DNA from: Haloplanus vescus | Lineage (GTDB): Archaea; Halobacteriota; Halobacteria; Halobacteriales; Haloferacaceae | Assembly (NCBI RefSeq): GCF_900107665.1 | Contig: NZ_FNQT01000001.1 | Span: forward strand, 417,742 to 481,741 | Direction: 5' to 3' | DNA: 64,000 bases | Shown here: positions 1 to 64,000 of the stretch, in pieces | Numbering within the stretch: position 1 is the first letter of the stretch | Layout: the number at the start of each line of letters is the position of its first letter | Notes under the pieces: model-generated | The model's input: the letters and a program-made list of their open reading frames with translations, nothing else | Databases searched by the model: none | What the model was told of the DNA's origin: nothing | Made by a program: the position numbers and the translations under genes

Positions 1-1
1 C

Positions 2-271
2 CTCCTCCCAGTGGGCGAACGAGCCACGCGACACGTACTCGAAACCTGCACGGCTCGCAACCCCGACGACGTCGACATCGACGCCCTCCATGCGACGGAA
101 GTGCTCGGGAGTGGCTGGCTGGTGTTGCCGATTCGGGAGCCGACGGCGTGGGCGTCCGACGACGCGACGCAGTTGGTCGACGCCATCGACACTCTCCGTG
201 CCACCGACTACCGCCGCGAGACGGACCTCGGCCGGTTCGTCGCCGGCAACGAACCGTATCTCGTTCGCTGA
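2..271 (+). CDS. C-terminal fragment of an unknown protein (truncated by window start)
   Basis: The frame is open from the first bases and ends at a TGA at 269-271, so about 89 C-terminal residues are visible. An internal GTG at 11 could start an 86-residue protein, but the frame reads through the window edge and the true start is probably outside. The sequence is acidic, ends in NEPYLVR, and has no motif I recognise. It is on the same strand as rpoL but separated by 386 bases, so probably a separate transcript. No function is proposed. Confidence 0.55.
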   Translation, partial: LLPVGERATRHVLETCTARNPDDVDIDALHATEVLGSGWLVLPIREPTAWASDDATQLVDAIDTLRATDYRRETDLGRFVAGNEPYLVR

Positions 272-657
272 GTGGCTTTTCTCGACGCAGTCGCCGCTGG
301 GTCCGTAGCGTCGGCTGGGTGCAGCGCTACGTACGACTATGTTGACGAGTATATGACTACTGATGGAGAGAATAGTGGCCGATATTATTCTTATCAACAG
401 ATTTTTTAACACATACGTAAACCTAGGAACCGACGCGGTCGGTGTTTGACCGAACGCGTCACGGCATCGAAGCACATTGCGAGTCAGGTGCTCCTCGCAG
501 TGGCTTGGTCAGTCGGATGGCCACCACGTGTGGTCCCGTACGTTCTCCGTTCGGGGGACGCCATTTCGGCGTCGCCCGTTCGTTCGGAGCGGCCGACTGC
601 CGTTTCTCGGCGTCGACAGACGAAACCTTGAAACGCGAACCACGGGTATCCAAGGGT
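272..657. other. 386-base intergenic region before rpoL
   Basis: No gene is supported here. The central part, about 335-425, is much more AT-rich than its surroundings and holds T-tracts (attttttaac near 400) that could act as a terminator or promoter. A short hairpin sequence, accgac-gcg-gtcggt, lies at about 429-443. A 28-codon ATG frame at 363-449 has no recognisable features and was not called. An upstream extension of the rpoL frame (from 442) was rejected because rpoL homology begins at 658. Confidence 0.5.
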
Positions 658-942
658 ATGGAACTGCGGGTCATCGAGAAGACGGACGAGGAACTGCGGA
701 TGGAGATTGCCGGGGAGGACCACACGTTCATGAACGTCCTGAAGGGGGCGTTGCTGGAGACGGCGGGCGTCGAAGCCGCCACCTACGACATGAACCCCGA
801 ACAGTCCGGTGGGCAGACCGACCCCATCCTCTCGGTCAAGACCGAGGACGGCACCGACCCACTCGACGCCGTCGGTGACGCGTCCCGACGCGTGCAGGAC
901 CTCGCGGACGACTTCACGGCCGCGTTCGACGCGGCGGCTTAG
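658..942 (+). CDS. rpoL: DNA-directed RNA polymerase subunit L (Rpo11)
   Basis: A 94-residue protein matching archaeal RpoL, which pairs with RpoD (Rpo3) to form the assembly platform of RNA polymerase, equivalent to the bacterial alpha N-terminal domain and eukaryotic Rpb11. The family core is visible: [13 protein letters not shown] at residues 22-34, then [11 protein letters not shown] with the conserved turn, and a helical C-terminus. The length is normal for the family. The ATG at 658 is chosen because homology starts exactly there, although the frame is open upstream to 442. The gene converges on hisF, and the two stop codons interlock by four bases at 939-942. Confidence 0.96.
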
Positions 943-1754
943 AGCCGAACCGGGACGCCTCGTTCGTCGAGATACTCCTTCACGTCGCGGATGCTGTACT
1001 CGTCGAAGTGGAAGATAGAGGCCGCGAGCGCCGCGTCCGCCCCCGCTTCGGTGAACACCTCGTAGGCGTCCTCCGGACCACCACACCCCGACGACGCGAT
1101 GACTGGCGTCGAGACGTTCTCACAGACGGCGCGGGTGAGCGGAATGTCGTAGCCGTCCTTGGTGCCGTCGGCGTCGATGGAGTTGACGAAGAGCTCGCCG
1201 GCGCCGCGCGATTCGACCTCTCGCGCCCACTCGACGACGTCGACGCCGGTGCCCTCGCGTCCGCCCTTGATGGTGCATTCGAACCAGCAGGACTCGCCGT
1301 CCACCTGTTCGTAGTGTTCGCCCTGTTCATCGTAGCGCCGGCGCGCGTCGACGCTGATGACGATGCACTGACTGCCGAAGGCGGCGGCGCCCTCGTTCAC
1401 CAGGTCGGGATTCTCGATGGCCGCGGTGTTGATCGATACCTTGTCCGCGCCCGCTCGGAGCGTCTCCTTGATGTCCTCACGGGTGCGGATGCCGCCGCCG
1501 ACAGTGAGGGGGATGAACACCTCGTCGGCAATCTGTTCGACGACGTGGAGCATCGTCTCGCGCCCCTCGGCGCTGGCCGTGATGTCGAGGAAGACGAACT
1601 CGTCGGCGCCGGCCTGATTGTACTCTCGCGCCATCTCGACGGGGTCGCCCGTATACTCCAAGTCCTCGAAGTTGACGCCCGTGTAGACGGCGGCGTTGCC
1701 GTCGTCGTCGATGTCCACGTCGATACAGGGAATGATGCGCTTGGTTACGGCCAT
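939..1754 (-). CDS. hisF: Imidazole glycerol phosphate synthase cyclase subunit HisF
   Basis: A 271-residue (beta/alpha)8 barrel enzyme of histidine biosynthesis. With HisH supplying ammonia, it converts PRFAR to imidazole glycerol phosphate and AICAR. The N-terminal [10 protein letters not shown] and the phosphate-binding VGGGIR (residues 85-90) are present. The two catalytic aspartates are seen as D12 (in CIDVD) and D136 (in VISVDAR). Length is typical, slightly long because of a haloarchaeal acidic insert around residues 140-160. HisH and other his genes are not in the window, so the pathway is dispersed. The AICAR product links it to the PurH domain encoded at 48-49.6 kb. Confidence 0.97.
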
Positions 1755-1844
1755 CCGTATCGCGAACTACGCCGGGGGCTGTCAAAAGGCGCCCGGTGTC
1801 GCCAATCAGGTGTGTTTTTGTAGCCCGACGCCGCAGGATGAGAC

Positions 1845-1994
1845 ATGGACGACCACGCTCACGACGACCACCACGAGGAAACGGGCCGCGTCACGTCGCC
1901 GATGCAGGACTTCACGGCCGGGCAGGCCGGTGTCGGCTTCGTCGTCCTCCTCGTCGGTCTCGCGGTGACGTTCGGTCTGCCGCTGGTGTTCTGA
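1845..1994 (+). CDS. Small haloarchaeal membrane protein (DUF7550-like)
   Basis: A 49-residue protein with a His/Asp-rich N-terminus (MDDHAHDDHHEE), a short RVTSPMQDF segment, then one hydrophobic helix of about 20 residues (about 29-49) reaching the C-terminus. This layout resembles a conserved family of tiny haloarchaeal proteins I associate with DUF7550; the family name is from memory. The ATG at 1845 is the natural start and is preceded by tgtttttgt, a plausible TATA-like tract about 30 bases upstream. It is divergent from hisF. The histidine cluster might bind metal, but the function is unknown. Confidence 0.72.
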   Translation: MDDHAHDDHHEETGRVTSPMQDFTAGQAGVGFVVLLVGLAVTFGLPLVF

Positions 1995-2001
1995 GACTCA
2001 C

Positions 2002-2166
2002 TCACTTCTGTCGCACGAACCCGTAGCCGAGCAGCGCCGCCAGCACCAGCAGTCCAATCGCCGTTTCCGGCGTCGACTGGAAGGAGAGTCCGAGCAACAG
2101 GAGGAAGTTAGCGGTCAACAGGACGAGCGCGGCGTCGAGGCGCTTGCGGAGGGCGTCGTCGGTCAC
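2002..2166 (-). CDS. Small two-helix membrane protein
   Basis: A 54-residue frame starting at GTG 2166. A charged N-terminus (TDDALRKRLD) is followed by two hydrophobic segments, roughly residues 12-28 and 36-51, separated by a polar turn (SFQSTPET), and a basic end. It lies 41 bases upstream of purL's stop on the same strand and converges on the 49-residue gene with a 7-base gap. The high third-position GC and clean two-helix pattern suggest a real gene. I cannot assign a family or function. Confidence 0.6.
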   Translation of the reverse strand: MTDDALRKRLDAALVLLTANFLLLLGLSFQSTPETAIGLLVLAALLGYGFVRQK

Positions 2167-2207
2167 GCCCCTATTGTCACGCCAGCGCGGTAAAGTGGTG
2201 GCGCCGA

Positions 2208-4328
2208 CTACGCCAGTTCGCGGTCGATGACGTCGCGCAGGTCACGGATGGCCGCCGCGTCCCGCACGAGTTCGTCGTCGCCGACCGACAGCGAGAGCGT
2301 CGCGTCCGCCGTCGCCGTTCCGAGTTCGCGAACGGGCACGTCGCCGGCGGCGTCGCGCACCGCGTCGGGGTCCGTCGTCTCGACGACGACGCGGCCGGGC
2401 GTCTCGTCGAACAGGGCGGTGACGCTCTCGACGCTCACCTCGACGCCCGCGTCCTCGACCATCTCCGCGAGCGTCACGGCGAGGCCGCCGTGGCTCACGT
2501 CGTGAGTCGCGAGCGTCGAGTCGAGGGCGGCCACGTCGCGGACCGCCTCGACGGCCGCCGCCGGGTCCGCGGGCAGGTCCGGGAAACGGTCGCTGCCACC
2601 CGCCGCCGCGAGATACGTCGACCCGCCGAGCGCGTCGCCGCGCGCGCCGACTTCCAGCAGCGTCCCCTCGCCCGAGACGGACAGGGGCGGAGCGTCGTAG
2701 CCCTCGCGGACGCCGATCATCGCCAGCGTCGGCGTCGGTGGGATGGGGCCGGCGACAGAGTCGTTGTACAGCGAGACGTTGCCACCGACGACGGGCACCG
2801 AGAGGTCGCGGCACATGTCCGCGAGGCCGTCGACGATGGCGCCGAAGCCGCCGTAGACGTCCGGCTTCTCCGGGTTGCCGCCGTTGAGGCAGTCGACCGC
2901 CGCGTGGGGCGTCGCGCCCTTGGCCGCGATGTTGGTCGCGTTCTCCAGCGCCACGCCGCGTGCGCCGTCGTAGGGGGCGGCGTCGGTCCACGCCGGAATC
3001 GCCCCCGCCGAGAGCGCGAGGCCGGTGCCGGCCTCCCGAATCGCGAGGATGGCGGCGTCGTCGCCGGGGCGGCGGGCCGTCCGCGTGCCCACCTCGTGGT
3101 CGTACTGCCGGTAGACCCACGCCTTGCTCGCCGTGTTCGGACTCCCGATGACCGAGTCGAAGGCCGTCTCGAGGTCGGCGTCGGGGAGGTCCCGGCTCGG
3201 TTGCGTGGGTTCGTCCATGTCGAGGTCGTTCATCGGCGCGCCCTCGGCGAGGAAGTGGGCGGGAACGTTGACGACTGTCTCGCCCTCGAAGGTACAGACG
3301 TAGTTGCCCTCGCGCACCTCGCCGATGACCGAACAGCCGAGGTCGTAGCGCTCGGCGATGTCGCGGACGCGGTCCACATCCTCGGGTCGGACCTCGTAAC
3401 ACATCCGCTCCTGAGACTCAGCGAGCAGGATTTCGAGCGGGGACATGTTGGGTTCGCGCTGGTGGACGCGGTCGAGTTCGATTTCGGCGCCGAGACCGCC
3501 CTTGGCGACGAGTTCGCTGGAGGCGCCGCCGAGGCCGGCAGCACCGAGGTCGCGGGCCGCCCGAATCAGGTCCTCGTCGATGAGCGCCTCGTTGGCCTCG
3601 ATGAGGAGTTTCTCCGTGTAGGGGTCGCCCACCTGTACCGCGGGGCGGTCCTCGGTCTCGGCGTCTTCGCTCAGGTCCTCGCTGGCGAAGGAGGCGCCGC
3701 CCAGGCCGTCGCGGCCGGTGGCGTTGCCGACGAGCATCAGTTTGTTGCCCGGCGTCTTGGCCTCGGCCGTGACGAGTCGGTCCGACGAGACGAGGCCGAC
3801 GCAGGCGACGTTCACCAGCGGGTTGCCCTCGTAGTCGTCGTGGAACTCGACGCTCCCGCCGACGGTCGGGACGCCGATGGCGTTGCCGTAGTCGGCGATG
3901 CCCTCAACGACGCCCTCGAAGAGATAGCGGGAGTGCTCGCGGTCGAAGCCGCCGAAGTAGAGCGAGTCCGTGAGACCGATGGGGTAGGCGCCCATCGAGA
4001 GGATGTCGCGGACGATACCGCCGACGCCCGTCGCCGCGCCGTCGTAGGGGTCGACGTAGGACGGGTGGTTGTGGCTCTCGATACCCATGGCGACATACGT
4101 CTCCTCGCCGTCTGTGGCGTGCGTTGGAAGGGAGACGACGGCAGCGTCGTCGCCGGGACCGACGACGACCTGTTCCGCCTCGCTATCGAAGGCCGACAGG
4201 AGTGGGCGCGACGACCGATACGCACAGTGTTCGCTCCAGAGGTTCTCGAAGAGTGCCGCCTCGGCGGGCGTGGGGTCCCGCCCGAGTTCGGCGGTGACGA
4301 GGTCGTGGTCCGGATCGGACAGGCTCAT
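2208..4328 (-). CDS. purL: Phosphoribosylformylglycinamidine synthase subunit PurL
   Basis: A 706-residue small-type PurL that converts FGAR to FGAM with ATP, using ammonia delivered by PurQ and the accessory subunit PurS (neither is in this window). Two AIR-synthase-like halves are visible. The first contains [17 protein letters not shown] (about 28-44) with the catalytic His, and [23 protein letters not shown]. The second has [14 protein letters not shown] near residue 590. Length fits the archaeal and Gram-positive form, not the 1300-residue fused enzyme. The ATG start at 4328 gives the standard [11 protein letters not shown] beginning. It is divergent from the PHP gene by 93 bases. It acts in the same pathway as purB, purNH, purK and purE at 46.6-51.9 kb. 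Confidence 0.97.
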
Positions 4329-4421
4329 TCACCTCCGTCTTTCGCGCTGTGGAGGTAATGTCTTTCCATTAGCCTGCCGCGTATCGGCGCGCTTTTTACC
4401 GCCCGCATCGACACGTCGCGT

Positions 4422-5105
4422 GTGTTATCGGTCGAGCTGCACACGCACTCGTCGCTGTCGCACGACGGGCGGGACCCGGTCGAGCATCTGCTCGAACAGG
4501 CGGAATCGGTCGGGCTTGACGCCATCGCCGTTACCGACCACGACGAAATCGACGCCAGCCTCGACGCGGTCGAACAGGCCCCCGAGTACGGCCTGATTGG
4601 TATTCCCGGCATGGAAATCACCACCGCCGTCGGACACGTCCTCGCCCTCGGCGTGCGCGAGGCCGTCCCCGCGGGCCTCTCCTTCGAGGCGACGCTCGAC
4701 CAAATCCACGAGCAGGGCGGCATCGCCGTCGTCCCCCACCCGTTCCAATCCTCGCGCCACGGCGTCGCGCCCCACATCTCGCGGGCGACGCTCGCGAGCG
4801 CGGACGCCATCGAAGTGTACAACTCCCGACTCCTCACCGGGCGCTCGAACCGCAAGGCGGAGCGCTTCGCCATCGCCAACGACCTCCCCATGACCGCCGG
4901 GAGCGACGCCCACATCGCCGAGATGGTCGGGCAGGCGGTCACCGAAGTCGACGCGACGGACCACTCCGCAGCGGGCATCCTTGACGCCATCGCCGAGGGC
5001 CGAACCAGCGTCGTCGGCCGCCGGACCCCGTGGCGAATCAGCTTCCGACAGGCCGCTGGCGGCGTGAAACGCCGCGTCATCAGAGCGGTGAACGAGTGGC
5101 TGTGA
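4422..5105 (+). CDS. PHP-domain metal-dependent phosphoesterase
   Basis: A 227-residue protein of the polymerase-and-histidinol-phosphatase (PHP) superfamily, TrpH/YciV-like. Metal ligands of the fold are visible: H7 and H9 in ELHTHSSLSHDG, DHDE near residue 40, PHPF near residue 107, and GSDAH near residue 164. Members hydrolyse nucleotides or short nucleic acid 3'-phosphates; the substrate here is unknown. The start is a GTG at 4422, with gctttttacc about 27 bases upstream as a TATA-like element, so the mRNA is probably leaderless. Its TGA overlaps the GTG of the following PP-loop gene (GTGA), implying a two-gene operon. Confidence 0.88.
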   Translation: MLSVELHTHSSLSHDGRDPVEHLLEQAESVGLDAIAVTDHDEIDASLDAVEQAPEYGLIGIPGMEITTAVGHVLALGVREAVPAGLSFEATLDQIHEQGGIAVVPHPFQSSRHGVAPHISRATLASADAIEVYNSRLLTGRSNRKAERFAIANDLPMTAGSDAHIAEMVGQAVTEVDATDHSAAGILDAIAEGRTSVVGRRTPWRISFRQAAGGVKRRVIRAVNEWL

Positions 5106-6178
5106 TTCGCGGCACCGACGCCGAGACGGTCCGCCGCGCGCTCGACTCGGGCGACCCGCTCCCCGGAACGAACGGGTTCGCCGGCGCGCTGGACGGGGCG
5201 CTCGTCCGCGACGTGCTCGGGCGCCAGCCGATTTTCGGCACGCCCGACGACTGGGGGTTCGCGCCGAGCGACGTCGACGCCGCGGACCCGACACCCGTGC
5301 CCGCCGGACACGTCCGCGAGGCCGACGGGACGGACCGCCGCGTCTGGTCGCTGCCCGACCCACCCGCCGCGAGCGACGATGCGACGGCCATCGCCGACCT
5401 TCGCGCCGCCATCGACGACTCGCTGTCTCGGCTCGACCCCGAGAGACTGGCCGTCGCCTTCTCCGGCGGCGTCGACTCCGCGCTCGTCGCCGCCGGCGTC
5501 CCCGATGCACTCTGTTACGTCGTCGGGTTTCCCGACGCCCACGACGTGGCAGCAGCCCGGAGCGCCGCCGAAGCGATGGACCGTGACCTCCGGGTCGTCG
5601 AACTGACTCACGACGACTTGGAGCGAGCCGTCCCCGAGGTGGTCGCGGCGACGGGGCGGACGAATCCGATGGACGTCTGCATCGCGCTCCCGCTCTATCT
5701 AGTGGCCGAGCGCGCCGCCGCCGACGGCGCCGACCGCCTCGCACTCGGGCAGGGCGCCGACGAACTGTTCGGCGGGTACGCGAAGGTGGTCGACCCCGCA
5801 GACGATGACCGCGTGGACGCGACGACAGTCCGCGGCGCGACTCGCGAGGTAATCGCGAGCCTCCCCGCCCAACTCGAACGCGACGTGCTCGCGCTCCGAG
5901 CGGCGGGCGTCGAACCGGTGACGCCGCTCCTCGCGGACGGTGTCGTTGAGGCCGCACTCCCCCTTCCGGAACACCTCCTCGCCACCGACGACGAACGGAA
6001 AGTGGGGTTGCGCCGCGCCGCCCGCGAGTGGCTCCCGTCGTCGGTCGTCGAGACGGACAAAAAAGCAGTTCAGTACGGCAGTCTGGTCTCGCGCGAACTC
6101 GACCGCCTCGCGCGGCAAGCGGGTTTCAAGCGGCGGATGGACGACCACCTCGGGCAGTACGTCCGCTCGCTCGTCTAG
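5102..6178 (+). CDS. Asparagine-synthase-like PP-loop protein lacking the glutaminase nucleophile
   Basis: A 358-residue protein with an asparagine synthetase B C-terminal domain. The ATP-pyrophosphatase loop SGGVDS sits at residues 121-126 and ALGQGADELFGGY, the AsnB substrate-loop signature, lies near 220. The first 90 residues resemble an eroded AsnB N-terminal domain (FAGALDG, GRQPIFG), but there is no Cys2 after the initiator, so glutamine hydrolysis is not expected. The GTG at 5102 was chosen because it forms the usual GTGA overlap with the upstream stop; GTG 5096 is also possible. It may use free ammonia or amidate or adenylate another substrate. It converges on the NUDIX gene with interlocked stops (CTAG). 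Confidence 0.8.
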   Translation: MIRGTDAETVRRALDSGDPLPGTNGFAGALDGALVRDVLGRQPIFGTPDDWGFAPSDVDAADPTPVPAGHVREADGTDRRVWSLPDPPAASDDATAIADLRAAIDDSLSRLDPERLAVAFSGGVDSALVAAGVPDALCYVVGFPDAHDVAAARSAAEAMDRDLRVVELTHDDLERAVPEVVAATGRTNPMDVCIALPLYLVAERAAADGADRLALGQGADELFGGYAKVVDPADDDRVDATTVRGATREVIASLPAQLERDVLALRAAGVEPVTPLLADGVVEAALPLPEHLLATDDERKVGLRRAAREWLPSSVVETDKKAVQYGSLVSRELDRLARQAGFKRRMDDHLGQYVRSLV

Positions 6179-6636
6179 TCCGCGGCCGCAATCGCTTCCA
6201 GTCCCAGTTCGCGCACGTCTGGGTCTACGTCGGCCTCGCGGAGTGCCGGCGGGTCGTACCACGCCCACGCCTCTGCGTCGGGTTCGCCGGGCGCGGGGTC
6301 GATAGCTCGATTCTCGGCAGTCGCGTAGAAGACGTGGTCGACGTGTTGGTGGCCCACCTCGCCGTCACAGACGTTCACGTCCGCGAGCATCAGGTGTCGC
6401 GGACGCGGGATGGCGCGCGCCGTCTCCGAGCGCACGTCGTCGTAGTCGGTCAGCAGTGTCGGCTCCAGTCCCGTCTCCTCGCACGCCTCGCGGAGCGCCG
6501 CCTCGTGTGGGAGTTCGCCTCTGTCGACGTGGCCGCCGGGCGGCAGACGGATGCCGAGTCGTGGATGTTCGTGGAGCGCGACGGCGCCGCCTTCGACGAC
6601 GTACACCGTCGCGGTGAAATGTCGCGTCGTCTCCAT
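6175..6636 (-). CDS. NUDIX family hydrolase
   Basis: A 153-residue enzyme of the NUDIX superfamily, which cleaves nucleoside diphosphates linked to another moiety. The NUDIX box runs from about G34 to G56, with the pattern GGHVDRGE, REACEETG and the expected REx2EE metal ligands. I chose ATG 6636 (METTRHFTATVYVV), because the first beta strand of the fold starts there; an extension to 6741 would add 35 residues unlike the family. The substrate cannot be told. The gene is divergent from the 48-residue gene at 6727 and ends interlocked with the PP-loop gene. Confidence 0.88.
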   Translation of the reverse strand: METTRHFTATVYVVEGGAVALHEHPRLGIRLPPGGHVDRGELPHEAALREACEETGLEPTLLTDYDDVRSETARAIPRPRHLMLADVNVCDGEVGHQHVDHVFYATAENRAIDPAPGEPDAEAWAWYDPPALREADVDPDVRELGLEAIAAAD

Positions 6637-6726
6637 AGAGAGGGGGTCGAACCCCGTGCGTATCGGTGTTGCGACGCGTACCTTTTTGCCGGCTGACACG
6701 GATATTTCAACAGGTGCCCTCCGACA

Positions 6727-6873
6727 GTGACACACGTACACATCACAGACGACTATCTCGACCGGACGATACCCGTCGATTCGACGGTTGGGACGATAGA
6801 AATCGACCTCTCTGGTGACGACGTGCGAATCGTGCTTCCGCCCGACGCGCCCGTGAACATCGAGCGCGAATAG
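6727..6873 (+). CDS. Small acidic protein of unknown function
   Basis: A 48-residue frame starting at GTG 6727, too short for most gene callers. Sequence features are THVHITDDYLDRTIPVDS, a beta-rich TIEIDLSGDDVRIVLPPD, and a short charged end. The repeated short beta pattern suggests a compact beta structure. A gatattt element at about 6700-6706 lies about 24 bases before the start, fitting a leaderless promoter. It lies between the divergent NUDIX gene and the convergent TFB gene, with a 7-base gap before tfb's stop. No family is recognised. Confidence 0.58.
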   Translation: MTHVHITDDYLDRTIPVDSTVGTIEIDLSGDDVRIVLPPDAPVNIERE

Positions 6874-6880
6874 CCGAGAA

Positions 6881-7867
6881 TTAGGGAACCTGTAGCTGCT
6901 CTTCAGCTTCGAGGAGTTCGTGGTACCGGTTCCGGATGGTCACTTCGCTGATGTTGGCGACATCGCTCACTTCGCTCTGCGTCACCTTCTCGTTGGTGAG
7001 GAGGGCGGCGGCGTAGATGGCGGCGGCGGCGAGGCCGACGGGGCTCTTGCCGCTGTGGACGCCCTGGTCTTTGGCCGTCTTCAACAGGTCGCGAGCGCGG
7101 CGCTCGGACTCGTCGGAGAGGTCGAGTTCGGAGGCAAAGCGAGGAACGTACTGCTCGGGGTCGGCCGGCTGAATTTCGAGGCCGAGTTCGCGGACGACGT
7201 AGCGGTACGTTCGCGCAATCTCGTCTTTCTCGACGCGAGAGACGGTCGCGATTTCGTCGAGCGAGCGGGGCGTGCCCGCCTGTCGGGCCGCGGCGTAGAG
7301 TGCGCTCGTGGCGACGCCCTCGATGGAGCGGCCGGGGAGTAGGTCGTCGGCAAGGGCACGGCGGTAGATGACACTCGCCGTCTCGCGGACGTTCTCGGGC
7401 AGGCCGAGTGCGGAGGCCATCCGATCGATTTCGCCGAGCGCCTGCTTCAGGTTGCGCTCTTTGGAGTCTCGGGTGCGGAAACGCTCGTTCCAGGTGCGCA
7501 GACGCTGCATCTTCTCGCGCTGTCGCGAGGAGAGCGTCTTGCCGTAGGCGTCTTTGTCCTGCCAGCCGATGTTCGTCGACAGCCCCTTGTCGTGCATCAT
7601 CTGGGTCGTCGGGGCGCCGACGCGGGACTTCTGGTCTTTCTCCTTGGAGTCGAAGGCGCGCCACTCGGGCCCGTGGTCGATTTCGTCCTCTTCGACCACC
7701 AGGCCGCAGTCGGCACACACCGTCTCTCCGTGTTCGGTGTCCGTGGTGAGTTGCCCGCCACACTCGGGGCAATGCAACTGTTCACTGCTGTCGGTACTCT
7801 CGGATTCGTCCTCGCTCTCGCGCGCGCGTGAGCGCTCGGTCGTGTAACCGCGTACGCTATCGGTCAT
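6881..7867 (-). CDS. tfb: Transcription initiation factor IIB (TFB)
   Basis: A 328-residue archaeal TFB, which bridges TBP on the TATA box and RNA polymerase. A hydrophilic N-terminal extension (1-30) precedes the zinc ribbon with C33, C36, C51 and C54. The B-finger/linker region follows, including GAPTTQMMHDKGLSTNIGW, then two cyclin-like repeats (about 125-215 and 220-315). The C-terminal helix-turn-helix that reads the BRE is seen around SEVSDVANISEVTIRNRYHEL. Haloarchaea carry several TFBs with different promoter preferences; which paralogue this is cannot be told. It is divergent from cobW. Confidence 0.96.
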   Translation of the reverse strand: MTDSVRGYTTERSRARESEDESESTDSSEQLHCPECGGQLTTDTEHGETVCADCGLVVEEDEIDHGPEWRAFDSKEKDQKSRVGAPTTQMMHDKGLSTNIGWQDKDAYGKTLSSRQREKMQRLRTWNERFRTRDSKERNLKQALGEIDRMASALGLPENVRETASVIYRRALADDLLPGRSIEGVATSALYAAARQAGTPRSLDEIATVSRVEKDEIARTYRYVVRELGLEIQPADPEQYVPRFASELDLSDESERRARDLLKTAKDQGVHSGKSPVGLAAAAIYAAALLTNEKVTQSEVSDVANISEVTIRNRYHELLEAEEQLQVP

Positions 7868-7980
7868 TGGGTATCAGTGAGCAAAACGGCTCTATACAGA
7901 ACGTAATTCAGCGCATACATTTAAGTCTGTTGGAGTACAGTGGCCATTTCTTCGGCACTTCTCGCGCGGACGACCGGGGA

Positions 7981-7988
7981 TTGATAAC
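7981..7988 (+). promoter_or_regulatory. TATA-like element before the CobW-family gene
   Basis: The sequence ttgataac lies 26-33 bases upstream of ATG 8014, the spacing of a haloarchaeal TATA box for a leaderless transcript. A second AT stretch (gatataaa, about 8002-8009) is too close to the ATG to serve as a TATA box. Confidence 0.4.
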
Positions 7989-8013
7989 TGCTCGTCGTTA
8001 CGATATAAACGAC

Positions 8014-9144
8014 ATGCACGAGAATGAAACGACGATTCCTATCACCCTCATCAGCGGTCCGCTCGGCGCCGGCAAGACGACGCTCGTCAACCGCCTGCTG
8101 AACGACCCGGGAGACAGACGCATCGCCGTCGTGGTCAACGACATGGGCGAGGTGAACATCGACGCCGAACTCTTGGAACAGGAGAGCGAGGACGGCGTCA
8201 TCGACCTCTCGAACGGCTGTATCTGCTGTCGGCTGCAGGACGACCTCGTCACCGAAGTCACCCGCCTCGCCGAGGAGCGGTCGTTCGATTACCTCGTCGT
8301 CGAAGCCTCCGGTATCAGCGAACCGATGCCGATAGCCAAGACGCTCACCGTCGGCACGGAGTCGGGGCAGCTCCCCGACCGATTCCGCCTCGACACCACC
8401 GTCTCCGTCGTCGACGCCTACGGGTTCTGGAAGGCGTTCGACCCCTCGGCGTCGCTGCCCGAGACGGCGCCGACGCCCGACCGCCCACTCGCGGAGGTGC
8501 TCGTCGACCAAATCGAGTTCTGTGACGTGCTCCTGTTGAACAAGTGCGACATGGTCCCCGACGACGAACTCGCGGCCGTCGAGGAGTCCATTCGCGAACT
8601 CCAGCCACGCGCCGAACTCTATCGGACGACCTACTCCGAAATCGACCCGTCGGCCGTCCTCGGAACAGGGCGATTCGACTTCGAAGCGACGAAGCGACAG
8701 CAAGGCTGGAAACAGGCGCTCGCGGCGGCGGAGGGGGCCGACCACGACGACGGTCACGACCACGAGGGCGGTCACGACCACGGCGAGCAGTCGGCCGCCG
8801 CCGCCCACGGCGTCGAGTCGTTCGTCTACCGACGAGACCGACCGTTCCACTCGGAGCGATTCGACGCGTGGCTCGACGACTGGGAGGGCGACGTGGTCCG
8901 CATGAAGGGGTTCGCGTGGGTCGCGAGTCGCCCCGACGAGGTCCTCGGCGTCAGTCAGGCCGGACCGGCCGTGCAGGCGGGCCCCATCGGCGAGTGGGGC
9001 GACGACGACCCCGCCACGCGTCTCGTCGTCATCAGTCGTGACCTCGACGCCGACGCGGTCACGGCGGCGCTCGACGAGTGTTTGGCGACCGAAAAAGAGC
9101 GCGCGGCGTCGGCGCCGACCGACCCCTTCCCGCGAGAGGCCTAG
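8014..9144 (+). CDS. CobW/COG0523-family metallochaperone GTPase
   Basis: A 376-residue G3E GTPase of the CobW family (ZigA, YeiR, Nha3p types), which inserts or buffers metal, often zinc or cobalt. The Walker A loop GPLGAGKTT is at 15-23. The family metal-binding CxCC motif is C70-I-C72-C73. The G4 motif reads NKCD in place of NKxD, which is normal for the family. A histidine-rich loop near residues 245-265 (DHDDGHDHEGGHDHGE) is a likely metal store. The C-terminal CobW_C domain contains FVYRRDRPFHSERFDAWL. The ATG at 8014 is chosen because homology starts there; the open frame extends to 7828. The stop interlocks with a 52-residue gene on the other strand. Confidence 0.9.
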   Translation: MHENETTIPITLISGPLGAGKTTLVNRLLNDPGDRRIAVVVNDMGEVNIDAELLEQESEDGVIDLSNGCICCRLQDDLVTEVTRLAEERSFDYLVVEASGISEPMPIAKTLTVGTESGQLPDRFRLDTTVSVVDAYGFWKAFDPSASLPETAPTPDRPLAEVLVDQIEFCDVLLLNKCDMVPDDELAAVEESIRELQPRAELYRTTYSEIDPSAVLGTGRFDFEATKRQQGWKQALAAAEGADHDDGHDHEGGHDHGEQSAAAAHGVESFVYRRDRPFHSERFDAWLDDWEGDVVRMKGFAWVASRPDEVLGVSQAGPAVQAGPIGEWGDDDPATRLVVISRDLDADAVTAALDECLATEKERAASAPTDPFPREA

Positions 9145-9299
9145 GCGCCGAGGCCGATGTCGTCGCGGAGGTCGTCCCACGACTCGTGAAAGCCGTAGGT
9201 CGACGCTGAGTCGGCCTGCATCGCCGTCTGGTAGGTGTCGTCGTACGTGAGTAAGTCCGTCCAGCCGTCGTGTTGTCGATAGCTACAGTACTGGCACAT
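9141..9299 (-). CDS. Small Cys-containing protein of unknown function
   Basis: A 52-residue frame beginning MCQYCSYRQHDGWTD, with a single CxxC at the N-terminus (C2, C5), followed by an aromatic and Asp-rich body ending DDIGLGA. One CxxC per chain could bind a metal only as a dimer or with the nearby His. It is convergent with the CobW-type GTPase, the stops sharing CTAG at 9141-9144. That pairing raises the idea of a metal-related role, which is inference. There is no recognised family. Confidence 0.55.
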   Translation of the reverse strand: MCQYCSYRQHDGWTDLLTYDDTYQTAMQADSASTYGFHESWDDLRDDIGLGA

Positions 9300-9362
9300 G
9301 GGAGGTGGTTCGCGTGGAGTGGTAATAGGCGTGTCGCGGAGGGAGTCAGCGGGGCGGCGCGG

Positions 9363-10529
9363 CTACGGTTCGAGGAGAACCTTCGTCACGCCTTCCTCGC
9401 GGTTGTCGAAGGCCTCGTACATCTCCGGCGCGTCTTCGAGATCGACGCGGTGGGAGACGACCCAACTCGGGTCGGCACGACCGGAGATAATCATGTCGCG
9501 GAGCTCGCGGTTGTACTCCTTGACGTTACACTGACCGGTGCCGAGCGCCTGCCCCTTCTCGAAGAGGAGGCCGAAGTCGATACCGATGCGGCCCTGTGCG
9601 TTCATCTCGTCCGGCGCACCGGGGTCTTCCGGCACGTAGAGGCCCGGAATCCCGAGTTCGCCGGTCGGCTTGACCGTCCGAATCAGGTTGTTGATGACGA
9701 CCGCAGGGTTCTCGCGAGCGGGGTCGTACGCGTCGCCGCTGCCTTCTTTGTCGGGGTCGACGGCCTGGTAGCCGACGGCGTCGACGCCCTTGTCCACGCC
9801 GCCGCCGTGAATCTCCTTAATCTGCTCGACGGGGTCGCCCTCTTCGAAGTTGATGGGCGTCGCGTCGCAGTGTTCCTCGGCGAGTTCGAGTCGACTCGGG
9901 ACGCGGTCGACGATGTAGATTTCGGAGGCGCCCTTGAGCTTCGCGCTGTAGGCGGCCATCAGGCCGACCGGACCGGCGCCGTAGACGGCGACCGAATCGC
10001 CGGCTTCGAGGTTGGCGAGTTCGACGCCGTGCCATCCGGTGGGGAAGATGTCCGCGAGGAGCGCGAAAGAGTCCTCGTGTTCGGTTCCCTTCGGGAGCTT
10101 CAGCGCGTTGAAGTCCGCGTAGGGGATGCGGAGCTTCTCCGCCTGTCCGCCCTGATACGGACCCATGGCGACGTAGCCGTACGCACCGCCGGCGAAGCCG
10201 GGGTTGACGTTCGTACAGAAGCCTGTGTAGCCCTTCTCACAGTTCTCACAGTGTCCACAGGCGACGTTGAACGGCGCGACGACGCGGTCACCGACTTCGA
10301 GGCTCGAGACGGCCTCGCCGACTTCCTCGACGATGCCCATGTTCTCGTGCCCGAAGACGATGCCCGGTTCGGCGGCCGTCCGCCCCTCGTACATGTGAAG
10401 GTCGGAGCCACAGATACACGTCGTCGTAATGTCGATGACGACGTCGTTCGGGTGCTGAATCTCGGGTTCCTCAACATCCTCGACAGCTACCTCGTGGGGG
10501 CCTCGGTAGACGACTGCGTTCATGGACAT
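9363..10529 (-). CDS. fdhA: Glutathione-independent formaldehyde dehydrogenase (zinc alcohol dehydrogenase family)
   Basis: A 388-residue medium-chain dehydrogenase/reductase matching the glutathione-independent formaldehyde dehydrogenase/dismutase branch. The catalytic zinc ligands C40 and H61 with E62 are seen in CICGSDLHM and FGHEN. The structural zinc site is C91, C94, C97 and C105. The Rossmann motif YGAGPVG is near residue 186. The long insert between strands (FCTNVNPGFAGGAYGYVAMGPYQGG and the region around AVGYQAVDPDKEGSGDAYD) is typical of this branch, which keeps NAD tightly bound. Start at ATG 10529 gives a TGATG overlap with the upstream gene; ATG 10523 is the alternative. It forms an operon with the HbpS-type gene. 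Confidence 0.88.
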   Translation of the reverse strand: MSMNAVVYRGPHEVAVEDVEEPEIQHPNDVVIDITTTCICGSDLHMYEGRTAAEPGIVFGHENMGIVEEVGEAVSSLEVGDRVVAPFNVACGHCENCEKGYTGFCTNVNPGFAGGAYGYVAMGPYQGGQAEKLRIPYADFNALKLPKGTEHEDSFALLADIFPTGWHGVELANLEAGDSVAVYGAGPVGLMAAYSAKLKGASEIYIVDRVPSRLELAEEHCDATPINFEEGDPVEQIKEIHGGGVDKGVDAVGYQAVDPDKEGSGDAYDPARENPAVVINNLIRTVKPTGELGIPGLYVPEDPGAPDEMNAQGRIGIDFGLLFEKGQALGTGQCNVKEYNRELRDMIISGRADPSWVVSHRVDLEDAPEMYEAFDNREEGVTKVLLEP

Positions 10530-10972
10530 CAGTGCGCCACCTCGGTCACGTCACCACGAATGGATTCCCAGTGTTCGACACCCGCTTCGGCGACTTCCAT
10601 GTCCTGCGAGACGGCGCCGCCGGAGACGCCGAACGCACCGACGACGTCGCCCTCGTCGTTCAGGAGCGGATAACCGCCGCCGAAGATGACGATGCGTCCC
10701 TCGTCAGTGGTCTGGAGACCGTAGAGGGAGTTCCCGGGCTCGGACGGCTCAGCGAGTTCGTGCGTCGGCATGTCCAGCGCGGCCGAGGTGTAGGCTTTGT
10801 TTCGCGAAATCGAGACGGACGCGAGCCACGCGTCGTCCATCCGATGCTGTGCGATGAGGTTGCCCTCGCTGTTGGTGACTGCGATTACCATCGGGTTGTC
10901 GATCTCTTCGGCCTTCTCCTTGGCCGCTTCAATCAACTTCGTTGCCGTGTCGAGTGTGATAGATTGAACCAT
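10529..10972 (-). CDS. HbpS/GlcG-family heme-binding-type protein
   Basis: A 147-residue protein of the GlcG/HbpS/PduO-C family, built on a profilin-like fold that in some members binds or degrades heme or senses oxidative stress. Visible family features are LIEAAKEKAEEIDNPMVIAVTNSEGNLIAQHRMDDAWLAS, the KAYTSAALDMPTHEL stretch, and IVIFGGGYPLLND-GDVVGAFGVSGGAVSQD near the end. The start ATG 10972 (MVQSITLD) follows the family; a 12-residue extension to 11008 was rejected. It overlaps fdhA, so the two are co-transcribed. Its role in aldehyde metabolism is unclear: possibly a cofactor or stress partner. Confidence 0.85.
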   Translation of the reverse strand: MVQSITLDTATKLIEAAKEKAEEIDNPMVIAVTNSEGNLIAQHRMDDAWLASVSISRNKAYTSAALDMPTHELAEPSEPGNSLYGLQTTDEGRIVIFGGGYPLLNDEGDVVGAFGVSGGAVSQDMEVAEAGVEHWESIRGDVTEVAH

Positions 10973-11359
10973 TACACTCACACAGTGGGTGCCAACAGTG
11001 ATAAACATTTGCCTTTACGTACACACTTCCGCGAAATTCGAACCTGATGGAATCGAGGTGCTTGCTTAATCTGTCATTATATCTCTCTTGACGACGTTAT
11101 TCTCCGCATACAGTATTTTGGAATCGGTGTATCGACACCCGCAAACACCATTAACAATCATTCTCAAAGTAATCAAAACCAATTACAAATTGTTCGCAGA
11201 CAGAACCGGCAGTACACCCGCTATCACCCTCAATTTTGGCAGGCCTAAACAAATGTGGAGGGAGTTGTAGATTCCGAACGGCTAGTAGGCAACCGTAATT
11301 CGATAGACTGGGCCACGGCTGTTCGACGTGAGTAAACGGCGCGGGGCGGGGTGGTACAG
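10973..11359. other. AT-rich 387-base intergenic region with the HbpS-fdhA promoter
   Basis: No gene is called. The first 35 bases carry the promoter of the leftward HbpS-fdhA operon. From about 11010 to 11275 the sequence is far more AT-rich than any other stretch in the window, with repeated A/T runs (aaagtaatcaaaaccaattacaaattg). A 60-codon frame at 11088-11270 has codon use unlike the neighbours and no family features. The trpB stop lies at the right edge. The stretch may be a relict of a transferred element or simply a long regulatory spacer. Confidence 0.5.
11000..11005 (-). promoter_or_regulatory. TATA-like element for the HbpS-fdhA operon
   Basis: On the minus strand the sequence reads tttatc, centred about 31 bases before ATG 10972. 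This spacing places transcription initiation at or near the start codon, consistent with a leaderless mRNA. Confidence 0.45.
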
Positions 11360-12511
11360 CTACAGATCGAAGTGTTCCGCGGCCGTCTCCATGTCCTTGT
11401 CGCCCCGCCCGGAGAGGTTCACGAGAATGGTGTCGTGGTCGCCCGCCTCCGCCAGTTCGATGGCGAGCGCGACGCCGTGACTCGATTCGAGCGCCGGGAT
11501 GATGCCCTCCGTCTCGGAGAGTTCGCGGAAGGCGGCGAGCGCTTCGTCGTCGCTGACGGCGGTGTAGGTGGCTCGACCGACCGACTGGAACATGGCGTGT
11601 TCGGGGCCAACACCGGGGTAGTCGAGCCCTGCCGACACCGAGTGAACCTCCGTATCATCGTCGATGACGCGCGTCTTCATGCCGTGGATGACCTCGTCTT
11701 CACCCTCGGCGAGTGGTGCGGCGTGGCGGCCGGAGCCTTCGCCCTCGCCGCCGCCTTCGGCGCCGTAGAAGGCCACGTGATCGTCGCGGAAGGGGTGGAA
11801 CAGGCCGATGGCGTTCGACCCGCCGCCGACGCAGGCCACCGCGGCGTCGGGGAGTTCACCGAGGCGGTCGAGGGTCTGCTCGCGCGCCTCCTCGCCGATG
11901 ACCGACTGAAAGTCGCGGACCATCCGCGGGAAGGGGTCGGGGCCGACGACGCTCCCAACGAGGTAGTGGGTGTCCTCGATGTTCTCGGCCATGTCTTCGA
12001 GGGCGGCGTCGACGGCGTCGGCGAGGCCCGCGCCGCCGCGCGTCACTTCGTTGACCGTCGCGCCCATCAGCCGCATCCGGAAGACGTTCATCTTCTGGCG
12101 CTCCACGTCCTTTTTCCCCATGTAAATCTCCGTGTCGAGGTTGAGGAGCGCACCCGCCATCGCCGTCGCCGTGCCGTGCTGGCCGGCGCCGGTTTCGGCG
12201 ATGAGGCGGTCCTTGCCCGCTCGCTTCGCGAGAAGGGCCTGCCCGAGCGTGTTGTTTATCTTGTGGGCGCCGCCGTGGAGCAAGTCCTCGCGCTTGAGGT
12301 AGATGTCGGCGCCGTAGCGCTCGCTCAGGTTGCGGGCGTGATAGATGGGCGTCGGGCGCCCGGCGAACGTCTCCAGCAGGTCGCGCAGGTCCGACTGGAA
12401 CTCCTCGGTCGTCGCGACTTCGTCGTACGCGTTCGCGAGGTGTTTGAGGGGCTCTTCGAGTGCTTCGGGGACGTGACGGCCACCGTAGCCGCCGAAGGTT
12501 CCGTCGACCAT
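11360..12511 (-). CDS. trpB: Tryptophan synthase beta chain, stand-alone copy
   Basis: A 383-residue TrpB1-type PLP enzyme that condenses indole with serine to make tryptophan. The PLP lysine is K84 in GGAHKINN, the catalytic glutamate is E106 in AETGAGQHG, and the phosphate-binding loop GGGSNAIG and SGRGDKD are present. It also has the COMM-domain region. Length is slightly short for TrpB1 (usually about 390-400). Neither trpA nor trpC/F is adjacent: the neighbour is gatC on the opposite strand. Haloarchaea usually have a trpCBA cluster elsewhere, so this may be a second beta subunit acting as an indole-salvage enzyme. TrpB2, with its longer N-terminus, is not indicated. Confidence 0.93.
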
Positions 12512-12607
12512 CGGCGGAGCGTGGTTGCCCGAGTCACATAAGCGCTACTGGCCGTCGCCAGCGGCGGGACCGAAACCCTTAGTGCCGGCCCGGCAGTGCC
12601 CAGAGAC

Positions 12608-12886
12608 ATGAGCGAGACGCCGGTCGACCCCGACGAGGTACGCCACGTGGCCGACCTCGCGCGGATCGACCTCGACGAGGAGGAGGTGGACCGCTTCGCC
12701 GTGCAGTTCGCCGACATTCTCTCCTACTTCGACGCCCTCGACGACGTGCCCGAGGTGGACGCCGAGGCCGACCTGGTGAACGTCATGCGCCCCGACGAGG
12801 TGCGCGAGGGTCTGTCACAGGAGGAGGCGCTCCAGAACGCCCCGGAAACCGAGGACGGCTACTTCAAGGGACCGAGCGTCTCATGA
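12608..12886 (+). CDS. gatC: Asp/Glu-tRNA amidotransferase subunit GatC
   Basis: A 92-residue small subunit that stabilises GatA-GatB in the tRNA-dependent amidotransferase. The core matches GatC: EVRHVADLARIDLDEEEVDRFAVQF, then DILSYFDALDDVPEVD, and the tail motif MRPDEVREGLSQEEALQNAPETEDGYFKGP. The ATG at 12608 is preferred over the one at 12596 because of the family start. It overlaps gatA by four bases (ATGA), so expression is coupled. GatB is not in the window. Confidence 0.93.
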   Translation: MSETPVDPDEVRHVADLARIDLDEEEVDRFAVQFADILSYFDALDDVPEVDAEADLVNVMRPDEVREGLSQEEALQNAPETEDGYFKGPSVS

Positions 12887-14151
12887 GCCACGACGCGTTC
12901 ATCACCGAGACGGACATCAAGGGCGCCGACGACGGCCCCCTCGCGGACCGCACCGTCGCCGTCAAGGACAACATCTCGACGGCAGGCGTCCGGACCACCT
13001 GTGGCTCCGAGATGCTCGCCGACTACGTGCCGCCGTACGACGCGACGGTCGTCGAACGCCTGAAAGACGCGGGCGCGACCATCGTCGGCAAGACCAACAT
13101 GGACGAGTTCGGGATGGGGACGACGACGGAGACGTCGGCGTTCGGCCCGACCAAGAACCCCGTCGACGAGTCCCGAGTGCCCGGCGGGTCCTCCGGCGGG
13201 AGCGCCGCCGCCGTCGCCGCCGGCGAGGCCGACATCGCCCTCGGCAGCGACACCGGTGGCTCCGTCCGCTGTCCCGCCGCGTTCTGCGGCGTCGTCGGCA
13301 TCAAGCCGACGTACGGACTGGTCTCCCGGTACGGACTGGTCGCCTACGCCAACTCGCTGGAACAGATCGGCCCGCTGGCGTCCACCGTCGAGGGCGCCGC
13401 CGAGGCCCTCGACGTCATCGCCGGCCCCGACGAACGCGACGCCACGACGCGCGAGGCGGGCGCCGACACCGACTACGCGAGCGCCGCTGACGGCGACGTA
13501 GACGGCCTCACCATCGGCGTCCCGACGGAACTGGTCGAGGGCGCCGACGAACGCGTCGTCGAAACGTTCGAGGCCGCCCTCGACGACCTGGAGTCACAGG
13601 GCGCCGAGGTCAAGGACGTGAGCCTCCCCGCCGTCGAGCGCGCGGTGCAGGCGTACTACGTCATCGCGATGTCCGAGGCGTCGTCGAACCTCGCGCGCTT
13701 CGACGGCGTGCGCTACGGCCCCGACACCGACGCCGAGGGCAACTGGAACGAATCCTTCGCGGCGGTCCGCGAGGAGGGCTTCGGCGACGAGGTCAAGCGC
13801 CGCGTCCTCCTCGGGACGTACGCGCTCTCCGCCGGATATCACGACAAGTACTACGCGAAGGCACAGGACGCCCGCGCGTGGCTCAAACAGGAGTTCGACG
13901 ACGCGCTCAGCGAGGCGGACGTGCTCGCGTCGCCGACGATGCCCGTGCTCCCCTTCGAACTCGGCGAGAGCCTCGACGACCCGCTCCAGCTCTACCTCGC
14001 CGACGCCAACACGGTGCCGGTCAATCTCGCCAACCTGCCCGCCATCTCCGTGCCAGCGGGCGAAGCCGACGGCCTGCCCGTCGGCCTGCAGCTGATCGGC
14101 CCCGCGTTCGGCGAACGCGAGATCATTCGCGCGGCGAGCGCGCTGGAGTGA
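12883..14151 (+). CDS. gatA: Asp/Glu-tRNA amidotransferase subunit GatA
   Basis: A 422-residue amidase-signature enzyme that releases ammonia from glutamine so GatB can amidate Asp-tRNA(Asn) or Glu-tRNA(Gln). The Ser-cisSer-Lys triad is intact: K28 (VAVKDN), S103 (PGGSSGGS) and S127 (GSDTGGS), with the same spacing as bacterial GatA. The start is at the gatC overlap. It is shorter than most bacterial GatA (about 480 residues) because the N-terminal helical region before the Lys loop is reduced, as is usual in haloarchaea. It probably supplies Asn-tRNA(Asn) and/or Gln-tRNA(Gln) in translation. Confidence 0.95.
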   Translation: MSHDAFITETDIKGADDGPLADRTVAVKDNISTAGVRTTCGSEMLADYVPPYDATVVERLKDAGATIVGKTNMDEFGMGTTTETSAFGPTKNPVDESRVPGGSSGGSAAAVAAGEADIALGSDTGGSVRCPAAFCGVVGIKPTYGLVSRYGLVAYANSLEQIGPLASTVEGAAEALDVIAGPDERDATTREAGADTDYASAADGDVDGLTIGVPTELVEGADERVVETFEAALDDLESQGAEVKDVSLPAVERAVQAYYVIAMSEASSNLARFDGVRYGPDTDAEGNWNESFAAVREEGFGDEVKRRVLLGTYALSAGYHDKYYAKAQDARAWLKQEFDDALSEADVLASPTMPVLPFELGESLDDPLQLYLADANTVPVNLANLPAISVPAGEADGLPVGLQLIGPAFGEREIIRAASALE

Positions 14152-14215
14152 GGACGGGCCGACGACCGTACTGAGGCGACAGTTTTTCTTTTCGACCTGT
14201 GCGACGTGTCCACAG

Positions 14216-14890
14216 ATGTATATCGTCATCGTCGGCGCCGGCGACATCGGCACGCCGCTGATCGAAGTCGCCACGAGCGGCGGCAACGAGGTGGTCGTCG
14301 TCGAACACGACGAAGAGCGCGCCGAACGCGCCGCTCACTACGACTGTCTGGTCATCAACGACGACGCGACGGTCAAGGAGACGCTCGTCGACGCGGGCGC
14401 CGACCGGGCCGACGCGCTCATCTCGACGACGGACCGCGACGCGGTCAACATCATGGTCTGCCTGCTGAGTCAGGAACTCGAGGTGCCGAACGTCGTCTCG
14501 GTTGTCCACAATCCCGAGCACATGAGCCTGTTCGAGCGAGTGGGCGTCAACACGATGCAGAACCCGCAGCGACTCATCGCCGAGTACCTGTATCGCGCCG
14601 TTGAGCGCCCCTCCATCGTCGACTACATGCAGGTCGGCGAGGAAGCGGAGGTGTTCGAAATCGACGTGGACGCGGGCGCGCCCATGGCGGGCACGACGAT
14701 TTCCGAAGCCGCGCAGGCGGGCTTGCTCGACGACGACCTCTTCATCGTCGCCATCGAGCGCCCGGACGCGGAGTCGCCAGTCGTCCCCCGCGGGAGCACG
14801 ACGATTCGCGCCGGTGACAGGCTGACGGTCTACGCCGCGGCGGGCGTGACCGACGGCGTCACGTCGGCGTTCGACACCGGGGACGAGTGA
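14216..14890 (+). CDS. TrkA-family potassium channel regulatory (RCK) protein
   Basis: A 224-residue KTN/RCK protein with one nucleotide-binding Rossmann domain (VIVGAGDIGTPL, residues 4-15, and an acidic strand end VVVEHDEER). It is followed by a TrkA_C domain (about 135-220: AEVFEIDVDAGAPMAG to AGDRLTVYA). It is half the length of the two-domain TrkA at 22.6-23.9 kb. It probably forms the cytosolic gating ring for the TrkH-like channel encoded next, since the TGA and the following ATG overlap (TGATG). It would sense NAD(H), ATP/ADP or cyclic dinucleotides; the ligand is not known from sequence. Confidence 0.9.
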   Translation: MYIVIVGAGDIGTPLIEVATSGGNEVVVVEHDEERAERAAHYDCLVINDDATVKETLVDAGADRADALISTTDRDAVNIMVCLLSQELEVPNVVSVVHNPEHMSLFERVGVNTMQNPQRLIAEYLYRAVERPSIVDYMQVGEEAEVFEIDVDAGAPMAGTTISEAAQAGLLDDDLFIVAIERPDAESPVVPRGSTTIRAGDRLTVYAAAGVTDGVTSAFDTGDE

Positions 14891-16542
14891 TGCCCCGGCG
14901 TCGCACCGTCGCCGGCGTCCCCGCCGACCTCGCGACCATCGCCCGAGACGTGGGGTCGCTCCTGGTGATGCAGGCGGCGCTGATGGCGCTCTCGGTGGGC
15001 GTGGCGTTGCTCGCCCGCGAGTACTACGCGGCAGAGGCGTTCCTGTTCGCCGCGGCGGTGACGGCCGGCGTCGGCGTCGCGGCCCGCCGTCGCTTCGCCG
15101 CCGCCCCCGAGCCACGACTCAAACACGGCATGGTCGTGGCGGCGTCCGGGTGGTTCTGTACGGCCGTCTTCGGCGCCCTCCCCTTCTTCCTGACCGCGAC
15201 GATGACGCCACAGGCCGTCGCCTCGGGGTTCGTTCCCGCCGGCGCCGACTACGCGGCGTCGAGTCTCTACGTCTTTCGTGACCCCGTCCACGCTCTTTTC
15301 GAGAGCATGAGCGGGTGGACCGGGAGCGGTCTCACGATGGCCGTCCACGAACCGTCGCTCCCGCGGACGATTCAGTGGTGGCGGTCGCTCATCCAGTACG
15401 TCGGCGGGGTGGGTGTCATCGTGCTGACGGTGACGATTCTCTCCCGGCCCGGAAGCGGGAGTTACGCCCTCTACCGGAGTGAGACGCGAGAGGAACGCAT
15501 CCACCCGAGCATCGTCTCGACGGTGCGGACGGTCTGGAAGCTCTTCCTCGGCTACACGCTGCTCTCTATCGTGGCGCTCTTTCTCGCCATCCGCGCGAGC
15601 GACTACGGGTCCTCGCTCCCGCTCTGGCAGGCGGGCTGGCAGGCACTCAACCACGCGATGACGGGGCTGTCGACCGGCGGATTCAGCGTCACCGACAACT
15701 CCATCGCCACCTACGATTCGCCGCTCATCGAGACGGTGTTGCTGCCCGTGATGACTCTCGGCGCCATCGCCTTCCCCGTCCACTACGCCGTCCTCGGAGA
15801 CCGAGACGTGCGCCAGCTCTGGACCGACATCCAGACCCGGTGGCTGTTCGTCCTCCTCGTCGTCGGCGCCATCGCGCTGTCGGTTCAGAACGCTGTCACG
15901 CTCCCGACGGGCGCGTTCACCGGGACGGCGAACTACGCCAGTCTCCGCTCGCTTGGCATCGCGGCGCCAGTCGTGGACGCGATTCGCGACTCGACCTTCC
16001 AGTTCGTCAGCGCCCTCTCGTGTACGGGGTTCCAGTCGTCGCCCATCGATCGCTGGGCCGCGGGCGGGAAACTGCTCGTCGCGGGCGCGATGACGCTCGG
16101 TGGAGCGGCGGGGTCGACGGTCGGCGGCCTGAAAATCATCCGCGGCTACACCATCGTCCGCGGCATCAAGTGGCAGTTCTCGCGGGTGTTCCTGCCGTCG
16201 AACGCCGTGGTGAACGCACGCATCGGCGACCGACTCCTCGACCGCGAGACGATGGAACGAGAGTTCAGCGAGGCGGCCATCGTCTCCCTGCTGTGGCTAC
16301 TCTTTCTCGCCGCGAGTAGCCTCCTCCTCGTCAACGTCGCCGGACCGGAGTTTACCTACGCCGACGCGCTCTTCGAGGTGGCGAGTGCACAGGGGAACGT
16401 CGGCCTCTCGACGGGTATCACCGGGCCGACGATGCCCGTCGTCGCCGAGGGAGCCTTCGTCGTCAATATGTGGATCGGACGGCTGGAAATCATTCCAGTG
16501 CTCGTCTTCGTTCGGTCGATGCTCTACGGCCTGAATCCGTGA
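14890..16542 (+). CDS. TrkH-family potassium uptake membrane subunit
   Basis: A 550-residue polytopic membrane protein of the Trk/Ktr/HKT family. Four pore-loop glycines for K+ selectivity are visible: SMSGWTGSGLTM, TGLSTGGFSV, SALSCTGFQSS and AQGNVGLSTG. A TrkH-like intramembrane loop is recognisable around GAAGSTVGGLKIIRGY, and the C-terminal MWIGRLEIIPVLV is conserved. The ATG at 14890 was chosen over GTG 14887 because it overlaps the preceding stop. It differs clearly from the second TrkH (20.9-22.5 kb) in its first pore loop (Trp-Thr-Gly-Ser rather than Phe-Thr-Thr-Thr), so the two may have different affinity or ion preference. Confidence 0.9.
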   Translation: MPRRRTVAGVPADLATIARDVGSLLVMQAALMALSVGVALLAREYYAAEAFLFAAAVTAGVGVAARRRFAAAPEPRLKHGMVVAASGWFCTAVFGALPFFLTATMTPQAVASGFVPAGADYAASSLYVFRDPVHALFESMSGWTGSGLTMAVHEPSLPRTIQWWRSLIQYVGGVGVIVLTVTILSRPGSGSYALYRSETREERIHPSIVSTVRTVWKLFLGYTLLSIVALFLAIRASDYGSSLPLWQAGWQALNHAMTGLSTGGFSVTDNSIATYDSPLIETVLLPVMTLGAIAFPVHYAVLGDRDVRQLWTDIQTRWLFVLLVVGAIALSVQNAVTLPTGAFTGTANYASLRSLGIAAPVVDAIRDSTFQFVSALSCTGFQSSPIDRWAAGGKLLVAGAMTLGGAAGSTVGGLKIIRGYTIVRGIKWQFSRVFLPSNAVVNARIGDRLLDRETMEREFSEAAIVSLLWLLFLAASSLLLVNVAGPEFTYADALFEVASAQGNVGLSTGITGPTMPVVAEGAFVVNMWIGRLEIIPVLVFVRSMLYGLNP

Positions 16543-16732
16543 CGGCCGAAGAGGGTGTCACACGCGAGAGGCGTCCCGGTCCGACTCTTGGCACGTTCCC
16601 CCCGGAAGCGCGCCACGTTAGTCGGCCGGACGACGAACGCCGTCCCGGCGCCGAACCGGGTCGCCCATCTCCATTGCGACCGGGTGCAGATATAACGGTA
16701 TGGCCCGAATTCTCACTCGCGATACTCGGGGG

Positions 16733-17152
16733 TCAGTCGAGGTCGCGGTCGCGAACACCCTCGCGGACGCGGTCCGCACGCTTGCGGACTCGATTGACGT
16801 AGCGGTCGATCTTCTCGGGCTTCAGTCCGTAGAACGACGCGACCCACAGCTGGTCCGCGTACGACTGCGTCAGGAAATACGCGACGAGGGTGTCGCGGCC
16901 AGCCTGGATGATGGTCGGCGGGATGCCCCGGTCGCCGACATCCACCTCGTCGAAGCCGTTGACGTCGAAGAAGACGTCGGCGTAGAGGGTCGCGGCCTCG
17001 GGGTCCTCGAAGACAGCCCCCACGTGGTCGGGGGCTTCGAATCGGTAGACCGTCTCGTCGTCGGCCGTCGCCTCGGCGATGCGAACGTCGAGGACGTACT
17101 CGCGATACGTCGATTCCGTGCCGTCGATGGCGTCGTGTGCGTGTGAGGACAT
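16733..17152 (-). CDS. Conserved haloarchaeal protein of unknown function
   Basis: A 139-residue soluble acidic protein. It opens MSSHAHDAIDGTE, has a beta-rich middle (TVYRFEAPDHVGAVFEDPEAATLYADVFFDVNGF), a segment GIPPTIIQAGRDTLVAYFLTQSYADQLWVASFYGL, and a basic C-terminal helix ending KRADRVREGVRDRDLD. No catalytic motif is seen, nor any signal peptide or membrane segment. It sits six bases from the cohesin-like protein on the same strand, so the two could share a transcript, but its composition suggests a cytoplasmic role. No family is recognised with confidence. Confidence 0.72.
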   Translation of the reverse strand: MSSHAHDAIDGTESTYREYVLDVRIAEATADDETVYRFEAPDHVGAVFEDPEAATLYADVFFDVNGFDEVDVGDRGIPPTIIQAGRDTLVAYFLTQSYADQLWVASFYGLKPEKIDRYVNRVRKRADRVREGVRDRDLD

Positions 17153-17158
17153 GGTGTG

Positions 17159-17917
17159 TTAGCGCTGTCGCCAGCGGGCGCCGCCGAGCAGGAGCGCGAT
17201 GGCGACGACCACGAGCGGTGTCGGGAAGGTTCCGAATCCGGAGGTCGGTGCAGGGGTGTCGGTGGGGCCCGCGTCGGTCCCGTCGGCCGTCGAGGCGTCG
17301 GACTGGCTCGACTGACCGCCGTTCGAGGCGTCGGTGGAGCCGGCGTCTGCGGTGGGCGTCGTCGCGCCGTCGGACACCGTCACGGTCCCGGACTGCGTGG
17401 CCGGTTCGAAGGCGTTCCCGGTGTCGGCGTCGAACTGCCGGGGCGTGACCGAGAGGGTCGCCTCGCCCGGTTCGGCGCCGGCGATTTCGACCGTCGCCAG
17501 CGTCACGTTCGTCGCCCCGGGTTCGACGGCGCCCTCCATGTCGGCCGCTTCAAGGGTGGCCGTCGTCCCGTCTGAGCCAATCTGTGGCTCGGTCGTCAGC
17601 CCGAAGCGGTCGGGATAGCTCGCGGACTGGATGCGGGCCGTCCCGGGCGTCTCGACGGTGATATCGAGGTAGTACCCCGCCAGGCCGTTCGGGGCGTTCG
17701 TGAGGACGATGCCGACCGTCGCCGTGCCGTCCGCCGTCGCCGTGGCGTCGGTGACGACGACGGTTGGTTGGTCGCTCTGTGCCGCGGCGGTCCCCGTCGC
17801 CGCCACCGCCCCGAGGAGGGCGAGCGCCACCAGCGCGACTGCAGTCGCGACGCGTCGCTGGCGAGCGTCGGCGAGTATCGAACGTGGACTCAGTGTGGAA
17901 CGAATGCGTCGAATCAT
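17159..17917 (-). CDS. Membrane-anchored cohesin-like surface protein
   Basis: A 252-residue exported protein. A basic N-terminus and hydrophobic stretch (about 23-47, ending GTAAAQ) form a Sec signal. Residues about 50-183 look like a cohesin/carbohydrate-binding beta-sandwich: VVVTDATATADGTATVGIVLTNAPNGLAGYYLDITV, LATVEIAGAEPGEATLSV and FDADTGNAFEPATQSGTVTV. A Ser/Thr/Asp-rich linker (184-226) follows, then a C-terminal anchor GFG...LLLGG-ARWRQR resembling archaeosortase-type C-termini. It lies 88 bases downstream of the PhoX-dockerin gene on the same strand. A role as a surface scaffold for that enzyme is inferred and not shown. Confidence 0.75.
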   Translation of the reverse strand: MIRRIRSTLSPRSILADARQRRVATAVALVALALLGAVAATGTAAAQSDQPTVVVTDATATADGTATVGIVLTNAPNGLAGYYLDITVETPGTARIQSASYPDRFGLTTEPQIGSDGTTATLEAADMEGAVEPGATNVTLATVEIAGAEPGEATLSVTPRQFDADTGNAFEPATQSGTVTVSDGATTPTADAGSTDASNGGQSSQSDASTADGTDAGPTDTPAPTSGFGTFPTPLVVVAIALLLGGARWRQR

Positions 17918-18005
17918 TGTGTTAAATAAGGTGGCGGTGGGGCCGAGCGCGGTCGGTCGGTGACCGACGAGCGCTCGCCGTGACTGACCCGCTACCGCCG
18001 TCGGA

Positions 18006-20669
18006 TCAGTTGACCTCTCCGTAGAGGTCGACGATGTCGTCGAAGTCGAGGCGGCCGTTCTCGTTGAAGTCGTAGGCCGACTTGTTCATCGTCACGCTGT
18101 CGGCGTCGAAGTTGTCGAAGAGGATTTCGATGTCCTCGTAGTCGAGGCGGCCGTTGCCGTTGAGGTCCTCGTAGAACCCGTCGCCGTCGGGGTCGGTCGG
18201 GGCACTTCCGCCCGTGACCGTCGGCGGACCGGTGACGAGCACTCCCGACCGCGCCTCGGTGTCGATGGCGTTGCCGTCCTCGTTGTCGAGGCTCTCCACC
18301 TCGACCTGCAGGTCCGTCGTCCCCGTATCGACGCCGCGGACCGTCAGCGTGGCGAGCGGAATCTTCCGCCCGCCGCTCTGAATCGCTCGGTCCGTGTCCG
18401 CGACGCGAATCGTCACGCTCGACCCGTCGGTACTGGCCGAGCTCTCGGTCAGGCCGAGGTTCTCGGGGAACTCGACGCCCGTGATGGTGGCCACGTCCGG
18501 GTTGGTGACCGACACCGTGAGTTCGCCGCCGGAGAAGCCGGTCGGCAGCGCCGAGGCGGTGAGTTCGACCTCGCCCGTCTGGCCGTAGCCGACGGCCATC
18601 GAGTCGACGTCGAGCATGACGTTCGGCTGGAAGACGTAGAGGCCGTCGTTGGGGTACGAGCGGGCCGGGCCGCCGAAGCCGTCTTCACAACAGATCACGC
18701 GCCCGTCGCGCATCGTGTAGACGTTGTCGATGTTGCGGAGGGCGTCGTCGGCATCCTCCGGCCCGTCGGTGAAGTCCGGCCCCGTGATGACCGGTTCGAG
18801 CGTCGAGACGTTGTAGTTGGGTTCGAGCTCCGCGCGGTAGACGACGCCGCCGTCGACGCGGTCCATCTGGATATCGCCCTCGTCGTTTGCCAGGTCGTCG
18901 TTGAACTCGGAGATGCCGAAGTAGACGAGGTCACCGGGCTGGGAGTCGTCGACGCTGTCGACACCCTCGGCCTTGTTGAACTCGATGGAGGCGCCGATCT
19001 CTTTGGCCGCGGCGCGCGTCTCGAGGAAGGGAACACGGCGGAGTTCCTCATCGACGCCGTCCGGGCCGTTGGCCTCGTACTGCTCGGCCCATCGGACGAT
19101 TTCCTCGTTGGTGATGTAGTTCTGGTTGCCGTTCTCGATGACTTCGAGGTCGGCTTCCTTCAGCGCCGCCGCGGGATCGTTCTGCCAGCTGGTCTCGGCG
19201 TGGGTTTCGAGGTAGTCGACCTGCGTCACGTCGTCGTACTCGGCGATCCAGGATTCGACCTCGCCGTTGGTGGCGTGGCCGAGTTCGATCCACTCGATTT
19301 CGAGCGGGGTCTGGGCCGGGGAGTTGCGCTGGCCTGCCTCGCTGGCGTTGGCCGCGTCGTTCGTGATTTTCGGCGCGTAGAGCGTGCCCGCGATGTCGTC
19401 GGTGTCGTCGTAGCTGTCGATTGGCTCGTCGGCGACGAACTTGTAGATACCCTTGCTGTCGCCGTCGGCACAGCTGTAGACGGTCTTGCGGTCGCCTTGG
19501 ATATCGGGGGATTCCCACGCGCTCCGACCCATCACCCAGTACTTGATCGGGTCGGGTGTCTCGGCGGCCGGTTGTCGGATATCGACGTGGTAGCCGTAGC
19601 GGTAGGGGTTCGGGTAGACGTCGTCGATGGGCGTCGTGGCGAGGTTGTCCTCACCGCTCTGGTCGGACGGTTCCGCGCCGAGGTGGTACGCGAGGAACTC
19701 GACCCCGGTGAGTGCCCAGTACCCCTGCGGACTCCAGTTGGTGTCGACGTCGCCGTCGTCGGCGTAGGTGTCGATGGCACCGGAAATCTCGGTCGGGTTC
19801 GGGCGGTTCCAGAACTGACAGCCACCCACGAGCCCCTCACCGCTCCCGTTCTCGACGATGTCGCCGACCGTGTTGGTGAGTGAGACACGGGTGTGGGCGT
19901 AGTTCTCCTCGGAGGAAATCATCGTCTCCCACGGGCTGAGGTCGCCGTAGCAGTTGATGCGCGTGCCGCCGATATCGCGGAACGACGACGTGTTCGTCAG
20001 GTTCATCGCGTCGTCTAGGTCGGCGCTCCACTCGCCCTCCCCGTCCTGACTGATGAAGACCCGCGAGATGCACCCGGGGCTGTTCTCCCAGTTGGTGAAG
20101 AGATACCCCTCGGTGCCCTCGTCGTTCGTGGGAACGAACTGGTTGCAGTCGGGGTTCGTCGCCGCCCCGCCGTACTGCGTGCCCGCGAAGGTGTCCTGTG
20201 TGATGTCGGTGCCGTCCGGCGTCTGCGTCACGCCGAGGCGCGCCTCGCCGCCCCGAATCGGCTCGCGCCCTTGGAACAGAATCTCGTAGTCGCCGGATTC
20301 GGACCGAATCTGTCGCTGTTTGGCTTCGGTGTCCGGAATCCCGACTTCGGTGAAGTCGTCGTTGGACCCGTCGAAAGAGAACTGGAAGCCGCTGAAGTAA
20401 CCGACTGCCGCCCGGCCGAATGGCTCCGGATTCTCGCCCTCGGGGTGCTGGAGGCTGTACAGGAACGAGCCGTCGTCGAAGACGAACGGACCCGTCACCT
20501 CGGCACCGAACGCCGTCGTCGAGAACCGCTTGAGTTCCCCCTTGACGCTCGGCGCGCCCGGCGTGTCCGTCTCTGCTACTTCCTCTGCGCTCGCGACCCC
20601 GGAGACGCTAGCCCCGAGTGCCGCGGCGACTGACGTCGCCATCAAGCTGCGTCGAGTTAGATCGACCAT
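18006..20669 (-). CDS. Tat-exported PhoX-type phosphatase with cohesin-like and dockerin domains
   Basis: An 887-residue protein. A twin-arginine-like signal (DLTRRSLMATSVAAALGA..ASA) spans residues 1-28. Residues about 35-680 form a PhoX/DUF839 beta-propeller. C240 in the stretch CYGDLSPWETMISSEEN (240-256) matches the metal-ligand motif of PhoX enzymes, which use iron and calcium to hydrolyse phosphate esters. Residues about 683-813 are cohesin-like (VMLDVDSMAVGYGQTGEVEL to ARSGVLVTG). Residues 826-887 are a dockerin with two calcium-loop repeats: DLNGNGRLDYEDI at 835 and DFNENGRLDFDDI at 867. The ATG at 20669 was chosen because the Tat signal begins there; the open frame extends 72 codons further. 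It probably supplies phosphate from outside the cell. Confidence 0.87.
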   Translation of the reverse strand: MVDLTRRSLMATSVAAALGASVSGVASAEEVAETDTPGAPSVKGELKRFSTTAFGAEVTGPFVFDDGSFLYSLQHPEGENPEPFGRAAVGYFSGFQFSFDGSNDDFTEVGIPDTEAKQRQIRSESGDYEILFQGREPIRGGEARLGVTQTPDGTDITQDTFAGTQYGGAATNPDCNQFVPTNDEGTEGYLFTNWENSPGCISRVFISQDGEGEWSADLDDAMNLTNTSSFRDIGGTRINCYGDLSPWETMISSEENYAHTRVSLTNTVGDIVENGSGEGLVGGCQFWNRPNPTEISGAIDTYADDGDVDTNWSPQGYWALTGVEFLAYHLGAEPSDQSGEDNLATTPIDDVYPNPYRYGYHVDIRQPAAETPDPIKYWVMGRSAWESPDIQGDRKTVYSCADGDSKGIYKFVADEPIDSYDDTDDIAGTLYAPKITNDAANASEAGQRNSPAQTPLEIEWIELGHATNGEVESWIAEYDDVTQVDYLETHAETSWQNDPAAALKEADLEVIENGNQNYITNEEIVRWAEQYEANGPDGVDEELRRVPFLETRAAAKEIGASIEFNKAEGVDSVDDSQPGDLVYFGISEFNDDLANDEGDIQMDRVDGGVVYRAELEPNYNVSTLEPVITGPDFTDGPEDADDALRNIDNVYTMRDGRVICCEDGFGGPARSYPNDGLYVFQPNVMLDVDSMAVGYGQTGEVELTASALPTGFSGGELTVSVTNPDVATITGVEFPENLGLTESSASTDGSSVTIRVADTDRAIQSGGRKIPLATLTVRGVDTGTTDLQVEVESLDNEDGNAIDTEARSGVLVTGPPTVTGGSAPTDPDGDGFYEDLNGNGRLDYEDIEILFDNFDADSVTMNKSAYDFNENGRLDFDDIVDLYGEVN

Positions 20670-20702
20670 GCGGGTAATCCGCGAGTGAGAGGTACAAAGA
20701 CA

Positions 20703-20712
20703 GTTTATATTT
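20703..20712 (-). promoter_or_regulatory. TATA-like element of the PhoX-dockerin gene
   Basis: On the minus strand the sequence aaatataaac lies about 34-43 bases before ATG 20669, inside a markedly AT-rich stretch (20700-20748). A small inverted repeat, gcgg-gtaat-ccgc at 20670-20682, abuts the start codon and could affect initiation. Phosphate control is plausible for a PhoX gene but cannot be read from the sequence. Confidence 0.45.
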
Positions 20713-20905
20713 TTGATATATTTGTGAAAGAAAATTGTCGTTCGCGGAGTGTGCTGGTGTCTCCCACAACAGAATTCGAGAGAGATACGGATATCTCTAC
20801 AAACCTCGCTCCCCACCCGCTCGCCGGCAAACGAGCGGTCGCATTTGGGTGTATCCAAATCTGGAGGATAAACGTACCCCGCCAATTTTCAGCGCTGATT
20901 CTCGG

Positions 20906-22510
20906 CTACTGGCGCCAGTATTCGGGCGTCAGGACGACCAACACCGGTAGGATTTCCAGCCGTCCAATCCACATCAGGACGATCATGAAGAGCTTCGCCG
21001 GTGACGAGAAGTCGAGATAACTCCCCATCGGTCCCACGAGACCGAATCCCGGCCCGACGTTGCCGAGGGTCGCGGCGACGGCGCTCATGACTTCGAGCAC
21101 CGACAGCGAGAGGTCCATCCGGGCCGCGTCGAGGAAGAGCAGCGCCGTCGCAACGAAAAACAGCACGAAGTACAGGAGCGTAAAGGCGTAGACACCACGG
21201 ATGGCCCGCTCGTCGACCGTCCGGCCGGCGAGTCTGACCGGGCGCACGGCCTCGGGGTGTGCCGTCGTGAACAGTTCCCGCCGAATCGACTTCAGGATGA
21301 TATACCACCGAACGACCTTGATACCCCCACCGGTGGACCCGGCGGACCCACCGATGAACATCCCGAAGAGGAGGAGATACTGCGCCGACGGTCCCCACGC
21401 GTTGAAGTCGATACTGGCGTACCCGGTCGTGGTCACTAGCGAGACGACCTGAAACGCCGCGTGTCTGAGCGACGGTTCGACGTGGCCGACGAGTGTCGCC
21501 CGAATACCGTCGAGGTAGGCGGCGTCGTACGTCCCGCCCGCGGGAACGGCCGTCGAAATTCCGTGCCCGACGAACAGAACCGCCGCCACTAGCCCTGTGA
21601 GGACGGCCATCGCACCGACGTAGAATCGGAACTCGGAGTCGCCGGGAAGCCGTTTCGGGTCGCCCGTCAGCGCGTGCCAAAACAGGGCGAAGTTGGTCCC
21701 CGCGACGACCATGAAGGGGATGATGAGCCACTGGACGGCGGCGGAGAACGCCTCGATGCTCCGCGCCTCGGGCGAGAATCCGCCGGTCGGGAGCGTCGTC
21801 AACCCGTGGGCGACGGCGTTGTACACGCCCATCCCGGGCGCCATCCCCGCGCGGTGGAGTCCGTAGAGCAACACGATTTCGAGGACGGTGAATCCCAGAT
21901 ACGCAACCCAGAGCGCCCGCGCCGTCTCCGCGATTCGCGGCGTGAGTTTCTCGATGCCCGGCCCCGGCGCTTCCGCGTCCATCAACTGCGCCCCGCCGAC
22001 CGAGAGCTCCGGCAGAATCGCCACCGCGAGGACGACGATACCCATCCCGCCGAGCCACTGGGTGAGCTGTCGCCAGAGCATGATGCCGTGGCCGTGGGCG
22101 TCGAGCGAAATCTGCCCGAGGACGGTCGCCCCCGTCGTCGTGAATCCGCTCATACTCTCGAACAGCGCGTTCGCGGGATGAGCGAGCGTCGAGTCCGGCG
22201 CCGTCGCCGGGGCGAGACCCGGGAGGCCGTGTGCCTCGACCAGATACGGGAGCGCGCCGATGACCGACACCGCCAGCCACGTCACCGCGACCATCAGAAA
22301 GCCTTCGCGCGCGCCGATGTCGGGTTCGGGACGGAGCCGTTCCAGCCACCAGCCGACCGTGATGGTCACCGCGATGGTTGCGAGAAACGGCGCGACGGAC
22401 TCGCCGTAGGCGACTGCCACGGCGAGCGGGAGCGCCAGCGGTACGGAGAGGTGTTTGAGGACGCTCCCGACGAGGCTCAGACTCGCCCGGTAATCGACAC
22501 GAATCGCCAT
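20906..22510 (-). CDS. trkH: TrkH potassium uptake membrane subunit
   Basis: A 534-residue integral membrane protein, the pore-forming subunit of a Trk K+ uptake system. Four pore loops are seen: FESMSGFTTTGATVL, LTTLPTGGFSPEA, VSLVTTTGYASID and MSAVAATLGNVGPGFG, each with the selectivity glycine. GGSAGSTGGGIKVVRWY is the conserved gate-loop region, and MWIGRLEILPVLV closes the protein. ATG 22510 is preferred to the upstream TTG (22522). It lies 47 bases downstream of trkA on the same strand, so they form an operon. This is the canonical pair of the two Trk systems here. Confidence 0.94.
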   Translation of the reverse strand: MAIRVDYRASLSLVGSVLKHLSVPLALPLAVAVAYGESVAPFLATIAVTITVGWWLERLRPEPDIGAREGFLMVAVTWLAVSVIGALPYLVEAHGLPGLAPATAPDSTLAHPANALFESMSGFTTTGATVLGQISLDAHGHGIMLWRQLTQWLGGMGIVVLAVAILPELSVGGAQLMDAEAPGPGIEKLTPRIAETARALWVAYLGFTVLEIVLLYGLHRAGMAPGMGVYNAVAHGLTTLPTGGFSPEARSIEAFSAAVQWLIIPFMVVAGTNFALFWHALTGDPKRLPGDSEFRFYVGAMAVLTGLVAAVLFVGHGISTAVPAGGTYDAAYLDGIRATLVGHVEPSLRHAAFQVVSLVTTTGYASIDFNAWGPSAQYLLLFGMFIGGSAGSTGGGIKVVRWYIILKSIRRELFTTAHPEAVRPVRLAGRTVDERAIRGVYAFTLLYFVLFFVATALLFLDAARMDLSLSVLEVMSAVAATLGNVGPGFGLVGPMGSYLDFSSPAKLFMIVLMWIGRLEILPVLVVLTPEYWRQ

Positions 22511-22557
22511 CGAGTCTGTCAAGCGTTGACCAGCGGAGCGGCTTTAACCTGCTGATG

Positions 22558-23895
22558 TCACAGCAACGGCGTCGCCTCGTCGGCCACGCTCGTGTCGAGG
22601 AAGACGACGACGTGGTCGCCGGGTTGGATGACCGTATCGCCACGGGGCGTGACGAACTCGTCGTCGCGGGTGATGGCGCCGATGACGACGCCGTCGGGCA
22701 GGTCGTGGACCGACTCGTGAATCGGTCGGCCGGCGAGGACGCTCTCGGCGTCGATTTCGACCTCCATCACCTCGGCGCGGTCGCTCTCGATGATGGCGAT
22801 GTTCTCGGCGCCGCCCTCGCGGGTGAAGCGCGTAATCTCCTCGGCCACCACCTCGCGCGGATTGACCGCCACGTCGACGCCAACCGTCTCGAAGAGGTCG
22901 ACATACGCGGCCGTGTCGATGATCGCCACCGTCCGGTCGACGCCCAAGCGCCGCGCCAAAAGCGAGACGAGCAGGTTCTTCTCGTCGGAGTCGAGGGCGG
23001 CGATGACGAAGTCCGCGTCGCCGATGTGCTCGCGTTCGAGGAAGTCCATGTCCGTCGCGTCGTTCTGCATGACCACGGCCTTCGGGAGCTCCTCGGCGAG
23101 AAGCCGGGCACGGTCCGGGTCCTGTTCTATCAGGCGCGGTTTGAAGCCCCGGTCGCCGAGGAGGCGGGCGACGTGATAGCCGATTTCGCTCCCGCCAATG
23201 ATGACGACTTCCTCCGCCGTGCCCGGCGGTTCGTCCGGGGCGATACTGGTCGCGAACCCGCGGACTGCGCCCGGGCTGCCGATTACTACTACCCGGTCGT
23301 GTTCGTGCAGCACCGACCCCCCACGCGCGAGTTCGAGCTCGTCGTCGCGGAGGATGGCGGCGAAGGTGAGCTGTTCGAACCGGTCAGCCTCCGCAACGGT
23401 CTGGTCGGTGACGGGACTCCCCGGCGGAATCTCGAACTCCGCCATCTGGACGCTCCCGCCGGCGAAGGAGTCCACGTCGCGCGCGGCGGGGATGCCGACG
23501 ACGCGGACGATGGATTCGGCGGCCAGCAGGTTCGTACAGACGATGAAGTCGATGCCGAACGCGCGCTCGGAGCGCTCCCACGTCCGGAGGTACTCCGTGT
23601 TCTTCACGCGTGCGACGGTGAAAGCGTCGCTCACGGCGCGTGTCGTCGCACAGATGACGATGTTCGTCTCGTCGTCGTCGGTGCTGGCGATGACCATGTC
23701 GGCCTCGTCGACGCCCGCCTCCTCCAGCGACGACAGCGACGTGCCGTCGCCCTGGACGGCGAGGACGTCGAGCGAGTACGTCAGTTCCTCGACCCGGTCG
23801 CCGTCTCGGTCCATCACGACGATGTCGTGCGAGTCGGCGAGGTCGGCGGCGATGCTCGACCCGACCTGTCCCGCGCCGACGATGATTATGTGCAC
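22558..23895 (-). CDS. trkA: TrkA, two-domain potassium uptake regulator
   Basis: A 445-residue cytosolic protein with two tandem RCK units. The first Rossmann motif is IIIVGAGQVGSSIA (3-16) followed by VVMDRDGDRV. The second is VVIIGGSEIGYHVA (about 230-243) followed by RLIEQDPDRA. Each is followed by a TrkA_C domain (about 140-215 and 370-440). Full-length two-repeat TrkA forms a gating ring under the TrkH dimer and responds to NAD(H) or adenine nucleotides. It is upstream of trkH and co-oriented. In haloarchaea, which hold molar K+, this is a central osmotic component. Confidence 0.94.
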   Translation of the reverse strand: MHIIIVGAGQVGSSIAADLADSHDIVVMDRDGDRVEELTYSLDVLAVQGDGTSLSSLEEAGVDEADMVIASTDDDETNIVICATTRAVSDAFTVARVKNTEYLRTWERSERAFGIDFIVCTNLLAAESIVRVVGIPAARDVDSFAGGSVQMAEFEIPPGSPVTDQTVAEADRFEQLTFAAILRDDELELARGGSVLHEHDRVVVIGSPGAVRGFATSIAPDEPPGTAEEVVIIGGSEIGYHVARLLGDRGFKPRLIEQDPDRARLLAEELPKAVVMQNDATDMDFLEREHIGDADFVIAALDSDEKNLLVSLLARRLGVDRTVAIIDTAAYVDLFETVGVDVAVNPREVVAEEITRFTREGGAENIAIIESDRAEVMEVEIDAESVLAGRPIHESVHDLPDGVVIGAITRDDEFVTPRGDTVIQPGDHVVVFLDTSVADEATPLL

Positions 23896-23968
23896 ACTGG
23901 ACCGCCCCCGGGAGTGACCATGCCCCTACGTGCTCACGCTTGCGGTTTCACGATTTCGCTTCGCGGAG

Positions 23969-24505
23969 TCACACCGACTCCGGCTCCTCGTGGACGACGA
24001 GGTCGACCTCCCGGCGGCGCCCTTCGAGGTCGGCGACGATGCGTTCGACGACCTGTTCGGCCTCCGAAACCAGCACGGGTTTCACCTTCTCGACCACCCA
24101 ATCGAGCGAGACGAACCGCGGCAAATCGAGCATCCCACCGCTCGCGGAATCGGCGTCGAACTCGACTTCAAGGTGGACCCGACAGGCCGGGCCGTCGCCG
24201 GGGACGCCCGCAGGCACCGAGTCGAGCGGTTCGACCCGCCACCGACCGCGGGCGTCCACGTCCTCGGTCACGCGCCAGTCGAGGCTGGAGGGCGGGTCGG
24301 CCTCGATCACCTCGGTGTGGGCGGTGTAGGACAGCTTCCACCACGCGAAGCGCAACTGGTATTCGGTGCCCGGCGACCCGTCGCCCCTCGCGGTCACGTC
24401 CGTCAGATGCTCCGAGTAGCGCGCGTATCGCGGGAAGTCGACGAGGAAGTCGTACACCTCCTCGGGCGGGAGGCAGACGACCGTACTGACGTGGATTCGG
24501 TCCAC
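23969..24505 (-). CDS. SRPBCC (START-like) superfamily protein
   Basis: A 178-residue protein with the polyketide-cyclase/START fold, a hydrophobic-cavity binding domain. The pattern is visible: VSTVVCLPPEEVYDFLVDFPRYARYSEHLTDV, then LRFAWWKLSYTAHTEVIEADPPSSLDWRVTEDVDARGRWRVEPL, and a long C-terminal helix VSEAEQVVERIVADLEGRRREVD. Related proteins bind quinone-like or lipid ligands (coenzyme Q-binding Coq10 group), but no ligand can be named. It sits between trkA and the zinc-ribbon gene on the same strand. Confidence 0.84.
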   Translation of the reverse strand: MDRIHVSTVVCLPPEEVYDFLVDFPRYARYSEHLTDVTARGDGSPGTEYQLRFAWWKLSYTAHTEVIEADPPSSLDWRVTEDVDARGRWRVEPLDSVPAGVPGDGPACRVHLEVEFDADSASGGMLDLPRFVSLDWVVEKVKPVLVSEAEQVVERIVADLEGRRREVDLVVHEEPESV

Positions 24506-24544
24506 GGCGGGTGGTCGGCCCGAATCGTGGTAAGCGTTCCGCGC

Positions 24545-24781
24545 CTACTCGAGTGGTTCGCCGCAGTACTCGCAGGCGTCGTCCGCCGCGGTCCGCGACC
24601 CACAGTGGGGGCAGTTCACGCGCTCCGGGCCGTCGGCCGACTTCTCGTCGTCGCCGCGGAGCGACGTGATTCCGAGGGCGGCGATGCCGAGGAAGGCGGC
24701 GAGAAACCACCCCAACGGTCCGAGCGTGAGGAGGACGAACCCGACGACGACGGCCGGAATCCCGAGGAGGGCGTACAGCAT
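24545..24781 (-). CDS. Membrane protein with C-terminal zinc ribbon
   Basis: A 78-residue protein. Two hydrophobic helices (about 4-21 and 24-40) are followed by a short charged linker and a zinc ribbon with C57, C60, C70 and C73 (NCPHCGSRT..ACEYCGEPLE). ATG 24781 is chosen, as longer upstream extensions run antisense through coaBC. Many haloarchaeal membrane proteins of this design exist with no known role. It is divergent from coaBC, whose start is 125 bases away. Confidence 0.78.
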   Translation of the reverse strand: MLYALLGIPAVVVGFVLLTLGPLGWFLAAFLGIAALGITSLRGDDEKSADGPERVNCPHCGSRTAADDACEYCGEPLE

Positions 24782-24905
24782 GAGCTCTGATTCGCGGGTC
24801 ACGGCCGGTGTGACACCCGCCACGTCAAAACACGTTTCGGAGACTTCGACGCGGATTGTACGCATCCACCCGCGCTTAAGGCCCTCGGCGCGGAAGGGCG
24901 GACGA

Positions 24906-26057
24906 ATGCTGGCAGACACCAACGTCGCCCTCGGCGTCACGGGGAGCATCGCGGCGGTGACGACGGTGGAACTCGCCCACGAGTTGCGGCGGGCGGGCGC
25001 GACCGTTCGAGCCGTCACGACCCCGAGCGCCGAGCGCATCGTCCACCCGTGGGCGCTCCAGTTCGCCACCGAGCACGCCCCCGTCACGGAAATCACGGGC
25101 GCGGTCGAACACGTCGACCTCTGCGGGCGAGACGGGTGGGCCGACGTGCTACTCGTCGCGCCCGCGACGGCGAACACCGTGGGCAAAATCGCCGCCGCCG
25201 TCGACGACACGCCGGTGACGACCTGTGCGACGACGGCGCTTGGCGCCGACGTCCCCGTCGTCGTCGCGCCCGCGATGCACGAACCCATGTACGACCACCC
25301 GGGCGTGTTGGAGGCCATCGACCGCGTCGAGTCGTGGGGCGTCGACTTCGTCGACCCGCGAATCGAGGAGGGGAAAGCGAAGATAGCGAGCGAGGAAGCC
25401 ATCGTCACCGAGACGGCGCGCGCGACGGCGCCCGCGACGCTCGACGGCCGTCACGTCGTCGTCACCAGCGGTGCGACGACGGAGTCGGTCGACCCGATTC
25501 GGACGCTCTCGAACCGCGCGTCGGGGCGGACGGGCCGCGCCGTCGCCCGCGCCTGCTACGTCCGCGGCGCGGACGTGACACTCGTCCACGACGGCCCGGA
25601 CGTGCCCTACGCCGACGTGCGGCGCGTCGAGAGCGCGGCGGAGATGCGCGACGCCGCGACGGCCGCCGTCGAAGACGCAGACGCCCTCGTCTCCGCCGCC
25701 GCCATCGGCGACTTCACCGTCGAGACGGCGTCGGAGAAGATACGCTCCGGTGAGTCGCTGACGCTCACGCTCGAACCGACGCCGAAACTCCTCGATACGG
25801 TTCGCGAGGCCCACCCCGACCTCACGATGGTGGGGTTCAAAGCCGAGACCAGCGGCGACGACGACGCAATGGTGGAACGCGCGCGCTCGCTCCGCGACCG
25901 GGTGGACCTCGCCTTCGTCGTCGCCAACGACGCGACGGTGATGGGCGACGACGAGACGCGGGCGCTGGTCGTCGGGGAGACGACGGAGACGTACGCCGGA
26001 CCGAAGGCGGGACTCGGGGCGCGCGTCGCGGACGACCTCGCCGCCGAACTCGACTGA
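24906..26057 (+). CDS. coaBC: Bifunctional phosphopantothenoylcysteine decarboxylase/phosphopantothenate-cysteine ligase
   Basis: A 383-residue CoaBC that makes 4'-phosphopantetheine from phosphopantothenate and cysteine in CoA synthesis. The N-terminal flavin decarboxylase (1-180) shows GVTGSIAA (10-17) for FMN binding, and APAMHEPMYDHP near residue 124, the archaeal version of the PxMNxxMW substrate motif. The C-terminal ligase (about 185-383) shows VVVTSGATTESVDPIRTLSNRASG and VGFKAET. The ATG at 24906 fits the family start. It is probably a single-gene transcript. Confidence 0.95.
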   Translation: MLADTNVALGVTGSIAAVTTVELAHELRRAGATVRAVTTPSAERIVHPWALQFATEHAPVTEITGAVEHVDLCGRDGWADVLLVAPATANTVGKIAAAVDDTPVTTCATTALGADVPVVVAPAMHEPMYDHPGVLEAIDRVESWGVDFVDPRIEEGKAKIASEEAIVTETARATAPATLDGRHVVVTSGATTESVDPIRTLSNRASGRTGRAVARACYVRGADVTLVHDGPDVPYADVRRVESAAEMRDAATAAVEDADALVSAAAIGDFTVETASEKIRSGESLTLTLEPTPKLLDTVREAHPDLTMVGFKAETSGDDDAMVERARSLRDRVDLAFVVANDATVMGDDETRALVVGETTETYAGPKAGLGARVADDLAAELD

Positions 26058-26180
26058 CTGTGCGCCACTCCGGCAGCGATACACGGTATAGCAATAGTTA
26101 TCAAACCGGAACCGAAGGGTACGAAGTGATACGTATGAACGGGGGAGCCACTGCTCGGGTCGCCGGAGGTCGACCACCGG

Positions 26181-27263
26181 ATGGAGGCTGAACACCCCGG
26201 GGACGTCCTCGTGCCCGTCGGCGACTCGGAGACGCTGCGGCGGACGGTCGCTCACGCCGTCGAACGCGCCCACGACTCGTCGGCCGACGCCGACGAACCC
26301 GTGACGATACACTTCGTCTATCCCGCGCGGTGGCGCATCTTCGAGACGGACCCCGCGGCCGTCGCCGCCGCCGAGACGCTCCTCGACCGAGTCGTCGCTT
26401 GGGCGGAGGAGGACCTCGACGAACTGGTCGGCGAGGACGAACCACGCACCGTCACCGTGAAATCGGCGACCGTCGGGACGAACGAGTACGTCTTCAGTCC
26501 CGCCGACTTCGCGGACGTGGTCAGTCGCTACGCCGAGCACAACGACGTGAGAGAAATCGTCGTCGACCCCTCGTTCCGCCCCGGGGGAAGCGTCCCGCTC
26601 CTCCGGTCGTTCGAGGAGGAACTCGCGCGCCGCGGCTTCGACGTACTCGAAGCGCCGGTGACGCGACAGACGCGACGCCGCCTGCCCTTTACCGCCATCG
26701 GACTGCCGTCGTTCGCGTTCGTGTTCGTCGTCACCTTCCTGTTTTACATCGCGCTCGGCGGGTGGCACCTGACGGACGGCTACGAAGTGCTGACGGGCGC
26801 CGTCACCGCGGGCGCCGTCACGCTGACGCTCGCTCGCGTCGCGCTCAAGGGTGACCTGCCCCGCCTGCGGGTCGTCGGCGTCACGCTCGGCCGAATCGCA
26901 CTCTACACGCCCATCCTGCTCTGGGAGATTGCGAAGGCGAACGTCTCCCTCGCGTACGTGGTGTTGCATCCCAGTCTCCCCATCGACCCGCGCACCGTCG
27001 AATTCGACGCCGCGGTGTGGGGTGACCTCCCCGTCACCACGCTCGCGAACTCCATCACGCTGACGCCGGGGACGCTGACAATCGACGTGAGCCGGCAGCA
27101 CTTCCACGTCCACGCGCTGATTCCCGACGCGGAAGACGACCTGCTCGAAGGCAAGCTCGAACGCTTCGTCCGCTTCGTCTTCTACGGCCGGGAGTCGGCG
27201 CGCATCGCGTCGCCCCGCGAACGACTCGCCCGAGACGAGGACACCACGGAGGGTGAGACCTAA
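26181..27263 (+). CDS. mnhE: Mrp-type cation/proton antiporter subunit E with N-terminal USP-like domain
   Basis: A 360-residue protein, about twice the usual MrpE length. Residues 1-165 look like a universal-stress-protein domain (DVLVPVGDSETLRRTVAHAVERAH; HFVYPARW; ADFADVVSRYAEHNDVREIVVDPSF). Residues about 170-360 are MrpE: two to three membrane segments (FAFVFVVTFLFYIALGGW), then ILLWEIAKANVSLAYVVL, LANSITLTPGTLTIDV and a C-terminal soluble part. It is first in the antiporter operon, and its TAA overlaps the ATG of mnhF. A short upstream frame (26135-26191) overlaps its start. The USP-like domain could let the complex respond to nucleotide or stress. Confidence 0.87.
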   Translation: MEAEHPGDVLVPVGDSETLRRTVAHAVERAHDSSADADEPVTIHFVYPARWRIFETDPAAVAAAETLLDRVVAWAEEDLDELVGEDEPRTVTVKSATVGTNEYVFSPADFADVVSRYAEHNDVREIVVDPSFRPGGSVPLLRSFEEELARRGFDVLEAPVTRQTRRRLPFTAIGLPSFAFVFVVTFLFYIALGGWHLTDGYEVLTGAVTAGAVTLTLARVALKGDLPRLRVVGVTLGRIALYTPILLWEIAKANVSLAYVVLHPSLPIDPRTVEFDAAVWGDLPVTTLANSITLTPGTLTIDVSRQHFHVHALIPDAEDDLLEGKLERFVRFVFYGRESARIASPRERLARDEDTTEGET

Positions 27264-27586
27264 TGTTGCCCGTACCCCTCGCCGCGGGCGGCGGCAGCGA
27301 GGTAGCCGTCTCGTCGACGCTGTCGACGATTCTCCTCCTCGCCGCGGGCGCGTTCGCCACCTTCGCCGTCGTGTTGCTGTACCGGGTCGTCCGCGGCCCG
27401 ACCACGCAGGACCGCATCGTCGCCATCAACGTGGTGGGGACGAACACGGTCATCGTCATCGCGCTGGTGAGCGTCGCCTTCGGCGAGTACGGCTACCTGG
27501 ACGTGGCGCTCGTCTACGCCCTGCTCAACTTCGTCATGAGCATCGCCGTCTCGAAGTTCACCGTCGAGTGGGGTGGCGTCATATGA
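27263..27586 (+). CDS. mnhF: Mrp-type antiporter subunit F
   Basis: A 107-residue membrane protein with three helices (about 15-40, 47-66 and 72-95). The MrpF core is LLYRVVRGPTTQDRIVAINVVGTNTVIVIALVSV, followed by YLDVALVYALLNFVMSIAVSKF. MrpF is a small structural subunit of the Mrp Na+/H+ antiporter. It overlaps mnhE (TAATG) and mnhG (ATGA), implying translational coupling. The predicted length is slightly above the usual 90-100. Confidence 0.92.
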   Translation: MLPVPLAAGGGSEVAVSSTLSTILLLAAGAFATFAVVLLYRVVRGPTTQDRIVAINVVGTNTVIVIALVSVAFGEYGYLDVALVYALLNFVMSIAVSKFTVEWGGVI

Positions 27587-27900
27587 CGCCGCTGGAGACG
27601 CTCGCTGCGGTGTTGGTCGTCGTCGGCACCTTCTTCGGGTTCGTCGCGACGGTCGGCATCATCCGGCTGCCTGACCTCTACTCGCGGCTCCACGCCGCCT
27701 CGAAGAGCGACACCCTGGGGTCGGTGCTCTCGCTCGCGGGCATTGCGCTCGTCCTGGGACTCGGCACCGAGTCGCTGAAGCTCGTCTTCCTGCTCGTCTT
27801 CCTGTTCGTGACGAGTCCGACCGCGGCCCACGCCATCGCCCGGGCCGCGAAAGAGCAGGAGGTCGAACCGGCGGGCGACGAGTTGGAGGGCGAGGAATGA
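27583..27900 (+). CDS. mnhG: Mrp-type antiporter subunit G
   Basis: A 105-residue MrpG with three membrane helices. The signature VGIIRLPDLYSRLHAASKSDTLGSVLSLAGI is visible at about 24-54, followed by KLVFLLVFLFVTSPTAAHAIARAA. The start ATG 27583 was chosen by the ATGA overlap with mnhF and the family start MTPLETL; the longer open frame is not supported. The C-terminal acidic tail is a haloarchaeal feature. It overlaps the DUF4040 gene by four bases. Confidence 0.92.
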   Translation: MTPLETLAAVLVVVGTFFGFVATVGIIRLPDLYSRLHAASKSDTLGSVLSLAGIALVLGLGTESLKLVFLLVFLFVTSPTAAHAIARAAKEQEVEPAGDELEGEE

Positions 27901-28433
27901 GCGCCGAGTTCCTCGTCGCTGCCGTCCTCGTGTTCATGGTCGGCAGCGCGCTGGCCGCGGCGCTCCTTCGTGACGTGGTCGCCAGCATCGTCGCCTTCGC
28001 GGGGTACAGCTTCGGCGTCGCCGTCCTCTGGTCGTTCCTCCGCGCGCCCGACGTGGCGCTCACCGAGGCAGCGGTCGGCGCGGGCATCACCACCGTCCTC
28101 TTCTTGCTCACCATCGCGCGAACCACCGTCTCGCGCTCGGAGCGCTTCGAGGGCGTCAGCCTCCGGTCCGGACTGGCTGTCGTCGCCATCGTCGTCACCG
28201 TCGGCGCGACGGTGCCGGCGCTCCCGGCGATGGGCGCCGGCGGGACGCCGGTCCTCGGCGGCGAGGTGAGCCAGTACTACCTCGACAACGCCTACGACCA
28301 GACGGGCGTGACCAACGTCGTGACCGCCATCCTCGTCGGCTACCGCGGGTTCGACACCCTCGGCGAGGCGGCAGTCGTCTTCGCCGCCGGCATCGCGATG
28401 TTGCTCGTGCTCCGGCAGGAGGAATTCGTATGA
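27897..28433 (+). CDS. DUF4040 (MbhD/MbhE-like) antiporter subunit
   Basis: A 178-residue membrane protein equivalent to the C-terminal part of MrpA, split off as a separate subunit. The first half matches MbhD (LVAAVLVFMVGSALAAALLRDVVASIVAFAGYSF, then RAPDVALTEAAVGAGITTVLFLLTIARTT). The second half contains the MbhE-like region VTNVVTAILVGYRGFDTLGEAAVVFAAGIAMLLVL. Related subunits occur in Mbh/Mbs complexes and in Mrp operons that lack a full MrpA. No full-length MrpA is encoded in this operon. It overlaps mnhG and mnhB by four bases each. Confidence 0.88.
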   Translation: MSAEFLVAAVLVFMVGSALAAALLRDVVASIVAFAGYSFGVAVLWSFLRAPDVALTEAAVGAGITTVLFLLTIARTTVSRSERFEGVSLRSGLAVVAIVVTVGATVPALPAMGAGGTPVLGGEVSQYYLDNAYDQTGVTNVVTAILVGYRGFDTLGEAAVVFAAGIAMLLVLRQEEFV

Positions 28434-28954
28434 GCGAACGAGATGACCAATCCGACGACGAACTGGAAGGCCAGCTCTCCCGCCCCGGCGAGGAGCGCCC
28501 GCCCTACGTCGAGAGCACCATCATCATGACGACCGTTCGGGTGATTGCCCCCTTCGTGCTCACCCTCGGCCTGTTCGTGATGTTCCACGGTGCGAGCTCC
28601 GCGGGTGGCGGCTTCCAGGGCGGCGTCATCGCCGCGACGACAGTCGTCATGCTCGGGTTCGCGTACGGTATCGAACCCATCGCGGCCTATCTTCGAAACG
28701 AACAGCTCGCGGCGCTCGTCCTCGGCGGCCTCGGGACTTTCCTTCTCGTGGGCTTCGGCTCCTACGCCTTCGGCGGGACGTTCCTCGAATTCACGCTCTA
28801 CCCGATTCACCATGGCAGCAAATACAGCATCGAACTCGTCGAACTCGGTATCGGGGTCGTCGTCTCCGGGGTCATCACCGGCCTCTTCTTCCTGTTGGGG
28901 ACGGGCCTCGACAGCGCGTACGACGCCACCGAACCGGGGGAGGAGGACCGCTGA
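28430..28954 (+). CDS. mnhB: Mrp-type antiporter subunit B
   Basis: A 174-residue MnhB protein. A polar acidic N-terminus (1-25) precedes ESTIIMTTVRVIAPFVLTLGLFVMFHGASSAGGGFQGGVIAATTVV, the family signature with the helix-breaking GGGFQGG at about 58-64. Four membrane helices are predicted. The ending LGIGVVVSGVITGLFFLLGTGL is typical. Length is about 30 residues above bacterial MrpB because of the acidic leader. The gene is adjacent to mnhC with no gap (stop at 28954, ATG at 28955). Confidence 0.92.
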   Translation: MSERDDQSDDELEGQLSRPGEERPPYVESTIIMTTVRVIAPFVLTLGLFVMFHGASSAGGGFQGGVIAATTVVMLGFAYGIEPIAAYLRNEQLAALVLGGLGTFLLVGFGSYAFGGTFLEFTLYPIHHGSKYSIELVELGIGVVVSGVITGLFFLLGTGLDSAYDATEPGEEDR

Positions 28955-29320
28955 ATGATAGAACTACTGACGACGAAGTACACGTACCTCGTCGTGGTCG
29001 CCCTGTTGGCCATCGGCGCGTACGTCATGATAGAGAGCGACAACTTCGTGAAGAAGATAATCGGCCTGAACGTCTTCCAGACGGGCATCTTCGTGTTCTT
29101 CATCTCGTCGGCGTTCCGCACCGGCGGCGAGTCGCCCGTCGTCCAGAGCGGCGGTGGTGGCGGCCCCTTCGTCTCGCCGCTTCCGCACGTCCTCATCCTG
29201 ACGGCCATCGTCGTCGGGGTGAGCCTGACCGCCGTCGCCCTCGGCCTCGTCATCCGCATCTACGGGAGTTACGGCACGGTCAACGAGGACACCCTCGCGG
29301 AGGTGCGAGCCGATGACTGA
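28955..29320 (+). CDS. mnhC: Mrp-type antiporter subunit C
   Basis: A 121-residue MrpC, homologous to complex I NuoK. Three helices are visible: YLVVVALLAIGAYVMIESDNFVKKIIGLNVFQTGIFVFFISSAF holds the first two, and PHVLILTAIVVGVSLTAVALGLVIRIY is the third with the conserved ALTAIVVG-like stretch. A Gly-rich loop of five glycines at about 71-75 lies between helices two and three. It overlaps mnhD1 by eight bases. Confidence 0.92.
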   Translation: MIELLTTKYTYLVVVALLAIGAYVMIESDNFVKKIIGLNVFQTGIFVFFISSAFRTGGESPVVQSGGGGGPFVSPLPHVLILTAIVVGVSLTAVALGLVIRIYGSYGTVNEDTLAEVRADD

Positions 29321-30809
29321 CGCGTTCGTCCCGCTGTTGGTCACCGTCCCGATGCTCGGCGCGGTGCTCGCCGTCGCCACCGGGTTGGCGAGCGAGCGCG
29401 GCCCGCCCGCCGTCGCCGGCGGCACGCTCGCCGTCCAGACGGTCCTCGCCGTGTGGATCGGCACCGACGCCATCGCCAACGGCCCGCTCTCGACCGAGGT
29501 GGGCGGGTTCGTCGCGCCCTACGGTATCGAACTCGTCGTCGACGGCCTGTCGGCGGTGGTCGTCACCCTCGTCGCCGTCGTCTCTCTCACCATCCTCGTG
29601 TACGCGATTCGGGACGACCCCAGCGGGACGCCGTTCTACACGGAGTACCTGCTGTTGGTCACCGGGCTGTCGGGGATGGCCGTCACCGGCGACGTGTTCA
29701 ACCTCTACGTCTTCCTCGAAATCTCGGGGCTGGCGACGTACGCCCTCGTCGCGAGCGCCGGCACCGGACGGTCGGCCGTCTCGGCGCTCAAGTACCTCAT
29801 GTTCGGCACCGTCGCCGCGTCGCTCTACCTGCTCGGCGTGGGCTACGCCCTCGTCGCGACGGGGACGCTCAACATGGCCGACCTGTCGGTCAAGCTCGCG
29901 GAGGCAGGCTACGACTCGACGCTCGTGCTCGCCTCCTTCGGCTTCATCGTCGTCGGCCTCGCGACCAAGACGGCGCTGTTCCCGCTCCACACGTGGCAAC
30001 CCGACGCGTACAACGACGCCCCGGACAGCGTGAGTGCGCTCATCGCCGCGCTCGTCTCGACGGTTGCCGGCTACGCACTCCTGCGACTCGTCTACACCGT
30101 CTACACGCCCGCCTTCTTCGAGGCGGTGCCCGTCGCGCGGACGGCACTCATCGTCTTCGCGTGCGTGAGCATCGTCGTCGGGAGCGTCCTCGCCGTCGCC
30201 CAGTCGGAAATCAAGCGGATGCTCGCGTACTCCTCCGTCTCGCAGTACGGCCTCGTCGTCGTCGGCCTCGCCATCGGCACGCGCGCCGCCGTCTTCGGCG
30301 CTATCGTCCACCTCGTCGGGCACGCGATTATGAAGGGTGGGCTGTTCGTCACTGCGGGCACCGTCGACGACGTGCTCGGCGCGAAGACGGTCGACGAGTA
30401 CGCCGGCCTCGCCGACCGCTACCCCGTGCTCGGGGGCGCGAGCGCCGTCCTCATGCTCGCGATGGTGGGCATCCCGCCCGCCGTCGGCTTCGCCGGCAAG
30501 TGGTATATCGCCCTCGGCGCGGTGCAGGCCGGGGCGTGGCCCGTCGCCGTCGTCATCTTCGGGTCGACGCTCCTGACGCTCGCGTACTTCGCACGCGTCA
30601 TCGAGCGGATGTACGTCGCGCCGGCGACGGCGCGCGACGTGGCCGCGGCGGACGGCGGCTTAGGCGATGACCTCCTCCCGACGACACCCCCGCGGAGCCT
30701 CGTCGCCCTCGTCGTGGGCGCAGCCGTCGTCGCCATCGTCCTCGGCCTCGCCGTCACCGACCTCCAGACAATCCTCGAACCGACCCTCGATAGCCTCCTC
30801 TCGCCATGA
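29313..30809 (+). CDS. mnhD: Mrp-type antiporter subunit D, first copy
   Basis: A 498-residue MrpD homologue, related to NuoL/M/N, with about 14 helices. The two residues essential for proton transfer in MrpD are conserved: E136 in VFLEISGLATYA and K219 in GLATKTALFPLHTWQPDAYNDAP. The positions match those in the bacterial protein almost exactly. LAYSSVSQYGLVVVGLAIG is the conserved TM11-TM12 region, and KGGLFVTAG the TM-12 lysine region. It is the canonical D subunit of the three here. The stop TGA and the following ATG overlap by four bases. Confidence 0.93.
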   Translation: MTDAFVPLLVTVPMLGAVLAVATGLASERGPPAVAGGTLAVQTVLAVWIGTDAIANGPLSTEVGGFVAPYGIELVVDGLSAVVVTLVAVVSLTILVYAIRDDPSGTPFYTEYLLLVTGLSGMAVTGDVFNLYVFLEISGLATYALVASAGTGRSAVSALKYLMFGTVAASLYLLGVGYALVATGTLNMADLSVKLAEAGYDSTLVLASFGFIVVGLATKTALFPLHTWQPDAYNDAPDSVSALIAALVSTVAGYALLRLVYTVYTPAFFEAVPVARTALIVFACVSIVVGSVLAVAQSEIKRMLAYSSVSQYGLVVVGLAIGTRAAVFGAIVHLVGHAIMKGGLFVTAGTVDDVLGAKTVDEYAGLADRYPVLGGASAVLMLAMVGIPPAVGFAGKWYIALGAVQAGAWPVAVVIFGSTLLTLAYFARVIERMYVAPATARDVAAADGGLGDDLLPTTPPRSLVALVVGAAVVAIVLGLAVTDLQTILEPTLDSLLSP

Positions 30810-32461
30810 CAGAAATCGCCTCACTCAGACCGGCGCTCCCAATCGCCATCGCGGCGCTCGCCATCGTACCGATTCTCGCCTCTCGCAGGCGGCCGAACCT
30901 CCGCGAGGCGTGGACGGTGCTCGCGGCGGCGAGTGCGTTCGTCGTCGTCGCCAGCATGCTTCCCGGCGCCATTGCCGGGACGACGCGGGTCGCCTCCTTT
31001 GGCTTCCTCGTCGCTGGTGTCGAACTCTCCTTGCAGGCCGACCCGCTCGGCCTCCTCTTCGCCACCGTCGCGAGCCTCCTCTGGCTCGTCACCAGCTTCT
31101 ACAGCATCGGCTACATGCGGGGCCTCTCCGAACACGCCCAGACGCGCTACTTCGCGTCGTTCGCCGCGAGCGTCGCCGCCGCTCTCGGCGTCGCCTTCGC
31201 CTCCAACCTCGTCACGCTGTTCGTCTTCTACGAACTCCTGACGGTGGCGACGTACCCGCTCGTCACCCACGACGAGACGCCCGAAGCGCGGGCCGCCGGT
31301 CGGAAGTACCTCACTTACACCTTCGGCGGCGGCGTGGCCGTCCTCGCGGGCACCGTCATGGTCGCCACGATGGCCGGCACGACGTCGTTCACCGCCGGCG
31401 GCATCGCCGGCCTCGCCACCGCCGACCCGATGCTCGCGCGGGCGGCGTTCACCCTCCTCATCGTCGGCTTCGGCGTGAAGGCGGCGCTCATGCCGCTTCA
31501 CTCGTGGCTCCCCGACGCGATGGTGGCGCCGACGCCCGTCTCCGGTCTGCTCCACGCCGTCGCCGTCGTCAAGAGCGGTATCTTCGGCATCGCGCGCGTC
31601 GTCCTCGACGTGTACGGCGTCGACCTGACTGGCTCGCTCGGGATGGGGCTTCCCCTGGCCGTCGTCGCCGCCGCGACGCTGCTCATCGCGAGCATCATCG
31701 CGCTCCGACAGGACAACCTCAAGCGCCGCTTGGCGTACTCGACGGTGTCGCAGCTCTCCTACATCGTCCTCGGCATCGCCATCCTCGACCCGCACTCTAT
31801 CGTCGGCGGCCTCCTCCACATCCCCGCTCACGCGTTCATGAAGCTCACCCTCTTTTTCACCGCGGGCGCCATCCACGTCGAGACCCACACCGACGACATC
31901 AGCGAGATGGCGGGCATCGGCAAGCGGATGCCGCTGACGATGCTCGCGTTCGGCGTCGCCGCCGCGGGCATGGCCGGTATTCCGCTGGTCGCCGGCTTCG
32001 TCAGCAAGTGGTATCTCCTCATCGGGAGCGTGGACGCCGGACAGGCCGTCTTCGCCGTCATCCTTCTCCTCTCGGGCATCCTCAACATCGCGTACTTCTG
32101 GCCCGTGTTCTATCAGGCGTTCTTCGAGAGCGAGGACGCCGCCGACGCCAAGCCGCTCATCGAGTTCTCGCTCGGCGGCGAGGAGCGCTCTATCCTGCCC
32201 AAGCACGACGACCACGACACGGGCGCGGTGACCGACGGCGGACACGGTGAAGCGGACGAACACGACGGCCATCACGGCGGCCCGCCGGCCGACGGCTGGG
32301 AGCGTCGTGGGTGGCGCGGCGGCGAGAGCACGTGGTTCATGCTCGGCCCGATTCTCGCGGCCATGACGGGGGCCGTCGTCCTCGGCGTGATTCCGCGGAC
32401 GGCGGTGTTCCTCCGACTCATCGAGGTCATCGTTGCGGCGGCGACGGGGGTGCACGTCTGA
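30806..32461 (+). CDS. Proton-translocating antiporter subunit D, second copy
   Basis: A 551-residue NuoL/M/N-family protein. The ion-path Glu and Lys are present (E143 in FVFYELLTVATYPL; K225 in GFGVKAALMPLHSWLPDAM), and TVSQLSYIVLG follows. The family core ends near residue 450. After that, a hydrophilic His-rich loop of about 60 residues (PKHDDHDTGAVTDGGHGEADEHDGHHGG) precedes one more membrane helix at the C-terminus. It resembles Mbh/Mrp D-type and NuoN-like subunits more than the first copy. The tail loop may face a compartment and bind metal, which is inference. Confidence 0.88.
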   Translation: MTEIASLRPALPIAIAALAIVPILASRRRPNLREAWTVLAAASAFVVVASMLPGAIAGTTRVASFGFLVAGVELSLQADPLGLLFATVASLLWLVTSFYSIGYMRGLSEHAQTRYFASFAASVAAALGVAFASNLVTLFVFYELLTVATYPLVTHDETPEARAAGRKYLTYTFGGGVAVLAGTVMVATMAGTTSFTAGGIAGLATADPMLARAAFTLLIVGFGVKAALMPLHSWLPDAMVAPTPVSGLLHAVAVVKSGIFGIARVVLDVYGVDLTGSLGMGLPLAVVAAATLLIASIIALRQDNLKRRLAYSTVSQLSYIVLGIAILDPHSIVGGLLHIPAHAFMKLTLFFTAGAIHVETHTDDISEMAGIGKRMPLTMLAFGVAAAGMAGIPLVAGFVSKWYLLIGSVDAGQAVFAVILLLSGILNIAYFWPVFYQAFFESEDAADAKPLIEFSLGGEERSILPKHDDHDTGAVTDGGHGEADEHDGHHGGPPADGWERRGWRGGESTWFMLGPILAAMTGAVVLGVIPRTAVFLRLIEVIVAAATGVHV

Positions 32462-34164
32462 TGGCTGGTCCGCTCACCGCGCTCCCGCCCGGCATCCTCG
32501 TCCTCGCGGCGGCGATGGCGACGGGACTCGCCGGCCGTCGCCTCGGCCACCTGCTCGGCGCTCTCACGACGGCGCTGGTCACCGTCTGGATTTGGGTCGC
32601 TCCCGCGGGCACCCACCTCTCGGGCCAGCTGTTCGGCTTCGACGCCGTCTTCTTCATGGTCGACCCCTTCTCGCGGGTCGTCGGCCTCGTCTTCGCCTTC
32701 ATCGCCACCGTCGCCGTCACCTACTCGTGGGCGACGGAGGCGAACAACCACCAGACGGCGTACGCGCTCACCTACGTCGGGTCGAGTCTGGGCGCCGTCT
32801 TCGCCGGCGACTGGCTGACCATGGCCGTCTGGCTCGAAGCCATGGCCGTCACGAGCACGATTCTCGTCTGGCACTACGGCGGGAAAGCCATCCGTGCGGG
32901 CTTCCGATACGCGCTCCTCCACGGCATTGGCGGGAGCCTCGTCCTCGCGGCGGTGGCGTGGCACTACGTCGAGGTGGGGTCGTTCCTCCTGAGCGCCGCA
33001 CCCGGCGGCATGGCGGGGACGATTCCGCAGGTGCTCATGGCCATCGGCATCGGCGTCAACGTGGGCTTCATCGGCCTGCACGCGTGGCTGCCCGACACCT
33101 ATCCGCGGCCCCACATCGCGGCGAGTGTCTTCCTCTGTGTCTACACGACCAAGACGGGCGTCTACGTTATGTACCGCGCGTTCCCCGAGGGCAACCTCTG
33201 GGTGGCATACATGGGTGGCGCGATGGCCGTCTTCGGCGCCGGTGCCGCCCTCCTCCAGAACGACATGCGCCGCCTGCTCTCCTATCACATCCAGTCGCAG
33301 GTCGGCTACATGGTCGCGGGGGTTGGCATCGGCACCGCCCTCGCCACCGCGGGGGCGTTCGGCCACGTCTTCAATCACATCCTCTACAAGAGCCTGCTGT
33401 TCATGACGGCGGGCGCCGTCGTCTACCAGACGGGCGAGGAGAACCTGAAACACCTCGGCGGACTGGCGCGGAAGATGCCCGTCACCGCCGCGGCGTTCAC
33501 CATCGCGGCGCTGGCCATCGCCGGCTTCCCCGGCTTCAACGGCTTCGTCAGCAAGGGGATGGTCATCGGCGCCGCCCACCACGAACACCTCGACGCGCTC
33601 TGGTATCTCCTCCTCCTCGGCGGCGTCGGCACCTTCCTCTCGTTCATCAAGTTCGGCTACTACGCCTTCCTCCACGGGCCGTACGAGGGCGAGGCGTCGG
33701 TGTCGCAGGCACCCCGAATCCAGCAGGTTGCGATGGGCTCCGTGGCCGTCCTGCTGGTCTTCTTCGGTGTCGTCCCCGACGCCCTCTTCGCCATCCTGCC
33801 GCTTGAGGGCGCCTACGAATTCCACACGTTCACCCTCGGCCACGTGGGTGAGGGACTCGCGCTGGCGGCGGCGGGCGTCGTCGGCTTCGTCGTCCTCAAG
33901 AAGCCGCTGTCGAAAGTCGGGCGCGTCCCCGACATCGACGCGGTGTACAACCCGCTGGCCTTCTACGGCACGCGGGCCGTCGTCCACGCCGTGACGGAGA
34001 CGTACGCGGCAGTCGACCGCGCCGTCGTCGGCGTCGTCGAGCGTGCGATAGCCTTCCGCGCCGACCCGACCGAACTCTCGCGGCTGCGGGCGAACATCGG
34101 GAGCAGCATCTTCATCCTGATGGTCGTCCTCGCGGGTGTGTTGGCGTGGCTCGGCGTGGTGTGA
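32461..34164 (+). CDS. Proton-translocating antiporter subunit D, third copy, with altered TM7
   Basis: A 567-residue NuoL/M/N-family protein beginning at ATG 32461 (TGATG overlap). The TM5 glutamate is kept as E126 in [11 protein letters not shown]. The TM7 lysine found in the two sister copies is replaced by N200 in [20 protein letters not shown]. The downstream K231 ([15 protein letters not shown]) remains. TM11-TM12 elements are [17 protein letters not shown] and [10 protein letters not shown]. Length and C-terminal extension (about 450-567) exceed ordinary MrpD. It ends the antiporter operon. A T-tract (atctttttg, 34190-34198) follows and may mark termination. Confidence 0.88.
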
Positions 34165-34223
34165 GGCGTCTCGGCAACGGGCGCCCTGTATCTTTTTGTC
34201 GGCCGAGCGACTGATATTCGGTT

Positions 34224-34661
34224 ATGGGAGTTCGTGGGTGGGGGAGCGACGGACGCGCACAGAGCGAGGCGACCGGTGCCCTCCTCCTCGTCGCACTCAC
34301 CATCATCATCGCCGGGACGCTCGGCGTGTTCGTCCTCGACATCGGGCAGAACGTCGAGGCGACGCCGCAGTCGTCGTTCGACACCGACTTCGACGACTCG
34401 ACGGTGACGATAACGTACCGCGGCGGCAGCACCATCCCCACCGACGAGACGCTGGAGACGCTGGTGAGTTCGGGATTGCTCACCGGCGACGGCTGGGAGT
34501 CCGTCGACGGCCCCATCACCACTGGCACGAGCATCACGCTCACCCACGAGAACGAGAGTGGGGCGACACAGTCTTGGAACGGCGAGACAGTCCGCGTCGT
34601 GTGGACGAGCGCCGACGGCGGCACGACGACGGTGTTGGTGCGGACGCAGGCGCCGAGATGA
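34224..34661 (+). CDS. Archaeal type IV pilin-like protein
   Basis: A 145-residue secreted protein with a class III signal peptide. A short basic leader ([11 protein letters not shown]) is followed by [30 protein letters not shown]. Prepilin peptidase cleavage is expected just before the QSE-type stretch, leaving the hydrophobic helix as the pilus core. The rest is a Thr/Ser/Asp-rich beta domain. It could form adhesive pili or be a minor pilin. It stands alone between the antiporter operon and hpt, with no pil assembly genes nearby. Assignment rests on the N-terminus only. Confidence 0.78.
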
Positions 34662-34673
34662 CGAATCGCCAGA

Positions 34674-34680
34674 TTTTATT
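34674..34680 (+). promoter_or_regulatory. TATA-like element of hpt
   Basis: The heptamer ttttatt lies 23-29 bases before ATG 34703 in an otherwise GC-rich region. This fits a leaderless haloarchaeal transcript of the phosphoribosyltransferase gene and argues against the longer start at 34655. Confidence 0.5.
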
Positions 34681-34702
34681 CCAGACACCGGATACGGCTG
34701 GC

Positions 34703-35269
34703 ATGGACCAGTTGCGGCAGTCCCTCCTCGATGCGCCGATCATCGAGAAAGGGGATTACGAATACTTCGTTCACCCCGTCAGCGACGGGGTGCCGATGCT
34801 TCGTCCCGAACTCCTGCGAGAAATCGTCATCAAAATCATCCGCAAGGCGGACCTCGAAGACGTGGACAAAATCGTCACGCCGGCGGCGATGGGCATCCAC
34901 ATCTCGACCGCCGTCTCGCTGATGACCGACATCCCGTTGGTCGTCATTCGAAAGCGCCAGTACGGCCTCGACGGCGAGGTGTCGCTCGCGGCCCAGACCG
35001 GCTACTCCGAGAGCGAGATGTACATCAACGACGTGGAGGCGGGCGACCGAGTGCTCGTCCTCGACGACGTGCTCTCGACGGGCGGGACGATGAAGGCGAT
35101 TCTCGACGCTCTCGAACACATCGGCGCCGAGGTGACCGACGTGGTGGCGGTCATCAAGAAGTCCGGCCCGAACGAACTCGACGACGCTGGCTACAGCGTC
35201 AAGACGCTCATCAACGTCACCGTCGAGGACGGCGAAGTCATCATCACCGACTCGCACGGCGACGGATAG
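34703..35269 (+). CDS. hpt: Hypoxanthine/guanine phosphoribosyltransferase, archaeal type
   Basis: A 188-residue purine-salvage enzyme transferring PRPP ribose phosphate to hypoxanthine or guanine (archaeal Hpt is related to bacterial APRT). The PRPP-binding motif [13 protein letters not shown] is near residues 116-128. Substrate and dimer regions are [16 protein letters not shown] and [16 protein letters not shown]. No helix-turn-helix domain precedes the enzyme domain, so it is not the GfcR-type regulator that shares this fold. The ATG at 34703 is favoured by the TATA element. It complements the de novo purine genes at 46.6-51.9 kb. Confidence 0.92.
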
Positions 35270-35366
35270 TCGCCGCCCGCCGCGCCGTCACCGCGATATG
35301 CTGGCGGCGTCGGGCGATTCTTGCCTGACCGATGGGTATTAGTGGGCACCGCCGTAGTGACATGGT

Positions 35367-37220
35367 ATGCCGTCTGGTAACGACCGCCGAAGCGATTCGG
35401 GCACGGCGGGTCGTCGGGGACGACGGAGGCGGGACGTGTTGCGGCTCCTCGGGGCGACGGGTGTCGCCGGCCTCGCCGGCTGTTCGGGGGGCGGGAGCGG
35501 CGGTGAGTCGACGACGGACCGGAGCGTCCAGGGCACGTACGTTTCGGCGTCCAGCGTCGACGCGCAGTCGCTCAACTGGTTGACCATCGCCGACTCCACG
35601 TCTGGGTCGTACGTCACCGCCACACTCGACGGGATGTGGGCGATCAAACCCAACCGGGAAATCTTCCCGCTCTGGGCCGACTACTCCACCGACGACGGAC
35701 GCGTCTACGAAATCGAACTCCGCGAGAACCTCGAATGGGGCGCTGGCTACGGGCAGATGACCGCCGAGGACTGGGTCTACATGATTAAAAACGTCTTCCA
35801 GGCCCAACCCAATTGGAGCGGCTACCCCAACGCCGACTCGTGGTTCCGGATGAACCCCGACTCCGGCCAGCGCGAACCCATCCCCGTTGAGCAGACGGGC
35901 ACACGGACGTTCGAAATCCAGCTGTTCGAGGTGGACCCCTCGTTCCCGTTCAAGCCAGTCCTGTGGCGACAGCTGTGCATCCCCAAGGGCATCCTGGAGA
36001 AGTACGTCCCCGACCAGGACACCGAGGGACTCCAGCAGGACGAGGAACTCAACACGCTGGCGTACACGGGGAATCTGGGACCGTACACGTACGACTCGTG
36101 GGAACGGTCGGCCCGCTACACCGTCACCCGCAACGACGACTACTACCTGCACGACGTGGACGGGATTCCCGAGCGATTCCGGGAAGCGCCGTACTTCGAC
36201 GAACAGGTCCTCAGAGTCATCAGCGAGGAGAGTACGCGCCTCGGTGCGCTGGAATCAGGCGAAGTCGATTCGGCGGGCATCCCACCGGACAAGGCGACGC
36301 GGTTCGAGAACCTCCCGAACGTCAACGTCAACGTCGCCCCGCAACCGTTCGCACAGATTCTGGTCTACAACATGCGGGCGAACGGTTGGGAACCGTTCCG
36401 CTCGAAGGCCGTCCGGCGGGCCCTCGCGTTCGCCGTCGACAAGGAGACAGTGATTCAGAACGTCCTGCGGGGCTACGGACAGGTCGCCCAGACCATGCAG
36501 CCCCAGTGGTCACAGTGGTACGACGACAGCGAGGTGGAGGAGTTCGGCGTCGGCGACCGGTACGGCCCCGAAGCGACGCGCACCCGTCTCGAATCCGCTC
36601 TCTCCGATACCGAATACGCCTACGACGGCGAGCGACTCGTCGACGGGTCGGGTGAACAGGTGTCACTCTCGATATACTACGACTCCGGACAACCGACCGA
36701 GGGAACCGTTGCCGAGTTCGTCGCCCAAGAGTTCGGCGAGAACGCCGGCATCGACGTCCAACCACAGGCCATCTCCACGTCGACGTTCCAGAGCAACTAC
36801 GTGGAGACGTCGCCCCCGGAGGGGACCGACCCCGAGTGGAGCGCGGGCGTGTTCAACGGCGGTCCGCGCGACGTTGCCACCAGTGCCGAACCGTGGGATA
36901 TGTCCATCAACCTCCAGTTCAACACGTATCCGTTCACGCCCGCCTCCAGCAAGGGCTTCTTCGAGAAGCGAGGCGGCATCAACTTCTACGGCTACTACCC
37001 CGACGCGGACATCGCGTCGCTGTACGAACAGGCGTCGGCGACGACGGACGAAGAGCGCCGGAAAGAGCTGTTCGGGCGGGCGTTCGGCCTCATCAGCGAG
37101 GAACAACCCTTCGGCTTCCTCACGATGCCCTCGGAAGTGACGGGCTACGCCGACAACGTCCGGGGCTACGCCGACGAGTTCAACACGGTGTGGGACTCTC
37201 AAACATGGTACTTCGCGTGA
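35367..37220 (+). CDS. ABC transporter substrate-binding lipoprotein (di/oligopeptide type)
   Basis: A 617-residue solute-binding protein of the SBP_bac_5 (DppA/OppA) family, exported and lipid-anchored. The twin-arginine stretch RRRRDVLRLLGATG (19-32) leads to a lipobox GLAGC with C39. The domain core includes VYEIELRENLEWGAGYGQMTAEDWVYMIKN and RSKAVRRALAFAVDKETVIQNVLRGYGQ. The ligand pocket specificity is unknown; candidates include peptides, nickel complexes and sugars. It starts an importer operon with the two permeases and two ATPases that follow. Confidence 0.9.
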   Translation: MPSGNDRRSDSGTAGRRGRRRRDVLRLLGATGVAGLAGCSGGGSGGESTTDRSVQGTYVSASSVDAQSLNWLTIADSTSGSYVTATLDGMWAIKPNREIFPLWADYSTDDGRVYEIELRENLEWGAGYGQMTAEDWVYMIKNVFQAQPNWSGYPNADSWFRMNPDSGQREPIPVEQTGTRTFEIQLFEVDPSFPFKPVLWRQLCIPKGILEKYVPDQDTEGLQQDEELNTLAYTGNLGPYTYDSWERSARYTVTRNDDYYLHDVDGIPERFREAPYFDEQVLRVISEESTRLGALESGEVDSAGIPPDKATRFENLPNVNVNVAPQPFAQILVYNMRANGWEPFRSKAVRRALAFAVDKETVIQNVLRGYGQVAQTMQPQWSQWYDDSEVEEFGVGDRYGPEATRTRLESALSDTEYAYDGERLVDGSGEQVSLSIYYDSGQPTEGTVAEFVAQEFGENAGIDVQPQAISTSTFQSNYVETSPPEGTDPEWSAGVFNGGPRDVATSAEPWDMSINLQFNTYPFTPASSKGFFEKRGGINFYGYYPDADIASLYEQASATTDEERRKELFGRAFGLISEEQPFGFLTMPSEVTGYADNVRGYADEFNTVWDSQTWYFA

Positions 37221-37245
37221 GCGGGGGTCGAGGCGACCGGTGAGT

Positions 37246-38214
37246 ATGCGCTGGTACGTGGTTCGGCGGGTGCTGTGGTCGGTCGTCGCCACGTTTCTCA
37301 TCCTCTCGACTACGTGGGGGTTGCTCGCGATTACGCCGAACCCGGCGGCCGAGCAGATGCAGTTCCAAGCGGCGTCAAGCGGGGGGTCCGCCGAAGCCGC
37401 GGAGGAGGCCTTCGAAGCACGGCGTGGCCTCGACCGCTCGCCGTGGGCGCGCTACCGCGAGTACATGGTCAACATGGCGACGCTCAACTGGGGGTGGTCA
37501 CAGAGTCGCTCCCAGCCAGTCAGCACCGCCATCGCCAGCGCACTCCCCTACACGGCCATCTACTCCATCCCGACGACGATTCTCTCGATTCTGCTCGGAC
37601 TCTCCATCGGCCTCTACTCGGCCACGAACCAGTACACGAAGACGGACTACGCCGCAACCTTCGTCGCCTTCTTCGGCTACGCCATCCCCAACTTCTGGTT
37701 CGCCATCATCCTCCTCCTCGTCTTTGGCGTCCAGCTGGGCTGGTTCCCGGTGGTGTTCGACTCCGACGTGCCCTTCCTGAGCCTCGCGATGGCGCGGCAA
37801 CTCGTCTTGCCCGTCATCGTGTTGGTGACGGGCACCATCGCGGGCATCATGCGGTATTCGCGAGCGGAGGCGCTGGAGTACGTCGAGAGCGAGTTCGTCA
37901 AGACGGCGAAATCCAAGGGCGCGAGCGAGTTCCGCATCCTCACGCGACACATCCTGCGCCCGGCGGCGGTGCCGCTGATGACCATCCTCGTCGGCGACAT
38001 CCTCGGCATCTTCCTCGCGGCGTCGTACCTCGTGGAAGTCGTCTTCGGTATCCCCGGGCTGGGCCAGCTCTCGTACAACGCCATCCTCGCACAGGACACG
38101 TCGCTCGTGTTGGGGACGACGCTCATCTTCACGTTCGTCTCGGTTATCGGCAACCTGATACAGGACGTGGCCTACACCGTGTTGGACCCGCGAATCGACT
38201 ACGGTGATCGCTGA
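37246..38214 (+). CDS. ABC transporter permease, DppB type
   Basis: A 322-residue inner permease with about six helices. The EAA loop with the ATPase-coupling helix is KTAKSKGASEFRILTRHILRPAAVPLM near residue 235. VEVVFGIPGLGQLSYNAILAQD is the conserved late segment. ATG 37246 is chosen over the GTG at 37240. It follows the binding protein by 25 bases and overlaps the next permease by one base (TGATG), so it is a standard importer arrangement. Confidence 0.92.
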   Translation: MRWYVVRRVLWSVVATFLILSTTWGLLAITPNPAAEQMQFQAASSGGSAEAAEEAFEARRGLDRSPWARYREYMVNMATLNWGWSQSRSQPVSTAIASALPYTAIYSIPTTILSILLGLSIGLYSATNQYTKTDYAATFVAFFGYAIPNFWFAIILLLVFGVQLGWFPVVFDSDVPFLSLAMARQLVLPVIVLVTGTIAGIMRYSRAEALEYVESEFVKTAKSKGASEFRILTRHILRPAAVPLMTILVGDILGIFLAASYLVEVVFGIPGLGQLSYNAILAQDTSLVLGTTLIFTFVSVIGNLIQDVAYTVLDPRIDYGDR

Positions 38215-39370
38215 TGAGCGAGGACACCTTCGAATCCATCGACTGGTCGGAGACGGATACTCGGCTGGCGACGCTCTCGCGACGCGACTGGGCGGCGGCG
38301 TTGACGGGTCTCGCACTCGTCGCCGCCTTCTGCTACGACTACCTCGTCTTGCCCGCGAACCGGCCGACGATTACCGTACCCGTCGAGTGGAACGTCACGC
38401 AACTCGACTGGCTGTTCGTGGCGACGCTACTCGCACTCGGCTTCTACGCCATCGTCCCGCTCTGTACGAACCGGCGACTGACTGCCTACTACTGGCGCGA
38501 ATTTCGGAAGAACCGGATGGCGGTGGTGGGCCTCGTCTACCTGCTCGTCGTCTTCTGCATCGGCGTCATCGGGCCGCTCGTCCTCGAGAAGCCGACGCTC
38601 GCGCTCGAACAAGCCTACCAGCCGCCGGCCTTCACGAGCGTGGATTCGACGGTGCCCGTGAACTGTATCGGGTCCGTCGTCGACGGGCGGTGTCAGGGGA
38701 CGATGGCCCACCCCCTCGGCACCACGGGCGACGGGAAGGACATCCTCGTTCTCGTCGTCTACGGGATGCAGGTGAGCATGAAGGTCGGTCTCATCTCCAC
38801 CCTGCTGGTCATCACCATCGGGACGACGGTAGGCACCGTCGCCGCCTACGGCGGCGGACTGGTCGACGAACTCCTGATGCGCTACGTCGACATCCAACTC
38901 GTCTTCCCCGCCTTCTTCCTCTATCTCTTGCTCACCTACCTCTTCGGCGGAAGCCTGTTCATGTTCATCGTCATCTTCGGACTGACGGGTTGGGGGTCGA
39001 TTGCGCGACTCGTCCGCTCGGAGGCGCTCCAGCGCGCCGAGGAGGCGTACATCACCGCCGCCCGAGGTGCCGGCGGCGGGACGCTCTACATCATCCGCCG
39101 GCATCTCGTGCCGAACGTCTCGAACAGCGTCATCACCGCCGCGACGCTGCTCATTCCGGGCTTCATCCTCTTCGAGGCGTCGCTCTCCTTCCTCTCGCTG
39201 GGCGACCCGACCGTCCCCTCGTGGGGGCAGGTCATCGCCACCGGGCGGAGCGACCTCTCGACGGCGTGGTGGGTGTCGACGTTCCCCGGCGTGTTCCTCT
39301 TTACGACCATCCTCGCGTTCAACTTCATGGGCGACGCGCTCCGTGACGCGCTCGACCCCCGACAGGAGAC

Positions 39371-39374
<4 letters not shown>
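38214..39374 (+). CDS. ABC transporter permease, DppC type
   Basis: A 386-residue permease, longer than usual DppC (about 300) because of an N-terminal extension with two extra hydrophobic segments (about 27-46 and 62-82) before the typical start YYWREFRKNRMAVVGL. The late periplasmic-side insert with cysteines (VNCIGSVVDGRCQGT) may form a disulfide. The coupling helix is RAEEAYITAARGAGGGTLYIIRRHLVPN, followed by SFLSLGDPTVPSWGQV. It pairs with the upstream permease. Confidence 0.9.
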
Positions 39375-40407
<1,033 letters not shown>

Positions 40408-40411
<4 letters not shown>

Positions 40412-41952
40412 CCCGACCGCTCCTCGACGTGGAGGGGTTGACGAAACATTACCCGGTGACCGAGGGCGTCCTCCGGAAAGAGGTGGGTCGCGTCCGCGCC
40501 GTCGACGGCATCAGTTTCACCGTCGACCGGGGGGAGACGCTCGGTCTCGTCGGCGAGTCGGGGTGTGGCAAGTCGACGGCGGCGAGGGCGACGCTCCGAC
40601 TCGAAGAACCGACCGACGGGCACGTCGTCTTCGACGGCGAGGACGTGACCGACTACGACAACCGGGCGCTGACGCGCTTTCGCCGCCGGGCGCAGATGGT
40701 GTTTCAGGACCCCACGTCGAGTTTCGACCCGCGGATGAGCATCGGCGAGTCAGTCGCCGAACCCCTGCAAATCCACGGCGTGCGCGACCGGGAGCGACGG
40801 CGGCGCATCGTCGCGGACCTCCTCGACCGCGTCGGCCTCGACGCCGCGGACGTGGACCGCTACCCCCACGAGCTCTCCGGCGGGCAGAAACAGCGCGTGG
40901 GACTGGCGCGTGCGCTGGTCTGTAACCCCGACCTGATAGTCGCCGACGAACCCGTGAGCGCGTTGGACGTGAGCGTGCAGGCGGACATCCTCGACCTCAT
41001 CGACCGCCTCCAGCAGTCGTTCGGACTCGCACTCGTCGTCATCAGTCACGACCTCGGCGTCGTCCGCGAAGTCTGTGACCGAGTGGCGGTGATGTACCTC
41101 GGCGAAATCGTCGAGACGGCGCCGACCGAGGAGCTCTTCGAGGACCCGCGCCACCCCTACACCCGCGCGCTCTTGGGGTCGACGCCGGTGGCCGACCCCC
41201 GCCGTCGAGGGCAGGGTACGACGCTCACGGGCGACGTGCCGAGTCCGTCCGACCCGCCGCCGGGGTGTCGGTTCCACACTCGCTGCCCCGAGGTAATTCC
41301 CGACGAGGACTACGACCTCGATAGCGAGACGTGGCGAGCGGTGCTTGATTTCCGCCTGCGAGTGCTCGCCGACGGCGTCGATATCGAGGCCGCCCGGACG
41401 TACGCGGCGGCGGACGACGACCCCGCGGCCGCCGACCCCGACGCGGTTCGGGCCGCAATTCGCGAGGAGTTCGGCGTGCCCGCGACGCTGTCGGACGGAA
41501 AGGCGGAGGCGGCCGTGGCGGATGCCCTCGACAGCCTGGTCGCGGACGACGTGGACGGGGCCGCCGACCGCCTCGCCGACGCCTTCCCGACCGTGTGTCG
41601 GCGCGAGCGTCCCGACCTCGCCCCGGCAACGGGGGCGGTCGACAGCGAGACGTGGGCGGCAATCAAGCGGCTTCGCGTGTGGGTCGCGACGCGCGTCGAC
41701 GCCGGCGAGGCGACGGTGCGCGACCACCTCGAACGGCGGTGTGCGAACGAGGCTGACCGCGCCGGCGAGGTGGACCGACTGGCGGTTCGGGCGGCCTTCC
41801 GACTCCCCGACCCGATATCGGACGGCGACGCCGAGCGTGCGGTGGGCGACGCCATCGACGCCTTGCTCGCCGGGCAGGCGGGCGCCGCCGCCGACGAACT
41901 CTACGAGGCGTTCGGCGGGGTCAGGGAGCGCGCCTGCCACCTCGAAGACTAG
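40408..41952 (+). CDS. ABC transporter ATPase, DppF type, with a large insertion in the C-terminal domain
   Basis: A 514-residue ATPase; bacterial DppF is about 330. The nucleotide-binding domain is complete: GESGCGKS near residue 50, [14 protein letters not shown], and [11 protein letters not shown]. The C-terminal cysteine motif begins [10 protein letters not shown] at about 287-296 but its last cysteine (ACHLED) appears only at the end of the protein. In between lie about 210 extra residues made of two similar units starting [15 protein letters not shown] (about 304) and [14 protein letters not shown] (about 411). The start GTG 40408 forms a GTGA overlap. The inserted part is helical and acidic. 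Confidence 0.9.
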
Positions 41953-42227
41953 TCGATCAGGAACGCTGGTTCGTCGATGTTCTCGCTCCGGCACTCGGGG
42001 CAGTTCGAGGGTTCGTTGATCGGGTCGTCGAAGCCGTCGAAGCCACAGTCCCGACAGGTGGGCGGCGAGACCAGCATCTCCTCGTCGTCGCCGATGGACT
42101 GCGAGACGTGGTGCAGGTGGTCGTAGACGGCAGACCGGGCCGTTCCGACCTGGGTCGAGAGTTCGCTCGCCGTCGCCGGTCCCTCGCGAAGCACCTCGGC
42201 GATGCGTTCCCGTGTCGTCGACTCCAT
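41949..42227 (-). CDS. Winged-helix/zinc-ribbon transcriptional regulator
   Basis: A 92-residue protein. The N-terminus (about 3-50) is a winged helix-turn-helix: TTRERIAEVLREGPATASELSTQVGTARSAVYDHLHHV. The C-terminus is a zinc ribbon with C58, C61, C76 and C79 (CRDCGFDGFDD..NCPECRSENI). This HTH-zinc-ribbon design is common among haloarchaeal small regulators. Its target is unknown; the convergent importer and the divergent nucleotidyltransferase are candidates by location only. The stop interlocks with the DppF stop through CTAG. Confidence 0.85.
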   Translation of the reverse strand: MESTTRERIAEVLREGPATASELSTQVGTARSAVYDHLHHVSQSIGDDEEMLVSPPTCRDCGFDGFDDPINEPSNCPECRSENIDEPAFLID

Positions 42228-42313
42228 GCCGGACGTTGCGCGGGCGGCGACAAATCCCTTGCCACCCCGCCGGATACAAAAAGAACTTAGCGCTGTGGTC
42301 GGTCGGGTGGGGT

Positions 42314-43282
42314 ATGAAGGCTATCGTCCTGGCGGGAGGGTATGCGACTCGCCTCTGGCCAATCACCAAACATCGGCCCAAGATGTTCCTCCCTGTCGGG
42401 GAGTCAACCGTCATCGACACCGTCTTCGAGGACCTGGAAGCGGACGACCGTATCTCTGAAGTCTACGTCAGCACGAACGAGCGATTTGCCGACGAGTTCG
42501 CCACCTATCTCGACGACAGCGGATTCGAGAAGCCGACGCTCTCCGTCGAGGACACGAGGGGCGAAGACGAGAAGTTCGGCGTCGTCGGTGCGCTCGCACA
42601 GCTCATCGACCGCGAGAACGTCGACGAGGACCTCGTCGTCATCGCCGGTGACAACCTCATCAGTTTCGACGTGGCGGAGTTCGTCGACTTCTTCGAAGCC
42701 AAGGAGACCCCCACGCTGGCCGCGTACGACGTGGGCTCGAAAGACCGGGCGCGGTCGTACGGCCTCGTCGACCTCGACGGCGACCGCGTCGTCGACTTTC
42801 AGGAGAAACCCGACGACCCGAAGAGTACGCTCGTCTCCATCGCCTGCTACGCGTTCCCGGCGGAGACGCTACCGCTCTTCGACGAGTATCTCGACGCGGG
42901 CGAGAACCCCGACGAACCGGGGTGGTTCATCCAGTGGATTCAGTCCCGACAGCCCGTCCACGCCTTTACCTTCGACGGCGCGTGGTTCGACATCGGGACG
43001 CCGGAGAGTTACCTCGACGCCGTCGCGTGGCACCTCGACGGCGACGTGCGCGTCCACCCGGACGCGACGGTCACCGACAGCGAACTCCACGGCAACGTCC
43101 ACGTGATGGACGGCGCAGAGGTGGAGAACTCGACGCTCGAACGCACCGTTGTCTTCCCGAACGCGACCATCCGCGACGCGGACGTGCGCCGGTCGATCAT
43201 CGACGAGGAGACGCGCGTCGAGAACCTCGACCTCGCGGACGCACTCATCGGCGCCCACTCGACGATGACGAACGGCGATTAA
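42314..43282 (+). CDS. Sugar-1-phosphate nucleotidyltransferase
   Basis: A 322-residue enzyme of the RmlA/GlmU family that activates sugar phosphates with NTP. The nucleotide-binding motif LAGGYATRLWPITKHRPKMFLPV is at about 6-28. The metal and substrate residues lie in VIAGDNLI (D near 115) and EKPDDP, and near WFDIGTPESYLDA. The C-terminal third (about 235-320) has irregular hexapeptide-like repeats of a left-handed helix. The product sugar nucleotide is not certain; glucose- or mannose-derived products are usual. It probably feeds glycosylation of surface proteins. The ATG 42314 is the family start. Confidence 0.9.
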   Translation: MKAIVLAGGYATRLWPITKHRPKMFLPVGESTVIDTVFEDLEADDRISEVYVSTNERFADEFATYLDDSGFEKPTLSVEDTRGEDEKFGVVGALAQLIDRENVDEDLVVIAGDNLISFDVAEFVDFFEAKETPTLAAYDVGSKDRARSYGLVDLDGDRVVDFQEKPDDPKSTLVSIACYAFPAETLPLFDEYLDAGENPDEPGWFIQWIQSRQPVHAFTFDGAWFDIGTPESYLDAVAWHLDGDVRVHPDATVTDSELHGNVHVMDGAEVENSTLERTVVFPNATIRDADVRRSIIDEETRVENLDLADALIGAHSTMTNGD

Positions 43283-43986
43283 CCCAAGCGAGCGTCCGTA
43301 ATTCTGAGGTGGCCCCGCGACCCCTCCCACACTCGTTCCCACTCGAGTTCGATGGGGCGGGCCATGTGCGGTGCGTCGGTCACCAGTGTCTCGAACTCTC
43401 CGCCCTCGCCGAGGGGATGGACGCCGTACGTGTCGTTGAGGTCGACCAACTCCGCGAGCGCGTCGGCGTCGAGACGCCGCCCCAGCCACGATTCGTCGAG
43501 GCCCGCGGCGGCGACTTGGACGATGCGAATCTCGAAGCCAGCGTCGAGCATCTCCTCCGCGAGCGTCACGGGGTCGCGCTGCCACAGGGGGGCGTAGAGG
43601 TCGACGCCCAGTCGGTCGCACATGGCTTCGATGCGACTGGTCTGGAACTCGCTCTCGACGGCGCCGGCGGTGACGCCGGTGAGGCCGTCGGCGGCGAGTT
43701 CGCGAAGCGCGGCCTCCAGCGGTTCGAGTTCGGCGTCGCCCTGTGCGCTCGCGTCCGTCGCGGCTTCGGCGCCCAAGTCGTCGGGCGTGATTTCGAGGAG
43801 GTCGATGCCGATGCTCTCGGCGGCGAGAGAGGCGAGATTCGTCGCCGGGACGTGGTACATGTAGGAGTCGTCGCCGGGGTGGACCGTCACCAGTCGCGTC
43901 ACGTCCCGCCCCGATTCGAGCGCGCGATACAGCGCCCACGAGGAGTCCTTGCCGCCGGAAAAGAGGCTGACCCAGTCGTCGCTCAT
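43279..43986 (-). CDS. dph6: Diphthine-ammonia ligase Dph6-like ATP-binding protein
   Basis: A 235-residue PP-loop ATPase of the MJ0570/Dph6 family. The ATP-binding SGGKDS is at residues 10-15 (FSGGKDSSWALYRAL). The family region is GVTAGAVESEFQTSRIEAMCDRLGVDLYAPLWQRDP, followed by GEGGEFETLVTDAPHM. Archaeal members are proposed to make the last step of diphthamide on elongation factor 2, by analogy with yeast Dph6. It is convergent with the nucleotidyltransferase, the stops sharing TTAA at 43279-43282. Confidence 0.9.
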   Translation of the reverse strand: MSDDWVSLFSGGKDSSWALYRALESGRDVTRLVTVHPGDDSYMYHVPATNLASLAAESIGIDLLEITPDDLGAEAATDASAQGDAELEPLEAALRELAADGLTGVTAGAVESEFQTSRIEAMCDRLGVDLYAPLWQRDPVTLAEEMLDAGFEIRIVQVAAAGLDESWLGRRLDADALAELVDLNDTYGVHPLGEGGEFETLVTDAPHMARPIELEWERVWEGSRGHLRITDARLG

Positions 43987-44074
43987 GGGGACGCTACGAC
44001 GGGGAGAAGGTTAGAGGCTGTGTTTCTCTCGGAATTCGCTCCGAGACAGCGTGGTAAGAGTGGCTACCGACTGC

Positions 44075-45043
44075 TTACATGTAGCCCAGGTCGCGGAGGC
44101 GCTCCATCAGGTCCTCCTTGTCCTGGGCACGGCCGGCGCGTTCGGTCGTGTTCTCGATGTCCTGAAGCCACGCGGGCTCTTCGTCGGATTTCTCGGTGCT
44201 GACTTCGCTGCCGAGCGAGCGGAAGCCGGCGAAGTACTTCGGGCTGACGGGGATGTCGTCCTGCGTCAGGCCGTTGGGCAGGTCCTCGGCGCTCTGGGGC
44301 ACGTAGCCCTCATCCGGGAAGCCCTCGACGGTGTCGGGGACGACGTAGTTCCAGAAGGCGTCCCACACGTCGCGCTCCGCGAACTGGAGAATCGGCTGAA
44401 TGCGGTCGTGGGGCGGGTAGATGTCGGGGTCGTGGCGCGGGCTGAAGAACGTCTCGTCAGCGCGAGCCTCCTGTTCGTCCCAGCGGACGCCGGAGATGAC
44501 GCCGTCGATGTCGTACTCTTCGAGCGCATCGTTGAGCGCGACGGTCTTCAGCAGGTGGTTGCCGACGTAGGTGTCGAGCAGGAACGGGAAGGTGTCGTCC
44601 TCGTACTCGAGGATGTTGCGGACGTGGTGCTGGTTGTGCTCGGAGAGCTCCGAAATCGGAATCTCGTCGCCGGGCGTGAGGCCGTTGGCCTCGACGTACT
44701 CGCCCACGTCCTCGTTGCGGGCGTAGATGACGTCGAGGTCCCACTTCTCGGCCCAGTGGTCCACGAAGTCGTGGATGGCGTCGAAGTGCTGGTAGTGGTC
44801 GATGAACACCGCGGGCGGCGTCTCGAGGTCGAACTGCTCGGCGACTTCCTTGATGAAGTAGAGGGTGAGCGTCGAGTCCTTGCCGCCCGTCCACATGACG
44901 GCAGGGTTCTCGTACTGCTCCAGCCCGATGCGGGTGACTTCGATTGCCTTCTCGATTTTGTCTTCGAGCGTCGGATAGTCGTCCGGCGACTCGCCCTCGC
45001 CGTCCGTGTAGTCGACGTCGAGGTAATCTGGGAACTCGCTCAT
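44075..45043 (-). CDS. PAPS reductase/ATP-PPase family sulfur-metabolism protein
   Basis: A 322-residue protein of the phosphoadenosine phosphosulfate reductase family. The PP-loop-like motif VMWTGGKDSTLTLYFIKEVAEQ places TGGKDST at about 52-58. The body includes VFIDHYQHFDAI, a region near SGVRWDEQEARADETFFSPRHDP, and a C-terminal segment GTLTQ-like DIPVSPKYFAGFRSLGSEVSTEKSDEEPAWLQDIEN typical of haloarchaeal CysH homologues. A paired redox cysteine for classic PAPS reduction is not visible, so reaction type is uncertain (PAPS or APS reduction, or a thiolation ATPase). ATG 45043 is the family start; a 15-residue extension was rejected. Confidence 0.85.
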   Translation of the reverse strand: MSEFPDYLDVDYTDGEGESPDDYPTLEDKIEKAIEVTRIGLEQYENPAVMWTGGKDSTLTLYFIKEVAEQFDLETPPAVFIDHYQHFDAIHDFVDHWAEKWDLDVIYARNEDVGEYVEANGLTPGDEIPISELSEHNQHHVRNILEYEDDTFPFLLDTYVGNHLLKTVALNDALEEYDIDGVISGVRWDEQEARADETFFSPRHDPDIYPPHDRIQPILQFAERDVWDAFWNYVVPDTVEGFPDEGYVPQSAEDLPNGLTQDDIPVSPKYFAGFRSLGSEVSTEKSDEEPAWLQDIENTTERAGRAQDKEDLMERLRDLGYM

Positions 45044-45046
45044 CGT

Positions 45047-45064
45047 GTAATTACATGTAATTAC
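45047..45064. promoter_or_regulatory. 18-bp perfect palindrome (candidate operator)
   Basis: The sequence GTAATTACATGTAATTAC is a perfect inverted repeat, and each 8-base half (GTAATTAC) is itself self-complementary. It lies 4-21 bases upstream of ATG 45043. The TATA-like ttacgg (minus strand tttacgg, 45068-45074) is at about -25 to -31. A repressor bound here would block initiation from that promoter. No factor can be named from sequence. Confidence 0.72.
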
Positions 45065-45192
45065 CGACCGTAAAGTGCCTTTTGACATGCGACGCAGTTG
45101 CGACTATCGCTGACAGCGCCGGGTTCTCGACTGCGGTCGCTCGGGACGAAGTATCGAAGCCGTCGGGAGACGCGAAAAATCGAGCGGGTGGA

Positions 45193-45375
45193 CTACTCGT
45201 CGTCCTCGTCTTTCATCTCGTCGAGACGGCCGACCAAGTCGTCGGTCGACGCGTCCGTTTCGAACGAGACAGTGCCCTCGTGGTCGTTCTCTCGAACGCT
45301 GACTCCCTCGCTGTCGTCGTCTGCGTCTACCTCTTGGTTCTTCTGCTCGGATTCGTCGTAGCTCCCAAAGCCCAT
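45193..45375 (-). CDS. Small acidic haloarchaeal protein (DUF5786 family)
   Basis: A 60-residue, strongly acidic protein starting MGFGSYDESEQKNQEVDADDDSEGVSV, then ENDHEGTVSFETDASTDDLVGRLDEMKDEDDE. This beginning is the hallmark of the conserved haloarchaeal DUF5786 family, as I recall it. No catalytic residues are apparent. It is likely a single-gene transcript, on the same strand as the PAPS-reductase-like gene and 149 bases upstream of that gene's start, so it is not part of that operon by spacing. Confidence 0.8.
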   Translation of the reverse strand: MGFGSYDESEQKNQEVDADDDSEGVSVRENDHEGTVSFETDASTDDLVGRLDEMKDEDDE

Positions 45376-45493
45376 ACGCTACCCTCGGCGGGGGACGGAT
45401 TAAAGGGTCCGATGTGGAATCAGCGGGAGGGATTCGATAGCGGTGAGAGAAAACTACTCGCTACGGCAGTCGCGGCGGCCGTTGGTGGCGTCG

Positions 45494-46057
45494 TCAGTCC
45501 GAGATGAACTGATTGTCCCGCCAGTCGACGCCGTTTTTCTCGGCCTGTGACTGGCTGGGGTTCTCGACGACTTCGACCGACGCGGGTCGGTCTTCGCCCT
45601 CAACGATGCGCGTCGCTCCGAGTTCGTCGTCCTCCTCGACGATAGCTGTGAGCGTCCCCTTCTCGGACATCCGCGCGATGTCTCGCAGGACGAGGAACAT
45701 CGGGTACTGGAGCGCGGTGTTCTGGAGCACCGTCTCGCGGTCGCCCTTGAAGCAGGCGAACTCGACGAGTTCGGACGGAATCTCCTCTTCTTCCTCCTGC
45801 CACGGCCCGCCGGCACGAGGTGGCTCTTCCTCGTACACCCGCGTCTCGGTGACGCTGGCTTTCAGCTGAGCCGTCGGCGTGTACTTGCTCAGGTTCTCGT
45901 CCTCGGCGACGGCCTTGAGGATGAGCGTGTTGTTGCGTCGGGTGAGGTTGACGTCTGCAATTTCCGGTGGGAGGTCCGGGTCCTCCTCGAAGTAGTCTTG
46001 CACGTCTTCGAGTGGCAGTTCGAGTGTCGAATGGAGTCGATATACGCGGCCTGACAT
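45494..46057 (-). CDS. Conserved haloarchaeal protein of unknown function (DUF7110-like)
   Basis: A 187-residue acidic soluble protein beginning MSGRVYRLHSTLELPLEDVQDYFEEDPDLPPEIADVNLTRRNNTLILKA. A proline-rich middle (EEPPRAGGPWQEEEEEIP) is followed by LVEFACFKGDRETVLQNTALQYPMFLVLRDIARMSEKGTLTAIVEEDDE. It is widespread in haloarchaea as I recall and may belong to DUF7110, an assignment from memory. No motif suggests a function. The start ATG 46057 was chosen over the one at 46081. Confidence 0.72.
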   Translation of the reverse strand: MSGRVYRLHSTLELPLEDVQDYFEEDPDLPPEIADVNLTRRNNTLILKAVAEDENLSKYTPTAQLKASVTETRVYEEEPPRAGGPWQEEEEEIPSELVEFACFKGDRETVLQNTALQYPMFLVLRDIARMSEKGTLTAIVEEDDELGATRIVEGEDRPASVEVVENPSQSQAEKNGVDWRDNQFISD

Positions 46058-46157
46058 AGTTTGTTCTCGGCGAGGTGGCACCGCTACGCCCGTCTACTCC
46101 TTAGTAGGGGGCGTGTGCTTATATGACCTGCTGTTCGCCTTGGGTGTCGAACACGTC

Positions 46158-46502
46158 TCACTCGACGGTGAGCTTGGCTTCGAGTTCGCCCCGTTCGTCG
46201 AGTTCGGCGAGGATGTCGCTCCCGCCGATGAACTCGCCGTCGACGAACGTCTGCGGTGTCGTCTCCCACCCGCTGTGGGCTTCGAGGGCGTCGCGGAACT
46301 CGTCCACCGCCGGCAACACGTCGACCGTTTCGAAGTCCTCGACGTACTGGCTGATGAGTTCGAGGGCGCGCTGAGAGTAGCCACACTGGGGCATGAGGCG
46401 GTTGCCCTTCATGAACAGCACCACGTCGTTGTCCTCGATAGCGGCGTCGACTCGCTCTTGGACGGTATCGGCGTCGAGGTCGCTCCCGGGTTGGAACGTC
46501 AT
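46158..46502 (-). CDS. Monothiol glutaredoxin (CGYS active site)
   Basis: A 114-residue glutaredoxin-domain protein of the Grx4/GrxD type. An N-terminal helix (12-25) precedes VVLFMKGNRLMPQCGYSQRALELIS, with the active-site C40-G-Y-S43 in place of the usual CGFS. DGEFIGGSDILAEL matches the glutathione-binding and TxVPxxF region, with TPQTFVDG. Monothiol glutaredoxins carry [2Fe-2S] clusters. Haloarchaea use gamma-glutamylcysteine instead of glutathione, which fits changes in the thiol pocket. It is followed by purB on the same strand. Confidence 0.9.
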   Translation of the reverse strand: MTFQPGSDLDADTVQERVDAAIEDNDVVLFMKGNRLMPQCGYSQRALELISQYVEDFETVDVLPAVDEFRDALEAHSGWETTPQTFVDGEFIGGSDILAELDERGELEAKLTVE

Positions 46503-46560
46503 ACCAACACGTACGACACGACGGGTGAAAGGGGTTGCGCACCGCCGTCGGTCAGCGGCG

Positions 46561-47937
46561 TTACTCGGTCGCCAACTCCGACGCGCGCCCGACGTAGCCC
46601 GCGGGCGTCAGCGCGCGGAGTTCCTCACGGACCGACTCGTCGACGTCCAAGTCATCGAACAGGGCACGGAAGTCGTCGAGGGTCACGCGCTGGCCTCGGG
46701 TGAGCTCTTTCACGCGCTCGTAGGCCTCGGTGTCGCCCTCGCGACGGAGGATGGTCTGGACCGCCTCGCCGATGATTTCGGGCGTCGACTCCAGTTCCTC
46801 GCGCATCACCTGCTCGTTCGGCACGATTTTCTCTAAGCCCGCCTCGGTCTTGCGGTAGGCGATGAGACAGTGGCCGAGCGCCGCGCCCATGTTCCGCTTG
46901 ACGGTGGAGTCCGAGAGGTCACGCTGGAGTCGAGAGGTGGTGACGTAGTCGGCGAGGAAGGTCAGGTCGGAGTTGGCCTTCGAGAGGTTGCCCTCGCTGT
47001 TCTCGAAGTCGATGGGGTTGACCTTGTGGGGCATCGTCGACGACCCCGTCTCGCCCTCGACGGCGCGCTGGCCGAGATAGCGGTCGGAGACGTAGAGCCA
47101 CGCGTCCCGGTCCAAATCGAGGAGGACGTTGTTGACGCCGCGGAGGGCGTCGAAGAGCGCCGCGATGTCGTCACAGGGGTTGACCTGCGTCGCGAGGGGC
47201 GTGTGGTCCAACCCCAGTCCCGTCACGAACTCGCGAGCGAAGGCGGGCCAGTCCACGTCCGGATAGGCGGCGTCGTGAGCGGCGTAGGTGCCCGAGGCGC
47301 CCGCGAGTTTGCCCGCGAGGCCATCGGCGGCGTCGCGAACCCGACCCAGCGTCTGCCCGAGGCGGGCGGCGACGACGGCCATCTCCTTGCCGAAGGTGGT
47401 CGGCGTCGCCGGTTGGCCGTGGGTGCGGGCGAGCATCGGCGTGTCGCGGTAGTCGCGGGCGAGCGAAGCGAGTTGGTCACGCACGTCTTCCAGCGCGGGG
47501 ACGAGTACGTCCTCCACGGCGGGTTTGAGGAGGAGGCGGTGCGCGAGGTTGTTCACGTCCTCGCTGGTCAGGCCGAAGTGAATCCACGGGTAGAGCGACT
47601 CGTCGGTTCGCGTCCGCAGGAAGTACTCCACGGCCTTCACGTCGTGATTCGTGGCGGAATAGCCCTCGGCACCCTCGGTTTCGAGACGCTTGACGAGGCG
47701 GGCGTCCTCGGCGTCGAACGACTCGTAGCAGTCCCGAAGCGCCGCGGGGTCGTCGACGGTGACTGGCGTCGCGTCGAGGTCGGCCAGCGCGAGCAAGTAT
47801 TCGACTTCGACGCGGACGCGGGCGCGCATGAGTGCCGACTCGCTGGCGTAGGGCACCAGCGGTTCGGTGTAGCGAGCGTAGCGCCCGTCGAGCGGCGAGA
47901 CGGCCGCGAGCGGGTCGCTCCGTGGTAAATCGGTCAT
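46561..47937 (-). CDS. purB: Adenylosuccinate lyase
   Basis: A 458-residue fumarase/aspartase-superfamily enzyme that cleaves SAICAR and adenylosuccinate in purine synthesis. The signature loop GETGSSTMPHKVNPIDFEN is near residues 298-316. HGQPATPTTFGKEMA and the early SPLDGRYARYTEPL are conserved. It is divergent from the purNH fusion. The ATG at 47937 is chosen because the frame stays open on the same strand for far longer (to 49617) purely as antisense of purNH, with no homology. Confidence 0.96.
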   Translation of the reverse strand: MTDLPRSDPLAAVSPLDGRYARYTEPLVPYASESALMRARVRVEVEYLLALADLDATPVTVDDPAALRDCYESFDAEDARLVKRLETEGAEGYSATNHDVKAVEYFLRTRTDESLYPWIHFGLTSEDVNNLAHRLLLKPAVEDVLVPALEDVRDQLASLARDYRDTPMLARTHGQPATPTTFGKEMAVVAARLGQTLGRVRDAADGLAGKLAGASGTYAAHDAAYPDVDWPAFAREFVTGLGLDHTPLATQVNPCDDIAALFDALRGVNNVLLDLDRDAWLYVSDRYLGQRAVEGETGSSTMPHKVNPIDFENSEGNLSKANSDLTFLADYVTTSRLQRDLSDSTVKRNMGAALGHCLIAYRKTEAGLEKIVPNEQVMREELESTPEIIGEAVQTILRREGDTEAYERVKELTRGQRVTLDDFRALFDDLDVDESVREELRALTPAGYVGRASELATE

Positions 47938-48045
47938 ACTGCGCTGTGGCCGTGGGTGACGCAAAAACGTGCCGGTCGGCTCGGAGCGACGGGCGCGCCC
48001 ACGAGAGTCGGAACTGTTTTTCCCTCGCGCGGACCTCCCACGACC

Positions 48046-49623
48046 ATGCTCCGAATCGCGGGTCTCGCCGGCAATCGCGGACGGAACCTGATGCACATCG
48101 CGGACATGGCACCCGGCGGCGCCGAGGTGGCAGTGGTCCTGACGGATGACGAATCGGCACCGGCGCTCTCGGCGGCAGCCGACCGAGGGATTCCGACGGA
48201 AGTTGTCGAGCGCGGCGACGAGGAATCGCACGCCGACCACGAGGAACGCGTCCTCGCCCACCTCGACGACTACGAGTTCGACCTGGTCTGTCTCGACGGC
48301 TACATGCGCGTCCTCTCGGGCGACTGCCTCGACGCCCTGCCGACCGTGTTGAATATCCATCCCTCGCTCCTGCCCGCCTTCCGCGGCGAGGACGCCCACC
48401 AGCAGGCACTCGACGCCGGCGTCCGGACCACGGGCTGTACCGTCCACGTCGCCACCGAGGAACTCGACGCCGGCCCCATCGTCACGCAGGAGGCGGTGCC
48501 GGTCCACGAGGGCGACGACGCCGACGACCTGAAAGAGCGCGTCCTCTACCGGGCGGAGTTCAAGGCGTATCCGCGCGCCGTCCGCTGGTTCGCCGAGGAC
48601 CGCGTCACCGTCGACGACGACGGCGTCACTGTCGAGGGCGACGAGGCAGGCCAGTTCCCTGCCCGGCGCGTCGTCTCCGACGACCGGAGTCGGACGCTTC
48701 GCTACGGCGAGAACCCCCACCAGGACGCGGCGCTCTACGCCGACGCCGCGAGCGACGCCGCGAGCGTCGTCCACGCCGACCAGTTGAACGAGGGCGCGAA
48801 GGCGCTGTCGTACAACAACTACAACGACGCCGACGCCGCGCTCGACCTGGTCCGCGAGTTCGACGACCCCGCGGCGGCGGTCATCAAACACACCAACCCG
48901 GCGGGGTGTGCGACGGCCGACTCGCTGGCCGACGCCTACGCCGACGCCCTCTCGACGGACGAGATGAGCGCCTTCGGCGGCATCGTGGCGCTCAACCGCA
49001 CCTGCGACGCCGACACCGCGTCGGCCATCGTCGAGTCGTTCAAGGAAGTCGTCGTCGCGCCGGGCTACACCGACGGCGCCCTCGACGTCCTCACCGAGAA
49101 GGACAACCTCCGCGTCCTCGACGTGGGCGAACTGAGCGGGGACCGCGGCGCACTGACGGAGAAACCGCTCACCGGCGGCCGACTCGTCCAAGAGCGCGAC
49201 GACTGGGTGCCGACGCGCGACGACCTCGAAATCGTCACGGAGCGTGCGCCGACCGACGAGGAAATCGAGACGATGCTGTTCGCGTGGCGGACGCTCAAAC
49301 ACGTCAAGTCCAACGGCATCCTGTTCGCGACGGGCACGGAGACGGTGGGCGTCGGCATGGGACAGGTCAGCCGCGTCGACGCCGTGCGACTCGCGGCGAT
49401 GAAAGCCGAGGAACACGCCGAGGGCAAGTCCGCGGAGGGTGCAGTGATGGCCTCGGACGCCTTCTTCCCGTTCCCGGACGGCATCGAGGAGGCGGCGAAG
49501 TCGGGCATCGCCGCCGTGATTCAGCCGGGCGGCTCCGTCAACGACGAGGACGTCATCGCCGCTGCCGACGAACACGACATGGCGATGGCCTTCACCGGCA
49601 AGCGGACGTTCCGACACGACTGA
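48046..49623 (+). CDS. purNH: PurN-PurH fusion: GAR transformylase plus AICAR transformylase
   Basis: A 525-residue fusion. Residues 1-195 are PurN-type GAR formyltransferase with catalytic N103, H105 ([16 protein letters not shown]) and D141 ([13 protein letters not shown]). Residues about 215-525 are the AICAR formyltransferase domain of Pur[47 protein letters not shown], and [25 protein letters not shown]. No IMP cyclohydrolase (MGS) domain is present, so a separate archaeal PurO is expected elsewhere. The fusion is known in haloarchaea. It is divergent from purB. Confidence 0.93.
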
Positions 49624-49668
49624 GCACCCCGTCGCGGAAGGGAACCTGCAGACAATTACCGCATCCGT

Positions 49669-50016
49669 CTAGCCCAGCAGTAGTTCTGGTGTCGTCAGGA
49701 TGAGAACGATGAGCACGGCGGGGACGCCAACCGCCAGTATTCGCAGTACGCCCACTAGGCGGCGCCGATTCGGTGGCAGCGATTCGGCGACGCCAGAGCA
49801 CGCGAACGAGATGCCTAAGAAGAGAAATAGGTGTGAGGCGCCGAGTACGAGGCCGAAGTACAGCCACCCGAGCAGCGAGAGAGCCGAGAAGAGCAAGAAG
49901 AGGTATCCCTTCCGCTGTCCGTCCGGTTCGCGAAACAGTATCTGTGAGAGTCTGTCCACACGCGCCCCCAGAGGAGCCACCTCGTAAACTGTTTGGATGG
50001 CTGAAACGTGGGTCAC
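49669..50016 (-). CDS. Small membrane protein of unknown function
   Basis: A 115-residue protein from GTG 50016 (VTHVSAIQTVYEVAPLG). Three or four membrane segments are predicted: YLFLLFSALSLLGWLYFGLVLGASHLFLFLGISFACSGVAESL and ILAVGVPAVLIVLILTTPELLLG. The loop between contains PPNRRRLVG. The GTG is chosen as the longer frame to 50331 is antisense of purK. It is divergent from purK (start at 50114, gap 97 bases). No family is recognised. Confidence 0.65.
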   Translation of the reverse strand: MTHVSAIQTVYEVAPLGARVDRLSQILFREPDGQRKGYLFLLFSALSLLGWLYFGLVLGASHLFLFLGISFACSGVAESLPPNRRRLVGVLRILAVGVPAVLIVLILTTPELLLG

Positions 50017-50113
50017 AGTCTCGCGTCGGAACCGTCGTCCAACAGGTCGTGCGAGTCCCCGTTCTCCGCCCCGTTCAACAACGTTTAAGCGCGACTCGGC
50101 ACCACGACCGGGT

Positions 50114-51277
50114 ATGACGATAACCGTCCCCGGACCGACGCTCGGCGTCGTCGGCGGTGGCCAACTCGGCCGGATGATAGCCGAGGCGGCCGCGCCACTC
50201 GGCGTCGAGGTAATCGTTCTCGACCCGACGCCGGACTGTCCGGCCGCACCGGTCGCTCGCGACCAAATCGTCGGCGACTTCGACGACCCGGAGGCAATCG
50301 GCCGACTGGCCGAGCGCACCGACGCGCTCACCTACGAAATCGAGCTCGCGGACCCGGACCACCTCGCGAGTGCGAGCGAGGACGCGGACGTGCCGGTCCA
50401 CCCGACGCCCGAGACGCTCCGGACGATTCAGGACAAGTTCGCGGAGAAGGAGATGCTCTCGGCGGCCGATATTCCGGTTCCCGACTACCGCCGCGTCGAC
50501 TCGGTGGCAGACCTCGAAGCCGCCGTCGAGGAGTTCGGCGCCGTCATGCTGAAGGCGCGCCACGGTGGCTACGACGGCCGGGGGAATATCCCCGTCCACT
50601 CGGTCGACGAAGCCGAAGACGCGATTCGGGAAGTCGGGTCGCTCGACGACCCGAACGCTCTCGCGGAGACGTTCGTCGACTTCGAGCGCGAAGTCTCGGT
50701 CATCGGCGTGCAGGGCGCCGACGAGGTGCGGACCTTCCCCGTCGGCGAGAACGTTCACGAGGAGGAGATTCTCCGCGAGACTATCGTCCCGGCGCGGATG
50801 AGCACGGCGACGGCGGAGCGCGCCCAGACCGTCGCCCGCGAAGTGCTCGACGCCCTCGACGGCCGGGGCGTGTTCGGCATCGAACTGTTCGAGACGCCCG
50901 ACAGCGAGATTCTGGTGAACGAAATCGCGCCCCGCCCCCACAACTCCGGGCACTGGAGCATCGAGGGCGCGGTCACCTCGCAGTTCGAACAGCACGCCCG
51001 CGCGGTGCTCGGGTGGCCACTCGGCTCGACCAAACAGCGCGCGCCGACGGTGAGCGCGAACATCCTCGGCACCGTCGACGAGACGCAACCGGCGGAAGTC
51101 GCCGGCATCGAGAACGTCCTCAAGAGTGAGGCGGCCCACCTCCACTGGTACGGCAAAGAGCAGGTGTACCCGCTGCGAAAGATGGGCCACATCACGGCGA
51201 CGGCGGAGGACGGCGGCGACGTGACCGACCTGCTGGAATCGACACGCGAACTGCGCGACAGCCTCACCTTCCAATGA
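50114..51277 (+). CDS. purK: N5-carboxyaminoimidazole ribonucleotide synthetase
   Basis: A 387-residue ATP-grasp enzyme that carboxylates AIR with ATP and bicarbonate. The N-terminal preATP-grasp Rossmann motif is GVVGGGQLGRMIAEAAAPLG (11-30). ATP-grasp residues include MLKARHGGYDGRGN near 147 and the catalytic-metal segment FGIELFETPDSEILVNEIAPRPHNSGHW near 260. The ATG 50114 is the family start. It overlaps purE by four bases (ATGA), as usual for this pair. Confidence 0.96.
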   Translation: MTITVPGPTLGVVGGGQLGRMIAEAAAPLGVEVIVLDPTPDCPAAPVARDQIVGDFDDPEAIGRLAERTDALTYEIELADPDHLASASEDADVPVHPTPETLRTIQDKFAEKEMLSAADIPVPDYRRVDSVADLEAAVEEFGAVMLKARHGGYDGRGNIPVHSVDEAEDAIREVGSLDDPNALAETFVDFEREVSVIGVQGADEVRTFPVGENVHEEEILRETIVPARMSTATAERAQTVAREVLDALDGRGVFGIELFETPDSEILVNEIAPRPHNSGHWSIEGAVTSQFEQHARAVLGWPLGSTKQRAPTVSANILGTVDETQPAEVAGIENVLKSEAAHLHWYGKEQVYPLRKMGHITATAEDGGDVTDLLESTRELRDSLTFQ

Positions 51278-51891
51278 GCGACGGCATCGACTCCCTCATC
51301 GACGAACTGCACGCACAGGCCGATGACCCAGCCCCGAGCGAGGAGACGCCCGAGGTGGGCATCATCATGGGGTCCGACTCGGACCTCGACGTGATGGCGG
51401 GCGCGTACGACGCCCTCCGCGAACTCGGGTTCGCCGAGCAGACGGAGTACGACGACCCGACGGAGGCACGCTTCACCTTCGAGAGCTACGTCGTCTCGGC
51501 CCACCGGACGCCGGACCTGATGTACGCCTACGGCGAGACGGCGGCCGACCGGGGACTAGATGTTATCGTCGCGGGCGCGGGCGGGAAGTCCGCCGACCTG
51601 CCGAACATGACGGCGTCTATCGCCTATCCGCTTCCGGTCATCGGCGTCCCCGTTCAGGAGAAGTCGGTGGATTCGGTCATCGGCATGCCGACGGGCGCGC
51701 CTATCGTCGCCGTCGACGCGGGGAAATCGTACAACGCGGCGCTGTCGGCCGTCCAGATTCTCGGGCGCGAACACGACGAACTGGTCGACCGATTGGAAGC
51801 CGAACACGCAGAGTTGCGGGCGGGCGTCGCCGACGTGTCGCAATCGCTGCACGACCACGGTATCGACGGGTTCCGCGAGCGACGAGAGTGA
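51274..51891 (+). CDS. purE: N5-carboxyaminoimidazole ribonucleotide mutase
   Basis: A 205-residue PurE that converts N5-CAIR to CAIR. The substrate-binding motif IIMGSDSDLDVM is at about residues 30-41, followed by SAHRTPD, GAGGKSADLPNMTA and VPVQEKSVDSVIGMPTGAP. It has a longer linker with two extra acidic stretches (about 1-28 and 55-70) than bacterial PurE (about 160-170 residues). It is the terminal gene of the purKE pair. Confidence 0.95.
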   Translation: MSDGIDSLIDELHAQADDPAPSEETPEVGIIMGSDSDLDVMAGAYDALRELGFAEQTEYDDPTEARFTFESYVVSAHRTPDLMYAYGETAADRGLDVIVAGAGGKSADLPNMTASIAYPLPVIGVPVQEKSVDSVIGMPTGAPIVAVDAGKSYNAALSAVQILGREHDELVDRLEAEHAELRAGVADVSQSLHDHGIDGFRERRE

Positions 51892-51963
51892 GAATCCCGC
51901 CCGGCGCGACAGGGCGTGAATCGGCAGAATACGGGCGTTATACCCCCGCAAATCGTGACGAGG

Positions 51964-51970
51964 CATAAAT
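51964..51970 (+). promoter_or_regulatory. TATA-like element of the nuo operon
   Basis: The sequence cataaat lies about 52-58 bases before ATG 52022, giving a 5' leader of about 25-30 nt if transcription starts 25 bases downstream. It is flanked by a six-base inverted repeat, ACCCCC at 51942-51947 and GGGGGT at 51981-51986. No Shine-Dalgarno sequence is evident before nuoA. Confidence 0.4.
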
Positions 51971-52021
51971 CAACGCTTATGGGGGTGGCCTCCTAACCGC
52001 CGAGACGACAGGAACTCAGGT

Positions 52022-52435
52022 ATGAATGAGTGGATAGCAATCGGTGCACTCGGCGTCGTCGGTGTCGGCATCCCCATCGGTATGATGGTGGTGTCCGCGC
52101 TTCTCCGACCGTCAATCACCGAACAAGGAAAGACCGTCATCTACGAGAGTGGTGAGGTCCCGACGGGAACGGCGCACGTCCAGTTCAACATCCAGTACTA
52201 CATGGTCGCGCTGCTGTTCCTCGTCTTCGACGTCGAGACCGTCCTGATCTTCCCGTGGACCCTGATCTATCGGTCCGCGCTGGAGAACGGGGCGACTCTC
52301 GGCCAGACCCTCGTGCCGATGCTGGTGTTCATCGGGGTTCTCGTCGTCGGTCTCGTCTGGGCCTGGCGGAACGGCGCGGTCGAGTGGGTCAAGAGTCCGC
52401 GTGCGAACCGTCGTAAAACGGAGCGTCAATCATGA
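52022..52435 (+). CDS. nuoA: NADH-quinone oxidoreductase-like subunit A
   Basis: A 137-residue NuoA/ND3 with three helices (about 5-27, 60-82 and 95-116). The conserved loop YESGEVPTGTAHVQFNIQYYMVALLFLVFDVETVLIFPW is visible. It is part of the membrane arm near the quinone chamber. It starts the eleven-gene operon and overlaps nuoB by four bases. Confidence 0.94.
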   Translation: MNEWIAIGALGVVGVGIPIGMMVVSALLRPSITEQGKTVIYESGEVPTGTAHVQFNIQYYMVALLFLVFDVETVLIFPWTLIYRSALENGATLGQTLVPMLVFIGVLVVGLVWAWRNGAVEWVKSPRANRRKTERQS

Positions 52436-53139
52436 GTAGTGAACAGGAACGATTCGTCACCGACACACGGCAGGTAGGAAACGAGACACGCGACGCCCGT
52501 CTCGGGGCGTCGGGAACCGACAACCGGTTCAACTCAAAACTTCGCGAGGCGTTCGGCTCGTCGCCGTTCATCCTCACGAAGTTCGACCGATTCATGGAGT
52601 GGGTGCGTGGCTCCTCGATGTTCATGCTACAGTTCGGCATCGCTTGCTGTAGCATCGAGATGATGCACACGTACGCTGTCAAACACGACCTCGACCGCTT
52701 CGGGGCCGGCGTCCCGCGCGCGTCGCCGCGACAGGCGGACGTCATCATCGTCCCGGGGACCATCGTCTCGAAGTTCGCCCCGCGGATGAAGCGGGTCTAC
52801 GACCAGATGCCCGAACCCAAGTTCGTCGTCAGCATGGGGTCGTGTACCATCTCCGGCGGGCCGTTCCAGGAGGGGTACAACGTCGTGAAGGGGGCCGAGG
52901 AGGTCATCCCGGTCGACATCCACGTCCCCGGCTGTCCGCCGCGGCCGGAGGCGCTCATCTACGGCGTCGCCAAGCTGCAAGAGCGCATCGCCAACGGCGA
53001 GAGTTCGCCGGTGACGGTCAAGCCGTACGAACTCGAGAAGTTCAGCGACCTCGAACGCGACGAAGTTGTCGACAAGCTGTCCGACGAGATAGACGAAGAC
53101 GACCTCGTTATGCGTTATAACTGGGCCGATTCACCATGA
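52432..53139 (+). CDS. nuoB: NADH-quinone oxidoreductase-like subunit B
   Basis: A 235-residue NuoB carrying the N2 [4Fe-4S] cluster, the last electron carrier before quinone. The tandem CC in FGIACCSIEMMH is at about residues 74-75, and further Cys ligands are in GSCTISGGPF and VPGCPPRPEAL. An N-terminal polar extension of about 40 residues precedes the domain. It overlaps both neighbours by four bases. Confidence 0.95.
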   Translation: MSSEQERFVTDTRQVGNETRDARLGASGTDNRFNSKLREAFGSSPFILTKFDRFMEWVRGSSMFMLQFGIACCSIEMMHTYAVKHDLDRFGAGVPRASPRQADVIIVPGTIVSKFAPRMKRVYDQMPEPKFVVSMGSCTISGGPFQEGYNVVKGAEEVIPVDIHVPGCPPRPEALIYGVAKLQERIANGESSPVTVKPYELEKFSDLERDEVVDKLSDEIDEDDLVMRYNWADSP

Positions 53140-54800
53140 GTCTCGAAGAATCCCAGCCGGACACCGTCGAGTCCGCACAGACGACCGCCGAGGAAATCGA
53201 GTCGCTCATCGGCGAGTACGTCCTCGACCGAGACGACCACCTCAACGCGCCGGGCTTCGTCGTCCGCCCCGACGAGGTACAGGACGTGCTCTTCCGCCTG
53301 CGCGACGAGGCGGGGTACGACCACCTCTCCTGTGTCACCGCACAGGAGTACGAGGACCGCTACGAGTCTATCTACCATCTGAAAAAGTACGACGACCCGA
53401 CCGACGAGGTGAGCGTCGTCGTCCCGACGCCGACGGACGACCCCGTGAGCGAGTCCGCGGAACCCGTCTACCGCACCGCCGACTGGCACGAACGGGAGGC
53501 CTACGACCTCGTCGGCATCGAGTACGACGATCATCCGGACCTGCGTCGCATCCTCCTCCCCGAGACGTGGCAGGGCCACCCGCTCGGGCAGGATTACGAC
53601 CAGGACCGCCCGCAGATCGTCCCCCTGCGTGAACACGCCAACCCGCTGCAGGAGGACCACAAGAGCGACGCGGGCGACACGATGTTCCTGAACATCGGCC
53701 CGCACCACCCGGCGACTCACGGCGTCCTCCACCTCAAGACCGTCCTCGACGGCGAGCAGGTGGTCGACGTGGAGTCCGACATCGGCTACCTCCACCGCTG
53801 CGAGGAGCAGATCTGTCAGCAGGGCACCTACCGCTACCAGATCATGCCGTACCCGGACCGCTGGGACTACATCTCGGCGGGCCTGCTCAACGAGTGGGCG
53901 TACGCCCGCGTTGCGGAGGACCTCGCGGACATCGAGGTGCCGGAGTACGCACAGATCATCCGGACGATGGGCGCCGAACTCTGCCGCATCGCGGCGCACA
54001 TGCTCGCGGTCGGTACCTTCGCGCTCGACGTGTACGGCGACTTCACCGCCATCTTCATGTACGCCGTCCGGGACCGCGAGAAGACACAGAACATCCTCGA
54101 AGAGCTGACCGGCCAGCGCCTGATGTTCAACTACTTCCGACTCGGTGGTGTGGTCTGGGACCTGCCCGAACCGCGCGAGGACTTCTTCGAAATGGTCCGT
54201 GACTTCCTCGACGACCTTCCGGAGGCCCTCGAGGAGTACCACGACCTCATCTCGGCGAACGAGATTCTGCAGGCCCGGACCGTCGACACGGGCGTCCTGC
54301 CGCCGGAAGTCGCCAAGAGCTACGGCGCGACGGGCCCCGTCGCTCGCGGGTCGGGCATCGACTACGACCTGCGCCGTGACGACCCCTACGGCTACTACGA
54401 CGAACTCGACTGGGACGTGTGCGTCGAGGACGGCTGTGACAACTACAGCCGCCTGCTCGTCCGCCTGCGCGAAGTCGAGGAGTCGGCGAAGATCATCGAG
54501 CAGTGTGTCGACCTGCTCGAAGATTGGCCGGAAGACGAGCGCAACATCCAGTCGAACGTGCCGCGGACCATCCGGCCGGACGACGACACGGAGGTCTACC
54601 GCGCCGTCGAAGGGGCGAAAGGCGAACTCGGCATCTACGTGCGAGCGGACGGGACGGAGAAACCGGCGCGGTTCAAGATTCGAAGCCCGTGTTTCTCCAA
54701 CCTCCAGACGCTCCCCGAGATGTCGAACGGCGAGTACATCCCGGACTTGGTCGCGGCGCTCGGCAGCCTCGACATCGTCCTCGGTGAGGTGGATCGCTGA
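53136..54800 (+). CDS. nuoCD: Fused NADH-quinone oxidoreductase-like subunit CD
   Basis: A 554-residue fusion. The NuoC part (about 1-165) ends in the motif WHEREAYDLVGIEYDDHPDLRRILLPETWQGHPLGQDY. The NuoD part (about 180-554) shows NIGPHHPATHGVLHLKTVLDGE, YLHRCEEQICQQGTYRYQ and ARFKIRSPCFSNLQTL. NuoD forms the quinone pocket with NuoB; its conserved HPATH and the C-terminal region are intact. Its TGA overlaps the nuoH ATG. Confidence 0.95.
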   Translation: MSLEESQPDTVESAQTTAEEIESLIGEYVLDRDDHLNAPGFVVRPDEVQDVLFRLRDEAGYDHLSCVTAQEYEDRYESIYHLKKYDDPTDEVSVVVPTPTDDPVSESAEPVYRTADWHEREAYDLVGIEYDDHPDLRRILLPETWQGHPLGQDYDQDRPQIVPLREHANPLQEDHKSDAGDTMFLNIGPHHPATHGVLHLKTVLDGEQVVDVESDIGYLHRCEEQICQQGTYRYQIMPYPDRWDYISAGLLNEWAYARVAEDLADIEVPEYAQIIRTMGAELCRIAAHMLAVGTFALDVYGDFTAIFMYAVRDREKTQNILEELTGQRLMFNYFRLGGVVWDLPEPREDFFEMVRDFLDDLPEALEEYHDLISANEILQARTVDTGVLPPEVAKSYGATGPVARGSGIDYDLRRDDPYGYYDELDWDVCVEDGCDNYSRLLVRLREVEESAKIIEQCVDLLEDWPEDERNIQSNVPRTIRPDDDTEVYRAVEGAKGELGIYVRADGTEKPARFKIRSPCFSNLQTLPEMSNGEYIPDLVAALGSLDIVLGEVDR

Positions 54801-55912
54801 TGGAACCGGTGGTCCTGCAGTCGGGGACAGCGACACCGACGGGCACCGCGAACGCCAGCGCGGCGGGACCGGTGACGACACTCCCCGAAACCATCTCCGG
54901 CGCGCTCGGACTCTCCGGCACCGTCGGTGACCTGGTGGGCGGACTCATCGGCGCCTTCCTCATCGCCAACATCATGCTGGCGATGACGGCGGTGGCCGGA
55001 CCGTGGGCCAAACGAAAGATTACGGCGGCGTTCACGGACCGCATCGCGGTCAACCGAATCGGGCCGTTCGGCCTGCTCATCATCGTCGCCGACGCCGTCC
55101 GTCTGCTCTCGAAAGAGCTCATCATCCCCGACGGCGTCGACCGGCCGGCGTGGGACATCGCACCCATCATCCTGCCGTTCTCGGCGCTGCTCGGCTTCGC
55201 GGTCATTCCGCTCGGGAGTGGCCTCCAGTTGGCCGACCCCGAGACGGGCATCGTGTTCGCGTTCGCGGCTGGCTCCATCGCGTCGCTCGGTCTCGTGATG
55301 GCCGGCTACGCCTCGAACAACAAGTACTCGCTGCTGGGGTCGCTGCGCTCCATCGCGCAGAACCTCGCTTACGAGATTCCGCTCGTCGTCACGGCAGCGT
55401 CGGTCATCATCTTCGCCGGCACGTTCCGGACGAGCGAAATCGTCGCTGCACAGACGGAGACGCTCGTGACGGTGGCCGGCATCGCCATTCCGGGCTGGTA
55501 CGCGTTCGTCAACCCGTTCGCGTTCGTCCTGTTCGTGATAGCGAACCTGGCCGAAATCGGTCGGAACCCCTTCGACATCCCGGAGGCACCGACCGAAATC
55601 GTCGCCGGGTACCAGACCGAGTACTCCAGCGTCTACTTCGTGCTGTTCTACCTCGGGGAGTTCATCCACATCTTCCTGGGCGGCGCGCTGATCGCCGTCC
55701 TCTTCCTCGGCGGCCCGGCGGGACCGGTCCTGCCCGGGTTCGTCTGGATGGTCATCAAGATGTGGGCGTTCTTCCTGTTCACGCAGTGGGCCCGCTCCGC
55801 GGTCCCGCGCGTGCGCATCGACCAGTTGATAGAAATCGGTTGGAAGGGGATGCTCGTGCTCTCCTTCGCTAACCTCGTCCTCACGGCAATCCTCGTGGGA
55901 GTGATCGCGTAA
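54800..55912 (+). CDS. nuoH: NADH-quinone oxidoreductase-like subunit H
   Basis: A 370-residue NuoH/ND1 with about eight or nine helices. The conserved ITAAFTDRIAVNRIGPFGLL and VIANLAEIGRNPFDIPEAPTEIVAGYQTEYS (the E-channel loop) are present. A hydrophilic Thr/Ser-rich N-terminus of about 35 residues is extra. ATG 54800 is at the TGATG overlap. It anchors the peripheral arm to the membrane. Confidence 0.95.
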   Translation: MEPVVLQSGTATPTGTANASAAGPVTTLPETISGALGLSGTVGDLVGGLIGAFLIANIMLAMTAVAGPWAKRKITAAFTDRIAVNRIGPFGLLIIVADAVRLLSKELIIPDGVDRPAWDIAPIILPFSALLGFAVIPLGSGLQLADPETGIVFAFAAGSIASLGLVMAGYASNNKYSLLGSLRSIAQNLAYEIPLVVTAASVIIFAGTFRTSEIVAAQTETLVTVAGIAIPGWYAFVNPFAFVLFVIANLAEIGRNPFDIPEAPTEIVAGYQTEYSSVYFVLFYLGEFIHIFLGGALIAVLFLGGPAGPVLPGFVWMVIKMWAFFLFTQWARSAVPRVRIDQLIEIGWKGMLVLSFANLVLTAILVGVIA

Positions 55913-56373
55913 TGATTGGAATTCTCAAAGGCATGGCGACGACGATGAAGCACGCACTGGACGGCAAGACGTTCACCGTCGAGTACCCGGACGTGGCCCC
56001 GGAGGTCAGTCCCCGGTTCCGCGGCGTCCACAAGTTCAGCCAGGAGCGCTGTATCTGGTGCCGACAGTGCGAAAACGTCTGTCCGAACGACACGATTCAG
56101 ATCGTGCAGGACGACAAGCGCAACGGCGAGCAGTACAACCTGCACATCGGACAGTGCATCTACTGCCGGCTCTGCGAGGAGGTGTGTCCCGTCGACGCCA
56201 TCCTCCTCACGCAGAACTTCGAGTTCACCGCCGACACCAAGGACGACTTCGTCTACAACAAAGAGCAGCTGAAGAACGTCCCGTGGTACAAGGGCATCGA
56301 CCCCTTGGAGTCCCGCAATCCCGACCGGAGCGCGTGGATTGGCGAGGGCGACGGCGAAATCGACTACCAGTAA
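55912..56373 (+). CDS. nuoI: NADH-quinone oxidoreductase-like subunit I
   Basis: A 153-residue ferredoxin-type subunit with two [4Fe-4S] binding motifs, CIWCRQCENVCPND (near residue 44) and CIYCRLCEEVCPVDAI (near residue 83). It transfers electrons to the NuoB cluster. Length is typical for archaeal NuoI. The ATG overlaps nuoH's stop by one base. A 63-base gap follows before nuoJ1. Confidence 0.95.
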   Translation: MIGILKGMATTMKHALDGKTFTVEYPDVAPEVSPRFRGVHKFSQERCIWCRQCENVCPNDTIQIVQDDKRNGEQYNLHIGQCIYCRLCEEVCPVDAILLTQNFEFTADTKDDFVYNKEQLKNVPWYKGIDPLESRNPDRSAWIGEGDGEIDYQ

Positions 56374-56436
56374 CAGGCGAGCCGGCACTGCGCCGTCTCG
56401 AAACGTTCAAAGGAATACCTCAAACAAACTCAAGCA

Positions 56437-56715
56437 ATGGTGTATGAAACGATCGCGTTCGTGCTGTTCGCCCTCGTAACGGTGGGCTGCAGCCTGGGCG
56501 TCGTCCTCGTCGAGGACGTGTGGCACTCCGCACTCCTCCTAGGTGGCGCCCTGATGAGCGTCGCGGTGCATTACGTGATGTTACAGGCGGAGTTTCTCGC
56601 CGCCATGCAGATCCTCGTCTACGTGGGCGGGGTGCTCATCCTCATCACGTTCGCCGTGATGCTCACCAAATCGACCTCGGCATCGGCATCAACAACGGAG
56701 GTGCGTGAGACATGA
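56437..56715 (+). CDS. nuoJ1: NADH-quinone oxidoreductase-like subunit J, N-terminal part
   Basis: A 92-residue protein covering the first three helices of NuoJ: TIAFVLFALVTVGCSLGVVLVEDVWHSALLLGGALMSVAVHYVMLQAEFLAAMQILVYVGGVLILITFAVMLTKS. The conserved TM3 glutamate and LQAEF-AAMQILVYVGG region are intact. In bacteria NuoJ is a single chain; here it is divided, and the next gene holds the rest. It overlaps nuoJ2 by four bases. Confidence 0.9.
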   Translation: MVYETIAFVLFALVTVGCSLGVVLVEDVWHSALLLGGALMSVAVHYVMLQAEFLAAMQILVYVGGVLILITFAVMLTKSTSASASTTEVRET

Positions 56716-57107
56716 CGACGAAACCCGAGCTCCGAACCGGAGCGAACCTGCTGCCCGGACTCGTGGCAGTCGCGCTGTTCGTCGTCATGGCGGCCGCCAT
56801 CCTTCGGGCTTCGTTCGGCGACCCACAGGGGTTCGCGGCCGACGCTCCAATTACCGCGAGCATCGGCTACGCGATGTTCAACCTCGACATGGGCGCGGTG
56901 CCCGGCGAGAGCTTCCTCGTCGCCTTCGAAATCATCGACGCAGTCCTCGTCGCCGCGCTGGTGGCGGCGGTGATGCTCGCCCGGCGCGAGGAGAGCGGCG
57001 ATATGGTCGCGCTCCTGGCCGACGGCGGCCGGGAGGTCCGTGACCGACTCCGCGAGGGCGACGACCCGCACAGTTCGGACGCACCCGAACAGGGAGGTGA
57101 GCGCTGA
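56712..57107 (+). CDS. nuoJ2: NADH-quinone oxidoreductase-like subunit J, C-terminal part
   Basis: A 131-residue protein with two helices (about 13-33 and 62-86): LLPGLVAVALFVVMAAAILRASFG and FLVAFEIIDAVLVAALVAAVMLARREE. The second resembles the C-terminal helices of NuoJ, with the conserved FEIIDAVLVAALVAAVMLA. A hydrophilic tail of about 45 residues follows. Splitting of NuoJ is a known haloarchaeal trait. The ATG of nuoK overlaps its stop. Confidence 0.85.
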   Translation: MTTKPELRTGANLLPGLVAVALFVVMAAAILRASFGDPQGFAADAPITASIGYAMFNLDMGAVPGESFLVAFEIIDAVLVAALVAAVMLARREESGDMVALLADGGREVRDRLREGDDPHSSDAPEQGGER

Positions 57108-57409
57108 TGGTGCCCGTTCAGTGGTACCTGCTGCTCGCCGCCGCGGTGTTCTGCATCGGCCTGTTCGGCATCCTGACCCGGAAGAACGCACTCCTGTTCC
57201 TGATGTCGGTCGAGCTCATGTTGAACGCAGCCAATATCAACCTCGTCGCCTTCTCGGCGTACTGGGGCAACGTGACGGGGCAGACGTTCAGTCTGTTCAC
57301 GATGGCGCTCGCCGCCGCGGAAGTCGCGGTCGGTATCGGCATCATCCTCGTCCTGTATCGCAACTTCGAAGACGTGGACGTGACCGCTGCAACGGAGATG
57401 AGGTGGTAA
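57107..57409 (+). CDS. nuoK: NADH-quinone oxidoreductase-like subunit K
   Basis: A 100-residue NuoK/ND4L with three helices. The conserved TM2 glutamate is in LLFLMSVELMLNAANINLVAF, and the third helix carries LFTMALAAAEVAVGIGIILVLYRN. Both glutamates of the proton path (E in VELM and E in AAAEVAVG) are in place. It ends one base before nuoL's ATG region (57411). Confidence 0.94.
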   Translation: MVPVQWYLLLAAAVFCIGLFGILTRKNALLFLMSVELMLNAANINLVAFSAYWGNVTGQTFSLFTMALAAAEVAVGIGIILVLYRNFEDVDVTAATEMRW

Positions 57410-57410
57410 G

Positions 57411-59426
57411 ATGGCTGGCGCATTCGACTTCGCACCCGTCATCGTCCTCCTCCCGTTCCTCTCGTTCGTCGTCTCGCTGGCGGCCGGGAAGTACCTGCCC
57501 AAGGGCGGCGCGTTCGGCGGCATCGCTGCCACCGCGGGGTCGCTCGCCGTCTCGGCGTGGGTGTTCCTGACCGTCAGCCAAGGCAACGTCTACAACGAGA
57601 CGCTCTACACGTGGGTCGCGGGCGGGGAGACGAGTCTCTCCTTCGGCCTCCTGCTCGACCCGCTGGCGGCGATGATGCTGCTCATCGTCTGTCTGGTCTC
57701 GATGCTGGTTCACGTCTTTAGCCTCGGGTACATGAACGACGAGGGCGAGACGGGCCTGCCGCGCTACTACGCCGGGCTTGGCCTCTTCACCGCCTCCATG
57801 CTCGGGTTCGTCGTCGCCGACAACCTGCTCATGGCGTTCATGTTCTTCGAGCTGGTCGGGCTCTGTTCGTATCTCCTCATCGGCTTCTGGTTCCGACAGG
57901 ACGGCCCGCCGAGCGCCGCGAAGAAGGCGTTCCTCGTCACCCGCTTCGGTGACTACTTCTTCCTCGTCGGCGTCGTCGCCGTCTTCGCCACCTTCGGCAC
58001 CGCGAAGTTCGCGGGCGAAGGGGCGTTCCCGGTGCTCGCCGAGGAGGCACTCCACGGCAGCGCCGAGGCGGTCCGGACGTTCGGCTTCGCCCCCGAGACG
58101 TGGTTCACTATCGTCGGCCTCCTGATTCTCGGCGGCGTCGTCGGCAAGTCCGCGCAGTTCCCACTGCACACGTGGCTGCCCGACGCGATGGAGGGTCCGA
58201 CGCCCGTCTCCGCACTCATCCACGCCGCGACGATGGTCGCCGCTGGTGTCTATCTCGTCGCGCGGATGTACGGTTTCTACGCGCTGTCGCCCACCGCACT
58301 CGGCATCATCGCCTTGGTCGGTGGCTTCACCGCGCTCTTCGCCGCGACGATGGGCGTCGTCAAGAAAGAAATCAAGCAGGTGCTCGCCTACTCCACCATC
58401 TCGCAGTACGGCTACATGATGCTGGGACTCGGCGCCGGCGGCTACGTCGCCGCGAGCTTCCACCTGCTGACCCACGCCTTCTTCAAGGCGCTGCTTTTCC
58501 TCGGTGCTGGCTCGGTCATCATCGCCATGCACCACGACGAGAACATGTGGAACATGGGTGGCCTGAAAGACCGGATGCCCGTCACCTACTACACGTTCCT
58601 CTCGGGGTCGCTCGCGCTCGCGGGCATCGTCCCCTTCGCGGGCTTCTGGTCGAAAGACGAGGTGCTCTACGAGGCGCTCGTTCACGGCCTCGGTGGCTCG
58701 CCGCTCCTGCTTGCGGGCTACGCGATGGGGCTGGTGGCCGTCTTCTTCACCGGCTTCTACACCTTCCGGATGGTGTTCCTCACCTTCCACGGGGAACCGC
58801 GAAGCGAGACTGCCCGCGACCCGCACGGCGTGCGCTGGAACGTGAAGGGGCCGCTGGTCGTCCTCGGGATTCTCGCCGCGACGATTGGCTTCGTCAACAT
58901 GGTGCCGGTCCAGGACCTGACGGGGATTCACCTCGAATACCTGCACGACTGGCTGGCCCACGGTGAGATTTCGGCGCTCACCGCCGAACACTACAGCGAA
59001 CTGCTCCACGACTACGCCCACTACACGTCTGCCGATGTGGCGTCCTACGTCGCGGGCGCGGTATCGCTCGCTCTCGCCCTCGCGGGCGCGGGCGCCGCAC
59101 ACGTCCTCTACAACGTCCCGGACCCCGACGAGCATACCGAAAAGCTCGGCGCGGTCAAGACGCTGTGGTACAACAACTACTACCAGGACGAGTACCAGGT
59201 CTGGATCGCCCAGTCGCTCGTCCTGCCAATCGCTCGCGTGGCGGACACGTTCGACCAAGGCGTCGTCGACGGCGTCGTCAACGGCGTCTCCAGCGTGAGC
59301 CTGTTCGCCGGCAGTCGCATCCGACGCATCCAGACTGGTGTCGTGACTAACTACGCCGTCCTCCTCTCCCTCGGGCTGACGGCGTTGCTCGTCGTCTTCG
59401 GACTCGTTGGGGGGTGGTTCGCATGA
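57411..59426 (+). CDS. nuoL: NADH-quinone oxidoreductase-like subunit L
   Basis: A 671-residue distal proton-pumping subunit with about 16 helices. TM5 glutamate is in MFFELVGLCSYLLIGFW and TM7 lysine in GGVVGKSAQFPLHTWLPDAMEGPTPVSALIHAATMVAAGVYL. The lateral-helix C-terminal extension (about 500-671) is present. Length is normal. It overlaps nuoM by four bases. Confidence 0.95.
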   Translation: MAGAFDFAPVIVLLPFLSFVVSLAAGKYLPKGGAFGGIAATAGSLAVSAWVFLTVSQGNVYNETLYTWVAGGETSLSFGLLLDPLAAMMLLIVCLVSMLVHVFSLGYMNDEGETGLPRYYAGLGLFTASMLGFVVADNLLMAFMFFELVGLCSYLLIGFWFRQDGPPSAAKKAFLVTRFGDYFFLVGVVAVFATFGTAKFAGEGAFPVLAEEALHGSAEAVRTFGFAPETWFTIVGLLILGGVVGKSAQFPLHTWLPDAMEGPTPVSALIHAATMVAAGVYLVARMYGFYALSPTALGIIALVGGFTALFAATMGVVKKEIKQVLAYSTISQYGYMMLGLGAGGYVAASFHLLTHAFFKALLFLGAGSVIIAMHHDENMWNMGGLKDRMPVTYYTFLSGSLALAGIVPFAGFWSKDEVLYEALVHGLGGSPLLLAGYAMGLVAVFFTGFYTFRMVFLTFHGEPRSETARDPHGVRWNVKGPLVVLGILAATIGFVNMVPVQDLTGIHLEYLHDWLAHGEISALTAEHYSELLHDYAHYTSADVASYVAGAVSLALALAGAGAAHVLYNVPDPDEHTEKLGAVKTLWYNNYYQDEYQVWIAQSLVLPIARVADTFDQGVVDGVVNGVSSVSLFAGSRIRRIQTGVVTNYAVLLSLGLTALLVVFGLVGGWFA

Positions 59427-60952
59427 TTATTGAAGCGCTGATAGCCGTCACGTTCGCCGCCTCGATGGCCGTGTTGCTGGCGCCCGACCGGGTCGCCGGC
59501 CGGCTCGCGGCGGCGCTGAGTCTGCTCCCCGTCGTGGGGAGCCTCTACATGTGGAGTCGCTTCGACGCGTCGGGCAACGCCCTCACGGGCGGCTCGATAG
59601 CGTTCGAGACGATGGTGCCGTGGCTGGAACTGGGCGGCTACACGCTCAACTGGCACGTTGGCGTCGACGGCATCGCCCTGCCGCTGGTCGTGTTGACGAC
59701 GGTGCTCACGACGCTGGCAATCGTCAGCGCGTGGACGCCCATCGACGACCGCCAGTCGCAGTTCTACGGCCTCATGCTGTTCATGGAGGCGAACCTGCTG
59801 GGCGTGTTCACCGCGCTCGACTTCTTCGTCTGGTTCGTCTTCTGGGAGGCCGTCCTCCTGCCGATGTACTTCCTCATCGGCGTCTGGGGCGGCCCGCGTC
59901 GGAAGTACGCCGCCATCAAGTTCTTCGTCTACACCAACATCGCGTCGCTCGCGATGTTCATCGGCTTCATCGCGCTGGTGTTCGGGCTCGGCGATTCGGT
60001 GTCGACGCTCGACATGCCGGCCATCGCACAGGCGCTCCGGGCGGGTGAACTCGGCGGCCTCCACGGCATCTCCGCCGGGACGCTTCGCTCGGTCGCCTTT
60101 ATCGCGATGTTCCTCGGCTTCGCGGTGAAGGTGCCCATCGTCCCCTTCCACACGTGGCTGCCGGACGCCCACGTGGAGGCGCCGTCGCCGGTGTCGGTGA
60201 TGCTGGCGGGCGTCCTCCTGAAGATGGGGACGTACGCCCTGCTCCGGTTCAACTTCACGATGCTGCCCCAGACGGCCGTGCAGTTCGCGGTGCCGATTGC
60301 GCTGATTGCCGTGATCAGCGTCATCTACGGCGCGATGCTCGCACTGGCCCAACAGGACCTCAAGCGCATCGTCGCGTACTCCTCCGTCTCCTCGATGGGC
60401 TACGTCATCCTCGGACTGATAGCGTACACCGTCTACGGCGTCGGTGGCGCCACTTTCCAGATGATCGCCCACGGCCTCATCTCGGGGCTGATGTTCATGT
60501 CGGTCGGCGTCATCTACAACACGACCCACACGCGCATGGTGGGCGACATGTCCGGGATGGCCGACCGGATGCCCGTCACGGTGGGCATCCTCATCGCCGG
60601 CGCGTTCGGCTACATGGGCCTGCCCCTGATGGCCGGCTTCGCTGGCGAGTTCTTCATCTTCAAGGGCGCCTTCGAGTCGACGGTCACCGGCGCGATGCCG
60701 CTGTTCACGGCGGCCGCGATGTTCGGTATCGTCGTCGTCGCGGGCTACCTGCTCTTCGCGATGCAGCGGACGCTCTTCGGGGCGTTCCGCCTCGAAACCG
60801 ACTACGAGGTGGGTCCGGCGGCACTCCACCAGACGGTGCCGCTGGCCATCCTCCTCGTGACTATCATCGCCCTCGGCGTCGCGCCCGACATCTTCTTCGG
60901 GATGATTCGTGACGCCGTTGCGCCGCTCCTCGAATTCGGAGGTGAGCTCTAG
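59423..60952 (+). CDS. nuoM: NADH-quinone oxidoreductase-like subunit M
   Basis: A 509-residue antiporter-like proton-pumping subunit. The TM5 glutamate is in FVFWEAVLLPMYFLIGVWG and the TM7 lysine in GFAVKVPIVPFHTWLPDAHVEAPSPVSVMLAGVLLKMGTYALLRF. ATG 59423 was chosen by its ATGA overlap with nuoL; a GTG at 59414 is possible. The stop is a TAG at 60950-60952. Confidence 0.94.
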   Translation: MIIEALIAVTFAASMAVLLAPDRVAGRLAAALSLLPVVGSLYMWSRFDASGNALTGGSIAFETMVPWLELGGYTLNWHVGVDGIALPLVVLTTVLTTLAIVSAWTPIDDRQSQFYGLMLFMEANLLGVFTALDFFVWFVFWEAVLLPMYFLIGVWGGPRRKYAAIKFFVYTNIASLAMFIGFIALVFGLGDSVSTLDMPAIAQALRAGELGGLHGISAGTLRSVAFIAMFLGFAVKVPIVPFHTWLPDAHVEAPSPVSVMLAGVLLKMGTYALLRFNFTMLPQTAVQFAVPIALIAVISVIYGAMLALAQQDLKRIVAYSSVSSMGYVILGLIAYTVYGVGGATFQMIAHGLISGLMFMSVGVIYNTTHTRMVGDMSGMADRMPVTVGILIAGAFGYMGLPLMAGFAGEFFIFKGAFESTVTGAMPLFTAAAMFGIVVVAGYLLFAMQRTLFGAFRLETDYEVGPAALHQTVPLAILLVTIIALGVAPDIFFGMIRDAVAPLLEFGGEL

Positions 60953-62457
60953 TGACACCACTACAGATCCAACTGCCGACCTGGACCGCCGTCGCACCGA
61001 CGCTCCTGCTCGGGCTGACGGCGCTCGTCCTGTTGCTCGTCGACAGCATCGACCCTGACTCGACCCGCCCGGGACTGCTCGCGGGTATCTCGGCGCTGGG
61101 AAGCGTCGCGACGCTTGCCGTCGCTGGGTGGTTCCTGCTTGCGGGCACCGGTCAGGATGGCGGCGCCATCGAACTCTACGGTGGCTCGCTCATCGTCGAC
61201 GGGCTGAGCCTCTTCTTCACCGTCGTCTTCGCCAGCGTCGCCGCGCTGGTGTCGATAGCGAGTTACGACTACCTGCGCGACCGGACGTACCAGGCGGAGT
61301 TCTACGCGCTGGTGATGCTCGCGGCGACCGGGATGAGCCTCATGGCATCGTCGGGGTCGCTCGCGACGGTGTTCGTCAGCCTCGAACTCGCCTCGCTCCC
61401 CTCGTACGCGCTCGTGGCCTTCCTCAAGAAGAACCGCGGGAGCGTCGAGGCGGGGCTGAAATACTTCCTCGTCGGCGCCGTCTCCTCGGCGGTGTTCGCG
61501 TTCGGTATCTCGCTCGTCTACGCCGTCACGGGCTCGCTCCTCCTCTCGGAAGTGGCGAGTTCCATCGGCTCGGCGGGTGACCTCGTCGGCGTCGCGGGCG
61601 TGGGCGTGCTGATGATTGCGGGCGGCTTCGCGTACAAGACTGCCTCCGTGCCCTTCCACTTCTGGGCGCCGGAGGCCTACGAGGGCGCACCCGCTCCCAT
61701 CAGCGCCTTCCTCTCCTCGGCGTCGAAGGCGGCCGGCTTCGCCGTCGCCTTCCGCGTGTTCGCGGTGGCCTTCCCCATCGAATCGGTCGTGCCGATGGGC
61801 ATCGACTGGCCGCTGCTCTTTGCCGTCCTCGCCGTCGTCACGATGACGCTCGGCAACTTCGCGGCGGCGACCCAGGAGAACGTCAAGCGGATGCTGGCGT
61901 ACTCCTCCGTGGGACACGCCGGCTACGCGCTCATCGGCCTCGCGGCCCTGTCGAGCGGCGGGCCGAACGGTGACGTGATGGGCGCGAGCATGGCCCACCT
62001 GTTCGTCTACGGCTTCATGAACACCGGCGCCTTCCTGTTCATCGCGATGGTCGAGCGCTGGGAGGTCGGTCGGACGTTCGAGGACTACCAGGGCCTCGCG
62101 ACGCAGGCGCCGATGGCCTGCGTGGCGATGACCGTGTTCATGTTCTCGCTCGCCGGCCTGCCGCCGTTCGGTGGCTTCCTCTCGAAGTACGCCCTGTTCT
62201 ACTCGGCGATTCAGGGTGGCTTCTGGTGGCTCGCCGCCGTCGGCGCCATCAACAGCGCGCTGTCGCTGTTCTACTACTCCCGCGTCGTGAAGGCGATGTG
62301 GATAGAGGACCCGGCAGACTCGCTCGACCTGGGCACGACGCCGCTGGGCATCTACGTGGCTGTCCTCGCGGCCGCCGTCGGCACGCTCCTGCTCCTGCCG
62401 GCGTTCGGTCCGGTCGTCGAGACAGCACAGAGCGCCGCGACGGCGCTGTTCGCGTAG
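60952..62457 (+). CDS. nuoN: NADH-quinone oxidoreductase-like subunit N
   Basis: A 501-residue antiporter-like subunit starting at GTG 60952, which shares one base with nuoM's stop. TM5 glutamate is in VSLELASLPSYALVAF and TM7 lysine in GGFAYKTASVPFHFWAPEAYEGAPAPISAFLSSASKAAGF. It ends the operon; a C/T-rich stretch (tccccttttctc) follows at about 62464-62475 and may act as a terminator. Confidence 0.94.
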   Translation: MTPLQIQLPTWTAVAPTLLLGLTALVLLLVDSIDPDSTRPGLLAGISALGSVATLAVAGWFLLAGTGQDGGAIELYGGSLIVDGLSLFFTVVFASVAALVSIASYDYLRDRTYQAEFYALVMLAATGMSLMASSGSLATVFVSLELASLPSYALVAFLKKNRGSVEAGLKYFLVGAVSSAVFAFGISLVYAVTGSLLLSEVASSIGSAGDLVGVAGVGVLMIAGGFAYKTASVPFHFWAPEAYEGAPAPISAFLSSASKAAGFAVAFRVFAVAFPIESVVPMGIDWPLLFAVLAVVTMTLGNFAAATQENVKRMLAYSSVGHAGYALIGLAALSSGGPNGDVMGASMAHLFVYGFMNTGAFLFIAMVERWEVGRTFEDYQGLATQAPMACVAMTVFMFSLAGLPPFGGFLSKYALFYSAIQGGFWWLAAVGAINSALSLFYYSRVVKAMWIEDPADSLDLGTTPLGIYVAVLAAAVGTLLLLPAFGPVVETAQSAATALFA

Positions 62458-62519
62458 GCGACTCCCCTTTTCTCACTCCGTGACGGTAGGGTTTTGAGTG
62501 CCGGGCGTAAGAGACGGGT

Positions 62520-63992
62520 ATGGTGAGGCGGCTCGTGCTCGGCTGTGGCCGCGCGGGCGAAACCGTCGCCGGCGTCGTCTCGACGTGGGGGGGAGACCTC
62601 CACGCCGTCATCCCGAGTGAGAGTCGAATCGAGAGCATCGAGGGCGTCGCGGACGTAACACGCGGCGACCCCGCAGACCCCGACACGTACCCCGACGACG
62701 TCGACGTAGTGTTGGTCCTCGGCGACGACGCGGCCGAGAACCTCGCGGCGGCACGGCAGGCCCGCGAGACGTTCCCGGACGCCCTGATAGTCGCCTGCAG
62801 CGGCGGGCCAGCGTCCGAATCGCCGAGCGCCCTCGGCGACGTGGCCGACCGCGTCGTCGACACGGAGCGACTCCTGACCGAGCACCTCCTCGACCTGTCG
62901 ACCGGCGAGAGTGCCAGTCGCGTCTACCGACTGCTGCACGTCCTCCGCGACATCGACGGCCGGCTCGCGGTCGTCATGCACGACAACCCCGACCCGGACG
63001 CCATCGCCTCGGCGCTCGCGCTCGCGCACATCGCACAGACGGTCGGTGTCGAGGCCGACGCGTGTTACTTCGGCGATATCTCCCATCAGGAGAACCGTGC
63101 GCTGGTGAACCTGCTGGAACTCGACCTTCGGAACATCGAGGACCCGGAAGCCATCGACGAGTACGCGGGCATCGCCCTCGTCGACCACTCGCGGCCCGGC
63201 GTCAACGACGGCCTCGACCCGGACACCGAAGTGGACGTGGTCATCGACCACCATCCGCCGCGGGCCCCGGTCGAGGCCCGCTACGTCGACCTGCGGAGCG
63301 ACGTGGGAGCGACGAGCACGCTCCTCGCCTCGCATCTGGAGCGGCTGGGCCTCACGCCGGACCGAACGGTGGCGACGGCGCTCCTCTACGGTATCCGGGT
63401 CGACACACGGGACTTCACCCGAGAAGTCTCCGAATCCGACTTCGAGGCGGCGGCGTTCGTCCTCCCCCACGTCGACGAGTCGGTGCTCGACCGTGTCGAG
63501 GAGCCCAGCATGGGGCCGGAGGTGTTCGAGACGCTGGCGGCGGCGATTCGCAACCGAGAGGTCCGGGGCGACGTCCTCACGAGCGGAGTCGGGCGGATCA
63601 CCGACCGGGACGCACTCGCACAGGCTGCCGACCGACTGCTCGACATGGAGGGGGTCAGCATCACCGTCGTCCACGGGTTCATGGACGAGACCATCTACGT
63701 CTCCGGGCGAGCCCGGGGGACAGATATCGACCTCGGAGAGGCGTTGCGCGACGCCCTCGGAACGATTGGAAGCGCCGGCGGCCACGCCGACATGGCGGGC
63801 GCACAGATACCGCTGGGCATCCTCGGCGCCGTCGAAGAGGCGTCGACGGAGTCGCTGGCGAACGTCGTCGACGACGTGATTGCAGGTCGACTGTTCGAGG
63901 TGCTGGAGGATCCGCCGAGTTCCCCGAACAAGGGCACCGACGCCGACACGATTGCGTTCGAGTTCCCGTTGGCCGAGCCCGAATCGGAGTAG
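62520..63992 (+). CDS. DHH/DHHA1 phosphodiesterase with N-terminal TrkA-like Rossmann domain
   Basis: A 490-residue protein. The N-terminus (1-130) resembles a TrkA_N/RCK nucleotide-binding fold: RRLVLGCGRAGETVAGV, DVTRGDPADPDTY. The DHH phosphodiesterase follows at about 140-490, with metal motifs HDNPDPDAIAS (near 154), LVDHSRPG (near 222) and the defining DHHPP (near 243). DHHA1 is indicated by GSAGGHADMAGAQIPLG near 420. DHH-DHHA1 enzymes degrade nanoRNA, pApA or cyclic di-AMP. The Rossmann-plus-DHH fusion recurs in haloarchaea; the substrate is not established here. Confidence 0.87.
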   Translation: MVRRLVLGCGRAGETVAGVVSTWGGDLHAVIPSESRIESIEGVADVTRGDPADPDTYPDDVDVVLVLGDDAAENLAAARQARETFPDALIVACSGGPASESPSALGDVADRVVDTERLLTEHLLDLSTGESASRVYRLLHVLRDIDGRLAVVMHDNPDPDAIASALALAHIAQTVGVEADACYFGDISHQENRALVNLLELDLRNIEDPEAIDEYAGIALVDHSRPGVNDGLDPDTEVDVVIDHHPPRAPVEARYVDLRSDVGATSTLLASHLERLGLTPDRTVATALLYGIRVDTRDFTREVSESDFEAAAFVLPHVDESVLDRVEEPSMGPEVFETLAAAIRNREVRGDVLTSGVGRITDRDALAQAADRLLDMEGVSITVVHGFMDETIYVSGRARGTDIDLGEALRDALGTIGSAGGHADMAGAQIPLGILGAVEEASTESLANVVDDVIAGRLFEVLEDPPSSPNKGTDADTIAFEFPLAEPESE

Positions 63993-64000
63993 CGACAGTC

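Follow-up and report, generated by a model that had tools for sequence, protein, structure and literature searches.

A PhoX-type phosphatase of Haloplanus vescus carries a dockerin and is paired with a membrane-anchored cohesin, a probable surface tether

A PhoX-type phosphatase encoded in the analyzed 64,000-nucleotide stretch of the Haloplanus vescus genome (the window) ends in a cassette of one cohesin and one dockerin, and the adjacent gene on the same strand encodes a single cohesin with a predicted C-terminal membrane anchor (Table 1). PhoX probably docks through its dockerin on the cohesin of this neighbor, which would thereby serve as its surface tether. This is the best-supported interpretation because the adjacency of the two genes is conserved, the anchor gene is lost together with the dockerin, the set of partners within the genome is closed, and binding by a homologous pair has been demonstrated in Archaeoglobus fulgidus. 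Since both genes are retained side by side in many haloarchaea and also disappear jointly, it is very likely that PhoX is held at the surface.

Table 1. Coordinates in the window of the PhoX gene, its cohesin-bearing neighbor and their parts
Feature	Position	Strand	Basis
Gene for PhoX-type phosphatase ending in a cohesin-dockerin cassette, 887 aa	18006..20669	-	Pfam PhoX; PDB PhoX profile match
Tat signal region MVDLTRRSLMATSVAAALGASVSGVASA, residues 1-28	20586..20669	-	sequence; R6 R7
PhoX catalytic core, residues 29-683	18621..20585	-	orthologue comparison, profile
PhoX cohesin domain, residues 686-815	18225..18614	-	AF2 model, VIA-align
PhoX dockerin, residues 823-887	18009..18203	-	sequence; Dockerin_1 in relatives; PDB dockerin profile matches; AF2
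Conserved stretch DPDGDGFYEDLN, residues 826-837, just upstream of loop 1	18159-18194	-	alignment of 46 relatives
Dockerin calcium loop 1, residues 835-846	18132-18167	-	sequence
Dockerin calcium loop 2, residues 867-878	18036-18071	-	sequence
Intergenic gap, 88 bp	17918..18005	.	both genes on one strand, compatible with an operon
Membrane-anchored cohesin gene, 252 aa	17159..17917	-	sequence, relatives
Sec-type signal region of anchor protein, residues 1-46	17780..17917	-	sequence
Cohesin domain of anchor protein, residues 47-185	17363..17779	-	AF2, VIA-align, profile
Ser/Thr/Asp-rich linker of anchor protein, residues 186-225	17243..17362	-	sequence
C-terminal hydrophobic anchor SGFGTFPTPLVVVAIALLLGGARWRQR of anchor protein	17162..17242	-	sequence
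Conserved 139-aa gene downstream of anchor gene	16733..17152	-	no Pfam family

The product of the larger gene is a predicted Tat-exported PhoX-type phosphatase. The start codon is the ATG at 20669, and the Tat signal reads RRSLMATSVAAALGASVSGVASA, with the arginine pair at residues 6 and 7 invariant among 26 orthologues. The single sequence scored 73.6 bits against Pfam PhoX (PF05787), for which the cut-off is 24. Searches with single sequences were too weak either to detect PhoX in the PDB or to identify the cohesins, and family profiles were therefore needed. The profile of the catalytic core matched two solved PhoX structures (PDB 3zwu and 4amf) at 4e-12, and the motif NCxG..PW.T..xEE (GT..NC....PW.T...EE) was aligned within this match. 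PhoX phosphatases are active with iron and calcium; such activity is predicted for the window enzyme, the observation bearing on it being the conservation of this motif. Many PhoX orthologues stop at the end of the core and have no cassette. The GC3 values of the PhoX gene (0.89) and its neighbor (0.86) are typical of coding DNA.

The C terminus of PhoX is a cohesin followed by a complete two-loop dockerin. The cohesin was modeled by AlphaFold2 (AF2) at a pLDDT of >93; in VIA-align its Z was 16.3 against 6kge/6kgc, the cohesin of Clostridium acetobutylicum, and 15.8 against 2xdh, that of A. fulgidus. In the dockerin, every calcium-ligand position is present in both loops, and the loop-helix pattern was modeled by AF2 at a pLDDT of ~95. 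Dockerin_1 reached 13-15 bits on the window sequence alone, under the Pfam cut-off of 22.9, and was matched in 39 of 46 aligned relatives having the cassette (best 3e-11). The Pfam Cohesin family was matched in four of these relatives (best 1e-5), and no match was obtained for either cohesin with the single window sequences. A profile of the cassette family found EF-hand proteins and dockerins in the PDB, and the same C-terminal cassette is present in dozens of relatives. The sequence-only reading had described a Tat-exported PhoX enzyme with a C-terminal cohesin-like domain and a two-repeat dockerin, and this description was confirmed by Pfam, the family profiles, the AF2 models and the composition of the loops. 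Within DPDGDGFYEDLN, the pattern D-x-D-x-D-x-x-x-E is almost invariant among the 46 relatives, and judged from its residues this stretch resembles an additional, third loop for calcium that would be peculiar to the dockerins of archaea.

The neighboring gene encodes a predicted Sec-exported protein made up of a single cohesin and a C-terminal membrane anchor. Its cohesin was modeled by AF2 at a pLDDT of >95 and aligned with Z 16.1 to the clostridial cohesins 1g1k and 4fl4, and the rmsd to solved cohesins was ~2. A profile built from 35 neighbor-type proteins matched two chains in the PDB, both of which were cohesins (E 0.003-0.007). The earlier description of this gene as Sec-exported, cohesin-like and ending in a hydrophobic anchor was therefore retained, the structural search having placed its domain in the cohesin fold at Z ~16 to solved cohesins. 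The two cohesins of PhoX and its neighbor are ~32% identical. The hydrophobic helix has a basic end, and SGFGTFPTPLVVVAIALLLGGARWRQR lies where a PGF-CTERM would lie but is without PGF. The window protein gave no match to NCBIfam, including TIGR04126 (PGF-CTERM); its Halorientalis relatives matched TIGR04126 above the cut-off and have a bona fide PGF-CTERM end. In relatives, the downstream cohesin begins 100-330 bp past PhoX.

The 139-aa gene that follows the anchor gene trails PhoX in many haloarchaea, whether or not the anchor gene lies between them, and it comes right after PhoX in several cassette-less or anchor-less loci of several genera. The PhoX-cohesin pair is flanked by two pairs of TrkA/TrkH genes for potassium uptake, one on each strand, at 14216-16542 (+) and 20906-23895 (-).

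To establish how widely the pairing holds, PhoX was searched for in 119 genomes from the family and in 292 from the class, and the DNA downstream of PhoX was read. This gave 99 distinct PhoX cores from Halobacteria, 53 with a dockerin and 46 without. An anchored-cohesin gene was found directly after 43 of the 53 dockerin-bearing PhoX genes and after none of the 46 others, so that the conserved pairing for which the sequence-only reading had proposed a check in other genomes was indeed observed. The Fisher value for this association, 1e-18, is naive in that it ignores kinship. In an IQ-TREE phylogeny of PhoX, dockerin and anchor each change ~12 times. Well-supported branches provided seven independent contrasts, and in these the anchor changed in the same direction as the dockerin in 6.2 and in the opposite direction in 0.0 (sign test, median p 0.03). 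In one genome (G040), the dockerin is lost, a remnant of the cohesin is retained, and the anchor gene is absent. Tandem PhoX paralogues, both with dockerins, were also seen with one anchored-cohesin gene after them (L214, L220 and L243).

Within the H. vescus genome, which is 99.8% complete, profile searches found exactly two cohesins, those of PhoX and its neighbor, and one credible dockerin, that of PhoX. PhoX is therefore the sole visible partner of the anchored cohesin here. No second enzyme of the PhoD or 5'-nucleotidase type bearing the cassette was found in this genome. A Pfam Cohesin match elsewhere in it (L001) was rejected, as it belongs to a different surface protein with a PGF-CTERM-like tail and is not a cohesin.

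The proposed tether would operate as follows. PhoX would fold in the cytoplasm before export through Tat, and the neighbor would be exported through Sec, with its C-terminal helix fixing it in the membrane and a flexible Ser/Thr linker carrying its cohesin on the outside. The dockerin, with its two loops held by calcium, would then dock on this cohesin, and the docked phosphatase would stay at the cell surface, where released phosphate could be taken up locally. As an extra interaction, the dockerin of one PhoX could bind the cohesin of another, which may load more copies per anchor. Regarding the sequence-only proposal that the anchored cohesin holds the phosphatase at the surface, the modules, adjacency, co-loss and closed partner set all support it; we infer the binding, its calcium dependence and its physiological benefit. 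The term "scaffolded" used in that proposal was found to be too strong for this genome, in which the anchor protein offers a single cohesin and no dockerin protein besides PhoX is present.

Docking was modeled by AF2 on linked chains that were read through the natural intergenic gap, with stops treated as residues and one four-base step, and that are not chains made by the cell. With calcium absent and alignments shallow, no confident pose of the dockerin on the anchor was obtained: the dockerin-anchor chain reached a pTM of 0.55 and the chain with all three domains one of 0.49. The individual domains folded well in these chains, and the pTM gives no support for a fixed complex. The lack of a true PGF-CTERM signal in the anchor of the window also counts against the tether.

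An alternative that we consider unlikely is that the main partner of the dockerin is the cohesin of PhoX itself, bound either intramolecularly or in head-to-tail oligomers, with the anchored cohesin as an occasional end-stop. Chaining of PhoX proteins through their own cohesins was the second option of the sequence-only reading. Ten PhoX genes have an intact dockerin and no adjacent anchor gene, eight of them forming one clade in the best tree that is not strongly supported. Eight genomes with such anchor-less PhoX were searched, and seven hold PhoX's own cohesins alone, the eighth (G289) having three further cohesins. As the anchor-less genomes mostly offer only PhoX's own cohesin, self-association was deemed a real possibility. 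Once the distances of the PhoX core are accounted for, those of the cassette still correlate with those of the anchor (partial r 0.43-0.51). For the dockerin alone this partial r is 0.43, falling to a weak 0.11 (p 0.04) when own-cohesin distances are also removed, and the dockerin tracks PhoX's own cohesin more closely (partial r 0.62 versus 0.11). That the dockerin and own cohesin vary together is expected anyway because both lie in one gene, and for the same reason these correlations do not separate the anchor from the own cohesin as the dockerin's partner. Self-docking leaves unexplained why the anchor gene stands beside dockerin-bearing PhoX alone and is missing in 46 of 46 dockerin-less cases.

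It is very improbable that, instead of binding one another, the modules bind a substrate or an extracellular polymer. Type I dockerins on haloarchaeal glycoside hydrolases have been proposed to be substrate-binding (PMC10963439, PMC13260240), although the available text of these two reports gives no binding test. Here, partner cohesins occur in the adjacent gene and are lost together with the dockerin, and the same cassette is found on unrelated enzymes, both of which argue against polymer binding. The homology of the two cohesins means that the neighbor could be a duplicate, so that the pairing might be chance co-inheritance or a by-product of duplication, with the anchored cohesin serving another role, e.g., adhesion. 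This was judged the least probable explanation, to be given hardly any weight, as joint presence and joint absence are repeated across families and the pairing recurs with other proteins.

PhoX is not the only protein paired in this way. In Haloferax (a 5'-nucleotidase), Halorubrum, Halobellus and others, an anchored cohesin likewise comes next to and after further exported proteins that bear the cassette at their C terminus, and similar pairs were found in Methanofollis (a subtilase) and in a Thermoproteaceae bin. In the latter (L143, 1220-2324), the cassette protein adjoins a short protein in which a cohesin is combined with a hydrophobic C-terminal segment; as this lineage is non-halophilic, the pair is suggested to predate haloarchaea or to have moved. 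Two further loci (L137, 7100-10570, and L141, 7118-10588) encode Tat-exported proteins with staphylococcal-nuclease and DUF4350-type domains and a C-terminal cassette, each then followed by an anchored cohesin. A contig of Halorubrum kocurii (contig_103; L166 and L167) has a tandem cluster encoding many exported proteins that bear cohesins and dockerins and is more scaffold-like than the window pair.

The presence of the cassette on PhoD, 5'-nucleotidase and other exported proteins hints at shared docking. The cassette of PhoD phosphatase is ~60% identical to that of the window. The PhoX-linked anchor is present in seven of eight sampled genomes with a PhoD-cohesin-dockerin protein, and in the eighth (G203) the contig stops 391 bp past the PhoD gene; among genomes with a full-length PhoD match and no cassette, the anchor was found in one of six. 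In one Haloplanus genome (G083), PhoX, PhoD and 5'-nucleotidase all carry the cassette. It is conceivable, if rather doubtful, that the PhoX-linked anchored cohesin is a common landing site for these three phosphorus-scavenging enzymes, chained through their own cassettes into a "phosphatasome" at the cell surface.

Archaeal non-cellulosomal cohesins and dockerins are already known; what is new is a PhoX dockerin with an anchored-cohesin partner gene. Full-text literature searches, with most subscription papers outside their scope, returned no report that describes this pair of haloarchaeal genes or a PhoX protein bearing a dockerin. The role of archaeal dockerins and cohesins beyond cellulosomes has been a standing question since 1999. 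The compact, closed pair described here, with its plausible enzyme as cargo, its anchor in the membrane and the contrasts provided by natural gain and loss, allows this question to be tested directly in culturable relatives, e.g., Haloarcula. If true, the tether would suggest that halophiles retain exported phosphatases by means of a clip that can be removed and not by a covalent anchor; it would also be a source of salt-stable binding modules.

The window enzyme resembles the Pseudomonas fluorescens PhoX alkaline phosphatase (3zwu, 4amf) in its core profile, the retained Cys-containing motif and export through Tat, and differs from it in being very divergent in sequence and >200 residues longer at the C terminus owing to the cassette. 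Bacterial cellulosomes have anchoring scaffoldins that include single-cohesin surface anchors such as OlpA. The likeness to these lies in a surface-anchored cohesin that receives a dockerin-bearing enzyme, as predicted here, and the fold matches that of the OlpA cohesin 3ul4 (VIA-align Z 14.8). However, the present genome has no multi-cohesin scaffoldin, each protein having one cohesin, and a membrane helix takes the place of the S-layer homology repeats, with a phosphatase as cargo. In ANME, archaeal extracellular dockerin and cohesin proteins are known, some with scaffoldin-like repeats (PMC9012536); their cargo and partners vary, whereas the gene pair in the window is a fixed one and tied to a single enzyme family.

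The closest likeness is to the archaeal, non-cellulosomal A. fulgidus pair ORF2375/ORF2376 (PDB 2xdh), in which a C-terminal dockerin and a cohesin are likewise encoded in adjacent genes and the ORF2375 dockerin binds the ORF2376 cohesin strongly and specifically (PMC9705933). The window pair has the features of such a pair, namely a partner with the cohesin fold, two complete calcium loops and paired genes, and by analogy the A. fulgidus pair lends strong support to the predicted binding. In the window, by contrast, the dockerin protein is a PhoX phosphatase, its partner is membrane-anchored at the C terminus, and pairs of this type persist in many genera of haloarchaea, the anchor gene disappearing along with the dockerin.

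Follow-up and report, generated by a model that had tools for sequence, protein, structure and literature searches.

An asparagine at the TM7 lysine position of a third MrpD-like subunit family shared by Mrp operons and 'green' complex I

The pairing of a TM5 glutamate with a TM7 lysine has been termed strictly conserved, and is central to models of coupling in Mrp antiporters and complex I (PMC9568556, PMC7419157). How might an antiporter-like subunit work that has no lysine there? The question is raised by a 64,000-nucleotide stretch of the Haloplanus vescus genome (contig NZ_FNQT01000001.1, positions 417,742 to 481,741; hereafter the window, in whose numbering all coordinates are given). 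Its Mrp operon encodes three MrpD-like subunits, and a preliminary description reported that the last of them had lost the lysine and may be non-pumping or differently coupled.

The Mrp operon and its third antiporter-like subunit

All genes of the operon lie on the forward strand. They begin with MrpE, which has a long N-terminal extension (26181..27263; PF01899 at residues 183-330; NF009295, 421.3 bits), followed by MrpF (27263..27586; PF04066), MrpG (27583..27900; PF03334), a C-terminal piece of MrpA with MbhD and MbhE domains (27897..28433; PF13244, PF20501; NF009159), MrpB (28430..28954; PF04039, NF009160) and the NuoK-like MrpC (28955..29320; NF005621, 183.4 bits against a cut-off of 126; PF00420), the gene content of an Mrp (CPA3) antiporter complex. 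The antiporter-like subunits follow as D1 (29313..30809), D2 (30806..32461; NF005561, 914.9 bits) and D3 (32461..34164; 567 amino acids). D1 passed no cut-off among the best 25 NCBIfam models listed. D3 belongs to NF009310 (PRK12668, 'Na(+)/H(+) antiporter subunit D'), scoring 685 bits against a curated cut-off of 564, and is a complex I/Mrp antiporter-like subunit by its match to Proton_antipo_M (PF00361; 134.8 bits, gathering score 21.5). The name of the NF009310 model is silent on both the absent TM7 lysine and the link to complex I.

The residues given in the preliminary description (E136 and K219 in D1, E143 and K225 in D2, and E126, N200 and K231 in D3) were exact in coordinate, frame and number. 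Only D2, which also carries K256 and K401, has the full canonical set, as D1 has T250 at the position of the TM8 lysine. D3 retains the TM5 glutamate (E126, 32836..32838), the TM8 and TM12 lysines of a canonical proton-pumping subunit (K231, 33151..33153; K365, 33553..33555) and a central-axis histidine (H302, 33364..33366), and has asparagine in place of the TM7 lysine (N200, 33058..33060, codon AAC).

The alignment register was tested with NuoL, NuoM, NuoN and HycC of E. coli K-12. D3 columns 126, 200, 231 and 365 corresponded to E144, K229, T260 and K399 of NuoL and to E144, K234, K265 and E407 of NuoM, with E133, K217 and K395 in the aligned columns of NuoN; these numbers for the key Nuo residues are the textbook ones. 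N200 also aligned without a gap to the TM7 lysine of Bacillus pseudofirmus MrpD, whilst K231, which had been noted as kept, is the canonical TM8 lysine and no substitute for the one in TM7. Among 31 aligned subunits from outside the D3 family, the TM7 column held lysine in 29 and glutamine in two, both from the genome of the window and presumably DabB-like, which have no TM5 glutamate, unlike D3. HycC presented E135, L208, K239 and E391, the residues named in a study of formate hydrogenlyase (PMC9474812).

An AlphaFold2 model of D3 built from 59 sequences (mean pLDDT 91.6, pTM 0.88) predicted three C-terminal helices, to which we assigned the names TM15 (residues 459-485), lateral helix (493-534; 33937..34062) and TM16 (546-566). 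This is the arrangement of a NuoL/MrpA-type terminal subunit, and among solved structures the model was matched best by the NuoL subunit from mycobacterial complex I (Z 46.9, rmsd 5.2, 534 residues), with Bacillus MrpD matching the core of the model (Z 45.6, rmsd 2.2, 446 residues). In fold, TM15, lateral helix and TM16, the modelled D3 resembles both NuoL and the MrpA N-terminal portion, which keep the TM7 lysine. The length of the lateral helix HL is said to vary with how many antiporter-like subunits there are (PMC7684303, PMC9474812). It was dropped as a gauge of the subunits spanned by D3, whose tail lengths overlap between genomic contexts.

Conservation, origin and context of the asparagine

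Position 200 was asparagine in 116 of 117 aligned D3 rows, the exception (L080) being a frameshifted fragment, as well as in 27/27 further rows, two of which repeat earlier loci (L108, L112), and in the D3 halves of all four natural D2-D3 fusions. No intact copy carried lysine. The other key residues were similarly constant: E126 and H154 were each kept in 116 of the 117 rows, K365 in 116 (the remaining row being a gap), H302 in all 117, and K231 in 116, a count biased by the search patterns, which spanned the TM7-TM8 loop and the TM8 lysine and bear on N200 only indirectly. All six residues were present in the 27 further rows. The 117 rows comprised the window D3, 30 loci drawn by family HMM from the phylum of the window, a type of sample free of this bias, and 86 reading frames from the 80 loci that a species-genome scan retained as the best out of 530 related stretches, with some species entered twice (for example L015/L052 and L017/L057). 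NF009310 exceeded its cut-off in 148/392 genomes from the phylum of the window, 30/59 from the phylum of a Syntrophus-named MAG and 2/59 from that of a Verrucomicrobiaceae genome, from which 30, 20 and 2 loci were examined, respectively.

Hosts of asparagine-bearing D3 included haloarchaea, methanogens, ANME-1, Thermodesulfobacteriota, rhizobia, Verrucomicrobiota and Balneolota, with identity to the window D3 falling as low as 32%. In 85 D3 genes the amino acid was constant whilst its codon was AAC in 66 and AAT in 19; the use of both codons indicates selection on the residue, and over this range of aligned sequences the constancy of N200 is far beyond chance. The idea that N200 is a sequence or alignment error, in favour of which nothing was found, can practically be dismissed, as well over 100 genes share the residue and the register is validated. 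A salt adaptation of one lysine in haloarchaea was also rejected, as the D3 of bacteria and other archaea shares the asparagine.

In an 85-row tree, built with a quick method and with the TM7 column included, the 20 D3 rows formed one side of a branch with an SH-aLRT of 100 and a long stem. The clade mixed haloarchaea, methanogens, ANME-1, Altiarchaeota, Desulfobacteraceae, rhizobia, Verrucomicrobiota and Balneolota. Lysine occupied the TM7 position in all 42 examined stretches of relatives below the family cut-off. Taken together, the single clade and the lysine of these relatives indicate that the replacement of lysine by asparagine most likely dates to the family stem, and a recent loss in one lineage was rejected. 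On this phylogeny, D3 is an old and separate family of antiporter-like subunits, of single origin and common to archaea and bacteria. The tree drew D3 as sister to bacterial MrpD, but with a support of 80 and long branches, and this placement was set aside. NF009307 was considered as a nearer relative and rejected, its cut-off being reached in 0/59 genomes. One diverged intermediate (L243; 287 bits) was poor in charges, with serine at TM7, threonine at TM8 and glutamine at TM12, and is uninformative on the order of events.

The 80 scan loci were divided into 47 Mrp operons, eight loci with complex-I-type redox subunits and 25 of unclear class, many of them on short contigs. Two of the unclear loci (L086, L103) had all of the small Mrp subunits and one weak NuoI-like match. 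The order E-F-G-A-B-C-D1-D2-D3 recurred in haloarchaea, Altiarchaeota, Balneolaceae and Verrucomicrobiaceae, and Deltaproteobacteria had the same Mrp gene set, with MrpB shifted forward in some. Under a slightly looser rule, 50 loci were Mrp operons, of which 41 were haloarchaeal. Counting one best row per locus, for these subunits as for the fusions (second D3 copies being dropped), the TM8 lysine of D1 was replaced by threonine in 41/41 haloarchaeal operons and kept in 9/9 others, whilst the TM7 lysine of D2 was present in 40/41 haloarchaeal operons, the other being a gap, and in 9/9 others. With D1 lacking the TM8 lysine and D3 the TM7 lysine, the haloarchaeal Mrp combines one complete with two incomplete subunits.

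Complex I operons instead carried the order J-K-D2-(small protein of 82 to 93 amino acids)-D3-M-N. On pSymA of Sinorhizobium meliloti the order was NuoJ-K-D2-84 aa-D3-M-N-A-B-C-D-E-F, and the D2-D3 pair also stood between NuoK and NuoM in the Syntrophus MAG, in a deltaproteobacterium and in a genome from the Verrucomicrobiaceae search. In Methanoregula-type archaea, D2 and D3 were fused into one protein of about 1095 amino acids. The NF009310 cut-off was passed by the D3 of S. meliloti, the Syntrophus MAG and the Verrucomicrobiaceae genome, and by the D3 half of one fusion protein. The fusions, together with the J-K-D2-D3-M-N order, place D3 beside D2 and in the NuoL slot. These operons of rhizobia and other bacteria are those of the 'green' complex I, of which the rhizobial form with MrpD2 was reportedly described by Degli Esposti and Martinez Romero in 2016. 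MrpD2 of S. meliloti belongs to the D3 family and to the same D2-D3 pair, with E122, H151, N195, K226 and K359; the operon around the window D3, unlike that of MrpD2, is of the Mrp type and has no redox subunits. In the 'green' complex I, two MrpD-like subunits are described as standing in place of NuoL, and MrpD2 is counted as an ion-pumping subunit (PMC9040806), in a text that mentions neither lysine nor asparagine.

A proposed recast coupling site and its alternatives

Twelve columns were basic in at least 95% of 116 D3 rows (R149, H154, H207, K231, R239, R270, H276, H302, K310, K365, K397 and H461), and all except H154 and H276 were also basic in other subunits. The possibility, foreseen in the preliminary description, that a shifted lysine fills the same place was rejected at the sequence level, with no D3-specific invariant lysine or arginine found in TM3-TM8. 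Within the TM4-TM8 half, H154 in TM6 (32920..32922) was the sole basic residue both invariant in D3 and specific to it, being histidine in 116/116 D3 rows and in 0/29 other subunits with a letter there. Its column sits one residue before that of NuoL Arg175, a neighbouring column that holds histidine or arginine in NuoL, HyfB and HyfD. The TM6 residues Arg175/Asp178 of NuoL are described as pairing with Glu144/Lys229 (PMC13144422, a DAB2 structure paper). Invariant, specific to D3 and beside the Arg175 column, H154 suggests that the candidate partner of E126 is a histidine rather than a lysine. On an ideal helix, H154 is about 100 degrees off the Arg175 column and may not reach E126.

In models of Mrp, the TM5 glutamate/TM7 lysine pair of one subunit senses the TM12 lysine of the neighbouring subunit or the Na+ site (PMC7419157, PMC9568556). 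K219A of Bacillus MrpD appears in a list of mutations affecting residues of extreme importance to antiport (PMC5703873). With asparagine in TM7, the proton swap between glutamate and lysine is impossible in D3, which would join the electrostatic relay differently for want of the interface lysine. We give an even chance to D3 being functional and distal, with Glu/Asn, perhaps joined by the histidine, at its TM5/TM7 coupling site in place of Glu/Lys. From the fusions and the gene order, D3 would be the distal member of the row D1-D2-D3, tethered by its lateral helix, with a proton-conducting interior that is probably retained. During every cycle, the TM5 glutamate would find no lysine at the interface between D2 and D3 with which to swap a proton, and the relay may instead run through Glu126 with His154 and Asn200. 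As E126 and the lysine/histidine chain of TM8, TM11 and TM12 are invariant, such a recast site is the most likely arrangement. D3 would still conduct or store charge but, unlike a canonical subunit, would probably add no pumped ion of its own. The strict conservation of E126, H154, N200, K231, H302 and K365 argues against simple decay, and of the two possibilities in the preliminary description it is 'differently coupled', rather than 'non-pumping', that appears to fit D3 best.

The other readings were weighed against the same residues. A subunit inert to protons, serving as a spacer or stabilizer whose lateral helix holds the complex without ion conduction, would suit both the essential role of the TM7 lysine in Bacillus MrpD, as seen with K219A (PMC5703873), and the behaviour of HycC from E. 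coli formate hydrogenlyase, which is also without the TM7 lysine (Leu208) whilst keeping the TM5 Glu135, and for which an H2 assay showed tolerance to losing E135, K239 and K336 (PMC9474812). Mutation of the HycC TM5 glutamate caused no significant drop in H2 production (PMC9474812), which weighs against the recast site in D3: retention of the glutamate is no guarantee that the site works. HycC nevertheless differs from D3 in having leucine rather than asparagine, in the glutamate at TM12 and in belonging to another clade, with HyfB. In D3 itself, N200 is no more conserved than E126, K231, H302 and K365, whereas the residue set that truly looks decayed, that of L243, has lost its charges (serine at TM7, threonine at TM8, glutamine at TM12), and we consider an inert spacer unlikely.

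An ordinary pump with a swapped base, in which His154 fully replaces the lysine, appears about equally doubtful: H154 is invariant and exclusive to D3, and the adjoining TM6 column holds histidine or arginine in NuoL, HyfB and HyfD, but its side chain may fall short of E126, and H154 and N200 share a single origin, so that their co-occurrence is no independent support. Removal of the lysine would favour a cation, and simulations have led to the proposal that the glutamate of the MrpD Lys/Glu pair binds Na+ (PMC9568556). D3 could in this way be a second cation-handling site, with Glu126 and Asn200 binding Na+ or K+; D3 is, however, a fixed part of complex I operons too, for which a Na+ module is not described, and this reading is quite improbable.

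Implications for Mrp and 'green' complex I

Missing or altered TM7 lysines were already known from HycC and from MbsH of the Pyrococcus furiosus MBS, an otherwise MrpD-like subunit that resembles D3 in having a TM7 residue other than lysine and differs in that the substitute, Glu219, is charged (PMC7684303). The D3 family and its place in the 'green' complex I were likewise known. For the asparagine in place of lysine in this family, we found no statement among the open-licence papers searched, to which the two most relevant papers do not belong.

More tentatively, a whole subunit class spanning haloarchaea and several bacterial lineages may work without the Glu/Lys switch regarded as the driver of pumping in the complex I superfamily, by way of a Glu/Asn/His site. 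If so, the number of subunits in the three-subunit Mrp and the 'green' complex I would overstate the ions that they move per cycle, and the haloarchaeal Mrp, in which D1 too has lost its TM8 lysine, would have a single complete canonical pump among its three subunits. In the complex I of rhizobia and Manganitrophaceae, the additional MrpD-like subunits have been credited with additional pumped ions (PMC9040806), a count that rests on subunits of the D3 family. As Haloferax, Haloarcula and Sinorhizobium relatives are tractable, the question is directly testable. Ultimately, D3 represents a widespread natural experiment lacking the TM7 lysine, and thereby a natural test of the role of that residue.

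The TM8 position of D1 and other genes of the window

In D1, the first of the three MrpD-like antiporter-like subunits of the Mrp operon, the TM8 lysine position is occupied by a threonine (T250, window positions 30060-30062). The lysine was absent from haloarchaeal D1: every one of the 41 Mrp operons from haloarchaea had threonine there (41/41), and lysine occupied the position in all nine of the non-haloarchaeal Mrp operons (9/9). Elsewhere in the window, MrpE carries approximately 180 additional N-terminal residues (26181-26725), which had no match in a Pfam search and which resemble a universal-stress-type domain. Genes of NuoL, NuoM and NuoN type, named from alignment, lie approximately 24 kb downstream of D3 (window ~57816-62265).

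Fusion and separation of D2 and D3, and loci with two D3 genes

Natural fusions of D2 and D3, 1094-1096 aa in length, were observed in Methanoregula-type archaea (loci L102, L104, L107 and L116), and three of these four loci were classed as having redox subunits nearby. Within the D2 half of the two fusions displayed, asparagine replaces the TM8 lysine. Complex-I-type operons, in which redox subunits are encoded and the D2-D3 pair takes the place of NuoL, carry a small ORF between D2 and D3 with a product of 82-93 aa (L109:9596-9844, L120:9616-9870 and L244:8360-8638). A Pfam search of the L109 copy returned no match, and the D2-D3 junction of the window lacks such a gene. Two D3 genes per locus were present in L083, L088, L094, L090, L093, L097, L098 and L099, lying close to each other in the first three; L083 encodes four antiporter-like subunits, arranged D1-D2-D3-D3.

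Variant antiporter-like proteins

Outside the window, the Haloplanus vescus genome encodes two DabB-like proteins (L007 and L008) with glutamine at the TM7 position and no TM5 glutamate. Some genomes near that of the window gave no match above the cut-off to NF009310, the family of D3; four of these instead contain a long MrpA-like open frame (L148-L151; 787-846 aa) with the TM7 lysine present. At L243 (genome G419), most of the channel charges are gone from a set of four antiporter-like proteins, which has possibly decayed or been repurposed; its D3-like member carries serine at TM7, threonine at TM8 and glutamine at TM12.
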